A stretch of 64,000 nt of DNA from Skeletonema tropicum (taxonomy: Eukaryota; Bacillariophyta; Thalassiosirophyceae; Thalassiosirales; Thalassiosiraceae): the NCBI GenBank assembly GCA_037178625.1, contig CM074138.1, positions 496,001 through 560,000 of the forward strand. The letters run 5' to 3'. Under the pieces are notes generated by a model. It was not told where the DNA came from. It was given only the letters and a program-made list of their open reading frames with translations, and searched no databases. Each line of letters begins with the position of its first letter. The stretch's first letter is position 1. Position numbers and translations under genes: made by a program. Below, in pieces: positions 1 through 64,000 of the stretch.

Positions 1-89
1 AGTGAATGAGTTGCATCATATAGTTGAAAGAAAAAAGAGTATAGAGCTCAATAGCTATTATTATTGAGCTTGATTAATTTTACAAAGAA

Positions 90-290
90 ATATTTTACTT
101 GTTCATGTTGTTGCTTCTTGTGCATGTCTAGCTATTGATAGCTAGACATGCACTTCATTTGAGTAAGAAGTTCGACGTATGTATTTTGATTAGAACAAAT
201 GATGAGATTCTAATCATCCACTGACACAATCATTGGATTGACTTGAGCTTTATCGTAAACTGCAGGCAGGCATGCGGTGGAAGTAAAAAA
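90..290 (-). pseudogene. Remnant of the 3' end of an FKBP gene
   Basis: This stretch resembles the 3' end and downstream flank of the FKBP gene at 8.2 kb. The shared words are CTTCTTGTGCATGTCTAG, ACTGACA.AATCAT and GACTTGAGCTT, in the same order and at similar spacing. Read on the minus strand it gives a peptide like PPHACLQFTIKLKSI, which parallels the FKBP ending PPNADLHFMVKLKSIA. Nothing further upstream in FKBP can be recognised, so only the tail survives. I infer a truncated, decayed duplicate rather than a working gene. A second FKBP whose body lies elsewhere is excluded, because the flanking DNA on the coding side does not look like FKBP. Confidence 0.5.
121..152. repeat. Perfect 14-bp inverted repeat with 4-nt loop
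   Basis: TGCATGTCTAGCTA is followed by TTGA and then by its exact reverse complement. It lies in the flank shared with the FKBP 3' region at 8.08 kb, where only the left arm is kept, so the palindrome arose after or was lost since the duplication. It could form a transcript hairpin, but no gene is known to read through it. Confidence 0.7.
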
Positions 291-651
291 GAGAACAGAG
301 CTACTGGGTAGTGGACTCTAGATACGCCCAAGGTCATAATCGAATCAATACAAGTGTGCACAAATGCTTTTTACATCCTACGTGGCAAACACTTGGTGCT
401 TGCAAGTGACGCTCTTCTCTGGCTAATTACTAGCATATATCACCCAAATCCAATGAAAAGCCTGTAGAAATAGCGGCCGAAACGGAAAGCAAAAAAGCCA
501 GCGATGGCAAAACTTCACAGCTTTCAAAGCAATCATACCTAAAAGTTAAATCTACTTCAAGATCTCACAAAAATTATCTTCCGCTTCATGCCACAAGGAT
601 GCTGGTTCGTCCGAGCCGGGGCAGTTCTTCTTCTCCATTGACATTCCTCTT

Positions 652-3600
652 TCAATGAAGGATAGAGAAAACCAAATAAAGAGCAATTGCGAAGACTACA
701 GCCGTGCAAGTAGACGCATGAGACGCACCAGATGGCTGATCAGAGGGCTCTTCTGATAGAGTCGCTGTTGTAGGAGACGTCAAGTCGTCATCCTGAGAGT
801 GGGACGCCTTGGCCTTGGCAAGATTATTTCCGATGCAGCTGTTGCAGTTGAACATGAATTGGGGATCTACAGCCTTCTTTATTGCGTCGAGACGACTGAG
901 CTGTTCTGTTCCGTAGATCGCTTCCTGAGAAGAGATACACTTTTCGTTGCGTTCCTCAAATGTCCATTCTCGAGGACATGGCTTCGTCCAGTCTTCCTTC
1001 AGGGGTCCAGCGAGCAAAGGCCCAGCATGATTCGACCCAAAAACAGGAGGAAACTTGGTCTTATCGGAAATGTCAAACATTTTTGGAAACAGATCGCTCC
1101 AAAAGTATGCTTCGTCGCCCTCCCACAAATCGAAGAACTTCACCATTGCAGCAGCCTCGCGATGAGCCTTGGAAAGAGAATTGGCTTGATCGGAAAGGCT
1201 CGCAGTAGCAAATCCATAGGCAAAGTACGGGGAACTGGACACCATCTTCTCGAGAAGAATCTTTATAGTCTCTTCGCTTTCATCGATCCAGGATTGTGGG
1301 ACTAGCACGTAAGCATGTGTAGTACCAAGCAGTTCAGGAAGAGGATTATCCGGAACTTTATCAGGAAAACGTGGGTCACTGGACAGCATTAATTCTGGGT
1401 AGCTTTTTGGAGCTTCATTGACTAAACATAGTTGAGCTTCAGTCATGTTGTTCAGCTGTAGGAACTTTGTCCAAGCTTCGACAACATCTTCTTCGCCAAA
1501 ACAAAACAATGCACCAGGATCGTCGGAAGCTCCACATGCGATGCTCTTCTCCTTCGTCACATTCAATAAGTTTGGAGCCATGAGGTAAGTTGCTATAAAC
1601 TCAGTAAATGTAGGGGCAAAGTCAGAACATTCCTCCATTCCAATGGTAGTTCCTAAACGGAAAAAGTTGAAGGGAAGAATCTCATGAAGCTGCAAAGACA
1701 CGGATGTTACCACACCCCACGTTCCTCCACCGCCACCGATGACGGCAAACCAGAGGTCATCGAAATCAATATCGAAGTCTTCGGGGCAATCATCCCAGAT
1801 CCATTTTTCCTCATCTTGTTCATCAGGGTTGCTTCGGCAAACTCCTGAAACAACTGTGGTACGAGGGACAATGAATCCATCTGCACTTGCATCTTCCCAT
1901 TCCGTAGGGCCAAATTTGACATGATGACCATTTGGTAGCACCATCTCTACTTGCAGCACCTGATCCACGCCCATACCTGATCGATTATTAAAGAAGTTTC
2001 ACGGGACATGGGAACAATATTATATACATCCACAGAAGCAGAAGATAAAGCGACAGGGTATAACAAATACAGAAGTTTGACACACGTACCATAGCGTCGG
2101 CCTCCAGTTGTACCCGCGTTACCACCTTGCCATGTCCAACCCACTGTGTAACATTCGAACAGAAAGACAGATAAATTGTTAGAAAGAAGAAGGAGAACGC
2201 CCTCTGCAAATACATCCTCATACTTAGAATGAAAACAACTTACTCGGAGAAACAGTACCAGCTCCGCCACCTACTAAGTGATACTTGTACTCTTCGTGTG
2301 CTTTGTTAGCAGCTATTACGGCTCGGTATACCTTGTCTTTTATGTAAATGACGCATACATTGGAGCGTTGCAAAAGGTTAAGTTAGAGAAGGTTGAAAAC
2401 TATTTTCATTTCCGAGGTACCATAGTGTATGTGAAAACACCTAATGTAATCAAAAAACTTACCAAAGTTCTCGCCTCCACCGACACGAATGAGACTGGAC
2501 TTGTTCCTTGCCAATGCCAGAAGACAGGCCTGATTACTAAGATCCTTAGCTACCAAGGTGTCCAAAAGGGCTGCATCATTTGCATCTGCATCACAGTCCG
2601 TGATTCCATCTGGGGCATAATGAACGTATCGGTTCATATTCAAGAGGAGAGTATTCTTCTTGCTTGATGAACCGGAGTAGCTATGGCCACTGTTCTTGAC
2701 ACTGATTTCGACATTGTTCTTCTTCGCGAATTGGACGGTCACGACAATATCTGATGCAACGGCGGGAAACAAGACCTTTGAAGGGAGGTTGAGACTTGGG
2801 TTGGTATCATCAAACACATAGCCTGTCAACTGCTCTGGAAGGAATGGTCCAGGGGTTTCAGGAACATCTTCGGACATCTGATCAACAGTATGACTCAAAT
2901 GGCCATCATCGCTAGGACGTGGCCAGCTCATTGCCCATCCGAAGGAAGCATGAGCCAAGCACATCCCTGACGGCTGATCAATCAAGGCATGCATTGTTCG
3001 ATTCGGTTCTGAACCAAACGCAGGGATACATTCCTCTGCGTAATTCTGGAAGGAGGTGTCGACAAGAGATGCCGATGGGCTGAGCTTTGAAGTCAAGTCT
3101 TCCCAATCGAGATCATTGCGCCATCCAGCTGAAGTTGTAGGTAGTATCAGATGCAGCGGCTGGCGATCTGTAGTGTTACCCTATCCAATATATTGCCAAT
3201 TATTGCTTCTCAGCCGCCACGGGGGTAAACTACCATGAAAGGTGCTTAAAATGCTGCTCTCGGTGAGCTGAGTTCGAATCTGTGTTGTATCTAATTTTTT
3301 ATAAAAATAATTTGTTAGCCCCACTTCTAGCTTGCCTTAAGGGTTAACCCCCCAAAAGGTCCCCTTATCCAGTTTCCTTGGGTCTTTGGTTCCATAGCAC
3401 AAATTCATCGCACCATGATTCGAAACTACCTCAGATACACCCCGGATTTGAACTCAGCTCACTGAGAGGATTTCAGAACTGTGCTCACCTTCATCATAGC
3501 ACCAATATTCGCTGAGAAGCAACCTGCTGGATAGGCTAACACTACAGATCGCCGGCTACAAAAGATGAAGATGGATTGCTTGTGCTTGTACTTGTACATC

Positions 3601-3664
3601 CCAAGGCAGTGAATAGGAAGATACGCCGTGCTGCTGCAGCGACGGCATGGGGAGTCATGTCCAT
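652..3664 (-). CDS. FAD-linked oxidase, berberine-bridge-enzyme-like, five exons
   Basis: The model is complement(652..1976, 2090..2143, 2244..2336, 2463..3128, 3598..3664), giving 734 aa in an unbroken frame. Exon 2 carries the FAD_binding_4 fold with the motif KNSGHSYSGSS, whose His is the expected covalent FAD anchor. Exons 3-4 give LVGGGAGTVSP and WTWQGGNAGTTGGRRYG, continuing the flavin-binding domain, and exon 5 holds the substrate domain. The usual second (Cys) FAD attachment site is not evident. The N-terminus (MDMTPHAVAAAARRIFLFTA) is signal-like, and the last ~20 residues are hydrophobic, suggesting a secreted protein held by a GPI or membrane tail. Exon 1 is the least certain: its intron of 469 nt contains a 392-bp mobile element, and removing the element and one target copy leaves a normal 73-nt intron. 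Substrate unknown. Confidence 0.8.
3162..3553 (+). mobile_element. MITE-like element, copy 1 (392 bp)
   Basis: The ends are GGCGATCTGTAGTGTTACCC and its near-perfect complement, about 26 bp with one mismatch, followed by an imperfect inner match (TTGCTTCTCAGC/GCTGAGAAGCAA). The element is flanked by GGCT on both sides (3158-3161 and 3554-3557), a 4-bp target duplication. It has no coding capacity. It sits inside the proposed first intron of the FAD oxidase. The inner part has a second inverted pair around GAGCTGAGTTCGAATC. The superfamily is not established; 4-bp duplications occur in, for example, Sola and some Academ elements. Confidence 0.85.
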
Positions 3665-4026
3665 GTCGGTTGAATACGTGAGCAGTTGTCCGTATATAGG
3701 TGTGAGCGTTGCTTAGCAGGCTGACTACTTTGAAGATATTATAATTATTGCGAGCAAGTATTTATAACCCACCAATGATACTTATTTTTATGAAGAAGGA
3801 AGCAACAGATTTTTTGAATTGAAGTCTCAACTGCCCGCCTCAACGCGCGTATCTTTAGCTGCTTACAATGTTTCCATTGAAGAAGACTCCCAATCCTGAT
3901 TACTAGGGTGCACCGTGTGCGAGTAAAGAGAGAAGTTCAAGCAGATACATAGGTGCATCAACCTAGAGGAAGTCACAAAATCTTTGGCTCTCCCAAAACT
4001 TCACGGCGTAAGTTTGGAGGGCGATT
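3558..4026. other. Upstream region of the oxidase gene, with a fragment of repeat family A
   Basis: From 3558 to 3664 this is the start of the oxidase gene. Beyond it the only recognisable content is a partial copy of repeat family A at about 3900-3985 (GGTGCACCGTGTGCGAGTAAA, then AGGAAGTCACA). No open frame of interest is present. The oxidase promoter must lie here or further out. Confidence 0.5.
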
Positions 4027-4418
4027 GGCGATCTGTAGTGTTAGCCTATCCAGCAGGTTGCTTCTCAGCGAATATTGGTGCTATGATGAAGGTGAGCACA
4101 GTTCTGAAATCCTCTCAGTGAGCTGAGTTCAAATCCGGGTTGTATCTGAGGTAGTTTCGAATCATGGTGCGATGAATTTGTGCTATGGAACCAAAGACCC
4201 AAGGAAACTGGATAAGGGGACCTTTTGGGGGGTTAACCCTTAAGGCAAGCTAGAAGTGGGGCTAACAAATTATTTTTATAAAAAATTAGATACAACACAG
4301 ATTCGAACTCAGCTCACCGAGAGCAGCATTTTAAGCACCTTTCATGGTAGTTTACCCCCGTGGCGGCTGAGAAGCAATAATTGGCAATATATTGGATAGG
4401 GTAACACTACAGATCGCC
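4027..4418 (-). mobile_element. MITE-like element, copy 2 (392 bp), inverted relative to copy 1
   Basis: This is almost exactly the reverse complement of 3162-3553, with very few differences (for example CACC against CAAC in one inner segment) and identical length. It is flanked by GATT on both sides (4023-4026 and 4419-4422). The target duplication differs from that of copy 1, so the two are independent insertions and not one duplicated block. Their near identity implies recent activity. Confidence 0.85.
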
Positions 4419-4439
4419 GATTATTAGTATGAACATTCG

Positions 4440-4730
4440 GCACTATTGTGCACCGTGCACCGGTGCAATTTAGAGAGTACATAGTGTCGAGAAGAGGTAA
4501 AGCAGATAGATAGACGCATGCACGCCAGCGAAATGAGTGGCAACCTAGGAAGTCACAGGTATCTGATTTTGAGTTTCGAAAGCCGACCCCATGCCTGCAA
4601 GATGCAGGCGATGGGGTCGGCGGCAGATTTGTCTCAATACTCATTAAATGCTGCTTGCTGTTAAAAGCTACTAAAACCTTTCTTCGCATTGTGCCTGGCC
4701 AAAGCTATGCGTGGAGCAAGGATCATAGCT
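4440..4730 (+). repeat. Dispersed repeat family A, copy 1, with stem-loop
   Basis: It matches 5690-5945 over about 250 bp: GTGCACCG...GAGTA, AAAGCAG, GGAAGTCACAGGTATCT, then a strong stem-loop at 4582-4621 and CGGCAGATT. The stem is GCCGACCCCAT plus GCCTGC paired with GCAGGC and ATGGGGTCGGC, with a single bulged G. It has no coding capacity. It may be a non-autonomous element or an end of a larger transposon. Confidence 0.7.
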
Positions 4731-4897
4731 GTGCGTGGAGGATTGCCTTATTCGATCAATCTTCTTTCTCATGATTTGATAATGAATTGCACGACAGTGC
4801 TAAAACGAATCGCTGTAATTCTGTCTGTGCTGCAATCTTCGCAGTTAGTAAGACTTACTCGGAAGCTGTGAGAGTAAAACTAATAATTGCGTCAGTA

Positions 4898-5182
4898 TCA
4901 AATCATCTTCTTCTTGAATCTTTCCATCACTTTCCACTTCCTCTCGATTATCATTCTCATCCTCTGAGCAAGGCGAGCATTCCGTTCCTCTTCCTCTTGA
5001 GCTATTCGAGCAATCTCTTCAGCTCTGGCACGTCTTCCTCTCAACGAGGTCCTGCTGACACTTCCTGTCGGGCAAGCTGGATTACGCCTGCCTTCAGTTT
5101 CTAATTTATTCCACGCGGCATTGGCATGATCATCAGTTCGATAGACTTCCGTTCCTCCAATGGTTGTATAATATTTTGACAT
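4898..5182 (-). CDS. Small charged protein of unknown function, doubtful
   Basis: An ATG-initiated frame of 94 codons. The C-terminal half is rich in Arg, Glu and Lys (RARAEEIARIAQEEEERNARL) and probably forms one charged helix. No family is recognised. It lies in a repeat block between two copies of repeat family A, so it may be part of a decayed mobile element. The helix-like bias is the only argument for coding. Confidence 0.25.
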   Translation of the reverse strand: MSKYYTTIGGTEVYRTDDHANAAWNKLETEGRRNPACPTGSVSRTSLRGRRARAEEIARIAQEEEERNARLAQRMRMIIERKWKVMERFKKKMI

Positions 5183-5459
5183 TGCGTTTCGAGCTCCAAA
5201 AGCACGGCCAAAATTTTAATGTGTATACTATGTCGTCAAATTCTAGAGGCAAATGATACATTTGATTAAAATTGAAGCAAAACGATTCACACGGCAATCT
5301 TCTCCGCTTTGTCGACTGACGGCCATGGACATGGTAACTTTCGATTTGAGTCAAACAATGAACCACGAACGATGAACATCGAAAGTGCGAGTATCGTTGG
5401 GTGCGAGTGCGATCATATTATCAATCGAAAATGAAAGACGGAGCGAGAGTTTTGGAAGG

Positions 5460-5690
5460 TTGCCTCCCCCTAAGTAAATGGAGTCCCGCAATTCGGAAAT
5501 TACCCCCTTTAAGGATTTCCCGCAATTTCTCAAAACGAATTCGAACGAATGTGAACAACCCTGGATTCTTGAGTATTCGTTTTTGTTCTTGGCGCTTCAC
5601 GGGTCCCTCCCCGTTCGCGATTATTGCGAGTGCCTTTCGAAAGAATCAGGGAAATGGTGTGGCATTCTAACAGAGAGACCCTTGGAACTA
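5460..5690 (+). repeat. Dispersed repeat family B, copy 1
   Basis: It shares with 6060-6255 the ordered words CCGCAAT, AAGGATTTC.CGCAATTT, GCGCTTCA.GGGTCCCTCCCC, TTGCGAGTGCCTTT or similar, and GGTGTGGCATTCTAAC(C)AGAGAGACCC. It abuts repeat A copy 2 directly. Nothing coding can be supported. Confidence 0.65.
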
Positions 5691-5945
5691 GGGTGCACCG
5701 TGTGCGAGTAAAAGAGGAGAGATAAAGCAGTACTCTAGAGGCGCATGCACGTAGCTGAGGCCGAACGATGAGCGGCAACCTCAGGAAGTCACAGGTATCT
5801 TGATTTTCGAACGCTGACCCCATGCCTGCGAGAGGCAGGCGATGGGGTCAGCGGCAGATTCTTCTCACTACTCACTAAATATTGAGATATGTAATAAAAT
5901 CCTTTTTTCTAGCATTGCCTAGCCGTATCATAGCTTATGCGGGCA
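5690..5945 (+). repeat. Dispersed repeat family A, copy 2, with covarying stem-loop
   Basis: This is the second long copy of the family at 4440-4730. Its stem-loop at 5813-5852 is GCTGACCCCAT plus GCCTGC paired with GCAGGC and ATGGGGTCAGC. Compared with copy 1, one C-G pair has become T-A on both arms, so pairing is kept. The loop differs (GAGAG against AAGAT). The preserved pairing suggests the folded form matters. Confidence 0.7.
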
Positions 5946-6059
5946 GCATTACTACTTATTCGATCAAGCCAAACGAAAGGATGCAAAAAGAATCGCTGTA
6001 ACATTTGTGTGACGATTCGAACTTACTTCAGGGGTAACAAAATGTAACAAAGACTAACC

Positions 6060-6255
6060 CTAACAAAATTCCTTCCCGCAATAATTAAGGATTTCTACAC
6101 TTAAGGATTTCGCGCAATTTTACCCAGATCATGCGGTTCGACAGATAGATTTCGATTTCAGCGCTTCATGGGTCCCTCCCCACTCCGCGAATATTGAGAT
6201 GCCTTTGCAATGCATTTTGGGAATGGTGTGGCATTCTAACCAGAGAGACCCACAC
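6060..6255 (+). repeat. Dispersed repeat family B, copy 2
   Basis: It is diverged from 5460-5690 but keeps the same order of conserved words and ends at the same GGCATTCTAACCAGAGAGACCC. The following 6256-6650 has no recognisable feature beyond short AT-rich stretches. Confidence 0.6.
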
Positions 6256-6649
6256 TACAGGTCTCGCATCTAAGATAGCATTCAGAAGGTTGATTGGGTC
6301 TAAAGAAGTGATGGTAGTGTGGAAGGATGTCAAATGAGTGCGTTTGAAAGTGAAGTGTGGTACCAGTATGTACGATTATGGTACTTTAAGGTATGTAGAG
6401 GGAATGTCTTCGTAGAAGTCTCAGCTCCTACATACATCAAAGTACATAATCATAGATACCACCACGCAAATCACTTGTTTCCACCCCTCCATCATCCCAA
6501 ACAAACATACCATCAACCAACCATCGCTGAGTAGAGATAACCGAGGCCTGTAGTGTGGAGAGACCCTAATGAGAAGATAGGTAGCAGTGTAGGTAAGTAA
6601 GGAAATGATCGATGAATAACTACTCTCTATCCTGGGGTCGGAGAAAAAG

Positions 6650-7175
6650 ATTATTGCGTTTAAAAATCATTGGCCACTAAAACAATTCATGCTCATATTG
6701 AATATTGACGACGATAGATCGATATGGTGAAATGAGAAGCTGCGGGCCAGCCCCGATTGGACCTCTCAGATCAGCTACGGGGCTGTAGGGTCGCTTCCGC
6801 TAGAGCTATGCGACTGAGCAGTGCTAATGTGCTTGTATAGTATCGCCACCGACTTTAATGGGCCACTAGAAGCGGCTCATGCTTATATTGACGGCGATAG
6901 ATACGATTTGGTAGGATGTGGTGCTGCTGGCCAGCCCACACATGACCTCTCAGATCAGCTATGAGGCTGTAGCGTCGCTTCCACTTGAGCTATGAGACTG
7001 AGCAGAGCAAAAATGTTTCGTTCTTATCGCAAGCAAGTATTATTGACCGTGAGAAGCGGCTCATGCTCATATTGACGACAATGGATATGGTATGGTATGG
7101 TTTCATGCAAAGCAGCGAGCCAGCCCCGCTTGGACCTCTCAGATCAGCTACGAGGCTGCAAGGTTACCCCGAGTA
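6650..7175 (+). repeat. Short tandem array of a ~187-bp unit (about three copies)
   Basis: Units recur at about 6675, 6864 and 7052, each with GGCCACTAGAAGCGGCTCATG, GACG.CGATAGATA, GGCCAGCCC, GGACCTCTCAGATCAGCTA, GGCTGTAG.GTCGCTTCC and CTGAGCAG. This is the same unit as the larger array at 57.5-59 kb, 50 kb away. Arms TAGAAGCG and CGCTTC(C/T)A of one unit can pair. There are no open frames. I read it as satellite DNA or a multi-copy structured RNA locus. Confidence 0.75.
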
Positions 7176-8182
7176 ATTTTCCCCAGTGGGTGTCACTACC
7201 ATACTGCTTATTCTGGCTAGTCGATGTGCTGCGCGCGTGCCCGTCCTCTTCTCTTCCTTTGCCTTGGATTCGTCTTCCTTTCCATAAGTAACAACTACCG
7301 CTTCATTTCAAGGCATTCAACACAGATAGGCCTACATTTACATCCACCTGTTTTTGAACCAGAACTTTCTCAAAGGATCGCTGTCGTCAAAGAGTAAATC
7401 ACCACAAGAATAACGCTCTAAACTGATGCAAGCTTCTGGCTCGACAGTATCCAAGATCATCGGTAGAATAGAATAGACAAATCGTCGTCGTCGTTTTGAG
7501 CAAGAAAGCATCGGACCCGAGATCTGAGGGCGGGGTAATGTATGCCACATTTCCATTGGCGTTGCTGTTCATGATAAACATTGGATTTGCTTTTCTTTGA
7601 CTGCAGCAGCAACAACAACACTGCGGCGCAGCAACTCGAGCAGTAACATATGTAACAATTCACGGACACATACCATACCCAGATCCCCGACATAATCCCC
7701 GACTAACTCCAAATCTATCCAACTTTTGAAACATTTTCCATTTTCACGGACAGGCTGAGGGCGCCCCTCCTGCTGGCTGCTGGGTGGTGGATCATAGCTT
7801 GCTCATCTCGACCGAGGCAGGTCTAGAGAGAGAGAGAGAGACTTGTTCTGTCTCGTCTCGCTCAGCTATGCTCAAGATTGATGAGGAAGAGGATTATAAT
7901 ACAGGAATGAGATAGCCGGACATGACGTATTTATTGCCCAAAACATCCATACACTGCCGTGTCCTACAACCCTGTCCCTCCTTGTGTTTGGAACATAACT
8001 TCTTCTTGAACATTACATAGCAGTTGGACCAGGGCTGCGTGCCCACGCGAAATGTTTTACTTGAACAAGTTGTTACTTCTTGTGCATGTCTAGTTATGTA
8101 TATATATCTTTATACGTCGTAAGTATTTGGAAATGGAACAAATATGAAATCAATCAGATCATTCACTGACATAATCATCACT
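7176..8182. other. Intergenic, with a short (GA)n tract
   Basis: No gene is supported. The stretch holds a simple GAGAGAGAGAGA tract near 7825-7840 and, at about 8055-8182, the downstream flank of FKBP that is partly duplicated at 90-200. Several small frames overlap on both strands but lack any protein-like composition or splice continuity. Confidence 0.5.
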
Positions 8183-8737
8183 CTACGCTATCGACTTGAG
8201 CTTGACCATAAAATGAAGATCAGCATTCGGTGGAATCTCCGGCCCCGCACCTCGTTTGCCATATCCAAGTTTACTAGGGACAAACAACTTGCGCTTCCCT
8301 CCCACCTTCATACCTTGAATACCCTGATCCCACCCCTTGATGACTTCTCCGGCACCTAATGTAAATTCAAATGAGTTTGCTGAATCAAATACACTCCCAT
8401 CATCTAACTTTCCCTCATATTTGACTGTAACTGTATCACCCGATTCTGCAGCGGGACCTGTCCCCTCTTTCATGTCCTCAATTGCAACCTTGGCCTCTTC
8501 AGGCACCTCTGGCAATTTGTCACCCTTGACACGAAAGCTTTGCCCAGTTTGAATTAATATTCCTTTACGAACACCATCCTTGAAGGCTTTTTTGGTAGCA
8601 GGTTTTGTTTTGTCGACATTAAATTCGGAGGAGAGGTATTTGACGATTGAGGCGCGGGATACTCCGTTGGCGGATGATGCGGGTTGTTGCCGTATGGCGT
8701 AGACTATTTTGTCGACGAGTGTTTTGGGTGGTGCCAT
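8183..8737 (-). CDS. Linker-histone-like winged helix fused to FKBP peptidyl-prolyl isomerase
   Basis: A single exon of 184 aa beginning MAPPKTLVDK; longer N-terminal readings are possible, but this ATG starts the folded region. Residues ~4-72 look like an H15 (histone H1/H5 globular) winged helix: LVDKIVYAIRQ, RASIVKYLSSEFNV, KKAFKDGVRKGILIQ, SFRVKG. Residues ~90-184 are a complete FKBP domain with GDTVTVKYEGKLDDGSVFDS, GAGEVIKGWDQGIQGMKVGG and YGKRGAGPEIPPNADL, keeping the Tyr, Asp, Val-Ile and Trp of the ligand pocket. The enzyme would isomerise Xaa-Pro bonds. The DNA-binding-type domain suggests a chromatin role, by analogy with nuclear FKBPs that act on histones. It is divergent from the thioredoxin gene at 9.17 kb. 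Confidence 0.88.
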   Translation of the reverse strand: MAPPKTLVDKIVYAIRQQPASSANGVSRASIVKYLSSEFNVDKTKPATKKAFKDGVRKGILIQTGQSFRVKGDKLPEVPEEAKVAIEDMKEGTGPAAESGDTVTVKYEGKLDDGSVFDSANSFEFTLGAGEVIKGWDQGIQGMKVGGKRKLFVPSKLGYGKRGAGPEIPPNADLHFMVKLKSIA

Positions 8738-9172
8738 TCTTATTGTGATACAGATTAGCGTTGGTGGTTGGCTGGGCCGATTGACGCTCTGCCCGCCTGC
8801 CCTATTGGTATTGGCTATTGGCTCTTTCTTGGACAAATAATAATGATACTTCTACTACTTAGCAGGTGCGTGGCTGAAAGATTCTTGGATGGGGAGGAAA
8901 GATATTTGTGCGGTGGAGAGAAGGTCAAAGATCGATTATGTCTGCCCTTATTATTGTTAGAAATATGTGAACTATGTTTATAAGATAAACAAAAGCGAAG
9001 GGCAGACTAAACCCATTTCAACGCAAGATCCAAAAGATAGTGGTAGCAGTCATCCAGATGAAGATCTTGCATAATGTTCCAATTTCCAGCTTGGAAATCC
9101 GTCCAGAGCCCAGAGCAGCCATTAAAAAACAAAACTGAGAACTGAAAACCAAAAGCAACATAGCATTCCAAT
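8738..9172. other. Intergenic region between divergent genes
   Basis: This 435-bp gap separates the start codons of the FKBP fusion and the ER thioredoxin, so both promoters must fit here. No TATA box or defined operator could be picked out with confidence. Confidence 0.4.
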
Positions 9173-10062
9173 ATGATGATCAAGCAACTATCTCTCCTCC
9201 TCGCACTCGCCAGTGCCCCCGCTGTCTCGGCTATCGAGCTCACGCCTGACAACTGGGACGCTGAAACCAGTGGAAAGACTGTCTTTATCAAGTTTTATGC
9301 GCCATGGGTAAGAGAACTGAGATGATATATGATTAATTGTTGGATGATTCTTGGTCAGATATGCTGCTTTATTGTTTGATTTACTGTTTGCTTTTATTGC
9401 TTTGAGTAGTGTGACTAATCCAAATGTCTCTCTTTTTGTTATTCACGATAAAATCTATACACTTGCATCATCTGATACATTTCTATGACCCGTAAACAAT
9501 ACACACAAAATCCACAATATGATAACAGTGCGGACACTGCAAAGCCCTCAAACCAGACTGGGACAAACTAATGGAAGAATTCGCCTCCTCCACCACCCAA
9601 CTAATTGCCGATGTCGACTGCACGGTCCCCGCCAACGATGCCCTCTGCAATGCCAACGGAGTACAGGGATTCCCCACACTCAAATGGGGTGATCCCGAAG
9701 ATCTCCAAGATTACAATGGATCACGTTCCCTCGATGCCCTTAAGGAATTTGCCACTGCCAATTTGAAACCAATGTGTTCTGTGAAAAACATTGATTTGTG
9801 TGATGATGACAAGAAGACATTGATTCAATCCTACCAGGCAATGAGTGTGGAAGATTTGGAAAATGCCGTGGATGAAAAGATGGCCTTGATTCAAGATGCA
9901 GAACAGAATTTTGAAAAGGAGGTGGAGAAGTTGCAGCAAAAGTATGAGAGTTTGCAGAAGGAGACGGATGAGGCTGTGACGGCTGTGAAGGCTTCTGGGT
10001 TGTCTTTGATGAATAGTGTTTTGAAGAGTAAGACTGCTGCTGAGACGAAGGATGAGTTGTAA
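9173..10062 (+). CDS. ER-resident thioredoxin-fold protein disulfide isomerase
   Basis: Exons 9173..9307 and 9529..10062 give 222 aa. The signal peptide is MMIKQLSLLLALASAPAVSA. The thioredoxin domain follows, with the active site reconstituted exactly across the splice: ...FYAPW|CGHCKALKPDW. The cis-Pro loop is GFPTLKWG. A helical C-terminal domain (~150-205, EQNFEKEVEKLQQKYESLQK) may be a coiled coil. The protein ends in KDEL, the ER-retrieval signal. It therefore oxidises or isomerises disulfides in the ER lumen. It has a single thioredoxin domain, shorter than classical four-domain PDI and closer in size to small algal PDI-like proteins. The 221-nt intron is bounded by GTAAGA and ACAG. 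Confidence 0.93.
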
Positions 10063-10304
10063 ATTTCGTGCCGTTATGGTTTTAGAGGTGTTGATGAGTG
10101 TTAAAGATATATATCGTAGAAAACCACCATCGACTCTCTTGCGTTAAATTTCTACGGATAAAATAATAATTACGTGTTGTGAACATTACTTCATCGCATT
10201 AGATCGAATTTTATTATGTAATACGTTGGCGATGTGGCTGATCAAGAATTAACTACATCATTCGACCACAAAGTGACTCCAGGACAAGTTAGTTAGTATG
10301 ATAC

Positions 10305-13300
10305 CTATACTGATATTCCCCGCACATACGCTATTCGAATCTCTGCCCTTTTAATCACTTCCAATGCATCCGAGGGAGTCTTCTCTCCCTGTCGACCATG
10401 AATCTTGAACTGAAGCGACTCCTCGTCCATGGTGACAAGTTTGGCCATGTATCCCAGTAATGGGTGAGGATGTCCCGCCACTCCCAATGCCGTAAAGACG
10501 TTACGGATGTAATTCAAATCAGCAGCCAAGTGCTCGGCACCCTTCCTCCCAAGACGTGGGATACGCATCGTCCGTTCGAGGAGACGACCGGCCACTGCCA
10601 GCCCGACAACGTCAAGCCACTGATTGCAAAATGCGGTACTGGCCGCATCATCGGGATCTTCGTCCTCGTCGTCTTCCTCCTCATTTTGATGATACATTTC
10701 GTTATCACCATCGTCATCAAAGAATTGCGTGACTTCCTTTCCTCTCATCAACGACGTGAGTTCAGACTTCTCATCGCCAGTCAAAGATACTCCAGCTGCT
10801 GCGACGAATTCTTTCCAAGGTTGTACTGCAACCTCAATGACTCCCGTCATGACTTCATTGGCAAGACCAAGAGCCTCCTTATCTGAAGCAAACGGTTCCA
10901 ACGCTTGGACCAATGCCAAAATATGCTCGCCAACATGAGTAATAAACGACTGTGGAAGAATACCATACGACTCGTCGTCTCCACTATCCATACCATCTTG
11001 CTTCCAAACTGGCAATGCCGAAATACCACGCAAGTTTTGTTCTGGAATGGCATAGCAAACCTCAAACACGAACGATTGGCAACTTCTAGCAAGTCGGGAT
11101 ACCGAGTCTACAGATTTGGGAAATAGTGGAGCACCATCTCCTGCAGAGTTTGTTGTTGTGGCAAGTCTGCGAAGTTCCACGACAGATGCTGGTAACTTCA
11201 CCCCGGTACCATCATCGATATAATCGGGTGATATATCACAGGCTTCCTTTGCCAAGAAGGAACGTAGCTGAGATGGTTCTAATGCATCTGGAAGTTCCCC
11301 GCCACCACCCTTCTCCAAAGTGTCATCCAACATCATACCTGAAAGACTCCTCAGTCTATCTCTCACTGAATTAGCAAATGACTTCAAACTACGCTTGAAC
11401 GACCCGGCAATACGCAATATTTCCAATGCACAATTGGCATGTTGTTCATCAAACTCGTTTCCTCTACTGTTGGAAACATGACCGGAGAGTGATCCCATGA
11501 CAATGGCAAGCTCTGAGGCGTGTGTAGCAATTAAGTTATCGACCAATGATAGTGTTGCGGGGGCATTGTATCCGCTTGTGAGCAATTCGAATCGTGAAAT
11601 GGCGGCTGACAAAAATAATAAAAGCACGTGAAAAGTCAGTGATGATGCATCATCAATACGATATCACTCAACAGAACACACAACAAACTTGCGGAGCAAT
11701 ACTTACAATCAGCCAAGGGAAACATAAACGGAGCCAAATCACCCAATCTATCCGCAGCATCTTGCAATCCTACGACACTCCGAACATCCTTGGCAACCAT
11801 CGATGCAGCCTTACCCAATGGATCACGTTCCGCTTCTGCCAATTTCCTCTGATATGGTACAAATGGAGATGCAATCATACGGAATGCCATGCGGATTGTC
11901 TCCATGACATCATCATTACCATTATCACCATCTGGATCTTTACTCTCTTGCCCGGCACCACTGGTAGTACCACTGCTGCTGCTGCTGCTCTTTCCTTCCC
12001 ATGGTTCCATTTGATCATATGCCAATGATAAAAATTGAATTGTCGATTCATATGCTGCAGCTATCCCTTCTGTACCACCAAACCCATTCTCCGAACTACC
12101 ACTGGCACCAACACTAACACCACTTCCAGGCACAGGACAAACATTCCCAAGACGACTTTTGAACGAGGATATAATCGGTTTGAAACATTCCAATAGTACT
12201 CTACCTACAATGGACGGTGCCAATTCTGGACCAAAGACTTGTTTGGATTGAGAACGTTCCTTGGAGAGTAATTCAAGTACTGCTTCATAGAATGTTGGTA
12301 GGAATTCGATGAATTGTTTGGCATTAATTTGTTGCGTGGAGGAGGCAGAAGGGGTGGTGGTGGTGGATGTTGTTGCTTGTGTTGCTTCTTCCGAAAAGTC
12401 AAAGTCTTCTGGCTCTTCTTCTTCTTCCTCATCGTCAGTTTTGTCTGCAGCATCACCATCATCATCCTTGAAGTCTTCGTCTACCTTTTCCTCCTCCTTC
12501 CAACCACTACTCTTCACACCACCACCACCACCACTGCTACCACTCCCACCACCAAAACTAAACCACAAGGCAATAACCTCCCCCGGCCTCATCTTCACAT
12601 ACTCCTCCCTCATCACATCCATCTTCCCCAAGGTTGCATACATTCCCACACACTGTTGCAATGGTCCCAATCGTGTTTCCATCTTTTTCAGTGCATGTAA
12701 CAATTGTGGTTTTAATAATACCTCGAGTTGGGACCGTAATTTGGATATGGCGGCGGTACGTTCGGCTTGTCCCTCCGGCATGCCCTGTAGGGCACGTGCA
12801 CCCTGTTCGAGTTTGGAGAGGGCGGTGACTGCCTCGATTAGATTATTTGGTTGACCAATTCCAGAAGAAGAAGAAGTGGAAGAGGAGGAGAGTAGTTTGG
12901 GTATGGAATTGATGGTTTCATCCCAACTAGAGGCTGCTGCGAGGATTGATCGAGTGGTGGTGAGGTGATTTTTGAGGTTGAGGAGTGAATGTAGTGTGGA
13001 TAATGGATTTGGATCATCAATAATGGTAGTAGTAGTAGTAGTGTCACCGATTGCATTGATTGTCATGTTGTTGTTGTTGTTGTTACGAGGCGTAGTGTCA
13101 TCTTTGGAAGGCGTTGATCCAACACCACCACCACCAACATCTGGTCCATGAATATTACCACCACCACTATTATCAAACGCACTAGTAACAACATTGTTGT
13201 TATCCTGATGCACAGTAGTAGTAGCCATGATCATCCCCTCCAACAACCCCCGCACATCCAACTCCATCCCCTCCAATCCACTCTTGACACGTGTCACATC

Positions 13301-13642
13301 GGCCGCACATCGGGGAACGATGGCCGATAGTTCCGCGCCAATTCGACCTATTTCATCGTGGCAGGATTGAGTGGACATTTGGAGTTGGAGGGCGAGTGAG
13401 GCCATTTTTTGTTCGATGAGATCTTCCTCTTCGATACTAGTAGTAGTTTGTTCATTGTTGTTGTTGGTGGTGGTGGTGGATGAGAGGGCAAGATTGAGAT
13501 AGTCGGCTATGGAAAAGTTAGAGGAGGCTAGGAGGGAGGAGAGGCGTTCTTCTTCTTCGTGGGCTGAGTTGAAGGTGATGGTGCTTGTGGCACTGCTACT
13601 GTTGGTTCGTCTTGGTAGGGGGCTTTTGGAAGTCATTGTCAT
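10305..13642 (-). CDS. COG7: Conserved oligomeric Golgi complex subunit 7
   Basis: Exons 13642..11707 and 11605..10305 give 1,078 aa, longer than the ~770 aa of animal COG7 because of low-complexity inserts (poly-Asn, poly-Thr, Ser and Gly runs, an acidic stretch). The N-terminus matches the family: a short helical start (FSIADYLNLAL), then KMASLALQLQMSTQ and VPRCAADVTRVKSGLEGM, then the coiled region ending LRSQLEVLLKPQLLHALK. The splice joins FPLAD to SAISRFELLTSG in frame. COG7 is part of lobe B of the COG tether, which captures retrograde vesicles at the Golgi and keeps glycosylation enzymes in place. Assignment rests on order and character of motifs; sequence identity to known COG7 was not computed. 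Confidence 0.8.
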
Positions 13643-14799
13643 TACGGTGTTTTGGATTATTTTGTGTAAGATTAGAAGTGTTGATCATTTAAGAGTGTTT
13701 TTTTCTAAGAAACCTGTAGAAATCGCAGAATCTGGAACCGGCACTCAGGTCGCATGGGCACGTACACGCCACTTCGTTATTTGTGTTTTGAATGACGTCT
13801 GTCCATCGTTTGTAACAAATAATACTAAATAGCGTACAGACGTCAACCTGTCCCTCGTCACTTGGAAACGACCTAAGGATTTGAAGACTGTCTGTTGTTT
13901 CTAACAAACTATGATAAATTAGCAAGCAGACGAAAGATCTCCACCAACTCACCCCGGGATGACCATGAGATTCTTCCTCCGTATACTCTAGAGGAATAAT
14001 GCTAGCCGGAGGAGGCAGCCTGTCAAGGATATTTGGCAAAAATACTCTGCTTATATGTTGACTACTCGGGATGGTTGAAAAAATGCAGTTACCAATGCAC
14101 GTCAGGGATATGGGTGTCGTATGAAGAAGAGCCAAAGGGACGCAACAAAATAATGGTCAGTTCGAAGGGTTCTTTGGTCTTTGACGGCGATTAAATACAT
14201 CAAAATCTTGCCAACCAGGCATCTGCTCTGATGGCACCTCGAGAGGTGATGATTGAGATGCTGGTGAAGTAGTATCTGCAATGTATCATGAAAGAGAGCG
14301 GTGCGGTTCCAGACGAATGCACAATTGAAACGATAGATGCACTTATGCATTTCTATCGAGAGGCTACAATTCATGACTGAATCTACAGCTCTGATCTGAT
14401 GGACTGCAGCTGGATTTAGAAAATCATGGTTGGAAGAATGTTATGTATCAGTAATCCTATTTGTCGCATATGCAATTCGAAAAAGATATTCGAGAAGTAC
14501 CAATAAGATACAACAAATTAGCGCCCGTGTTTGTTGTGCGTTGTGCAGTAGATGTGCTGAGTTCTAATGGACTTATATTTGAGTTTCAGCAATGGAATGC
14601 CAGAGTATGTTCAGAAGAATGTGTACTCTCACTTGGAAACTTGATTGATCTCAGGTAAAGACTAGAATTTGTTAGTGTAGTCGAGTTCAACGAGTAATAT
14701 CAAATAATATCAAGTGTAGTTAGGTGTTTTGGTTATTTCTTTTACCAGCGAATCATATCGCCGCAGAAATATGAACATAGAAGTAGTAGAACATCATAA
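13643..14799. other. Intergenic, no gene supported
   Basis: Short frames on both strands have no domain signature, splice continuity or signal peptide. The region separates the 5' end of COG7 from the 3' end of the BRCT gene, so it contains the COG7 promoter. No repeat family found elsewhere in the window occurs here. Confidence 0.4.
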
Positions 14800-16463
14800 T
14801 TAGAAAGCCTGAGACTCATTGCGAGGGTCATGCGAGTAGGTGAGTGCTGAATCCCCAAAATAACCTACACGAACGGGGACATCCCCTCCCTCCATTACAT
14901 TGCCATTGAGTTGGATCATAGTATGATCTGGTTGAGTGATTTCAGATGCGTAGAATCTTCCATCTTGATCAAAAAATTCATTTACCAACTCCCTATCCTG
15001 GCCAAACATATGAAACAAAGCTAGTTTGAGATCGTCATCGCAGTTGAACCAAAAGAAATGGCGACGATGCGCAACAGCAACGGATGAACCCGATGCACCT
15101 CGGATGGTTGTCCCACCAGATGAAAACGCAAGATTGCATGCATCCCAAAACATGCCGATATCATGTTGTCCTGCATTACCCTGAATCGCTTTGTGACAGT
15201 CATCAGGGAGGGGAACCAAAGCCTCAAATTTGACAATTCCGTCGTTATCGACGTACCTAACCACAGTTTTGTGAGAGCCAACATACTTGTACACCTCGAA
15301 AACACCGTTCGGACCAAGGTAAGCGCGCTCCGGCTCGCCAATAGCTGCATTGGAGAGGGAGCGTTCAGGTGAAGTTTGAAGATTGATTGATAGAATTTTG
15401 ACAACTTGGATGTCTCCTTGCTTCTGCTGAGTCGTCGTCGACTGAGTAACATCAACGACATGCTTCCCATCAATCAGCGATGACTGTGGCGAGGTGTCCT
15501 TGAATGCAAACTCTTGTTTCAACATGGCAGAGACAAACTGAGTCCAATTCATCTCGAATGCACCTTGAGCAAGCGCATCGACAGCAGCAGCAGGAACACT
15601 CCTACCACTTCTCGAAATAATGATAAGTTTGGTAACATCGCCTTGGTTGCTCACCATTTTCTTCAACCCGGTAGATCGATCAACATGAACGGCACCAGCG
15701 GCACGTAGCAATACAGAGACTTCGTCTCTCGATGGTCCACTCCCCCCAGTCACACCAGGTGCAACATAAACACACTTTCCAGCAAGAATTCCTCCAAACT
15801 CAAGGGCGGCATTTGCGTTGTCGAGGGTGCTTCTCACAGAGAACGTATGTTCCGTCTCAGCCTTCTCAATCACGCCTGGATAGAGTGAAATGCGAAACCG
15901 ATCAGTTGGAATAAACCTGTTGCTTGCTAAGGACTCCTCGATCCAATCATACACAACAATGTTTGCTGGACATACACAAAGCGCGGCAAGGAGTTTGATG
16001 CGACGAGGCTTCAGCTCATCCCTACCCACAACTAGATGCGTGATTTTGTGCAAGTTATTGATGCCACTTTCACCGACAATAAAGTCTCCACCACGCTGCA
16101 AAATAAACTGTAGAAAAGTTAAAAGAAAAGAGAATCCAGAGGATAAGATGACGCTGGAAAAGAAAAATGAATGAAAGTGTTGTAACGAAGAGAACACACC
16201 TTCCTGACTTCCTCTGATGGTTCAATCCCAGAAAAGGCGACAATAATTTCCTTCGTCCACCCCGAATTAGAGGGTTGGTGCCCTCTTGCCTTTGGTGACA
16301 AATAAGACGAAACTGAAGAAGCAACATTATGAAGAGAGTGGCGGAAGCGGGAGGGCATTCGTCGCACGGAGTTTGCGTTGGACATATTGCTGGTGTTTGT
16401 TGCTTTATCGTCACCTCCTACAACACGCAGATGATCTTTATGCGAGGTAGCAACCCAAAGCAT
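14800..16463 (-). CDS. Tandem BRCT-domain protein (PTIP/MDC1-like arrangement)
   Basis: Exons 16463..16200 and 16095..14800 give 519 aa, joined in frame as EEVRK|RGGDF. A Ser-rich N-terminus is followed by a first BRCT (~72-150: IIVAFSGI, GGDFIV, ITHLVVG, IVVYDWIEESL) and a second (~185-290: GGILAGKCVYVAPGV, DEVSVLLRAAGAVHV, TKLIIISRSG, EMNWTQFVSAMLKQ). The layout of strand-helix-GG-strand-W resembles C-terminal BRCT pairs that bind phosphoserine peptides at DNA breaks. Unlike those, some 200 more residues follow, containing a distinct domain (YLGPNGVFEVYKYVG, HDIGMFWDACNLAF) that I do not recognise. The role is probably DNA-damage or chromatin signalling, by family only. Confidence 0.7.
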
Positions 16464-17874
16464 CCTTTATTTCTTAGTGGATCATGCATGATTGAGGCTA
16501 CACCTACCTCCGCCGGACCTTCCCAGCACAATATATCTCGCCAAAGAAAACATCTTTTTGCAGGCTTCTTCCTACTAGATTGGCGCACCAAAAAACCACC
16601 TAATTGGATAGAAACTTACAGGGGTGATATACTATCTTCCTGGGGTGGATTGGCTGGATTACACCACCTATGCCACCGCCACCATCACCTTTTCCTTCGA
16701 TTTTTTCATTTTCTTTGATTTTTCACGTAGAAAATGGTCGGATTGAACGTAGGAACTCCATACAAAATATCCCTCCAAGGGGGGGCCTTGGAGCTTTGGC
16801 CAAAATGATGGATTTTGGAAAGTGAAGGATAGTGGCTGAAATCGAGCAAATATCACGTGGCTATCACTGCTAATAGACTAGAACCCTCGGGGGCGGTCAT
16901 ATTATGTATATTATGCGTGTAGAAGTGTATTGATGTACCCTTTTTTCACGACACCGAGGGCTGGTTGAAGTTGAAAAAAATTATCTCCACCACGACAACA
17001 CTATGTGAGCGCAACATTCAAAAGCGCAAAGCCCCTGATCGCTTTAGCTAGACGATCTGTCTTCGGTCATGATTTGGAATAACGTATCTACAATCCTAAT
17101 GACTATGGCGTTTATTTCAATCTCGGGAGAAGTACTGCCCGGGCTGGTGTCGACATCTTTCTCTTGTGGGTGGTTGTTCCCCTAACTTTACATCAAGAGG
17201 TTTCCGAAGGGGGAGAGAATAAAATAGACATCGCATCATCAAATGTGTCAATGTGGAACTGGGCAACGCTTAGTCACTCTTCGGTAAACTGGCAAACATT
17301 ATGATCGAGTCCATCTCAATCTAGGGTCGTCAATATTCATACAGCTTCTTCGTATCGCAAAAAGTCAAATTGAAAAGGTACTAGTGTGCCATTTCTTTTG
17401 GTTATGATAAGGTTTTTATTTCGTATTTCAATCTAAATGTGAGGGGGAATACTTCTGGCTTGTCTTCTGTTTCAAAAGAAGAAGTGGCAGCATGAAATCT
17501 TGACAAGAATGTGTGGGACGGGCCAATTGTTTCACGTAAGAATCGCTCATATACTAGGAGCACGAAGAGGCAAGCCCATCTGCGTGTAGAGACTATAACC
17601 TTTTGAATATTGTTGAATTGCAAAGAAGAGAGTTTCCCAATAAAGTTGCCTCATACTTAGGTTGTAGAATGGCGGGTGTTAGAATGGCGGGAGTTGGGCA
17701 TTCATTGAGTCGCACGCCGCACGAAAGAGCCGTTGGTTGCTTGCTTCATCAAAACCCTCTGGCTATCGGTGGCGATGATCTACAATAAAGGTCGAAGGTG
17801 AAAAAGAGGCAATGGAGCGTCCCAGCAACGAACTGTGCATCTGTCAATTCTGACTTGGGATACGACGTAAGAAA
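16464..17874. other. Intergenic, no gene supported
   Basis: Contains a G-rich patch near 16783-16795 inside a small inverted motif (CCAAGG...CCTTGG) and nothing else notable. It was searched as the left flank of the large chimeric gene for terminal inverted repeats that match 23975-25700. None was seen. Confidence 0.4.
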
Positions 17875-20800
17875 ATGGATCGTCTAGATAATCCGAGGAG
17901 GGGGGAAAGTTATTTGGGTGCAATGGCATCTTTGCCACCGTCGTCGCCATCGTCATCTTCATCATCTGATTGCGAGGATATATCTTTTTCTGATGATTTC
18001 AACTATGTGAGGACACCCGCATCATCAAGCACTCGTCTATCCGTTCGCCATGATCCTCCTGCTGCTGTCAAAGTACTGAAGGATGCTAAGAAGAATGCAG
18101 AGTTGGCGTCGTCCAAGGATGGTCGAAATGATGATGAAATCGTTGAGGAAATGTTACTAGATTTGAATGATGGTGTAGATGGAGGGGAGGAGGATGGCTC
18201 GGGGTCTTCACGTCTTAGCTGGGATCAATCTTTAACAGTTATCAGCTCTTCTGAGACGTACACATCATCAAATACTCATGTAGAGTTGGCGTCGTCCAAG
18301 GATAGTCGAAGTGATGATGAAATCGCTGAGGAACAGTTACTAGATTTGAATAGTGTAGATGGAGGGGAAGAGAATGGTTTGGAGTCTTCACGTCCACGTC
18401 TTAGCTGGGATCCATCGTTAACAGTTACCTGCTCTTCTGAGACGTACACATCATCAAATACTCATGTAGAGTTGGCGTCGTCCAAGGATAGTCGAAGTGA
18501 TGATGAAATCGCTGAGGAACAGTTACTAGATTTGAATAGTGTAGATGGAGGGGAGGAGAATGGTTTGGAGTCTTCACGTCGACGTTCACGTCTTAGCTGG
18601 GGTCCAACGACAGCATTTAACAGTCTCACATCATCAAATTCTCACGCAGAGATGGCGTCGTCTGAGGAGGATAGTCGAAGTGATGACGTAATCGCCGAGG
18701 AACAGTTAGAGGATAGTTTGGAGTCTTCACGTCTAAGCTTCGTAGATTTGGACAATCATTGTCCTGAATCGGATTCAGAATCAGAAGGGGGAGAAGGGCA
18801 CCCACTTATCTCGAAAATGAAAGATGGCATGGCAGATGCACTGGTAGATTCCCTTATTGCTGTATTGTCTTTCGAAGCTGTTGTTCTTTCTGTTGTTGAC
18901 TCGAACAAGTATTCATACCGAGTGCAGAGGCTAAAAGGAGGTAACGAGATTTCAATAGAATTGCATCCTGATCAATACGGTGCTGGATGGACAATCACAG
19001 GGAAGAAGAGTAGAAGAGGAGGACGGATTTCAAAGTACAAACGTAGTCAAGATCTGGGAAAAGTCCATGCCACTGGAAGGAGGCAAGGCTCTTCTACTGC
19101 TGCTAAGAAGTCACGTCCCAAGAAGCGATCGTCTCCTTCTTCAAAAAAGCCACGTCCCAATGGGCGACTGCAATCGATGTCTACACCACACACACCAGCA
19201 GTTATGAAACAGAAAAGAACAAAATATAAACATACTCCAAAGGAAGGTTCGAAGAGGCAGAATGATTTGAAGCTTCAATCGAAACATGTAATTCAAAAGA
19301 TTACAAAAGAATGGTTCGGCCCTGAATGTCCAGCATCAACGAGAGTAAGAAGGGTCGCCAAAGCTTTGGGGCCAGCGAACGGAGTCTCGGACAGTAAGTT
19401 TCATCACTTGTTATTCTTTAATGGACACACTTACGCACACGCTCAAATATTTGATGTTTCATTATCACTTTCAATCAGATACACTTAAATCAGTGATGAA
19501 GACCATGTCATATGTTACGAAGGAGGCGAAACCATCAGACAGACGCCAAATTCTATCCCTTTTTTCAGGAACAACAGGAATCTCCAGACGAAAGGCTGAG
19601 GAAATGCTAGGGTATGAAATTTCTCCTTACGAATGGGAAGAGGCTGGGAAGCACTTTCGTTTTCCGGGGCCTCTTGAGCCAGCATCAGTGGCAAAATCCT
19701 CCAGAGAAAAATTCTCAACAGAAGAATTGATGAACCTATTAGGTTACATTGATCAATATCACCTCCAAAGACTAGCATGTGGTAAAAATTCCATCGAGAC
19801 ACCGCATGGTAACATCATTCAGATTGACGCCGTTGAGTCTACCTCTGGTCCTTCAGCTATCGCAAGAAGCTACGCAGACTACGTCAATCCAGCAGGTAAA
19901 ATTTGTGGCGAGAATCAGTGCACAAGAACGCATCATACTACTAGACACTACTGCCTGCGAAAGCGTGGACACGAAGGATGCTGTAAATTCACTCCAGATA
20001 ATGCCCTATCGGCTGAGTCTGTACGTAATATCCTGTCGAACGTGACGAAGGGGAAGCAGAAAAGCTACCAGGGATTAGATGATGAGATGGTGTACAAAGG
20101 GACAAAAAATGTTATGCGATTGCATCAAATTTACGATCTTCTTTCCATTCCCATTGCTGAGAGCGAGATGGATCGTGAAAAAATGAAGGAAAGAATTGAC
20201 AGCATAGGAGACTGGCATAAATCTGGCTTTCCGCACCACTTGAGTCGTCATGGGGATCGTTGCTGCCAGTGCATTTCATGTGGTCTTCATTCAACTGAGG
20301 AGCCGATCGATTGCCACGAGCGTGGTAGCCACAAAGAGCCTTGCTCTCTATGCGAAGATTCGTTCCAGGTGATATCGGACCTCAAGGCACTTGCTCAAAA
20401 GGCACAGGAGAGAGAAGGTCTATCAAGGGCAGAAAAAGAACAAATGGTGGAGCTCGAGGCCGAAATAGACACGTGCCGGCAAAATCTATTCGAGTATCGG
20501 GCCCATATTGTTCGGAAGAAGATAGAGGGAGAGTTTACTCGCGAACAAATTCAGTCCCTGACGGCTTCTGATGCTGTCGTTATTTGTGATTTCAAAATGA
20601 AGATAAACCCACTCTACTTTAGGGAAGCCCAAAAGGACTGGTATGGTAAGAGAGGGGTTGCGTGTTGTGGTTTCTTGGTGTACACCAAGGGTCCGCAAGA
20701 AGGGGAGGTATACGCTGAATACTTCTATTTTTTCTCCGATGATACGTGTCAAGACACAAATATGGTCTTGGCAGCAAAATCATACGTCTATCGTGAGCAC

Positions 20801-23800
20801 CTTCCAACATTATTTCCGGAAGGAACAGCAATTCAAGTTAAATGGGAAACAGATGGAGCTGGGTGCTACAACTCACATCTTTTGAAGGCTTGTCAACCCT
20901 TGTGGCACGCCTGGACAAACGGCCGAGTTGATGAAGTTCAAATAAGACACTCCGAAAATGGAGGTGGAAAGACGTGTCTTGATGGAGGTTTTGGGAAACT
21001 GGCTGCAAACCAAAAAGACATAGTGGCTCGTGGAGAAATGGATATCACCGATGCCAGCTCGTGTCTCTGTGCATTTTACAAAGATACCAGGCCTTCGAGA
21101 AACGCCTCGGCTGCTGTACTTCATGTCCCGAGAGACCATGACCTTAGAATACCAGATGGTTCCGGGGAACCTGCACTCCTCCATTCGCATCGGATTGTAC
21201 TAGAGCGGGAGAAAAACCAAGTTAGATGCTTCAGGAATAGTGGTTATGGTGAAGGTGTAGTGATTTCTTTATCGACCCATGAGAAAATGGTACCAAGCTC
21301 TACGCAAATGCCTCGCTATGAAGTCACGCAGGATACAGGCGCAGACGACAGCAACAGAGAACCTTTGACACACTCCACCGAATCATGTTATGCTAGGAGA
21401 GAAAAGAAGACGAGATCGAGTCAAGCTAAAACGCGAGAGAAAGCGGAAAAAGATTTCAGGGATAGAATTGAGAATGCCGCAGAGAAAGGCATTTTTCTTT
21501 GTCCTTGCCGACGTGAAGACGATTTAGCCCCTTATACAAAAAAGTTCTGCTCAAGGAATGCGCTGGTGAGGCACATGGAGAATGGACAACATAAATACAC
21601 TGGTCGTAACATTACGACGAAGTCGGCGATATTGGTGTCTGGTTTAGGAGGCACTCTTGCGGTTGGACAACGTATGAATCGCAACGAGGAGCATTTCTCA
21701 GGCGAGCATGTGAGAGATGGAGTTGGCACGGGAACCTCCCATGGAACTGAATGGAGAGATCCCGGGTGTTACTTGAAGCCTGGGAGGAGTAAACCGACTC
21801 GGAAATCATTGAGACTGATAACTGAACTGGTCAAGTTATTCAAGCTCGGAGAGAGTGACAGCAGCGAGAGCAAGAGCAGAAATAAGTACACTGCAGAACA
21901 GGCTCTAACAACGCTCAGAGATATGAAAAACCCTAGCGGCATGAGGACGTTCAGTTCCACAAGCGTGTTCGGTCCGTTACCAACACTCCAACAAATCAAG
22001 AGCTTTTGGAGCTCATACAAAAGGTTGAAAGATGATGGGGAGCTGAAGAATGCCGATGACGAAGCGATGTATGAACTCCTAAGTGATAACATTGACAACG
22101 GAGAGGGAGGTCAAGTGAAACTTGTCCGTTTCTTCTTGGATGGTCAATTTGATGACAAACAAGTTGTTAAAGATACCATTGAGTCGATGGGTGGTATTGT
22201 TTTGGACACATATTCGAAGAAGACAGGTGAGGCATTCATGTACTTGCGTGTAATATTTTGTACAGATTCCCTTCTGATTTCATTTTCTTTGTGTAAATCA
22301 AGAATTCATTGTACAGGGAATCAATCCTCGGAAGCAAAGAAAAGATACAAACGACACTGTTCGATATACCAATTGGGATCAACTTCAACGCTTACAACAA
22401 GGGGCAATATTCATGGAGGATCTTGAAGTCAAGCCAATCGATGTAGAATGCTCTCGGAAGTCGACGAAGAGAAAAAGGACTACATCTACATCCTCAAGAA
22501 AGAAACGGTCCAAGGAGACAGAGCTGTCAACTCGGCCACTAGATAACAAGAGATTCTTTTTCGATGGTGACTTTGAGGATATTACTGTTACAAAAGAGAA
22601 AATCGAGCACTTAGGGGGCAAAGTTCTTCAAAGGTGTACAAAACTTACAGGTGAGCTCACATGCTGTGGCTATGTATTGGCTGTTTTTCTTCCGAACTCA
22701 CAGCATTTTTATCGTTCAAATCTCTTCAGACTTCATCGTGCGAGGGGAAAACTCGAAGTATGGTGATGACGTGAAGCTGCCATCGCCGCACGCTAGTTTC
22801 ACAAGCTGGGAAAAAGTGCAACGTCTTCTAGATGGAGATGGGAAAGACTTGAGTGTGGTCCGTAACAACGCACAAGCTGACGCTGCGGATGATCAAGATC
22901 CCCCCATCGGCCTTGCTGGAGCTCCGACTGCTGCAAGGCTGAACAGCAGCACCAATGTGAAAGAGGAAAATCCCGCTAGCAGCACTGCTCGGACTCAGTC
23001 AGTTCAAGATGTGAACGATGAGGCATCCCTGACTCATTCTGACGTCGCAAGTAGAGTTTCTGGGTCGTCTGCGGATCTCATTCCGGGAGAACAAGAACGT
23101 CAAGCACGTGAATCAGCATCGAAATTACTCCGTAAACTCACCCCCGATGAAGCACATATTGTTGAACGTGCTCTATACGGCAAGGGTTTGCCGTCCGAAG
23201 CCCTCGCGTCTCAAGGTGCCGACTCAGTCCAACGTGATTCGATGCAAACACTCCAACCAGGCCAATGGCTCAATGATGAAGTAATCAATTACTTTTTGAA
23301 GAATTGTCTTCCCAAACGTGATGAAATGCTGTGTGCCAAACAACCGGGACGGAAGCGTAGTCATTTCTTTAATTCATTCTTTGTTCAGACCATGTTTGAT
23401 GAGAAGAATGATAACTTCGAATTGAGAGGGCGGTACAATTACGAACATGTACGGAACTGGTCTGACAAAGTTCCAGGCAAAGACATCTTCAATTTGAAAT
23501 ACATTTTCTGTCCTATCAATTTAGATAATATGCATTGGACATCGGCATGTATCTTTATGGAAGAGAAGAAGATACGATACTTTGATTCCAAGGGAGGGTC
23601 GGGTAGGAGTAAGTTGAAGGGATTGTTACAGTATTTGAAGGATGAGTGGATGGCGAAGAAGGGTGAGGAGATGGATGTGAGTGAGTGGGAGTTGGTGGAG
23701 TGTACGGATGATACTCCAAGGCAGCTGAATGGTGAGTCAGAAAATTTGTTATGTTTCGGTCCTCGTTTCAATGATGAGTATAATATCTAACTTTGTTTGC

Positions 23801-23974
23801 TCTATGTCCATCTCACGACTGGTCTTTATATCAGGTTATGACTGTGGAGTATTTACCTGCATGTTTGGAGACTTTGTCACAAAGGATTGTGAACCTGTCT
23901 TCCAGCAAGAGCACATCGATCAGTGCAGAGAGCGCATTGCACTTTCAATTATGAAGAACTGTGCTATTGAGTAA
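17875..23974 (+). CDS. Chimeric protein: acidic repeats, DDE-type transposase-like core, two BRCT domains, Ulp1 SUMO protease
   Basis: Exons 17875..19393, 19479..22226, 22303..22650, 22730..23731 and 23835..23974 give 1,918 aa, all junctions in frame. Residues ~75-285 are four acidic/Ser repeats; a Lys/Arg-rich linker follows. Around 876-1000 lies a RNase-H-like transposase core with DFKMKINP, a second Asp in ETDGAGCYNS, then HSENGGGKTC and DGGFGKLAANQKD. Near 1180 there is a Cys/His cluster (CPCRRED... NALVRHMENGQH) like a C2H2 finger. Two BRCT domains of the DNA-ligase/RFC1 type follow (FFLDGQFDDKQVV...IESMGG and FFFDGDFEDITVT...IEHLGG), each interrupted by an intron after the GG helix. Residues ~1700-1918 form a C48 cysteine protease with GQWLNDEVINYFL, MHWTSACIF, YFDSK, PRQLN and GYDCGVFTC: the His, Asp, Gln and Cys are all present. 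It could be an intact transposase or a domesticated one; no terminal repeats were found. Confidence 0.8.
18100..18720 (+). repeat. Four ~61-residue in-frame tandem repeats in the chimeric gene
   Basis: The unit begins GAGTTGGCGTCGTCCAAGGAT at 18100, 18283 and 18469, and in altered form at 18649, a period of about 180-186 bp that is always a multiple of three. It encodes ELASSKDSRSDDEIAEEQLL and a Ser-Trp stretch. Copies 2 and 3 are almost identical at DNA level, which points to recent unequal exchange. The Asp/Glu/Ser content suggests a disordered, possibly phosphorylated or SUMO-interacting tail. Confidence 0.8.
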
Positions 23975-25720
23975 ATTGTAATGCATGTAATATATGAATT
24001 GTTTATAGTATTGGTAAAACAGCACCTCTTAGTTGAGAAGTTACATGTATAAAATATAGGACTAGAATAGGAGCAGGCACAGTTGAAGACGACGAGTCAA
24101 CTCTCAGGATAAGAAAACACGTGAAACCCTAAGCAGAGTTGCAAGTTGCAACAAACACTTCCACCACAGCTGACAACATAATATTCCCACAATCCCACAA
24201 ATAATTCAATCCCTTTATCACGAGGTTTTTGCAGCTGCACTGATACAATACAGGTATCCCCTCCTCCTCCCGCCCCATCCACGCTTCCGATCATTCACTT
24301 TCAACATCAATTGTTCAACATGTAAATAACTCGCTACTCTCCACCTGATACTGCTGTTTCGATTTGGAATGGCCCTCTAGCATATTATTATTCCCTCCAC
24401 CTGTTTCTCCCCGTATTATCATCCCCTCCACCCTCGTGTGGCCTCGCGATGCCGCTGTTTATGCTGCCGTTTCTATCCATTCAAAGCACAAATTCGTCTC
24501 TTCATCGTTTGTTCTGCGGGAATTTGCTTCTTCCTGAAACAATCAGCTACGATACCATAGCTAATAAACAACAATAGCCGCATCATCAACACCCTTAGGC
24601 AAGAGATGATTGTTTAGTGTTGTGTCCGGTGCAGTACTCCCTCTCTCTATCTAAGAGAGCAAGCGGTTCATGGTGATTGTGGCGTGGGGGTATGATGATG
24701 GGGGGTTTATTATCGCCTCGCCGAATTTTAAAAAAAATAGCAATACCCCCAAAATAGGCCCAAAATTCGAGATTGCTATTGTTGGCCAAATCCATTAGTT
24801 AAGTTAGTGATTAACAATAGGCGGACCGCCCATTTAATAATCTGCGGTCGCTTTTGCTGTAGGTGGAGTGTGGGGCGAGTAATTGAGAGGCAAAGTCAAG
24901 GCCCAGTTCCACTTTTTACCGGATTTTAAGAAAAAAACACTCTTAAGAAACACACAATTTAGGATACATACAACCAGCCCCAGCCAGGTCCTCAAGGTTA
25001 ACCCTAAGCAGTGGGTATAGTACCCTAGGACTCAGTCCCGCGGATGTTTTGCTTTGACTGTCAGATCGTTACCCCGGGGACAAAACGAGTACCTATTGTA
25101 ACTAAGATTTTTTCTTGACCAAAAAAAACATCCGAACTTGACCAACGAAAGGCGAACTCCGACATTTTACCAAGATGGAAACGTCATTACATATATGCAC
25201 GTCAGATCAAGTTTGCCATAGAAGTCCAGTAATTTGTGACTCACACGTCACCGACTTGCGAACTCGTAGCATCAGATAGGAGTGACAAACATAAGGACCA
25301 AAGTCCTGTAAATCACGACTAACAATTTGTCGTCGGAGAAGTAATCATGTAAACATTTTACATAATCCAGGTTCGGTATTCGTATGTAGACTGTGGGTCA
25401 TTCTTTTCCATATTTAAAGTACGAACTTTTACAAATTTTTCAATATCAACGACACTATTGAAGTTAGGTCGAGTGCCATCTTGCAGGTCGAGTGCCATCT
25501 TGCACATTTCTTCTTTCCCAACACTCACATGAAAACTAATTGTGTCTGACTATGTCTTCAGCATTCGTTTTACATACTACTCCTACTGGGTAGAAAAGTT
25601 CCTCAAGTGTTTGTTGAACCTTGCCAAGACACCATGACAACAACAAAGGAAGGAGGTATTCAGAGTTCAGAGGAGTACACCTCATTCAGGTAAACCTCGC
25701 GGAAATCCTTAATCCTGTCC
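23975..25720. other. Intergenic, with a 19-bp direct repeat
   Basis: No gene is supported in this 1.7-kb stretch. AGGTCGAGTGCCATCTTGC occurs twice head to tail at 25466-25503. A poly-A tract lies near 24727-24738 and others near 24930 and 25120. It includes the 3' flank of the chimeric gene and the promoter of the first HMG gene. Confidence 0.5.
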
Positions 25721-26974
25721 ATGAGGTCTAATGAGACGACAACGCACTTCAAAGCATCGTCCTACGCCTATAGGATTGACAAGCAACTGACCATGGAGAA
25801 GCCAAAACGTCCACTAAGTTCGTTCAATCTATTCTACCGTTACAAGCGGTTCCTCGTCACAGGTCAAGGTAACATATCCGAAGAAGCAGTCAAAAGAATA
25901 CTATTTTGTCCAGCTGGGTTAGAAGATGAACTGCTAACACCCTCCAAGTCACATCAAAGTCAACGCAGACCATCCTCCAAAACCAATGAGATACGACGGA
26001 ATAAAATCCGCACCGCACTCGAGGGTAAAATATTACCTTCCACGGACAAGAAGAAGCGACGTCATCGCAAGGCAGAGAATGGTCCCTCAATCAGCTTCGT
26101 TGAAATGGGACGACTGATGACGGAAAGTTGGAAGCATGTCGATCCATTTGCAAGGCAGGTGTTTGATGATCTTGCGGGAGAAGGACGTCAGTTTTACAAG
26201 GATGCTTTGGAGGAGTATACTCGGATGGAAGGACCTGCTAGTGATACAGGAGAAGTCTTAAGAGCTGCTCAGTCGAAAAGCATTTCGACTGAAAAAGTCA
26301 GTGTGCACAAGGTTTCACGAAGCGTCAAGAAGGACACGATGCTTTCGACGAGGTCGCAAGAATCGAGAAGGGTCTCCCAAGCAAGAAGTAGTAGTAGTAA
26401 TGTTGGACTGGAAAGTGTGAAATTGCCTAGAACGAATAACACGGCTAGCCAAGCTGGCTCAAATCCTGAATACACATCGAGGGCATTTCAAAATTCGGGC
26501 TTTTCTCCCGCTCCCGCTCCCGCTCCTGAATCATCCGGGACGCGGTCTACTGGTAACTATCATCAGTTTCCAACGCAGTCGTTTCAGGTAGAGGACCAGC
26601 TGCTCCTTCCACAGCCGAATCATCAACCACAACAGTTGTATCACCAGCAGCAATATCACCAATACCTTCAGCGGCAGCAGCTGCAGCAAGAAGGAAATAA
26701 TCATGATGCCAATTTGCATCAAATGCATCATGATGCCAATTTGCATCAAATGCATCATGATGCGTACAGTACAAGTATTGATGTCCTTTCTCATCTAGCT
26801 TCGCCACGTCGCATCATTTCAAGAAGCGCTGCAACAGGAGGAGGAGGAGGAAGAGATAATGGTCAACATGCTGGGGTAGATCATAATGATTTTTTTGCTG
26901 AAAACCCGGCGGATCTAAATTTGCAAAATGAGGATATCAAGACGTTCTTCGATGCAGTAGATCGAAGGAATTAG
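25721..26974 (+). CDS. HMG-box protein with an insertion inside the box, tandem copy 1
   Basis: A single exon of 417 aa. The box begins at ~26 (KPKRPLSSFNLFYRYKRF), is interrupted by ~75 basic residues ending KKKRRHRK, and resumes ISFVEMGRLMTESWKHVDPFARQVFDDLAGEGRQFYKDALEEY. The two parts match helix 1 and helices 2-3 of the HMG fold, which bends DNA non-specifically. A Ser/Lys linker and a Gln/His-rich C-terminal half follow, suggesting a transcriptional or architectural factor. The alternative start MEKPKRP at residue 25 is possible. Compared with copy 2 it has an extra APAP and a second DANLHQMHH unit. Confidence 0.85.
   Translation: MRSNETTTHFKASSYAYRIDKQLTMEKPKRPLSSFNLFYRYKRFLVTGQGNISEEAVKRILFCPAGLEDELLTPSKSHQSQRRPSSKTNEIRRNKIRTALEGKILPSTDKKKRRHRKAENGPSISFVEMGRLMTESWKHVDPFARQVFDDLAGEGRQFYKDALEEYTRMEGPASDTGEVLRAAQSKSISTEKVSVHKVSRSVKKDTMLSTRSQESRRVSQARSSSSNVGLESVKLPRTNNTASQAGSNPEYTSRAFQNSGFSPAPAPAPESSGTRSTGNYHQFPTQSFQVEDQLLLPQPNHQPQQLYHQQQYHQYLQRQQLQQEGNNHDANLHQMHHDANLHQMHHDAYSTSIDVLSHLASPRRIISRSAATGGGGGRDNGQHAGVDHNDFFAENPADLNLQNEDIKTFFDAVDRRN
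26700..26756 (+). repeat. 27-bp tandem duplication within HMG copy 1
   Basis: ATGATGCCAATTTGCATCAA followed by ATGCATC is present twice in a row here and once in the second gene copy. It adds nine residues (DANLHQMHH) in frame. The arrangement dates the change to after the gene duplication, either as gain in copy 1 or loss in copy 2. Confidence 0.85.
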
Positions 26975-27578
26975 ATGCTCTTGTACGTAATGTTGTGGCA
27001 ATGGCACCATCAAGAATCGTGAGAAATTGGTCGAACTATTTCATTGATTGAATGGCGGATATCACCAGAATGCTGAGAAATTGATCGACGTTGTTCGGTT
27101 GATTGAATTTGAAATGCTGTATATGCATGTTCAGGAACAAAGTACAGGTTACTCTTGGGACTTGGGACATGATAACTATGCATTTAAGATAAAGCATTAT
27201 CTCTGATCAGTACGGATGCCTTTCTAGTCTTTTGCTTGACAGTATTTAGCATAATAATGATGTCGTTTGCAAGAAACAATTGATGAAACGGACGGGATGC
27301 CAGCTCAGCTTCTGCAAATCATTTGTCGTGTCGTCTTCGTCTACTCTCGAACTAAGTGTACACGTTACTTAATGGGCACGAAAGAAGAGGATCGCATAAT
27401 CTATTTACAGGAACTATCTGACACATACACCCCTGCACTGTAGAGGATGCAAATCAAAGCAGAGTTGTTCGGAGGGAACGAGGAGTAAACCTCATCGCTC
27501 AGGTAAACCTCGCGGAAATCCTTAAGTACTCGGAAATCAGATCAGATCGAATAAATTGACTTATCCATTGTCCTGTCC

Positions 27579-28793
27579 ATGAGGTCTAATGAGACGACAA
27601 CGCACTTCAAAGCATCGTCCTACGCCTATAGGATTGACAAGCAACTGACCATGGAGAAGCCAAAACGTCCACTAAGTTCGTTCAATCTATTCTACCGTTA
27701 CAAGCGGTTCCTCGTCACAGGTCAAGGTAACATATCCGAAGAAGCAGTCAAAAGAATACTATTTTGTCCAGCTGGGTTAGAAGATGAACTGCTAACACCC
27801 TCCAAGTCACATCAAAGTCAACGCAGACCATCCTCCAAAACCAATGAGATACGACGGAATAAAATCCGCACCGCACTCGAGGGTAAAATATTACCTTCCA
27901 CGGACAAGAAGAAGCGACGTCATCGCAAGGCAGAGAATGGTCCCTCCATCAGCTTCGTTGAAATGGGACGACTGATGACGGAAAGTTGGAAGCACGTCGA
28001 TCCATTTGCAAGGCAGGTGTTTGATGATCTTGCGGGAGAAGGACGTCAGTTTTACGAGGATGCTTTGGAGGAGTATACGCGGATGGAAGGACCTGCTAGT
28101 GGTACAGGAGAAGCCTTAAGAGCTGCTCAGTCGAAAAGCATTTCGGCTGAAAAAGTCAGTGTGCACAAGGTTTCACGAAGCGTCAAGAAGGACACGATGC
28201 TGTCGACGAAGTCGCAGGAATCGAGAAGGGTCTCCCAAGCAAGTAGTAGTAATGGTGGACTGGACAGTGTGAAATTGCCTAGAACGTATAACACGGCTAG
28301 CCAAGCTGGCTCAAATCCTGAATACACATCGAGGGCATTTCAAAATTCGGGCTTTTCTCCCGCTCCCGCTCCCGAATCATCCGGGACGCGGTCTACTGGT
28401 AACTATCATCAGTTTCCAACGCAGTCGTTTCAGGTAGAGGACCAGCTGCTCCTTCCACAGCCGAATCATCAACCACAACAGTTGTATCATCAGCAGCAAT
28501 ATCACCAATACCTTCAGCGGCAGCAGCTGCAGCAAGAAGGAAATAATCATGATGCCAATTTGCATCAAATGCATCATAATGCGTACAGTGCAAGTATTGA
28601 TGTCCTTTCTCATCTAGCTTCGCCACGTCGCATCATTTCAAGAAGCGCTGCAACAGGAGGAGGAGGAGGAAGAGATAATGGTCAACATGCTGGGGTAGAT
28701 CATAATGATTTTTATGCTGAAAACCCGGCGGATCTAAATTTGCAAAATGAGGATATCAAGACGTTCTTCGATGCAGTAGATCGAAGGAATTAG
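27579..28793 (+). CDS. HMG-box protein with an insertion inside the box, tandem copy 2
   Basis: A single exon of 404 aa. It is identical to copy 1 for about the first 160 residues apart from K/E near 160, then has scattered substitutions (DTGEVL/GTGEAL, STE/SAE, RTNNT/RTYNT, FFAEN/YAEN) and two in-frame length changes. Its 5' flank has an insertion of about 50 bp, between TCCTTAA and TCCTGTCC, that copy 1 lacks. That could alter its promoter. Both copies keep full frames, so both may be active. Confidence 0.85.
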   Translation: MRSNETTTHFKASSYAYRIDKQLTMEKPKRPLSSFNLFYRYKRFLVTGQGNISEEAVKRILFCPAGLEDELLTPSKSHQSQRRPSSKTNEIRRNKIRTALEGKILPSTDKKKRRHRKAENGPSISFVEMGRLMTESWKHVDPFARQVFDDLAGEGRQFYEDALEEYTRMEGPASGTGEALRAAQSKSISAEKVSVHKVSRSVKKDTMLSTKSQESRRVSQASSSNGGLDSVKLPRTYNTASQAGSNPEYTSRAFQNSGFSPAPAPESSGTRSTGNYHQFPTQSFQVEDQLLLPQPNHQPQQLYHQQQYHQYLQRQQLQQEGNNHDANLHQMHHNAYSASIDVLSHLASPRRIISRSAATGGGGGRDNGQHAGVDHNDFYAENPADLNLQNEDIKTFFDAVDRRN

Positions 28794-29254
28794 ATGCTCT
28801 TGTACGTAATGTTGTGGCAATGGCACCATCAAGAATCGTGAGAAATTGGTCGAACTATTTCATTGATTGAATTGCGGATATCGCATTATCATTTTTTGCT
28901 ATCACCAGAATCCTGAGAAATTGATCGACATTGTTCGGTTGATTGAATTTGAAATTTTGTAGGATACATGTTCAGGAACAAAGTACAGGTTACTCTTGGG
29001 ACATGATAACTATGCACACTACTACAATGGTAAATAAGCCTTAATTAAATGAAGCATTATCTCTGATCATTACGGATGCCTTTCTAGTCTTTTGCTTCAC
29101 AGTATTTAGCATGTAATAATGATGTCGCTTACAAGAAACAATTGATGAAACGGACGGGATGCCAGCTCAGCTTCTGCAAATCATTTGTCGTGTCGTCGTC
29201 GCGTCGTCAATTCTCGAAGTATTGTAGATAAGTGCAGACTAAGTGCACACGTTA

Positions 29255-29293
29255 TTAACCCATCCCCGGCGGGATGGCTGCGGGATGGGTTAA
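29255..29293. repeat. 12-bp perfect hairpin insertion present only in unit 2
   Basis: TTAACCCATCCC is followed by a 15-nt loop and then GGGATGGGTTAA. The corresponding site in unit 1 (near 27370) reads CACGTTACTTAATGGGCACG and lacks it. It is therefore either an insertion of a very small foldback sequence or a deletion in unit 1. The loop repeats GGGATGG once more. Confidence 0.7.
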
Positions 29294-30006
29294 GTGGGCA
29301 CGAAAGAAAAGGATTGCATAATCTACTATTTACAGGAACTATACACCCCTGCACTGTAGAGGATGCAAATCAAATCAAAGTTGTTCGGAGGGAACGAGAT
29401 TTATTTCTCATCACCGAACCGTTTGCCCGCCGCGGCTATAGCCTTGCCCAGCCATAAATGCACTAAATGGCAAAAATTTTAATATTCTACTTTATGTGCA
29501 TATATCGATAGTATAGAGTGTGAGGATTATGGGAATGACACTATCTTTTTCTGGTTCCATATATTCATCGAGATATCAACACCACAAAATCAGGTCGTGC
29601 ACATCATCATCAAAAAGTGATTTTTTATGTAGGAGTAATGCTTATTCTTCTCTGAAGTCACCTTACCAACAATGTCAGCTTGGTACGCTCCATCTGCTCC
29701 ATCCCATTCTATTAGTAGGCCTCATGTAGACCTATCAGTAGGCCTCATCAAGCGCCTCTGCTCTTGGCCTTGCTTGCCGGCTTTGATGAATCAAACGAAG
29801 CTTCGGCTTTGATTCTGCAGCAAATCGGATACGCGAGCTTTCGACTTTCCTTTCGAAGCTCCAAAAGAGGAGAAAGAGGACAAGTACGTACAGGCGGAAT
29901 TACTACTAAAAGTACGCAGCGGGCCCACCCTCTCTCTCCTTTGACAGAAAGATGATGACATCAAGGGACAGCATAGCAACGCAACAAAAAATAAACCCCT
30001 ATTGAG

Positions 30007-30007
<1 letters not shown>

Positions 30008-30039
<32 letters not shown>

Positions 30040-30040
30040 T
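30008..30040 (+). repeat. (GATA)n microsatellite
   Basis: About eight uninterrupted units of TAGA/GATA. It is a simple sequence and likely polymorphic in length. Confidence 0.95.
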
Positions 30041-32949
30041 ATTTTATTCACTACTCCCTAGACACCTGTGTCAGTAGAGAAAGAAGAATTTAAACCTGGA
30101 GGGGCTCGGGCTGGTCCCGAAGAAGCCTGTGTGGCCTGCCGGGAACTAACTGGTCGACGGATGTGGAAAGCGAACGCCTTGGCCTTGGTGCAGGCGAGGC
30201 CAAACTGTTGAAGGAAGTGGATCTGAGGTAGGGGGGCATTTCATAACTTTCTGAATTTTTTATGCTGCCAAAAAACATCGACCAAGTGATTATATGCATT
30301 CCTAAGGGTATTAGAAGTGATTTATAGGAAGAATTATTTTCATAGCACCACCATGGTCGAAGATATCAATAGATACAATTACAAGAAAATCACTCATCTG
30401 GTATTGGACATTTACACTTCCTACGTTGGAATTAAATATGCTTATTGTAGGAGGATACCAACCGGTTATGAAAATAATGGCGCCATCCATCATCAGATCT
30501 CACAAGACCAAAAATGGCTCTAACCATGGTATCTTTGCCCCTATATCGTCGCTTACCACAGATAATACTCATCTCATGATGTAAACTATATGCGGAACTC
30601 ATGTACCAGTGTATATGCAATGATATTTGATAAAATTTTGGGCTATTCATTCCTGTTCCTGCACTGTAATCATGTAGAATGAGCTGGCAAGTGGCCACAA
30701 TATCATGTCATCACCATGAAGATGGAGCATATCATCCCCCTTGAGACGTAATACACCCAAGTCAGCACACAACCTCTTTCTAATGATATATGAGGTGGAT
30801 TCGCAAAGGCTGGAGTGCCCGTTCTGGTCTTCATAGCAGTGATATATTCCGTGAGCGAAGCATGACATCCGAATCGACTCTCATGAATTTTCGCTCGTAT
30901 ATTCTGCAATAGCATGACGGGATGATTATCAATAACGAATAGAACGGCAACTACTCTCGACGTATATATATAGGCATTGTTTGCGCGGATCTATGTCACA
31001 CATATTGATTGTCCCTTTTAATATTTGCAAATTTAGGTGTCAAATTTAGCTCTCCAAAATAATCGAATTTTTGTGTTATGGGGCTATGTCTCTTACATCA
31101 TAGACTACACACCATAAGAAACTGCTTCACATCACTTCATATAACCTATAGAAGGATGTCATGTGGTGGAATGAATTTGAGTTATCCGTAACAATCCCAA
31201 AGTACACGGATCTGTCAGCATGCGTTAAGTTCTCATCTGTGCTAGTGGAGAGGGTAGGATTGCGTATATCTCCTCCTATTCTGATAGAACAACAATGTAA
31301 AGACATCCTCCTCTATTCATGATATATACAAAGCTGTTTTGGGCATTGAGATCTGATGGTTGTAGTTCGTGCCTGCAAAACGAAAAATGCCGCACGAAAA
31401 TTGATGGATTTTTATGATTGCGCCCGTAATGTATAAAGAGCTGATGCCATGGTAATCATCAATTTCGTCCATTACCAACTTCACCAGGCACCCACCATAG
31501 CCTATACTAACAGTAGGTGCGGCTCATTTGGGTATTATCCGCCCCTCTTCACTAGATTGTCGAATAATGCACGTGTTGAGCAATTTTTTGTGGAATAAAT
31601 TCGTGAGAGATACTCCAATATCATGTCCGCTCTATGCAATATCATCCACAAACCGCATAACAACCGACGTATATAGCCTAAAGGAGGCGGATGATGTGAA
31701 GTTGATTGCTTTGTGCATAACTTGTGTTCCAATAATTGAATTCTCCCCCCGAAATGTTGTGCCGACCGACCGATGTCAACACGTGCCTGGAGTGTTATTT
31801 ATTGAGTTCTGGGGCGATTCTGAATCCAGAAACGGACAACAACGTTGTAAACAACCAATAGAGGGGATCCGATCAGGTTAATATGGGAGGGGTGACGATT
31901 GTATTGGTGTAGAGGACGATCATTCGGGCGGCACAATTTTCATCGTCATGGTGAAGTGTATTTTTCTAAAAATACTGTTCCGTTCGGGGAATTTTCAAAA
32001 ATCGGCCAACGTGGTCCACCCACACAGTGTATTTGGGGGTGGACTACGGTCCGTCTTTCTTTTCAAAAGCTAGTATAATTCAATACTTTGGCAAAGATAG
32101 GCCGGCTGCCTTGTTCCCGAAGAGCATGCCATCGACAAGTTTGTCGAATAAAAAAATGGAGTTTTGGTCTGTCTGTACACCTCGCAAAAAATTTTAAGAA
32201 CGCTTCGAAACGTCTCCGGCAATCAAAAATACGTTGGAATTAGTACTACATTTTAACCCTTATCTATCCCTTTTTATGAAATGCCCCCCTATCTGAGGGG
32301 TGGGTGCTGATAATATATAGGAGTGGCCATAGAATCGCTGGTGGGCTGGTTTGGAAGCAGACCATGAGGAATTGGCAAGGGGAAGGATGCCATGGGGGGC
32401 AGAGCTTTGGAGGGAGTCGCGGTACATTTTCGCTGCGTGAGGCTTGCTGGCTGGAAAGGAGAGTGGTTGGATGGGGTCGTCGCCGAATAGGGATATGAAC
32501 CTACTGTCAGTACTCCTTTTTACCTACTGTTGCCACTCTTCTTCTTGGTCATTCTTGTCTCTCGGGCCAGCATGAAAGAAGTTGACGATCCAATAAAGGT
32601 AAGCTTCTACTTTTAGTTATCTTTTGCTTTTGAGGACAATTCGGAATTCAGGAACAGAATAATTATTATTCGTGGACATGATAACTATGCATACTACTAC
32701 ATTATTACTTGAAGAAGTATCTTTATTCACCTTCTGCCAAATCATAGAATAGTCGATGATGCGCTGCTTGAATGCCTCTCTAGCGTATGCAGCTTGCAAG
32801 TAGGGTCTTACAAGCAAGGCCTCTTTTACACATGGGAAGTCAGACAATATTCAATCCACGGATTGACCACCGTCGAGCTATGTCAACAGAAAAATCTTGG
32901 CTACATTATTTTTCCGTAACTCGTCTTGATGACGATTTCATCCACAGCC

Positions 32950-33420
32950 CCATTATGTTCACAATGCAATTTGGCTGTCAATGGACCATTTACGTGGCTC
33001 TTTGGGTCCTGATCTGCCTTCGACATTCATATCGATTGAAATCATTGTAACTCCTTTCCATGATTTATCTCCACTCGACTTTGAGAAAACTTCGTATTCA
33101 TGCACAAAGTCGTCCCATGGTATGTTGACGCCGTTGATAATGACAGTTGGCATTTCACCTTATCCTGGGTATCGATCTATTAGGTCTCTCCGCCACCGCC
33201 ACGGCGATTTCCAATGAATCGGAATTCTGGTCTCCTGTCCGTGTCTGGTCCTACATTTTCTATAGTCAATTGTAAATGTGCTCTACCGGGTTTGTAGATT
33301 CTTTTCACTGGCGCTGGAAGCATAGTCTCTATGACTTCCAAATATCGATTGGGATTGGCCGTATCTTTTTTATATGTTCTAATGATGTTGTTTGTGGGCA
33401 CTGTAGATACGATGAATAGC
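32950..33420 (-). pseudogene. Possible coding remnant, unrecognised
   Basis: Two adjacent minus-strand frames have protein-like composition: 33180-33400 (NPNRYLEVIETMLPAPVKRI, HLQLTIENVGPDTDRRPEF) and 32959-33153 (PTVIINGVNIPWDDFVHEYE, DKSWKGVTMISIDMNVEGR). A third short frame just downstream reads HNGAVDEIVIKTSYGK. They cannot be joined by a normal intron, and stops intervene. I infer a decayed gene or exons of a gene I cannot model. No family is recognised. Confidence 0.25.
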
Positions 33421-33717
33421 AGACAACAGACAAGGACCCGTTGATTGCTTGCGTATGGTTAGCAGTCACTGGAGCTCTGATCAACAAACTTGAGTACCAT
33501 GGGAATCCTCTTGCTCTTGCTTCTCAGGGCCTATTGGCCTTGGTGCTTTTTCATGCTTGAGAGCTCTTCGCGGCTTCGTCACGCCACGGTCGGAATTAGT
33601 ACTAAAAATGCGGTCCTGCCTCCCCTCACAAGTAAGCACTATAAGTACCTTCCAATCATCAGCAACTTCTTCAACACCAACACCTATCTTGCATCTTGCA
33701 ACCATTTCTGCCACTTA

Positions 33718-34896
33718 ATGATGATGAAGCAACTGTCAATGCACTCCTTCCTGTTGTTGCCACTATTCTTCTTTGTCATCGGCTCCTTCTTACAACGCGT
33801 GTCGTCCTTGTCTTCTTCATCATCATCGCAGCCCCAAACCAAATACATGTATCAACCTGACAAAAATTACAACATGCAAATCACATCACTCCATCGATAC
33901 GCCGTAAAGGGGTTGTCAGGCGATTCCATTAAATCTGTGGCGCTGCAACAGGGCGACGGTACATTTGAAGATGATCGAAGATTTGCTCTATTGTACGACG
34001 ATAATGGCGATAGGAACAACTTTGATCAAAACGATCCGCAGTGGTTGCACAAGGATAATTTTCTTTGTGCATTCACTGCTCCGGAACTTCTTGCCACTCT
34101 TCGTACGGAATACAAGGTCGAAGCTAATGATGGCAGAAGGGTACTTACTGTATGGAGTCGACACGGTAGCAACAAACAAGCTCCTTTACTGGTTGCTGAT
34201 TTGGCGTGTCAAGCTGGTCGTGATGAAACATCGAAATTCTTTTCAGATCTATCTGGTAAGAAAGTAGTTTGCGTTTGTGCAAGAAGTGATGTTGCAAAAT
34301 CATCAACAGGTAAAGACAAACATGACGGTAGTAGTGGAAGAGTCAAATCGCAACTGAGTGGAAAACACACTCATCAGTTTGGAAATACTTCGTCTGGAGT
34401 AAAGAATAATAATGGAGATACACGAACAATACACATTGTCAACTCGAATACAGTCAAACAATTCTCAAATGCAATACAGCATGATATTGAGCAAGAACAT
34501 AAAGAGGGTATAGATGGTCTTGAGAACGAATTTGAATCTAATCAACTAAATCCTACAAGATTTAGGCCCAATGTAGTGGTGGATGGGTTAGAGCCATGGT
34601 CGGAGTTTGATTTGATTGGCAAGACCATTGAAGTCGTTTCCAATCAAGACAATGATGCTGAAGGATATGGAACAAAATCGACTCCGCTAAGATTTCGAAT
34701 CACATCACGGACAGTACGTTGTGCAGGCATCGGAGTGGATCCGTTGCAACCTGAGTGGGGGGTTATTGATGTACCAAAGCTACTAACGAAGCATTTTCCT
34801 CAACATGGTCCATATCTTGGAATATATGCCGTGGTGGATGATTGCAGTTGCGGAAGCATTTGCGTAGGAGATACTTTTCGAGTTTTAGATAAATGA
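33718..34896 (+). CDS. MOSC-domain protein with signal peptide
   Basis: A single exon of 392 aa starting at the first of three Met codons, which opens a hydrophobic signal (SFLLLPLFFFVIGSFLQRVSS). Residues ~45-150 fit the MOSC N-terminal beta-barrel (ITSLHRYAVKGLSGDSIKSV, DDRRFALLYD). The C-terminal MOSC domain spans ~230-390 with FRPNVVVDG, the conserved Cys in RTVRCAGIGVDP and LGIYAVV. MOSC proteins bind molybdenum cofactor or handle sulfur, as in mARC and the Moco sulfurase tail. Two inserts of low complexity interrupt it. The signal suggests an organelle or secretory location, but its type cannot be fixed; no ASAF-like site is evident. Confidence 0.8.
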   Translation: MMMKQLSMHSFLLLPLFFFVIGSFLQRVSSLSSSSSSQPQTKYMYQPDKNYNMQITSLHRYAVKGLSGDSIKSVALQQGDGTFEDDRRFALLYDDNGDRNNFDQNDPQWLHKDNFLCAFTAPELLATLRTEYKVEANDGRRVLTVWSRHGSNKQAPLLVADLACQAGRDETSKFFSDLSGKKVVCVCARSDVAKSSTGKDKHDGSSGRVKSQLSGKHTHQFGNTSSGVKNNNGDTRTIHIVNSNTVKQFSNAIQHDIEQEHKEGIDGLENEFESNQLNPTRFRPNVVVDGLEPWSEFDLIGKTIEVVSNQDNDAEGYGTKSTPLRFRITSRTVRCAGIGVDPLQPEWGVIDVPKLLTKHFPQHGPYLGIYAVVDDCSCGSICVGDTFRVLDK

Positions 34897-34915
34897 GAGT
34901 CTAAATGCTATCAAT

Positions 34916-35615
34916 CTAGATGTTTTTGCGTTGCGAATAGCTTGAATCAATAGAAAGGAGCCAGAGGCACCGAGCAGCCCATAGCGATATCATTGGCAGA
35001 ACAATTAAGAAAGGTCTATCGTCGAGGTTCCATCCAGGAGCACCCCTGGCGTTGATAGCTGCAGCAAGGCACACTGGTGTTTGTTCAGGAATGGATAGTC
35101 AGTTGTTACAAATGCTAATTTGAGATGTGGTGTTGTAACAATAAAGTAATTATAATGAAGATCTTACCTATCGTCCAGTAGACCGTCACCCCAAGTGCTG
35201 CGGAAAGTGCCACGAAGTTTGATGTCAAAAGGCCAAAGCCAAGAAGTGGAATGTAAAATACGAGATCTCCAAACGCAAAGCCTAAAGAGGATATAAAATT
35301 TGTCAGATTTAATGCAAGGTAAGATTACATCATGTGCAGACGGCGACTCAATCTCAATGGTAGCTTACCTTTCCAGAATGCAACACCGACTTCTGTCACA
35401 ATTTTAGCGGAATCTTGTGTACCCATTCTGACGCCTAGGTCATAGTTAATTGCAGGTAAACCCTGTCAAAGGAATACATCAGAGTGTGAGATATGGAGTG
35501 GTAGAAAGGTAACGAGTTGATGCAAATGCAATTTCCTCTTCTTGTTTTGACCAACCTGTCCAATCAAGAGATACACAAATAGAGCCCACCCAGGATATTT
35601 TAACGTTGCACGCAT
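34916..35615 (-). CDS. Small multi-pass membrane protein, four exons
   Basis: Exons 35615..35556, 35462..35369, 35281..35168 and 35073..34916 give 141 aa with all phases matching. The chain starts MRATLKYPGWALFVYLLIGQ and continues NYDLGVRMGTQDSAKIVTEV, FGDLVFYIPLLGFGLL and LSAALGVTVYWTIVCLAAA, with a last hydrophobic stretch PFLIVLPMISLWAARCLWLL. I count four likely transmembrane helices. The pattern MGTQ...TEVG.AFW..FAFGDLV.YIPLL recalls small uncharacterised bacterial membrane proteins, from memory only. A further 5' exon upstream of 35615 cannot be ruled out. Function unknown. Confidence 0.65.
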
Positions 35616-35860
35616 TGCTTTATCATAAATGAAGCAGTGATATATGAGCAGGCGGCGTCTGGATAAGTATCGTACCGAAGTATCTCCGATCTCCGATGCG
35701 AACACGAACGCGAACACCGCTATCTATCAACCTGTGTTAGCCCCTGATCAAATGATTTTGTCATTTTCAACCACGAGCGAAAGTTGAGAGTGAGTCACCA
35801 TGGCGGAAAAAAGCCGACCTTCACATCATTTTATGAGGTCGTCATAATAACGTTGTAACA

Positions 35861-37342
35861 ATGAAAACCAGCATCATCTTCTTGTCTCTATGCGTCTCCG
35901 TCAGTGGATGGGGACTGCTCCCACCGCCACCTTTTGTAGCTCTCAAGAAGTCGAAGAGCCTCTGCAAAAAGAAGTGTTTGCTCCCACCACCGCCACCACC
36001 TCTTGTAGCTAAGAAGCTCATTTGCAAGAAGAAGAAAAAGAAGAACAATCTCAAGAAGAAGCTCATTCTCGGCGGTGCCGCAGCTGCAGGATTAGGATTG
36101 GGCGGAGCTGTGGCTGTTGGAGGCGCGGCGGTGGCACTTAACCAACTCAATAATGGTGTAGTGTACGAGCCTGAACCAGGTTCATTGGATGGCCAAGTAG
36201 TACTCATTACTGGTGCCTCGTCAGGTCTTGGTTTGGAAAGTGCCAAACGATTAGCAGCAGCAGGTGCGACTGTTGTGCTTACATCCCGTACCAAGTCAAA
36301 GGGAGAACAGGCTGTTGAGGATGTAAAGACATATCTTGTAGACAAAGTAGATGATGCCAAATTGTACAGTCTTGAGTTAGATCTTGACGATTTGGATCAA
36401 GTGAAGCAGTTTCCTGAATCTTTCAAAGAATTGGGACTGGGTGATATCTCGATTTTGATGAATAACGCTGGAGTGATGGCTATCCCCCAGAAGGAGTTGA
36501 CCAAAGATGGATTTGAGAGAACTTTCTCTTCATGCCATCTCGGTCATTTTTGTTTAACGGCTGGTATGTTTCCTTATCTCTCGCGTGATGGAGCCAAGGT
36601 GATCAATGTTGCATCTTCAGCTGCCTACTTTGCCGCACTTGGCTTGGACATTGACAACCTCAATGGGGAAAGATCGTATTCACCGTGGTCATCTTACGGT
36701 CAATCAAAACTGGCCAACATTCTCTTCACAAACGAGCTTCAGAAGAGAGCAGATGCGGCAGGTTTGGACTGGTTGACCACTGTGTCACTGCATCCTGGCG
36801 TTGTCGACACTGACCTTTCTCGTTACATCGTCGGAGAAGAAAAGTTTCAAGAGATGAAAAACAGTGATTCATTCAGTATTGAGTCTCTAGCGTCAAGGGC
36901 CACTTCTCTGTTCACATTAACACCTGAACAAGGAGCAAACAATCAAGTATTCCTGGCGGCTGGAGCTGATGGCAAACTTGTGAAAGGAGCATATTATGAC
37001 GATATGAAGGTGAAGGACAAGCCGGGATTCATGAAGGATGAAGATAAGGCAGCATCTCTTTGGGAAATCAGTGAAGAATATGCTGGATTGACTTTTGATC
37101 TGACTGGCCTTGATAAAGCAGTTGATGGTGAAGTGGTTGAGGAGGCAATTGAAGAAGCAGTAATTGCAGTATTGGAAGAAAACATTGAAGAGGCAGCTGA
37201 AGCAGAAATTGATGATGACGCTTCTGAAGAAAGCGTAAGTGAGGCCACAGAAGAGGAAGATGCAGACGAAGAAACAGATTCCTCTGCAGAAGATGAATCG
37301 TATGAAGAGAAAGAAAGCGAGAGTGATGACAGCAGTAAATAA
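35861..37342 (+). CDS. Short-chain dehydrogenase/reductase with N-terminal signal and acidic tail
   Basis: A single exon of 493 aa. MKTSIIFLSLCVSVSG is a signal peptide followed directly by Trp, compatible with a heterokont plastid presequence. A basic, Pro-rich stretch and a Gly/Ala hydrophobic segment (LILGGAAAAGLGLGG) come next. The SDR domain covers ~105-390: VVLITGASSGLGLESAKRL (NAD(P)-binding), NNAGVM, NVASSAAY, and catalytic Tyr and Lys in SSYGQSKLAN, then HPGVVDTDLSR. It resembles the retinol dehydrogenase/protochlorophyllide-reductase-like group. The last ~90 residues are almost wholly Glu, Asp, Ser and Ala, an unusual tail for an SDR. Substrate unknown. Confidence 0.85.
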   Translation: MKTSIIFLSLCVSVSGWGLLPPPPFVALKKSKSLCKKKCLLPPPPPPLVAKKLICKKKKKKNNLKKKLILGGAAAAGLGLGGAVAVGGAAVALNQLNNGVVYEPEPGSLDGQVVLITGASSGLGLESAKRLAAAGATVVLTSRTKSKGEQAVEDVKTYLVDKVDDAKLYSLELDLDDLDQVKQFPESFKELGLGDISILMNNAGVMAIPQKELTKDGFERTFSSCHLGHFCLTAGMFPYLSRDGAKVINVASSAAYFAALGLDIDNLNGERSYSPWSSYGQSKLANILFTNELQKRADAAGLDWLTTVSLHPGVVDTDLSRYIVGEEKFQEMKNSDSFSIESLASRATSLFTLTPEQGANNQVFLAAGADGKLVKGAYYDDMKVKDKPGFMKDEDKAASLWEISEEYAGLTFDLTGLDKAVDGEVVEEAIEEAVIAVLEENIEEAAEAEIDDDASEESVSEATEEEDADEETDSSAEDESYEEKESESDDSSK

Positions 37343-37422
37343 GAGATAATTGTTCAGTAGTATAATGTTGTCTAATTTTGTCTGCACTGTGCAATCTTAT
37401 CTTGTAACCTACAACGCATTGC

Positions 37423-39771
37423 CTACGACCGTCGATAAACATCTTTCGTTGTCCATATCAGTCCAACACTGGATAGGATGCATGTGAGCGATAATAGGGA
37501 CACAATCAAATGAGACAATTGGAAGCATTCAGATCCAAAGCATTTATTGCCTTCAGTTTCGTGGTCATCATAGACAGTCTGTGCAACAAATTTAGACAAC
37601 AAAAGTGTACCAGCAGCAGATGAAAACCCGTCGAAAAACAAGTAGTTGGCACCAACGTTGAGTGTGCCGAACACTTCTCCCGTTATCAGTACCATCAGAG
37701 GCCACACCATTCCGAACGCAATCCCTGAGAGTGTCACGCCTAAAGCAAATCCCTCTTCCGTGGTTGCAATTGCCAAGGAGAAATGAGCTGCAGCACTGAT
37801 AATTGAAGCAACCACCAAAAAGGCTGGTCTTGCGAGTCCCTTTCCACCAGAGGACAAGTGACCGCAGAACCAGGGTAGATTCCATGACAAGGCAGCCTCT
37901 GAAAGTGCACCCGTAACAACTCTAGAAGCTGCTTGAGCTGCACTAAAGAGCGCAAGACTGGCAGGTGTAAGATCAGCATCAAAGCCAAGCGCTTCCGTCA
38001 TTTGACCAATGTTATTCGTCATGACAGTCCCCCCACCAACTATAATTACGCACGTCCAAGCCATTAGCCAGGCAGACAAAGTTCTCAACATTTCTAGCAT
38101 TGTATAATTCCTTTCGGATTCAATTTTGTTTTCTATATCTGGACTCTTTCTGTACCGGCGGGTTCTTTCCACAGGAACATCTTCATCCTGTAGAAATGTT
38201 TGTTCCAATTCTTCTTCATTGTCTTCATTGTTGTCATCACTGCCGTCATCATCGTCATAACTAAAGTCTTGTGTGCTTCTGTCGTGTATCGTTCCTTCTT
38301 CCACCCCTTCTTTTCTAGGTGGTATTACCAGCAGACTTAGCGCAGGACCCCACCATAGCATTAGTAGAAGGAATGCCGCACCCCAGTGATGTTCAGGAGA
38401 AGAAGATGATTGTGAGGATAATTTTCTTCTTGCAAAATTCATCAGTGACGTAGTAGCTGATGACATTCCATCATTTGCAAAAAATGAAAAGTCTTCATCC
38501 CATTCATTATTTGATGATGCTGCTCTTTCGTTTATTATCAAAGAACCCGGAGCCACACTATTGCCGTCATCACCACCACCACCACCGCCGCCACCATGCC
38601 GACCATTATCGATTTTGTCTTCCTCAATCTCAATCAGACTCGTTCCAATCACCCAAACACCCAACAATATCAAACCAGCATATACAACTCGAAAATGAAC
38701 ACTTCGTGTCCCGTCTCTTCTATTTTTGAATGGTGACGCTCTCGATGTTTGTTTTGGTAATAGGCATAGTGCAGGGAGTACTGCTGCCAAGAATGAAAGT
38801 GCTGCTGCCATGATGAGGAAATTGAGCGAGTTTAACTCTGGATTTTGAGGAATGTCATCCGATGCAACAAAGTTAGATGATGTCGACGATGATGTACTAG
38901 CAGGTAGCATCATCATCTTCATCGATGTCAACAATGCAGCAGCAACAGCAGGTCCACCAGCTGCACCACCACCCCCCGAACTCCCAAACAACGCACTAAA
39001 CAAACATACATATACACCACTCCCCACACCGACATACCCCTTCGCACACCCCACCGCCTTTCCTTTTGTACCCTTCCCACAACTCTCCACAATCACCTTG
39101 AATACACTCCCCGTAACCAATGCACATCCCACAAATATCAATATTCCCAACACACTCAATAAAATCATTACTAAAGTCATATTCTCAATCTTCCATCGTT
39201 CCGTCACAATCAACCAATATAACGTCAAATGAAAGGCATTCCCCATCCCACCCAACACAATTGCAAATTTTGCCCCATAGGAATCTACCACCATGCCCGG
39301 CATCCAACTTAGTATGCCAGCACAGAAGGCTGCACTGGAGAGTGTATCTAATTGATTTTGGGTGAGGTGTAACGAGGATTTAAGGGCGTTGGAGTAGAAG
39401 GAGAAGGCGTAGCTGGTTGCTCCCGTGGTTAGGGCGGCCATGTAGCAGGCCGATAGGAGGGGGAGGTTGGTTTGCTGTTGTTGCTGTTTCGATTGCTGGT
39501 GTTGTTGTTGTGTCGATAATTCACCTTGCTCGGAATTGTGATTGGTCAAATTATTATTATTGTCATGTAATAGACTGCCACCACCATCGGAATGTTCGGA
39601 TGTTAGTGATTCTCTATCATCAATATTCAAAGATGACATCAATTGATGGGGGTGGTGATTACTACTGTGATTACTGTTATTTGCATCATTATGATCACCG
39701 TATCCCGATGATGCTACCGATAGTTCATCAAAGTCAAGATTTCTAGATGACTCTAGATTTTGCAAGACCAT
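37423..39771 (-). CDS. Nodulin-like major facilitator superfamily transporter
   Basis: A single exon of about 782 aa from the first ATG (MVLQNLESS). An Asn/His/Gln-rich cytosolic N-terminus precedes the first helix bundle (LLSACYMAALTTGATSYAFS, GILSWMPGMVVDSYGAKFAI). A very long central loop, about 200 residues and acidic (DDDDGSDDNNEDNEEELE), separates it from the second bundle (AWTCVIIVGGGTVMTNNIGQ, GMVWPLMVLITGEVFG, NVGANYLFFDGFSSAAGTLL). The NIGQ and GANY/FFD motifs fit the nodulin-like MFS branch. Substrate unknown. It is transcribed towards the SDR gene, with 3' ends ~80 bp apart, and divergently from the carotenoid oxygenase. Confidence 0.82.
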   Translation of the reverse strand: MVLQNLESSRNLDFDELSVASSGYGDHNDANNSNHSSNHHPHQLMSSLNIDDRESLTSEHSDGGGSLLHDNNNNLTNHNSEQGELSTQQQHQQSKQQQQQTNLPLLSACYMAALTTGATSYAFSFYSNALKSSLHLTQNQLDTLSSAAFCAGILSWMPGMVVDSYGAKFAIVLGGMGNAFHLTLYWLIVTERWKIENMTLVMILLSVLGILIFVGCALVTGSVFKVIVESCGKGTKGKAVGCAKGYVGVGSGVYVCLFSALFGSSGGGGAAGGPAVAAALLTSMKMMMLPASTSSSTSSNFVASDDIPQNPELNSLNFLIMAAALSFLAAVLPALCLLPKQTSRASPFKNRRDGTRSVHFRVVYAGLILLGVWVIGTSLIEIEEDKIDNGRHGGGGGGGGDDGNSVAPGSLIINERAASSNNEWDEDFSFFANDGMSSATTSLMNFARRKLSSQSSSSPEHHWGAAFLLLMLWWGPALSLLVIPPRKEGVEEGTIHDRSTQDFSYDDDDGSDDNNEDNEEELEQTFLQDEDVPVERTRRYRKSPDIENKIESERNYTMLEMLRTLSAWLMAWTCVIIVGGGTVMTNNIGQMTEALGFDADLTPASLALFSAAQAASRVVTGALSEAALSWNLPWFCGHLSSGGKGLARPAFLVVASIISAAAHFSLAIATTEEGFALGVTLSGIAFGMVWPLMVLITGEVFGTLNVGANYLFFDGFSSAAGTLLLSKFVAQTVYDDHETEGNKCFGSECFQLSHLIVSLLSLTCILSSVGLIWTTKDVYRRS

Positions 39772-40243
39772 TCTATTGTTGTTGATGTAATATGCTGTGT
39801 TACAAATTCTGCGTGTCAAAGCTGCAGATACATAAAATTATGAGTCTGCCTTATTATAGCCTTAGATGTTGTATGTCCGGCGATGCGATAGGGAGCAAGA
39901 GCGACGTTTACAGCAGATAAGTAGTGATGTCGACACCGCACGATCACCCCCGCCACTATGAGCTGTACTCTCTCTAGAGGCAGAGAGCAGCGAGACAAGT
40001 TTGGACAGAGACAGAGCTTGCAATACTGTCAACGTGTTGTGCATGGCGTGCGTGATCAATGAAAAAGTTGACGCCGCGGAATGACTATTAGAACGCGCTA
40101 CGACTCGTGACTAATGTCTGGATGCCCCATACTCGTGATCAATGATAATAGATGCGACATTCTACTGTCACATCTCCCGCGAATTCTTTTCCGATCAGAA
40201 TCGAGAGAGCAATATCGATCAAAAAAGCATTTTTGCCGCAGCA

Positions 40244-40361
40244 AAGAACAAATGCATAGCATTGGTGAAGTGACGCACGAACTGACTTATAACCACCCCA
40301 TTGAAGGTTCAAAGAACAAATGCAAACAGCATTGGTGATAGTGACGCACGAACTTGACTTG
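40244..40361 (+). repeat. Imperfect direct repeat upstream of the carotenoid oxygenase
   Basis: AAAGAACAAATGCA..AGCATTGGTGA.AGTGACGCACGAACT.GACTT occurs at 40244-40289 and again at 40312-40361. It ends ~70 bp before the oxygenase start codon, within the intergenic region shared with the MFS gene, so it may carry repeated regulatory sites (note TGACGCAC). Confidence 0.65.
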
Positions 40362-40433
40362 CAATCATTCTCTATTAGCATTGGCTCTTTGCAACAGAAG
40401 CCATCATTATTTGACCAGTAAAATATATATATC

Positions 40434-42749
40434 ATGTATATAGCTTTGCAAATGATGACACTCAAAACTGGCATCATCATCCTATGCGGGTTCAACAATG
40501 CCTCGGCATTCTTGGTGCATCAGAGTTCCATCGCTGCCATTCATCAGGCAAGTACGACGGCAAGTCATTCTGGTCGCCACTTTTATAACAACATCATGAA
40601 ACCTCTCTACTACAAGCTACCTGATCCAGATGATGATTCAGCTCTTCTGCCGCCTCCGTTCCAAGCAACTGCGACAGTGAAACAGTCGAAGTCCGGTCGC
40701 TTCTCTTCGAATGCTGTGAGACCTCTTTACTACAAATCATCTGCAGATGATGATGATGATTCACCTCCTCATTTTTCGTTCGATAACACCAATCCAAATG
40801 ACGATGCATCAACATCTCCAGCATCCTCGTCATCCTCCTCCACTACAACATCACCAAGACCTCCTCGCCGATCCTTCCTGCACCAACTAGACCGTTTCCT
40901 AACATCTCTTCAAGACACATCGAGCCATCTCAAGAAACATACCTTTCTAGCTGGAAACTTTGCTCCAGTCGCAGAGGAGCATGTTCAAGTACCTGTTCAA
41001 GTTGTGGAGGGACGTATACCGGATGGATTGGATGGTGCATTTTGTCGGAATGGACCCAATCCAGTGGTTGGCCAGATGAGAAAGAGATATCATTGGGTAA
41101 GTCTCTTTTGTGCTGAGGTTGGATTGAGTTGCATGCATTATTGTTTCATTTTGATCATCAACTCTCTCTTACCTTCTTACCTCCTTTCTACTACTACAAT
41201 CCTCATGTACCTCTCTCTCTCTTTCTAGTTTGATGGTCACGCCATGCTACACACACTCATGATCAAAGAAGGCAAGGCAACCTACACCAATCAATTCATA
41301 CCCTGTCCTAGATATCAAATTGAACAAGAGCTCGGAGAAGAATACTTTCCCACCATTGGTGAATACAAGGGTCTCGTGGGACTCTTGAAGCTATCCTTTC
41401 ATCCTCAATTGGTCAAACAGAAGATTGATGACTTGAAGCAAGTTGCTCCGCCCAACACCAATGTCCTCATGTGGAACAGCAAGTTTTATTGCTTGAATGA
41501 AGCGGCTTTACCAATGGAATGTCGTATGTATCCCGATGGACGATTGGAGTACTTGGGGTATGAGACTTTCAATGGAGTTCTGGACTACCCTGTTTCGGCT
41601 CATCCCGTGATGGATGGAGAAGATGATCTCATCTTTCATTCATATTCTGTTGACGAGCAGCTAATTGAGGAACACGGTACGATGAAAGTAGGAACATACA
41701 ACTCCAAGCAGCAAATAGTCAGCACCTATCTTGTACCTACTCCATCCAAGAAGCACGTTTCCTTTGCTCATAGTATCATCACTACTGATAACTTTATCTT
41801 GGTATGGGATTGCAGCGTTCATTTCCAGACCGATGCCTTGTTCTACGGAGGCAGCTTCTTCAAAAGTACGAAGCACTCTCTGAAATTTGGACTCATACCC
41901 AAGGGTTGTGCAACGAGCCGGGATGATGTCATTTGGATCGATTCGAATGAGTCAGGAGCTATCGTTCACCCGTTACATGCGTGGGAAGAGGAAGAAGAGA
42001 AGTTTCAGGATGGGAAGCTGGTTTCTTCTCGTACCATCATCAAATTGTGGAGTCCGTTTAGCAAGGATCTTGAGCTCGACTTGAACAAGGCCAATACGTT
42101 TCACATGATCGAGTATGCAATTGACGTTCAGGCCAAGTCTGTCTCGCGAGAGGTCATTGATGATACTATCAACTCGGAGTTCTCGGTGATGCCGCAACGA
42201 GCAAAGCCTCCATCTTCATTTGTTGCCGCGCCCTCCTTTGCATCTTCGTCAGCTTTGAATGAGAGCAGGCTCGTCAATGAGGAAACTGTTCAAAGTACAA
42301 CGAAGAAATACAGCACTCTCTCGTATGATGATCGATATGGGTTCACTGCCATACTTGGAGATCAAGGCCATTTCATCGGTTATGCCAAATGGGATTTTGT
42401 CCGGCGACGCTTGGATAGCACAGTCTATTATGGCAAAGATGAGATTGGAGGAGAGCCAACAGTCGTTCGCGCTACTGATAATAAGATTTACATCGGCTGC
42501 TACACCTACAATGAGCAGGAATCACAAAGCTCCTTCATCATTTACAACGAAGATGGTGAAAAGGTTTGTCGTTTGCAGATGCCTTACAGAGTTCCGTACG
42601 GCTTCCATGGGCAGTTCATTTCTGGTGAAGATCTTGAAAAGCATTTTGAGTATCATGAAAGTAGACCCTCCAGCGAGTTGAAAGATATGGAAGAAGAAAC
42701 GTACCGGCTGCTTGTACAGCAAATGATGACAATGATGACATTTCCTTGA
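40434..42749 (+). CDS. Plastid-targeted carotenoid cleavage oxygenase
   Basis: Exons 40434..41096 and 41229..42749 give 727 aa, joined as RYHW|FDGHAM. The stretch MMTLKTGIIILCGFNNASA|F is a signal peptide with an ASA-F site, the diatom plastid-import mark; the in-frame ATG at 40452 starts it more directly. After a low-complexity linker with an internal duplication (two PLYYK stretches), the RPE65/CCD propeller runs ~180-720. The four iron-binding His are in SAHPVMDG, FAHSIITTDNF, IVHPLHAWEE and YGFHGQFI. It would split a carotenoid or apocarotenoid double bond with O2. Which CCD class cannot be told by eye. Confidence 0.9.
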
Positions 42750-42882
42750 ACTCAAGATAGAGAAACAACGATGTGTATAAGGATGTAAATAATGTAATAT
42801 GTATAGCTCAAATGTGTTCAACAGAATCTCTAGAGTCCAATCAATCACTGCCATCTCTATTATTTAAACATTACTTCGTTTC

Positions 42883-44484
42883 CTACATTTCGTACATTGA
42901 GCTGTCCTTGTTACTGTTGCGACCAGTGCGCTTCTGCCTTGAATAATTAAGCTGCATGCTATTCGACTTGCGTCCGCCGTACTGCTGCATTAGTTCTTTC
43001 TGCCGTTTTGCGGAGTATTCTGCCCTACTGATAGTCGATTGACTTCTCGAGGGTGTCTTTTTTGATGGCGTAGTTTCGCTTTTACTTCTTGTTTGTGTAG
43101 AAGATGACTGAAGTGCAGACTTCCTTTTAATCGGTGCTGTAGTAGGAGAATTCGACCTCGAAGTCTGCTGAGTCGATCCCTCTCTCTCTTCTTTCCATGG
43201 TGCAAATTCATCTTCTTCATCACGTGCATCTGATGGGTCTTCACTACTTTGACCAGCAGCACCATTAAAGCTTCTTGCACGAGTTTTAGCAGAAACATTG
43301 TTCTTTGCAAGGGTGCTAGCATCAAACGTCCTACCTCTCTTGAAATCAACACTGCCTAATTCACTGCTGCCACTGAAGGAAGTCTTGCCACTTCTCACAG
43401 AACTAGCCGATGAACTCTTGGACGATTTCCCAAAGAAGGCTTCACTCAATGCTAGGTTGGCATGTTTCAACCACATTTTATTGACGTAAAAGTTGACATT
43501 ATCCTGTACGTCATCCGGTGATGCACGAAAGTCTCGATGAATAGGAGCATTCATCTCCTTCATAACCCGAGTACCGTTGATAAAGTCTGTAAGAGCAGTG
43601 ACGTAAAGAAGTCTTCTCTTCGATTCAATCGCATTATGCCCAAGATCTTCCACAAACATTGGTTTCCAACGATACCGTTCCGGAATAGCACTGAGTAAGC
43701 GTGGAGCATGCCAAAACGGCACCACGACATCTCGTTTTCCGTGGATAATGATTGTCGGGCATCGAATATTCCTTGCCCGTTTCTCATTGTTGAACATGTC
43801 TCCGACCAATCTCATGTCAAGACCATTCATATCAGTGACAACCTTGTAAACACTGAGAAAGGCCGAGTGGAGGATGAGACCACCCACAGATTGACCTTGC
43901 ATGGCAGTCTTGGCAGCAAGGTAGCACGCAGGACCACCACCCAGTGATCGTCCATACAGAATGATCGACGAGGGTGGAGTCTTTCGCACCTGCGTCAGGT
44001 ACTCATACGCCGCATCAATATTTCTATACAACATGTTCTCACTTGGCTTTTCACCAATGGGCAAACTCAACCCATAGCCAGTATAGTCAAAGGCCAAAAT
44101 GTTCACTGAGAGTTTCTTCGCCAATTCCTTCATCCGTTCAAACATCATTCCCAAATCTTCGGCATTGCCATGACAAAAGAGGATGGTCTGCGTAGCGTTA
44201 CGGCGCCGAATATAAAAGGCTGGTATCTTATACTTAACACCATTGCGCACATTTTTGTATCGTCTATCGGCCGAGTTGTCCTCACTCAAGAAGGAGTTGT
44301 CCAAGCTGGCCAGGTCGGCTTCGGGGTCGGATGTGCACCCGATCGATGCACCGCAGGGACCACCTTCGACACCGGGTACTGTGAGAGGGGTTATGACGTC
44401 AACATCAAGATAGAAGTAGTTTTCTTCGGCCATTTTGGTTGGCTTGGGTGGACGGAAGACGAGTGATGAGACCTTGGCACCCAT
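42883..44484 (-). CDS. ABHD17/Bem46-like serine hydrolase with N-myristoylation signal
   Basis: A single exon of 533 aa. It opens MGAKVSS, a good N-myristoylation site, so membrane anchoring is likely. The alpha/beta-hydrolase core covers ~85-310: LFCHGNAEDLG (oxyanion), FDYTGYGLS, the nucleophile elbow YGRSLGGGP with its Ser, HGKRDVVVPF (Asp) and DLGHNAIE (His). These match ABHD17 depalmitoylases, which act on acylated membrane proteins. The final ~200 residues are Ser/Arg/Lys-rich and disordered, not usual for the family, and may be a phosphorylated tail. Confidence 0.87.
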   Translation of the reverse strand: MGAKVSSLVFRPPKPTKMAEENYFYLDVDVITPLTVPGVEGGPCGASIGCTSDPEADLASLDNSFLSEDNSADRRYKNVRNGVKYKIPAFYIRRRNATQTILFCHGNAEDLGMMFERMKELAKKLSVNILAFDYTGYGLSLPIGEKPSENMLYRNIDAAYEYLTQVRKTPPSSIILYGRSLGGGPACYLAAKTAMQGQSVGGLILHSAFLSVYKVVTDMNGLDMRLVGDMFNNEKRARNIRCPTIIIHGKRDVVVPFWHAPRLLSAIPERYRWKPMFVEDLGHNAIESKRRLLYVTALTDFINGTRVMKEMNAPIHRDFRASPDDVQDNVNFYVNKMWLKHANLALSEAFFGKSSKSSSASSVRSGKTSFSGSSELGSVDFKRGRTFDASTLAKNNVSAKTRARSFNGAAGQSSEDPSDARDEEDEFAPWKEEREGSTQQTSRSNSPTTAPIKRKSALQSSSTQTRSKSETTPSKKTPSRSQSTISRAEYSAKRQKELMQQYGGRKSNSMQLNYSRQKRTGRNSNKDSSMYEM

Positions 44485-45365
44485 CTTGTGTGTTGATTTT
44501 GTTCTTTATATTGCAATTGTTCTTTCCTCTATCAGCGTAGCCTGTTAGTCTCTCTTTCATGTAAGTGCTCCAGATGATGTTTCACAGTGCTTGCTATCTC
44601 CTATTCACTCCAACGCATCCAACCAACCTCAACGCTGATGGTAAGTAGTTGGTGGACTGGGTCTTTGCTTTGGATGACTTTGGTTTCAGTCTTACTAGCA
44701 ACAAACGCTAGCGAGCAACACAATGTCCATGGTGGCATGAAATTTTTGAGAATCTGCGTTGGACATGTTTTCTTTGATATGAGTCTTTCTCTGAAAAGTT
44801 GGTGACTAGCGATGATGTGACAGAGAAAGTTTTCTCACAAATTTGAAAAGAGAGTTTCTGCGAAAGTCGCAGAAATGTCGCCGATAAGTTGAAAATGTAG
44901 AGCGAAGGTCATCGTCGCATCACCACACAAGCACACACACAAAACCCCCGACTAGGTTGCCACAAGAGGCAAGGCAGGGCGGATAAGCAGTTGAATATTG
45001 AGGTGTCAGAACTTCTTACGATTATTAGGAGTATCATTCGATATTACCTGGCCCGTTGGTGTCATTGTTATTCAACGCTACATACAGCTGTTTTCACGGA
45101 TTTTCGGATAGCCGTTCAAGTTTCGAATTCCTACGTATGTTAGGTACAAATGACGTAGTGAGTCTTATAAAAACCCATTGGGCCGATTTCTCCCAACTCA
45201 CCCCTCAACAAGAGCCACTCCGCGCAAAAAGATGCCAACCATGGCCAAATGCCGGAGCGTACTACGCACAACAAGTTGAATATTTACTCAACCAAAAGGA
45301 TAAATTAACCTCTCTTGCATGTCTAGATCCAAAATAGCCAATTAGGTTGACTAAAGATTGTAATC
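44485..45365. other. Intergenic, left flank of a decayed transposase
   Basis: A frame of ~90 codons at 45056-45337 ends just before the transposase-derived frames and may be part of the same dead element. Terminal repeats were not found. The region also holds the promoter of the hydrolase. Confidence 0.35.
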
Positions 45366-47328
45366 ATGAACGATGGTAATACACTTTTTGAATACCTTTT
45401 CACACGGCTCATCAGTAAAAGTGACACTTATCGCGGCAGGTGGATTTGCGACCAGTCGTTGGTAGAGATATTGCACAGACACTATACGAATGTAGATAAA
45501 GACAATACCTTACGGAACAAACTCGTGCAGCGTCTGAACAAGGCAGCCGGACCTTTCAACAGCAGCAATGTACACAAGATATACCACAAAAATTTCACAA
45601 CATCATGTCCATTCAATTCGTCATTACGCCGGATGGTGCACTATTACTACTTTGGAAAGGGAGAGAAAGTGCCCAACGAACCAATACGCGCAGCAGAGTT
45701 ATTGTGCACAGAAATAGAACATATACAGAGTTACAGTGCAACTAATAATCGGCAGCGATCTTGCAACAAGCCGGAGCAAGTATCATTTCCCGACGATGGA
45801 TGCGCTGGTAAGAAGAAGAACAAAAATAATGAGAACAAACGTAAAGAAGCAACAAAATCATCAGCGGCTGCACCAATTACTCCTACTCCACAAAAAAGAA
45901 CAAGGCGCTCGCAACGACTAGTTGAGCAGCAGCAGAGCCCTCTCGTGCCATTCGTCACCAACGTGGGTAGATTAGAGGATGAGAATAATCAAGTTGACCA
46001 CAAAAAAGCAACCACTTGAATCGTCACCTGGGATTCTTAAGTTTGCATACGGGAAGAACGGGTACTGGACAGGGAACCACACGATCCTGCAAACGGAAGA
46101 TATAATAGATTGCGTAAAAGTTATACTCGGAGATGAGTATGAATATGTCTTTCTTTTTGATTCGAGCAGTGGTCATGCAAAGAAGCGTGTTGACGGTCTT
46201 GATGCAAAGGAAATGAACAAGAATTGGCACTCGACACCATCGCAAGCTAGGAACACCAAAATTGAACGGCAGGAGGGATTTGTCGGGCCATACTACGATG
46301 CATCCAATCCAGCAATGGTGACTATCGGTCAAGAACAAACGATGAACTTCACCAGTGAAGATGTCGGCCCATTTTGGCTGACAGCAGAGGAACGTGAAAG
46401 ACAACGGCACGACCGAGAGGTTGAAATACCAGAAGACAAGAGGAAAGAGCGACATAAGGTGAAGAAAGAGCTGATATCGGAGCTGATGGACACCGAGTGG
46501 GGGAAAAAGGAAGGAGAAATAAGGTTATGGAAGATGACACATGCTGAGCTAGCAAAAATGGCGCAAGCGTCTAGTATCGATATCAAAATAACACCTACCA
46601 CCAAAATGATATATGGATGGGAGGGCAAGGGTAAGGGACTTCTGCAGATTGCGTATGAACGTGGCTGGATCGATATAGCAACCTTCAGAAAGGGCAGCTA
46701 CCAAGTGATGAAGTATGATGATGAGGGTAACTTGGTTCCTGAGCTTTCCCTCCGGCATTTGCTTGCAAACTGCACAGATTTTTTGTCTGAACAAAGCCAA
46801 CTCGAATATGTTTGTGAATCTTTGGGAGTAAGAGCCTTGATTACAACAAAGTATCATGCTGAATACGCTGGTGAGGGTGTCGAATACTCTTGGGGGTTCT
46901 CCAAAGCTCTCTACCGAAGACATCCATTAGCTCAAAAGAAAACGACTGCTGATTTCCTTGCATTGGTCGACAAGTGTATTTCAAGAGAGGTTCTCACTGT
47001 GGATCTCATTCGTAAGTTCAGTGCCAGGGCAAGAGGTTACATGGAGACATATAAGATGTTGGAGATTGAGGCAAAGAATACCAAGGAGACAGAAGGTAAT
47101 TCAAGTGAGGATGCACCCATTCCGCACAAGAGAATTGAAACGCTGAAGAAGGTTTTGAAATGTCATCGTGCTGCTATTGACTTTGACAAATCTTTCATTA
47201 TGAAAACTGTCTACGCAAAAGACTTTGATTTCAAGAATGATTTGCTCAAGAAGGAAGAGAAGCTCAACTTTAGTCTCAGAGTAAAACGAGAGAATACGAA
47301 GGTGGAAGCGACGGCAAAGAAGAAATAA
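45366..47328 (+). pseudogene. Decayed DDE-type transposase in two frames
   Basis: Frame 1 (45366..46019) encodes 217 aa with an N-terminal helical region and a basic/Gln tail. Frame 2 (45979..47328) encodes 449 aa that look like the C-terminal two-thirds of a DDE endonuclease: KNGYW at the start, VFLFDSSSGHAKKRVDGLDA (second Asp), GKGLLQIAYERGWID, and KYHAEYAGEGVEYSWGFSKA (the Glu region). This order resembles a transposase family common in fungi, where KNGDGYW, FDNSSxH and KYHCELNPIE-WG occur. The block with the first catalytic Asp is missing between the frames, and the frame shifts by one. An internal deletion is the simplest explanation; a missed intron would not restore the missing block. 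Confidence 0.65.
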
Positions 47329-47615
47329 ACATAGGACAATGTTCATTTATGTCTCTTGGTGGAATATGGCATACGAGGCATTAATTACCATGGTCCGGTT
47401 GTTGTTCGCAATTGAGAAAGACGGAGGTAGAGTAGCTCCCCAGTTAAGGGGCTTTCAGTACGTTTGTACGTAGGAATAAAAATTCTGCGATTATCCGCCA
47501 AGATTTGCTAACAGCTGTACTTATTAGTAGCCGTGATAAGTCATCCATTGTTTAAATTTCATAGACCTATCAAACAGTATACATAGATAGATACACAACG
47601 GTTGTCGGTTAAACC
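47329..47615. other. Short intergenic gap
   Basis: No feature seen. Contains the promoter of the next gene. Confidence 0.4.
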
Positions 47616-48338
47616 ATGTCGAGTCTCCCTTCACCCATGCTATTACGTGCACCTCCATCAACACCCATCCGGACAGTCACTAATGACACGTTGTCTTCAT
47701 GGCCCTCCTCCATCGATGATGAATTGGCCAAGGCAACAAACGAAAGCCTATCAATGGGCACATCCATAGTCAAGGACATGAATAACGTTTCATTTGTGTT
47801 GCCACCCCGTAATAAACTTCACCTTGACCTCTACATCAATACTGCTGTAGCCTCTCCAGAAGCATCAGCCGTCACTACTACCAAGTCTCCACAGTGTCAT
47901 GTAGAATCCATGCAACTAAGTGGAGAAAATACAGTCAATGGCAGCGGTGAAGGTGTAGGTGTACCGGGCTTTCCTGACTTTCCAGACTTTTGGAATGGTC
48001 ATCATCATCAACAACAACAACAACCTAGCACGCCCAGGGCATCCAATAAAAAATCAAATCAACAAACCAACAAATTCAGCAGCTGTAGGAATAAAGGCAA
48101 GGAGAAACGATGTCATCGTCGGATGATACGTCGGACTGCAGTCAATATTCCTTTTGGATCATCATCACCATTGAAGAAAGCAGTACTGTCTCAAAGTCCA
48201 TCAAGGGACATGAAAAAATCCTCACGTGAGGAACGAAAGCTAAGGCGTATTGCCAAGGTTGTTCAATTGAAAGAACGTCGACGTAGGAAGAGGGATATGG
48301 GGGACATTTGTCGGGGTGTGGCTGCTATCAAGTGGTGA
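47616..48338 (+). CDS. Uncharacterised basic, Ser/Gln-rich protein
   Basis: A single exon of 240 aa with no recognised domain. The N-terminal 120 residues are Ser/Thr/Pro-rich. GFPDFPDFW is a short aromatic motif. The C-terminal 90 residues are strongly basic (KGKEKRCHRRMIRR, KKSSREERKLRRIAK, LKERRRRKRD) with probable nuclear localisation signals and a possible basic helix. I infer a nuclear or nucleic-acid-associated protein. Coding is supported by length and bias only. Confidence 0.55.
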   Translation: MSSLPSPMLLRAPPSTPIRTVTNDTLSSWPSSIDDELAKATNESLSMGTSIVKDMNNVSFVLPPRNKLHLDLYINTAVASPEASAVTTTKSPQCHVESMQLSGENTVNGSGEGVGVPGFPDFPDFWNGHHHQQQQQPSTPRASNKKSNQQTNKFSSCRNKGKEKRCHRRMIRRTAVNIPFGSSSPLKKAVLSQSPSRDMKKSSREERKLRRIAKVVQLKERRRRKRDMGDICRGVAAIKW

Positions 48339-48630
48339 TGATTGCATTGCATATAATATTTCATTTTGATATGGAGTAGAGAACATTTGGGTAGATAGAG
48401 GCATACAGCGATGTTTCTGGAACATCCAAAACTGGCCTGATAGAGACTTTGGGCAACATTTCAACATTATAGAGTAATCAAGCATTATATATGTAGCTAA
48501 TAAATATGAACTTTTTACACACACAACAAATTAAGACTTTCCATCTTTTTCTATCCAGAGTGTAATTCCATTTCCGGCACATCTCTCTGTCTCTCTCTCA
48601 GCTGCGCTGACTCCCACCCTCTCTCAAAGG
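48339..48630. other. Convergent 3' flanks
   Basis: Gap of 292 bp between two converging genes. It holds a short (TCTC)n tract near 48586-48600 and nothing else seen. Confidence 0.4.
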
Positions 48631-49836
48631 TCACAACTCCATCCGATCACAACAATGCGAAAGCATCAACAACTCATCACACTCAAAACAAACCGTCTTT
48701 TCATACAGCCCATCATAATTGACTTTACAACAAAAGGAACAAAAGTTGTGTTGACATTCCTCACATTGTTTGATGCACGAGGGGTTGTTGTTGCAGGTTG
48801 GTCTATCGCAGTATCGACATGGTGGGAGGTGTAGATTGTTGGTATTGTTGCTTGAAGTGGTGGTAATGGTGGTTTGTTGAGAGGATGCTTTTTTATAAGA
48901 CGAGGATGGTTGTGGTGGTAGTTTGCTGGAGGATGACGGTTTCTTGGTCACTTGAAAGTACGATGCAATGGAGCGACTTGCACAACCACCACCACCGATG
49001 CTGTTGCTGCTACCACCGCTCTTTGAACCACTTTGTTTGGTGTCACTATCACCTTGACCTCCACAAACATGACAGCATACAACTCCGCTAGTCGATGATG
49101 ATGATGATGCATCGTGTCTTCTCAGCACAGAGGAGTTGCCACTCTCCATCAATTTTTTCATCAATGAATTTGAAGATGATTTGGTAGATTGAGAAGGAGG
49201 AGCCGGAGTGTCGTAAGACATTTGTTCGTCATCCTGACATTCTTCAAGGGGAATAACCACATCCTGAAACTCTTCGTCATTGTTTGTTCCCCCTTGATCC
49301 ATTATCTTGACTCGTTTCATTGGTGGCTGATGATAGTAATAATCAGAGTGATGGTGATCTGCATTGTTAGGAATGGATGATGCAAAAGTAGCAATGGAAC
49401 TTGTTGTAGAAATCAATGAAGTTTGCGATAACGGCAACTGTTGTTGTTGTTGATGATGTTGCTCTTTTGTATACGTCTCGGATAATAGCTCTTCACTGGG
49501 CGCACATTCTATGAGAGGTTCAAGCCGTGCAGTCATTGGTGAAGGCGATGATGAAATGATGCCGCCGACGTTGGCGCTAGATGTTCTATGATCAATAAAT
49601 GGTGATACCATTGCTGTAGAATTCCCTGCTGATGATGATGAGGCATCGCTGTCAATATTACTATCATAGTTCACGTGGCCCTGAAAAAAATGTCCTTTGA
49701 CGAGAGCAGGTGACGATGCTTGAAATAACTGATCTGATGGTCTAGCTCGTTTTCGTTGCAGCGTTACTGCAGCTGCTGTTGCTGCTTTGTGATCATCGGC
49801 ACTGGTGCAGCTTCGTGGTGGAGTTGCGGTGAGCAT
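48631..49836 (-). CDS. Cysteine-rich Siva-like protein
   Basis: A single exon of 401 aa. The last ~75 residues have a Cys array (CRYCDRPTC, CIKQCEECQHNFCSFCCKVN, YDGLYEKTVCFEC) that follows the zinc-binding C-terminal pattern of Siva, including the YEK-x-C spacing. The N-terminus has RKRARPSDQLFQ. Between them lies ~250 residues of Ser/His/Gln-rich sequence and a CxxCGG pair. SIASYFQVTKK resembles a PCNA-interacting box, but the leading Gln is absent. Animal Siva acts in apoptosis and ubiquitination; what a Siva-like protein does in algae is unknown. Family assignment is moderate. Confidence 0.55.
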   Translation of the reverse strand: MLTATPPRSCTSADDHKAATAAAVTLQRKRARPSDQLFQASSPALVKGHFFQGHVNYDSNIDSDASSSSAGNSTAMVSPFIDHRTSSANVGGIISSSPSPMTARLEPLIECAPSEELLSETYTKEQHHQQQQQLPLSQTSLISTTSSIATFASSIPNNADHHHSDYYYHQPPMKRVKIMDQGGTNNDEEFQDVVIPLEECQDDEQMSYDTPAPPSQSTKSSSNSLMKKLMESGNSSVLRRHDASSSSSTSGVVCCHVCGGQGDSDTKQSGSKSGGSSNSIGGGGCASRSIASYFQVTKKPSSSSKLPPQPSSSYKKASSQQTTITTTSSNNTNNLHLPPCRYCDRPTCNNNPSCIKQCEECQHNFCSFCCKVNYDGLYEKTVCFECDELLMLSHCCDRMEL

Positions 49837-50223
49837 TGTTGGGTATGATGTGATTCTAATTTGAATGTGTTACATGTGATTTGAACGAAATATAGATGCT
49901 GTCGAATGCTCATGCGTCCCCGTCACCTCTCTCTGGCCGAAGACTAATAAATAGAAAATGCAACTTTAGTCTCAAGGGGTGCTGTAAGCTGTAACTGTAT
50001 GGAAAGGCATGGGTTCTCTTGCTATGCAGGTTGGCAGTGGCCTACATACCATGGCATGGTGCATGTTGTGTGTATGTATGTTGTGTTGTGAAGGAAGCAA
50101 AAAAATTTGAACACTTTGAAGACAGAAAGCAATGATGCTAAATTCCTCCGAATGAGAATCGATGAAACTAAATAATAGAAGGACAATTGCAAAAACAAAT
50201 AAAGATCCAAGATCCTATCTTGT
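49837..50223. other. Intergenic region between divergent genes
   Basis: A 387-bp gap between the starts of the Siva-like and ubiquitin-like/ankyrin genes. Both promoters must lie here. No motif stands out. Confidence 0.4.
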
Positions 50224-51281
50224 ATGATGACCATGACCATGATTTCGAATCTGATGGCTATGATCCGCCAGCAATCCTGGCAAGATATTCTACTAACCGC
50301 ATTATTGGCTTCGTCTATCTTGTATTACTTTGTCTTCAAAAATAGCGGCGATGTGTTCAGCAAGAACCAAAACGAGATACAAGTAGTAGCATCCGAAGAG
50401 GAGCGGAGAAGACGCAGAGATCATCTTGCAAGAATTGCCGAAGAGCGGGCCGCCAAGCGTATTGCTGCAGCCACTGCTGCTGATGATGATGATGTTGATG
50501 CAGTAGCAGCATCAAATCAGGACAAGAAGTGTGTCAAAGAAGAGGGGAGCAATGTTGCAGCAAAGGTCACTAACTCAAGAAAACAACATGTCGCGTCCAC
50601 AGAAACTCGAGCGAAGGCAAAGGCAACTACATTACGAAAAAAAGAACCATCTACAAAGACTATGGCAAGCAAGCAGATAGAAAAGAAATCACCTACCCAA
50701 AACAATCAGCAAAATTTGGTTTCTAGTGGAAATGTATTTGCATCAAATAATCAAGGTTCGAAAAAGGTTGAGGTGGACCCTCAGAAAGGGAAAGATGAAT
50801 CTCCAAAGAATAAAGAGAATGTTTCAAAAGTAGAAAATAGCGATCTTGATAACTCAAAAGAAGTCAACAGTTCCAGTGTACGGCAGGTTGGTAAAAATGA
50901 AGTGACTGATGAGACAAATATGAACGTGGATGTATCAAATAATGAGAAGAAAGAAGCTTCTCCTTCTACAACGCTCAACACCGAAGCCGTGCAAGAGAAT
51001 GATCAAGAATCAATTACAATTTACCTCCTCAAGTCGTCATCTCCTCGCATCGAAATAACAATCTCAAAGAATGCTACACCAACAAAATTACGTCAGGTTG
51101 TTTCAGACTCCACTGATATTCCACTGACTGGCTTGCGGCTAATATTCCGTGGGAGGATGATTGTAGAAAAGAGTACAGGGAGCGTGGTAGATGAGTTTGG
51201 GATTGAAGAAGGTAGCGCTTTGCATGTGGTTGGAAAGCCTAATACATCTGCATCTGTATCTTCTCCCACGGCATTAGCATC

Positions 51282-51318
<37 letters not shown>

Positions 51319-51723
51319 CAACAACCACAGACATCAACATCGCAGCAAGAGATGATTAGACTCATTCATCAAGGACTTCAGAGCAATCCAGACAACTTCT
51401 TTCACCACGCTGCAGCATCAGGATATTATGAGCTCATAGAAGCAGCTATCCGTGATGGATCGTTCAACTCGCATCTCAATCGATCAGATGAGAACGATTG
51501 GACACCTCTCCATGAAGCCATACGTGGAGATCATCATCGTGTAGTGACACTATTACTCGATCAGGGAGAATTGGACATGCATGCAATTACAAATCAAGGC
51601 GGTGGGTTTTCTCCACTGTCTTTATCGATTCATTATCATGGTTTTGATCATCCATTGACGCGTATGATTCGTGATCGTGGAGGTCGTGAGGTTTGGCCAG
51701 CAGAAGAGGCAGAGGAAAGTTGA
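50224..51723 (+). CDS. Membrane-anchored protein with ubiquitin-like domain, poly-Gln and ankyrin repeats
   Basis: A single exon of 499 aa. One N-terminal membrane helix (ILLTALLASSILYYFVF) is followed by a charged helix (EEERRRRRDHLARIAEERAA) and ~180 disordered residues. A ubiquitin-like beta-grasp occupies ~260-340 (ITIYLLKSSSPRIEITISKN, KLRQVVSDSTDIPLTGLRLIF, GRMI). About fifteen Gln follow, then ankyrin-type repeats at ~385-490 (NDWTPLHEAIRGDHHRVVTL, GFSPLSLSIHYHG). The architecture suggests an ER or other membrane protein that links ubiquitin/proteasome factors to ankyrin-bound partners; this is inference. No exact family match comes to mind. Confidence 0.78.
51283..51327 (+). repeat. 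CAG/CAA trinucleotide repeat encoding poly-Gln
   Basis: About fourteen to fifteen Gln codons in a row, first mostly CAG then CAA, between the ubiquitin-like and ankyrin domains. The CAG part is likely length-variable. Confidence 0.9.
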
Positions 51724-52884
51724 AAGCTCGTCATCGTGAAATGATGAAAGCTGCTAGATGGGGAAGACGCGCACATTAACGGGGAAAAAGCTGATTAGCT
51801 TAGACAGGAGAGAGATCCTTGCGCTGAATTTCCTTGCTTGATGTTAAACGAGAGAGTTGTACCATAAATACATAAGTAATACCTATCGAAATGCTTCTGT
51901 TTCTGTTCTGGCTGGATGATGAGGATAACCTCTCGCTCTCGCCATTTGCATTTCACCGTCTGATGACCCAATCAAACCCAGAATAACTTCACTGTCAATG
52001 TTAACCCTTTCAACTTTGTCTTCCACATGACTAAATTCCATAAACAATCTTCCTAAAAGAAAGTGAAACTTATCATCTTCAAATGACGAAAGCAATCAAG
52101 AAGACGCATGTTCATGTGAACCACGATACAAGTAAGTAGTATATACGATATAAGTACTTCTACTGACATATGCACCGCAAGACATAAAGAGAGATGTTGT
52201 CCTGGGTTTGGATTTCTCCTCCTTACCACTCCTTATCACTGTAAACCTGAGAAACTTGTCCATCGAAATTGATCGAAATGCTCCTGACTCATCTAGCGAC
52301 AGCAACTAGGGAGGGCAATGACCACCTCCAATGCCGTTCAGCTTGTCGACTAAGTTTGGTTCTTTCGATCAGGTTCGTGTGACTAAAAAGCTTATTTTAG
52401 TACGAGCCGGCGAAGCTAATCACGGTTCTAAAAATTTAGAGGGCGGAGGGCGCTTCGCAGAACATTCTTCTACGCAAAATGCTACCTCTATCTCTCAGGT
52501 TAGGGGGCACGCCCTACCCATTCAATGGTTCGCAACAACAAAATGTCTCATCTGCGGTTACTCTTGAACGGCAGTAGCTGGTCGTGGTATTTCATATTTT
52601 ACACTCCCAATCATCTGCTTGGTACCCTTTTTACTTGAACTTCTACTTATTCTTGCTCGCGGAACCGGCGGAACGCGACGTTTCCTTCCTTCTGCATTAC
52701 GTTCCCGTGTTACTCTTCAAGATGTGCTGAAAGCTGAGTGCATGGCTACTAAGTACTTTTATCTGCTACTTCTATGATGTGATCACTAGGCTCAATCACT
52801 ATCACTGATCATCGGTATTTTTCTTACGGTTTATATCATACTAAAAAAGAGCTCGCGGCCATTATCTCTTCTACCGGATAGATC
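51724..52884. other. Intergenic, with possible minus-strand exons
   Basis: Two minus-strand frames, 51883-52095 (HFLLGRLFMEFSHVEDKVER, EMQMARARGYPHHPARTETE) and 52096-52263 (MDKFLRFTVIRSGKEEKSKP), have protein-like composition. I could not join them into a gene with consistent splice sites, so no CDS is given. The rest shows nothing, and the right end holds the promoter of the STAND gene. Confidence 0.3.
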
Positions 52885-55800
52885 ATGTCGAGCTCCACTC
52901 CATTCACCAGCAGCAGTGACGACGACGGCGGCGGCGGCGAAGAGCCCATTCAGCTCATTCACTCAAAACGCGGTACAAACATTTACCGCCACGGAAATGT
53001 TGGCTACAAGGTCCTCATGTGTCCCGAGGAAGACGTCCATCGACCACCAGAAAAGACGGCGGCGGCGGCTGCGACAGTAGTGTCGGAAGAACAGATATTG
53101 AAATTCGTACGTGAGCAGACGATATCACGCTATTTACCCCATGGATGTAATAAACGGCGTGTTGTGGATGTCAAGGGATTTAAGGGGAATCCTTCCTTGT
53201 ATTTCGAGTGGGTGGAAGGCGATTCATTGAAGCAGTGGATGAATGAGCAGCAAGTACTGGGATATGCGAGTGGAGGTGGTGTAGCGGGAACACAAGACCT
53301 CATGGCTCAACGGCTAAAGGTGGCAATGTCAATCACCAAGTCACTAGATGAATTCCATTTTGGTGGGGTGGCCTACAATTTTCTGACATTGGACCATATT
53401 CTTTTGCAATGGATGGGGAACGATAACGATGGACAATTTTGTATTGCCTCTCTGATTAATTTATCAAGAGCGGTAGTTTTTGCGGAAGTTTCAGAACAGG
53501 ACGCTAAAGAGGCCATCCGGAAGGATTTGAGTGACCTGGGACTTATTTTTTGTGCCTTGTTTAGTGGGGACAGCGATGCATCGTTGGATGTAGAGCGTCG
53601 TTTATCAGATGATATATTACTAGACCTCGATGAGGCGAATACTGATCGCCAGCCTCCAGCCACGAAGCGGGGGAGGCAACGGACGCTTGGAGACGGGCTA
53701 CCCACCTACTTGTCGTCAATGATATATGCTATGATGGGTGATGAGAATGCTGATGCTTCTGAGCTATATGATAATGTATCAGACGTGTTGAAAGATTTGC
53801 AGGTGGTTGCTAAGAATCCTAGACTTTGCTTAGTACCAAATGTGAAGGCAGAAGTAAGGGAATCTTTGGTACTGCCAAAGACATTTTATGGGAGATGTAA
53901 TGAAGTGAATTTGCTATCTAGGTCGCTGCAAACAGTTGCAATATTGGGTAAGCCCAGCATTGCAGTCATTTCTGGTCGGGGTGGAGCAGGGTAAGTGCAA
54001 AGGCAAGGCAAAGGAGGTACTCATGCTGATCTCACTTGCCCTTCTATCGACTCTCCTAATCAAATATTCTTCTCTTGCACTACAAAGTAAAACTGCCCTC
54101 ATAAATCAGATCAAGAGGCCATTAGAAGATATCAGTGGTCGCCTCATACAAGTAAAATTTAACCTCAACACCCAGCCAGATACTGTACTGTTCTCTGCGC
54201 TGGATTCTTTCATTGATGGCATAAGTGATGACGAAGAAGGGATGGAGTTGAAACAGCGGATAAAGGAAAGCTTGGGTTCCGAAATTTCGTGAGTATATTC
54301 GTGCATGATCGCGTTTCATGTTCTTTTGCTGTTGATTAATTCTCAACGTTCATTTTTATCTTCGCACAGAGTCGTTGCAAATTCAATACCCAGTGTAGCG
54401 AAGATGATCGACAACGACAAGATCTCATCCAAGAGTGACCTTCGTGCTGAGGCCCATCAACAGGAGCAAATGAAATGTGCACTGTGTAAACTCATAGGGT
54501 CAATCGCTACTAGAAAGAACCCTATTATTTTGTTCTTCGATGGTAAGATTATGTGTTTATCCATGACTCAAATTCATCTCACATAAAGAAATCTTACGTC
54601 AACTTGGTCCTCTCTTAGATTTGCACTGGGCAGACAAAAGTCTAGACGTTATTCAACGTATCTTCGTGTCCCCTGATATAAGACATTGCTTCTTCTTGGC
54701 ATGCTATCGTGACAATGACCTCGCACTAGCAAAGTCAGTACAAGCAATGCTTGATGGGATTCAATCTCAGGAGGACATATCCGTGATAAAGTTGCCACTA
54801 GGGGGGTTGGAAATAGATTTTACACATGAACTTATTTCGGAATCACTTTGTTCGCCACCAAATTTGAAGTCGGTGAAACAACTAGCAAATGTTGTTCATC
54901 ACAAGACAGGTGGCCTTATTTTTTACATGAAAAGCTTCTTGTATGAGCTATTCGACGAAGGTTTGCTTTGCTTGAATCTCAACCAAAGATGGCACTTTAA
55001 TCTCGATCGAATCATGCAGAAAGATATCTCAGGTGATGTTGTTGAACACTTGAAACATAGGATGGCTAGATTGGCTAAGTCTCGGCATCTGCTGGGCTTA
55101 CGAATGGCATCATGTCTTGGCTCTTCATATAGTGTAAAAACTTTTCAAAGAGCAACTGATTTGAAAGGCGTCAATTTCGATGGCTTCGTTCAGTTTGTTC
55201 AAAGCAATGGGTTTATACTATGCATAAACCAAACCACGATGTATTGGGTGCACGATAGTGTTCAGCAAGCGGCATATAAAACGATATCACCATCCAAGAT
55301 TAACTCCTTTCATCTTCTTATCGCTGGCCGACTCCTGGTCAGAACTCCTCAGGATGATTTAGACGAATGTGTCTTTGAGATCCTTCATCACATGAATAAG
55401 GGTATCAATCTCATCAAAACACCCGAGCAAAGGTGCGATGGTGCGCAGCTGAACCTACGCGCAGGTCAAAAAGCCATGTCCTCTCGTTCTTTCCATTCTG
55501 CGGCAAATTATTTTGTTTGTGGAATAAAGATCCTGAGCGACGAATCCTGGGGTAAGAACTATGATCTAACGCTTGATCTCCACCGCATGGCTGGAAAAGC
55601 TTTGTTGGCCATCGGTGACGAACGTATTGAGACGGTCGTTGCAAATATATTGGCCAATGCAACATGCTTTGAAGATGAAGTACTTGCCCACTTATTTCAA
55701 ATGAGGTACCTTACCTCCTTGGGAAAGTCAGACGAAGTTATTCGCTTAGGTAAAGATTTGCTTCAAAAATTAGACGATCCGCTGCCAACCGAAGTTAATA

Positions 55801-57190
55801 AGAATGTCATCATACAGGAATTCATTAGGACCAAGGCGAAGCTCAAAACATTTACTGAAGAAGATTTATTGGCTCTTCCTCGAATGACCGACAAAAAGAA
55901 GTTGACTGCAATGCTGATTTTGAGTTATGCTGTGGATGCAGCAATACTTTGCCAACCGTATCTCATTCCTTTACTTTCTTTTCGATCAATGAACTTGACT
56001 CTCGATCACGGCGTCTCTTCTTTGTCGGCATCGTGCTTTGCGACATACGGCTGTTGGCTAGTAAACAATCTAATCTCAGATTTTGAAGAAGGATTTAGAA
56101 TGGGCCAGGTTGCAACAAAGCTGATGAATCGCGGAGGAGATGAGTACATGAATGCCCAAGTATTTGTATCTGTTTATGGTCTAATAAACGTGTGGCGTCA
56201 GCCATTTCAAGCGTGTCTCGATATGTTGCTAGAGGGATATGAAGTGGGCATGCGACAAGGAGACATAGACAATGCCTTCAACTGCCTAGCCATGTATGGG
56301 CAAATGACAATATGCTGTGGGTCTTCGCTTCATGAGTTGGTGGAGTGTTCCAGGCTCTATTGCAAGAATGCCATCAAATTCAAAAAACATGTATGCACAT
56401 AGTCTTGTGTAAGTATACACATCATTTCGAAGTATGGTATTTTTTGCGCCGGGCATTCACTCATCCAACTATTTGCATGCATTGTTTATCACATCATAGG
56501 GGGCAACTCCAGTTGGCATTATCTTTGATCGGATCTTCTGAAGACGCCTATCAGACATTTTTCAAGATTACCAAGAAAGAATCTGAGCATGGTTGCATAC
56601 AAAAATCCATTGAAAGCGACAGAGGAGGCTACATAAACCATTTCAGACTTATACCCTTCCGCCACAAACTCTTTTTCGTTCTTATGGATGGACCTGATGA
56701 GGAGATTAGAACGTGGTATGAGTTGGGGCAAAAGGTTGATGAGACGTCAACGCAGGCGATTTTTCCTCGGAAAATTTACGGCTTTTTCATTGACGGTATG
56801 ATTGGCTTCTCTTTTGCCAGGAAATACAAAGATGAGAAGGAAGTATGGGAAAAGATTGGAAACAGCATGATATCAAAGTTTCAAAAGTGGGCAGAAAGCT
56901 CAGAATGGAATTTCACGAACAAACTCTATTTGTTGCTAGCCGAAAGGTATTTTTTACAAAACGACCAAGAAAGCGCTTTCGAGTATTATGATAAAGCGAT
57001 CAAAGCTGCATGTGATCATCGATTTTTACACGAAGAAGGTTTAGCAAATGTAGCTGCAGCCAAGTGTTGCCTACATAATGGCAAAAAGAAAGAAGCACTG
57101 ATACATTACGCCAATGCTAAAGATTGTTACCAGCGTTGGGGTGCCACTGCTCTTGTGAATATGATTGATAATAGGTGTAGTAACCTGTAA
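52885..57190 (+). CDS. Pseudokinase-STAND ATPase-helical repeat protein, five exons
   Basis: Exons 52885..53990, 54088..54288, 54370..54542, 54619..56390 and 56513..57190 give 1,309 aa. Residues ~30-285 are a kinase fold: GYKVL, a hinge-like LYFEWVEGDSLKQWM, but AYNFLTLDHILL in place of the HRD loop and LINLSRA in place of LIDFGLA, so it lacks both catalytic Asp residues. The splice between exons 1 and 2 builds the Walker A site GRGGAGKT, and that between exons 3 and 4 builds Walker B FFDDLHWAD. This DDLHWAD form is typical of AAA_16/STAND ATPases. From ~680 on the protein is helical and TPR-like. Bacterial and diatom relatives often continue into GAF and histidine-kinase domains, absent here. 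It is probably a nucleotide-switched scaffold in signalling. Confidence 0.82.
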
Positions 57191-57504
57191 AATATCCAAA
57201 ACAATTTTAAAATAACGACTAATGACATGCCACATCATCATCATCTCCGACAATATAATGTGACTACGCTACTTGAGATGGAGTACGTATGAATGGTGCA
57301 AATTACAAATTAATCGGCTTGCGTGAAGCATCACATCCACTGCAAAATGAGCACTTTGTTGCGACAAAAGCACAGCCTCAAAAGAAACAAACAATTCATT
57401 CATAATGCTTGAAATGTATCTGTGACGCTTCTAGTGAACCAAAATACTCTGGTACAATAGCAAAGTACGTACAACAGCATAGAAGCATGGAAACATACAC
57501 ATCA
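57191..57504. other. Short intergenic gap
   Basis: 3' flank of the STAND gene. No feature seen before the tandem array begins. Confidence 0.4.
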
Positions 57505-58970
57505 GCACACTGGACTTCTCAAATCAGCTACGAGGCTGTAGCATCGCTTCTATCTACACGTTCTATCCGTCTGAGCAGTGCCAATGTACCATAACACTAT
57601 CGCCACGGAAAATAATGAAGCACTAGAAGCGACTCATGCGCATCTCGACGACGATAGATACGATATTGGTAGAATGTGGTGCTGCTGGCCAGCCCACACT
57701 GGACCTCTCATATCAGCTACGAGACTGTAGCATCGCTTCTACGGACGCTAGTCTTACGAGCGGTACAAATGAGCTTGTCTAGTATCACCGCCGACTAGAA
57801 TGGGCCACTAGAAGCGACACATGCGCATGATGACGACGATAGATACGGTATTGGTAGAATGTGGTGGTGGCCAGCCCACACTGGACCTCTCATATCAGCT
57901 ACGAGACTGTAGCATCGCTTCTACACGCTCTATCCGTCCGAGCAGTGCTAATTCGCTTGTGTAGTATCGTCACTGAGTATGATGGGCCACTAGAAGCGGC
58001 TCATGTGCATGATGACGACGATAGATAAACATTTTACAGCCGCTACTAATGACACTGATAAGGTGAAAGTGGTACTGAAACTGAAATCCAAAACATAAGT
58101 CCGCTCAAGCAGTCAACATGTGATTGCATACTATTACCCTTGTGTGTAATGGCCCACTGGTAGCGGCTGAATCGCGTATTGACGGCGAAATGTAAGTTAT
58201 GATAGATTATGTGCTTCTGGCCAGCCCACACTGGACCACTCATATCAGCTAAGAGACTCTGGCATCGCTTCGACGCACACCAGCCGTCTGAGCAGTTGGA
58301 GTGATCTTGTATAGTATCGCCGTCGAGTATAATGGGCCACTAGAAGTGACTCATGACCGTATTGAGGACGAAAGATACGATTTGGTAAATTAGGTGCTGC
58401 TGGCCAGCCCACACTGGACCTGGACCTCTCATTTCAGCTACGAGATTGTGTCATCGCTTCTACGCACGCCAGTCGTCTGAGCAGTTGGAATGAGCTTGTC
58501 TAGTATCGCCTCCGAGTATAATGGGCCACTAGAAGTGACTCATGACCGTATTGAGGACGATAGATTCGATTTGGTGAAAGTTTTTGATGTTGACCAGCCC
58601 ACCCTCTATCTCTCTCATATCAGCTAAGAGACTCTGGCATCGCTTCTACGCACGCCAGTCGTCTGAGCAGTTGGAATGATTATGTCTAGTATCACCGCCG
58701 ACTAGAATGGGCCACCAGAAGCGGCTCATGCCCATACTGACGGCGATAGATACGATATTGGTAGAATGTGGTGCTGTTGACCAGCCCACACTGGACCTCT
58801 CATATCAGCTAGGAGACTGTGGCGTCGCTTCTACGCACGCCAGTCGTCTGAGCAGTTGTGACAAGCTTGTATAGTATCGCCACCGAGTATAATGGGCCAC
58901 TAGAAGCGGCTGAATCGCGTATTAATTACGATGTATATGATTTGATAGACTGTGGCATCGCTTTAATCTG
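57505..58970 (+). repeat. Tandem array of a ~185-bp unit (about eight copies)
   Basis: The anchor GGCCACTAGAAGCG recurs near 57621, 57806, 57988, 58155, 58338, 58527, 58713 and 58898, a spacing of 167-189 bp. A partial unit opens the array at ~57505. Each unit carries potential helices: TAGAAGCG with CGCTTCTA ~110 nt later, GTGG.GCTG with CAGCCCAC, and GCTACGAG.CTGTAGC. Copies differ from each other by many substitutions, so the array is old, yet most pairing segments are kept. It has no coding capacity. The same unit forms a shorter array at 6.7 kb. Confidence 0.85.
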
Positions 58971-59477
58971 CACAATCCTATTTCTCTCGGAGAAGCACCT
59001 GCGTTGATGGATGATTAAATTTGTATGGATTGATTTGGGTTAATTTATAATGTCTTTCACTTCTAATAACATTCTGACTTGAACTCAAACACAGTGTGAT
59101 GACAACTCTCAAATCATAAGTGGAAGTCTCAAAATCAAGCTTCTCTTCGATTTTTCAAATAGCTTTACCTTCGCTAGAAGCGGCCCACCCTTTCATGTCA
59201 TATGATCTGAATGTAGTAATGATCCTCTTTTCGTGACTTAAACATGTTTTTTGATAGCAGAGTCGTATGTTATTACTGCTCACTCGTATGATTCATTAGA
59301 AGTTATTCTTTTGAGGTACGCTTGGTAGCACATCACTTCGTATCAATCATTCAGAAGAAACATGCCGCTTCTAGTGACGCTTGCTGTTTTTGTATCGAAT
59401 TTCATTGGTTCTCAATTTCACTTCAAGGTGAGCTACTCTTTTCATTCAGTACTGTTTCATTATGTTCTCATATCATT
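58971..59477. other. Intergenic, no feature
   Basis: AT-rich, no repeat or gene recognised. Ends at the 3' end of the zinc-knuckle gene. Confidence 0.4.
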
Positions 59478-60188
59478 CTAAATCAATTTCATGCATCCAT
59501 TTCTCATGTGACCTTCTTCACCGCAATATGTGCATACTTTCAATGTCTTTCCGTCAACATCATTCTTTGGCATTAGTTGATCCAAAGTATACGCTCGCAA
59601 GATTCTCTCTTCGAAACAAATTCCAGACCAAGGGCCAAATTCTGAATTCAATTCAATATCCCTTGGAACATGGAAGTGATTACGGATGAATCTGTAGGCG
59701 TTCTTTTGCCCAGTTGTGAGATTTACCTCTCCACGATGTTGGTAGTCAACAGTACCGTGTATATGATCAGGATGATAGTCGTCTTTCTTTGACTGTGTAT
59801 TGCTGTCATCTGAGTGATAATACATGTCTTCTACATGTGCAGAACTTGTGTCTGCTTTACTAACACGAGGAGACACTAATTTACGCTTTGCAGAAGATGG
59901 CTTCTTTCCGTCGTTCTCTTGTTTGTCTTTTGCGAAGAATTTCTCAATACCAGTCTCTGGTGTGATGATTGACGTAGTCGCAGATGCTGCTGCAGCAGAT
60001 CCAGCTGCAGAGGCGATGTTAGAAGGATGCGCTGCGTCATCCTGCCTCGATGCTGTGGACTTCTGCTTTTTGGTTGGGTTCTTTATGGTCTTCTTTTTGT
60101 ATGGATTGACAATTTCTTTCGGCTTAGTTCCGAGATCAAGACGACGCTTCGCACCACTTGCGTCGGTGTCTCCTTTAGAGTCAACCAT
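59478..60188 (-). CDS. Zinc-knuckle protein with basic N-terminus
   Basis: A single exon of 236 aa from MVDSKG. A basic, Lys-rich N-terminal third (NPYKKKTIKNPTKKQK) precedes an Ala/Thr-rich stretch and a short motif GIEKFF that resembles a PCNA-interacting box with Glu instead of Gln. A compact middle part (YRFIRNHFHVPRDIELNSEF) leads to one CCHC zinc knuckle CTYCGEEGHMRNGC (C-x2-C-x4-H-x4-C) at the extreme C-terminus. Zinc knuckles bind single-stranded nucleic acid. No reverse transcriptase or gag-like region is adjacent. It could be a host gene or a small transposon-derived gene. Confidence 0.6.
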   Translation of the reverse strand: MVDSKGDTDASGAKRRLDLGTKPKEIVNPYKKKTIKNPTKKQKSTASRQDDAAHPSNIASAAGSAAAASATTSIITPETGIEKFFAKDKQENDGKKPSSAKRKLVSPRVSKADTSSAHVEDMYYHSDDSNTQSKKDDYHPDHIHGTVDYQHRGEVNLTTGQKNAYRFIRNHFHVPRDIELNSEFGPWSGICFEERILRAYTLDQLMPKNDVDGKTLKVCTYCGEEGHMRNGCMKLI

Positions 60189-60405
60189 GGCGTTCTTTAT
60201 GGTAAGTGTTACTGCTTGAGTCAAAGGCAAGTGCTGACTATTTACTACTTGGAATGAATGAGATCACTAAAAATGAGATGAGAGCGATGATGAAGAAAGC
60301 ATCGCCGATAAGATTTTGGCGCCAAGTAAGAAAGCCCGCCAAAAAAGTGACATAAAGAAATCATAAGCGGGGTTCCAGACGCTCACCCACCCCGTACGTA
60401 GAACT

Positions 60406-60986
60406 CTGGTACAAAATCCACGTGAAAAAAAATCGACGAAACGTGACGCGCCTCCTTCCCGCCAATTGTTTATTAGTGAAATGCTCTAGCTTTGGGTCCG
60501 AGCGGCCAAAATCGAGATTGAAAGAGTTGATGTACAGGCTTTATAGGTACTACCATCCTTTTGTCGACCGTAATGGGGGTTCTGTACATATGTTGGTTGG
60601 CCGATAATTCCAACTCTCTGCTGAGAAATGCATGTGAGAGTACACTAGCTTTTTGCTAGACAAATTTGGCCGGCCATCAGCCATCATGACTAGCATGAAG
60701 CTAGAGGGTACCTTCAAATGCATAGCTCGACGAAAATATACGCTTTCATCACCTACCCAGCGCAGTATACACTCACATCATAGTCACCTAAAGGATAGTA
60801 TCTCGGGAATAGCATTTAAACCACTTCCCTGAAACTTAATTTTGGCCGCTCGGACCCAAAGCTAGAGCATTTTACTAATAAAAAATTGGCGGGAAGAGGG
60901 CGCGTCACGTTTCGTCAAGGTTTTGAATTCCTACAAATTTGGTTGAATTCCTACGGTGAGCAGTTTCTACGTGAATTTTGTACCAG
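60406..60986. mobile_element. Inverted-repeat (foldback) element, ~580 bp
   Basis: The left arm, about 60406-60510, reads CTGGTACAAAAT.CACGTG, then GACGAAACGTGACGCG, TCCCGCCAATT and GCTCTAGCTTTGGGTCCGAG. The right arm, about 60841-60986, is its reverse complement with a 35-bp insertion near its end. Pairing covers ~95 bp or more. The core (60511-60840) has no open frame. Target duplications could not be fixed: the flanks share GGTTCCA-like words. It ends ~90 bp before the next gene's start codon, so its right arm probably lies in that gene's promoter or 5' leader. Confidence 0.7.
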
Positions 60987-61077
60987 TGGAACCTCTCTTA
61001 TGGCATTACTCCTATAATGCAGCACGCAGCGGCGAGAGGCAGCGGCATCCGACACGTCCTATGTAGCTGTACAGAGG

Positions 61078-62789
61078 ATGAAGAATGCACCAAGAGCACT
61101 GCAACTGTGGTTGTTTACATCTGCGGTAATGCTTACATATTCATTTGCTTCCTACTTGTGCATCGCTCCTAAAACGTATACCAATCAAATTATGTTCTCA
61201 ACACGAAAAAGCCATCATGCAGCGACTCGCTCAAAGACTCAGTTGAAAAGAAAGTATGCTGCTGCGGTGGCTGGTGCAGACTATGGCACCAAGCAGCTGC
61301 TATCAGCGTCACGGCAAGCTTTCATCGACTGGGCAGCAGAAAACGCTGTTCCGATTGAAAAGCTAACACGAGACGACTACAGAGATACCACTGTGTACAA
61401 TGCCGCCTTCTTAAAGTCTCTAAAAGGTGCTATACAATCATCGTCTGCAACTGTTGTCATGCTTAGCGAAGGTTTTCATAATTGCAAAGAAATGATGACA
61501 TTACATGCTGCAATCATTGATTATCTTATAACCGAGTTAAGATTTAGAGTGGTCGCTTCCGAAACAGGGCTGCCTGAATCCAGAGTTATATCAGATTATC
61601 TTCAGGATGAGCCTCGAGTACTCACTTGTGACGAAGAAGATGAAATCTGGGCTGGACTCAACAAAATGTACAGTGCATGGTCTGAGGGGAAGGATCTTAT
61701 CGATCTGTTGATAATTTGTAATGCTAAATTGATGAGCGGATATGGACATGATAATTTTGTCGACTACTGTGGATTAGACATTGGAGGGTTTTACTCTGAC
61801 TGGACGCATCCTATATCAATGATACAAAGATACATGAAGCAGCAATTTCCGCAGTTTGAGAGAGATTGGTCGCAACAAATGAATCCATTGCTACACGCAT
61901 TAGGAACTACACAGGCGCGCTACAATTATCAACACAAATTGACAAGTGCGGAAAAGAATAAGCTAGCGCTGTTGCTGGACGAGTTGGTAGACATGATGAC
62001 TTCGAAAAGAGATGACTTTGATGGAGATCGCGACTTTGAATGGACAAGACAGAGTGCAATATCGGTAAGTGTATTTCAAATATGTATAGTTCTAGTGAAA
62101 GTGGCGTACACTTCTTGTCTAATGGCTGTCTCGATGCCTATCAAATACTTTCACAATAGATGCAACTTGCTGAAAACTACTATCGAAACTATGAACACAT
62201 GTCATCTGACGATATCACAAAGAAATATGCTGGCCTAAATGGAAGAGAAATAGCAATGGCCAATAACCTCATCTGGAGATTGAACCTTGATTGCTCAAGT
62301 AGAAGAGAGCAGACGAAAATGATTGTTATAATCCACGTCATACATACCAAAACAGCAACTCAGTACCAAGACGAAATATGGGGTCATTTCGTGCCCATGG
62401 GTCAAATGGTGAAACAACTCCTTGACGCAGAAAGTGCTCAAGAAGGCAACAAACAAGCCATGTTCAATATCGGAATGGTATACGGAGGAGGTACATTCTG
62501 GGACAAATGGCAGCGACCAAATGAACGGGTAGTTGCCACAATACCACCTCCAAAGGATGATGGGCTCGAGGCAACAATGAAAGAAATATCCGAAGAGACA
62601 GGCATGAAAAACTTCTTCATACATTGGGAACTTGCCCCAAGCGATGCATATGTTTATCTAAATAGTGTGACAACGATCCGTGAAAATGACTACTTCATAC
62701 GCGCTTTTCCTTTGGAGTGGAATGGGTGCATATATCTTGATCACGTGACTCATGCCACTGCTGATAATGCGTATCGGATGAATAATTAG
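61078..62789 (+). CDS. Erythromycin-esterase-family protein, two exons
   Basis: Exons 61078..62064 and 62160..62789 give 538 aa, phase 0. A hydrophobic N-terminus (LWLFTSAVMLTYSFASYLC) suggests a signal or membrane anchor. The family motifs appear in order: MLSEGFHNCKEM (the Glu and His of the GExxH site), RVVASETGLPES (second Glu), a helical middle, REIAMANNLIWRL, and IIHVIHT, which keeps the H-x-x-H spacing of the usual HNxH but has Val for Asn. The glycine-rich FNIGMVYGGGTF near the end matches the core strand. In bacteria such enzymes hydrolyse esters, including macrolide lactones; the eukaryotic substrate is unknown. Confidence 0.78.
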
Positions 62790-63827
62790 ACTAACAATAG
62801 GGTGAGACTTAGTAATCTAAGAAAGATATGTGTGTACTTACTTGTTTCAAGCCTTTGCAAGCTAGCTTTATCCCAGCTAAGGCTGAACTTTCTTGATGCT
62901 GAATGCTTGTCTCCTAGAGATTTAGGAACTTGCTAGTACGCTGCATCTACTGGCTCCGACGCGTATAGGAGATATGTTTCGAAGCATATCGGCATAGCTG
63001 CGGCCGGAAGACTTGGTTAGAGCCTGAGCCTGTAGAAGAGAAGCGTCAATACAATGTAATCAGATGTTCGTCGGCATGTATCCTGACTTCGGTGCCTCAG
63101 GAGCATGCTTTGAACAATGTTATCTATCGATGCTTATCCGACACTACCAAATTCTTCTCGTTGGTACGCGCCGCATCTTGTGTTCTACTCCTTGTGAAGA
63201 CTTTGAGCTATAGATATTTGACACTTTGTTGGCATATAGTCTTCTTCTTTTTGTGTTGCCGCCGGTCTGCGCCTTGGCGGAACTTTCTGACAAGTTTCCA
63301 CTACTTGGCCAACGAGCAAAATGAACTACAGCTTCACTTAGGCGCTGCAGTAGCTTTCCAAAAAGTGGAAGATAGTTTGTTGTCGAAAAAGTGAGTTCAT
63401 TGCCTCCGGATTTGTTAGGGAAGTTCTGCGGGTGGGACGGCCAGGGATCTGTGATTCAACGCGGAGTGACGCGCAGCTTGACACCAGGTCCCAATAAAAC
63501 GCTAATAGAACAAACTAAACTCATTCGTTATATTTTTCTACAGTACTTCTTACCTACACCTCCCACCTCTTTTTATCGAGCAGCTTCGTATCCTTTTATT
63601 AGATACTATTCCTACGTAGAATCGAGTCCCGTTTTGGCAATGCCCAAAGCAAGTGGCCGTTTCCCTTGCCATCGCGGCTTGGTGCTTTTTTGGGCGCGCT
63701 GTACTTTTGTTTGTTGCCGAGATGAAACCTCCATGAGATCTTTTTGCCGCCTGGGCTCTTCAGTTTTTGCATAAAATTCTTCACTTTTCATTTGAACCAC
63801 CGAATAAACAACACCCCCTACCCAACC
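62790..63827. other. Intergenic, no gene supported
   Basis: Several short frames on both strands lack domains. The last few hundred bases must contain the promoter of the HMG gene that starts at 63828; pyrimidine-rich tracts and CACCCCCTACCCAACC lie just ahead of its ATG. Confidence 0.4.
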
Positions 63828-64000
63828 ATGAGTGATAGCGACGACGTTGATTCCCTCGGCTCTGAAGAAGTCGTGGTCAAGAATAAGCGTAAGAAGAGAA
63901 AGAAGAACAAGGACCCTAACCGCCCAAAGCGTAACATGTCCGCCTTCTTCCTCTACTCGAACGCGAACCGTGCTAGGGTCAAGGCTGATAACCCCGATGC
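63828..64000 (+). CDS. HMGB/NHP6-type HMG-box protein, 5' part only
   Basis: A clear start (MSDSDDVDSLGSEE) is followed by a basic stretch (KNKRKKRKKNKDPNRPKR) and the first helix of an HMG box (NMSAFFLYSNANRARVKADN). The window ends 57 codons in, so the rest of the box is not visible. The acidic start and basic linker before DPNRPKR are typical of small abundant HMGB chromatin proteins. This box is not interrupted as far as seen, unlike the pair at 25.7-28.8 kb. Confidence 0.88.
   Translation, partial: MSDSDDVDSLGSEEVVVKNKRKKRKKNKDPNRPKRNMSAFFLYSNANRARVKADNPD

Follow-up and report, generated by a model that had tools for sequence, protein, structure and literature searches.

Does a gene that joins a transposase-like core, two BRCT domains, and a SUMO protease in one protein belong to a mobile element, or has a transposase been put to use by its host, and were the three parts brought together in one event? 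We addressed this question for a locus of the diatom Skeletonema tropicum, using a window of 64,000 nucleotides (assembly GCA_037178625.1, contig CM074138.1, forward-strand positions 496,001 to 560,000), which gives the coordinates used below. A sequence-only reading had proposed that all three parts lie in a single protein of 1,918 residues, and this was borne out by a five-exon frame, Pfam matches for the C48 and BRCT domains, and a structural model of the core. At a probability of about one half, we regard the gene as encoding a single-copy, domesticated nuclear protein of diatoms that is derived from a DDD transposase, in which the core would still cut or join DNA, the BRCTs would dock partners, and a captured protease would remove SUMO.

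The gene occupies positions 17875-23974 of the plus strand, and predicted splicing of its five exons yields 1,918 amino acids and a stop codon in a single intact frame. The four introns (85, 76, 79, and 103 nt), whose splice sites were assigned from sequence alone, are all of the GT-AG type and keep the frame, so that no frame break is found and the gene is open throughout, as first described. Exons 2 and 4 each lie inside a long uninterrupted open frame, and the acceptor at 22303 gives exon 3 in frame and restores the BRCT sequence. The features of the gene are as follows.

17875-19393, plus strand: exon 1, an open frame with a GTAAGT donor, encoding an acidic, Ser-rich N-terminus and then a basic linker
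18099-18585, plus strand: in-frame tandem repeat of 186 nt (62 aa) in the acidic N-terminus, 2.6 copies by TRF
19479-22226, plus strand: exon 2, encoding the transposase-like core, Cys/His modules, and then the first half of BRCT1
20264-20353, plus strand: Cys/His cluster (C769, C771, C774, C785, H791, C795, C798), a putative zinc-binding module
20570-21028, plus strand: RNase H-like catalytic core with the candidate triad D877 (20588-20590), D965 (20852-20854), and D1008 (20981-20983)
22124-22226, plus strand: first half of BRCT1 within exon 2 (BRCT_2, PF16589, residues 1389-1426), aligned in nine relatives
22303-22650, plus strand: exon 3, encoding the second half of BRCT1, a basic linker, and the first part of BRCT2
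22533-22650, plus strand: exon 3 part of BRCT2 (PF00533 stretch, residues 1500-1549), running on into 22730-22761
22730-23731, plus strand: exon 4, encoding the remainder of BRCT2, a linker, and most of the C48 domain
23263-23731, plus strand: exon 4 part of the Peptidase C48 domain (Ulp1/SENP1 type), with His1807, Asp1824, and Gln1870
23835-23974, plus strand: exon 5, encoding the end of the C48 domain with Cys1876, and the stop codon

A Pfam scan of the whole protein at E ≤ 10 returned four rows in all, and no family was matched at this threshold by the N-terminus encoded in exon 1. The copies of the 186-nt repeat within it are up to 97% alike, and the repeat is a recent expansion. Within this region the motif LLDLN occurs in an acidic setting at residues 94, 155, and 217; going by the consensus alone, these motifs look SIM-like (SUMO-interaction).

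Exon 2 is matched by 14 proteins, the closest of which, from Skeletonema dohrnii, is 83% identical, while the remaining 13 share 36–63% identity and come mostly from metagenome assemblies. These 14 relatives and the fusion protein make up the 15 rows of alignment A1. When A1 was used to scan viral and prokaryotic contigs, 59 and 98 stretches, respectively, matched the pattern, none of which encodes a relative. The whole 1,918-aa protein as query gave, for residues 500-1600, a single weak match to P0016 (24% over 34% of the query, 1,123 aa), which is related more distantly (HHalign probability 99%).

A profile search against DDE families had been suggested as a check on the transposase-like region at residues 850-1200. 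No Pfam family was matched over its cut-off by the core, either in the fusion protein or in the nine relatives scanned. The fusion protein has no row at E ≤ 10 for rve, the Gypsy-integrase-like DDE family, and although Pfam contains a KDZ (Kyakuja-Dileera-Zisupton) model, none of the four rows is of the KDZ family. A search of PDB sequences with the A1 profile likewise gave no match for the core and one zinc-finger row. The AlphaFold model of the core, on the other hand, has the RNase H-like integrase topology (beta1-2-3-alpha-beta4-alpha-beta5-alpha), and the 50 matches that VIA-align listed for it consist entirely of integrases and mariner-type transposases. Foldseek alone gave no match at E ≤ 0.001 behind this assignment: against the PDB, Argonautes ranked at the top with E above 0.001, and the comparison with BFVD was uninformative, its one match at E ≤ 0.001 being an unnamed 203-aa protein (6.6e-4), followed at weaker E by a mixture that includes RNase H and DDE proteins. 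In the model, the three candidate catalytic aspartates sit on strand beta1, past beta4, and on the helix that follows beta5, and they are identical in 16 of 16 aligned rows. By predicted fold and acidic triad, the core would thus be of the RNase H-like DDE/DDD transposase-integrase type, in agreement with the original description, and, having no Pfam match, it could represent a transposase group of its own. The Cys/His cluster upstream, which is probably a zinc-binding module, is invariant in all 15 rows of A1. Proteins similar to the core may occur in animals and oomycetes as well.

The most serious rival to domestication is an intact, low-copy DNA transposon from a family without a Pfam model, in which a BRCT-bearing transposase would have taken up the host's ULP1, in this lineage, to counter SUMO-linked control. 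The invariance of the DDD residues, the predicted integrase/transposase-like fold, and the diversity of the mostly metagenomic relatives all fit this explanation, as do the presence of multi-copy C48-carrying elements in the same genome and the Ulp1 domains described in sections of the literature on Ginger1 and Crypton elements (PMC2836005, PMC3212892). Against it stands the count of genome copies, which the sequence-only reading had called for. Judged by the best-scoring candidates, the core is present at one locus in the 78.4 Mb assembly, a result that was the same with relatives of 36% and 40% identity as queries, and no further copies or fragments were found among the best candidates scored. 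In line with the sequence-only reading, an ungapped search within 14800-17874 and 23975-27500 revealed no terminal inverted repeats above chance: of 40 near-doublet-preserving shuffles, 19 scored at least as high as the best inverted pair straddling the gene (13 nt, score 13.0). Each of the 14 relatives belongs to a small cluster of one to six members, and a full-frame relative of 83% identity in another species would fit vertical descent better than a transposition burst.

The sequence at 16500-17900 occurs once in the genome. That at 23900-25700 has one full-length occurrence, and its partial matches correspond to a 194-bp repeat and to the protease-coding end, the latter being matched by ULP1 and 14 Ginger1-like places. 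The dispersed 194-bp repeat lies at 24754-24948, ~780 bp past the gene, and has 14 further copies at 99–100% and five at 77%. Palindromes around the gene were considered as terminal repeats and rejected. Of the 28 frames of at least 200 aa in the window, 10 were scanned with Pfam; the families found were COG7, HMG-box, MOSC, short-chain dehydrogenase, Nodulin-like/MFS, and RPE65, and two frames were unmatched. Two adjacent HMG-box genes of similar length (25721-26974 and 27579-28793) are apparently a tandem duplication. These surroundings are an ordinary gene neighbourhood, which, together with the single locus and repeats at the level of shuffled sequence, is more in keeping with a domesticated gene present once than with an active transposon. 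Both origins put forward in the sequence-only reading, a new transposon or a domesticated factor, were reasonable, and the evidence leans to the second because one locus was found for the core, the gene has no terminal repeats above chance, its frame is intact, and its S. dohrnii relative is 83% identical. We therefore consider the transposon possible, at clearly less than even odds.

Downstream of the core, the Pfam scan of the whole protein matched PF00533 (BRCT) in two stretches, the best at residues 1500-1549 (E 6.2e-7, 30.0 bits against a cut-off of 21.3), and PF16589 at residues 1389-1426 with an E of 9e-4, under its own cut-off. A genome search with PF00533 gave 17 matches, the fusion gene's own BRCTs not among them, and such a search cannot count BRCT proteins because introns split BRCTs, as in this gene. 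Five rows of A1 end before the BRCT region (P0003, P0012, P0013, P0014, and P0015), and BRCT-like sequence follows the core in 10 of the 10 rows that reach this point, namely the fusion protein and nine relatives. When nine relatives were scanned with Pfam, BRCT was over its cut-off in P0004 (E 5e-6) and P0011 (E 2e-5), weak in P0006 (0.07) and P0010 (0.11), and without a row in five (P0007, P0008, P0009, P0015, and P0016). Three of the last five, P0007, P0008, and P0009, were counted as BRCT-like by alignment, and P0015 stops too early. The BRCTs of the fusion protein, used as query, also match P0002 and P0005. Several relatives appear to be truncated inside the BRCT, at the intron position that splits the BRCT of the fusion gene; P0004 extends into the beginning of a second BRCT. 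The distant P0016 continues well beyond its core with no BRCT match in Pfam, so the pairing of core and BRCT, as judged from these alignments, is common to the close family and was not found beyond it.

The best PDB sequence matches of the two BRCTs are those of RFC1 and NAD-dependent DNA ligase, which are weak (E 0.23-0.74), and weak RFC1/ligase rows were also obtained with the A1 profile (E 0.25-1.3). This resemblance bears on a special form of the domestication hypothesis, with odds that overlap those of the general one, in which a transposase-derived genome-maintenance nuclease is brought to DNA breaks by its BRCTs; the sequence-only reading had suggested guidance to breaks for the transposase of a new transposon family. 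The head-to-head neighbour of the gene (14800 to ~16466, minus strand, its first exon inferred, with ~1.4 kb between the genes) encodes a tandem-BRCT protein that resembles the human PTIP BRCT pair (3sqd, E 1e-4; in Pfam, only BRCT_2 at E 0.22), and a functional link between the two genes is possible, but their adjacency may be chance. In BRCTs of the RFC1/ligase type, phosphate is bound by the Thr/Ser of a (T/S)-G motif in the first strand. Asp replaces this Thr in both BRCTs of the fusion protein, and the corresponding position in the first BRCT of the relatives is Asp or Asn in eight of nine, with Thr in P0010. Going by this motif, neither BRCT would be of the phosphate-binding type, and because both differ from the ligase and RFC1 domains they match in having Asp for Thr, guidance to breaks is left without support. 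We regard this form as improbable.

The protease domain matches Pfam C48 at residues 1717-1913 (E 2.1e-34). Alignment to SENP1 showed that His1807, Asp1824, Gln1870, and Cys1876 are all present, in keeping with the sequence-only reading; we take His1807, Asp1824, and Cys1876 to be the catalytic triad and Gln1870 to be the oxyanion residue. Beside Asp1824, at residue 1826 (23590-23592), the fusion protease reads DSK, where P0017, the host ULP1, and most of the relatives compared read DSM or DSL; the difference is either particular to this gene or an error in the assembly. C48 was matched at no fewer than 144 places in the genome; a stand-alone ULP1 gene located on C7 (L016) is the closest of them to the fusion protease, with 75% identity over a tblastn match that includes the linker and 85% over 259 aligned codons. 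The next relatives in the genome are a Ginger1-like multi-copy element (~49%) and reverse-transcriptase elements (~30–35%). For a quick tree, 125 sequences were gathered, drawing on the best 120 of 345 protein matches, and 114 passed a length filter that dropped 11; the fusion protease groups with P0017 (SH-aLRT 98), then with P0018 (94), and then with the host ULP1 (99). The fusion gene and L016 also have in common their last intron, directly before the catalytic Cys. Between the two proteases, dN is 0.09-0.10 and dS is 0.84-0.95, a dN/dS of ~0.1, and the captured protease has been under constraint since its capture, as free drift would be expected to give a several-fold higher dN.

Other C48-bearing elements were observed in the same genome. 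One (L027 380-7747; G000:C2:5100600-5109500) is a single 2,455-aa frame with an endonuclease, a reverse transcriptase (E 5e-5, under the Pfam cut-off in the one copy scanned), and C48; open frames of ~2,464 aa recur many times among the genomic C48 matches, and this Ulp1-bearing retroelement seems to be abundant. The Ginger1-like element (L017-L020 and L025; e.g., L019 982-7074) carries an rve integrase (E 1e-4, under the cut-off in the one copy scanned), C48, and a separate Tudor-domain frame, and its C48 end is common to 14 places.

The grouping with a stand-alone ULP1, the shared last intron, and the dN/dS of ~0.1, taken with a BRCT that is common to the close relatives of the core, suggest that the protease was taken from the host's ULP1 only after core and BRCT had been paired, whereas the sequence-only reading treated the parts as one event. 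Not every family member has the protease: P0011, a relative of 36% identity, ends after one complete BRCT. The search for other proteins with all three parts, also proposed at the outset, found no second one among the proteins searched, an absence that is weak because many database entries look like single-exon frames. That a transposase-BRCT gene and an adjacent ULP1 copy only seem to be fused, for which the early end of P0011 and the different sequence upstream of the protease in P0018 (which, after P0017, comes closest to the fusion protease, at ~90%) might speak, is very unlikely, since exon 4's single uninterrupted 391-codon frame covers the latter half of BRCT2, a linker, and the greater part of C48, independently of any predicted splice, the same exon 4 with the same join is carried at 99% identity by P0017 from a public assembly, and all four GT-AG introns keep the frame.

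In the domesticated protein that we favor, the core would bind DNA and cut or join it at chosen places, and the Cys/His modules and basic linker would add to DNA binding. The BRCTs would hold replication or repair partner proteins, and the captured protease would strip SUMO from the fusion protein or from partner proteins at the same site, so that the complex would be released or the DNA ends would pass to repair; the fusion protein may in this way free itself from SUMO. A broader and doubtful proposal is that the gene represents an undescribed diatom recombinase family with a DDD core and BRCT, which annexed a host SUMO protease in one lineage and became a domesticated enzyme of programmed DNA rearrangement or genome maintenance. 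If this were true, one protein would cut DNA, dock to the repair or replication machinery, and control its own SUMO state. Transposases with SUMO proteases are already known, and their purpose is unsettled. Because a likely donor of the protease can be pointed to in this genome, its capture can be dated to after the union of core and BRCT, and constraint has acted on it since, the question becomes testable in one gene.

No paper combining transposase, Ulp1, and BRCT, and none on a domesticated fusion of BRCT and transposable element, was found in a literature search, and no transposase core with a BRCT partner was met among the titles and abstract openings listed. By term counts, neither BRCT nor Ulp1 nor C48 occurs in the main text of a screen of eukaryotic proteins for co-occurring transposon domains (PMC12062965). 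Ulp1 domains are described in parts of two papers for Ginger1, Mutator, and Crypton elements (PMC2836005, PMC3212892), and in the former a role for them is only proposed. The Ginger1 DNA transposons carry Ulp1 at the C-terminus (Bao et al. 2010, PMC2836005), and like them the fusion protein combines an RNase H-like recombinase with a C-terminal C48. Unlike them, it has no rve match at E ≤ 10 and has two BRCTs, of which the sections of PMC2836005 on Ginger1 make no note; for Ginger1 that paper lists copy numbers and TIRs in tables, whereas the fusion gene has one copy and no TIR. C48 is also encoded by some Crypton elements, from oomycetes and from a diatom, and these stramenopile mobile elements are alike in having an Ulp1-type protease, but the passages on them in PMC3212892 give a tyrosine recombinase, where the fusion protein has a predicted RNase H-like DDD core. 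The BRCTs differ from those of RFC1 and NAD-dependent DNA ligase, their best PDB matches, in having Asp for Thr in the TG motif. Metnase/SETMAR is a mariner transposase fused to a host domain (SET); no sequence relation to it was detected, and the partners here are BRCT and C48 rather than SET. The likeness to SENP1, SENP2, and Ulp1 lies in a C48 domain with an E of 2e-34 to SENP1 chains and with its catalytic residues kept, but here that domain is embedded in a transposase-BRCT protein of 1,918 residues.
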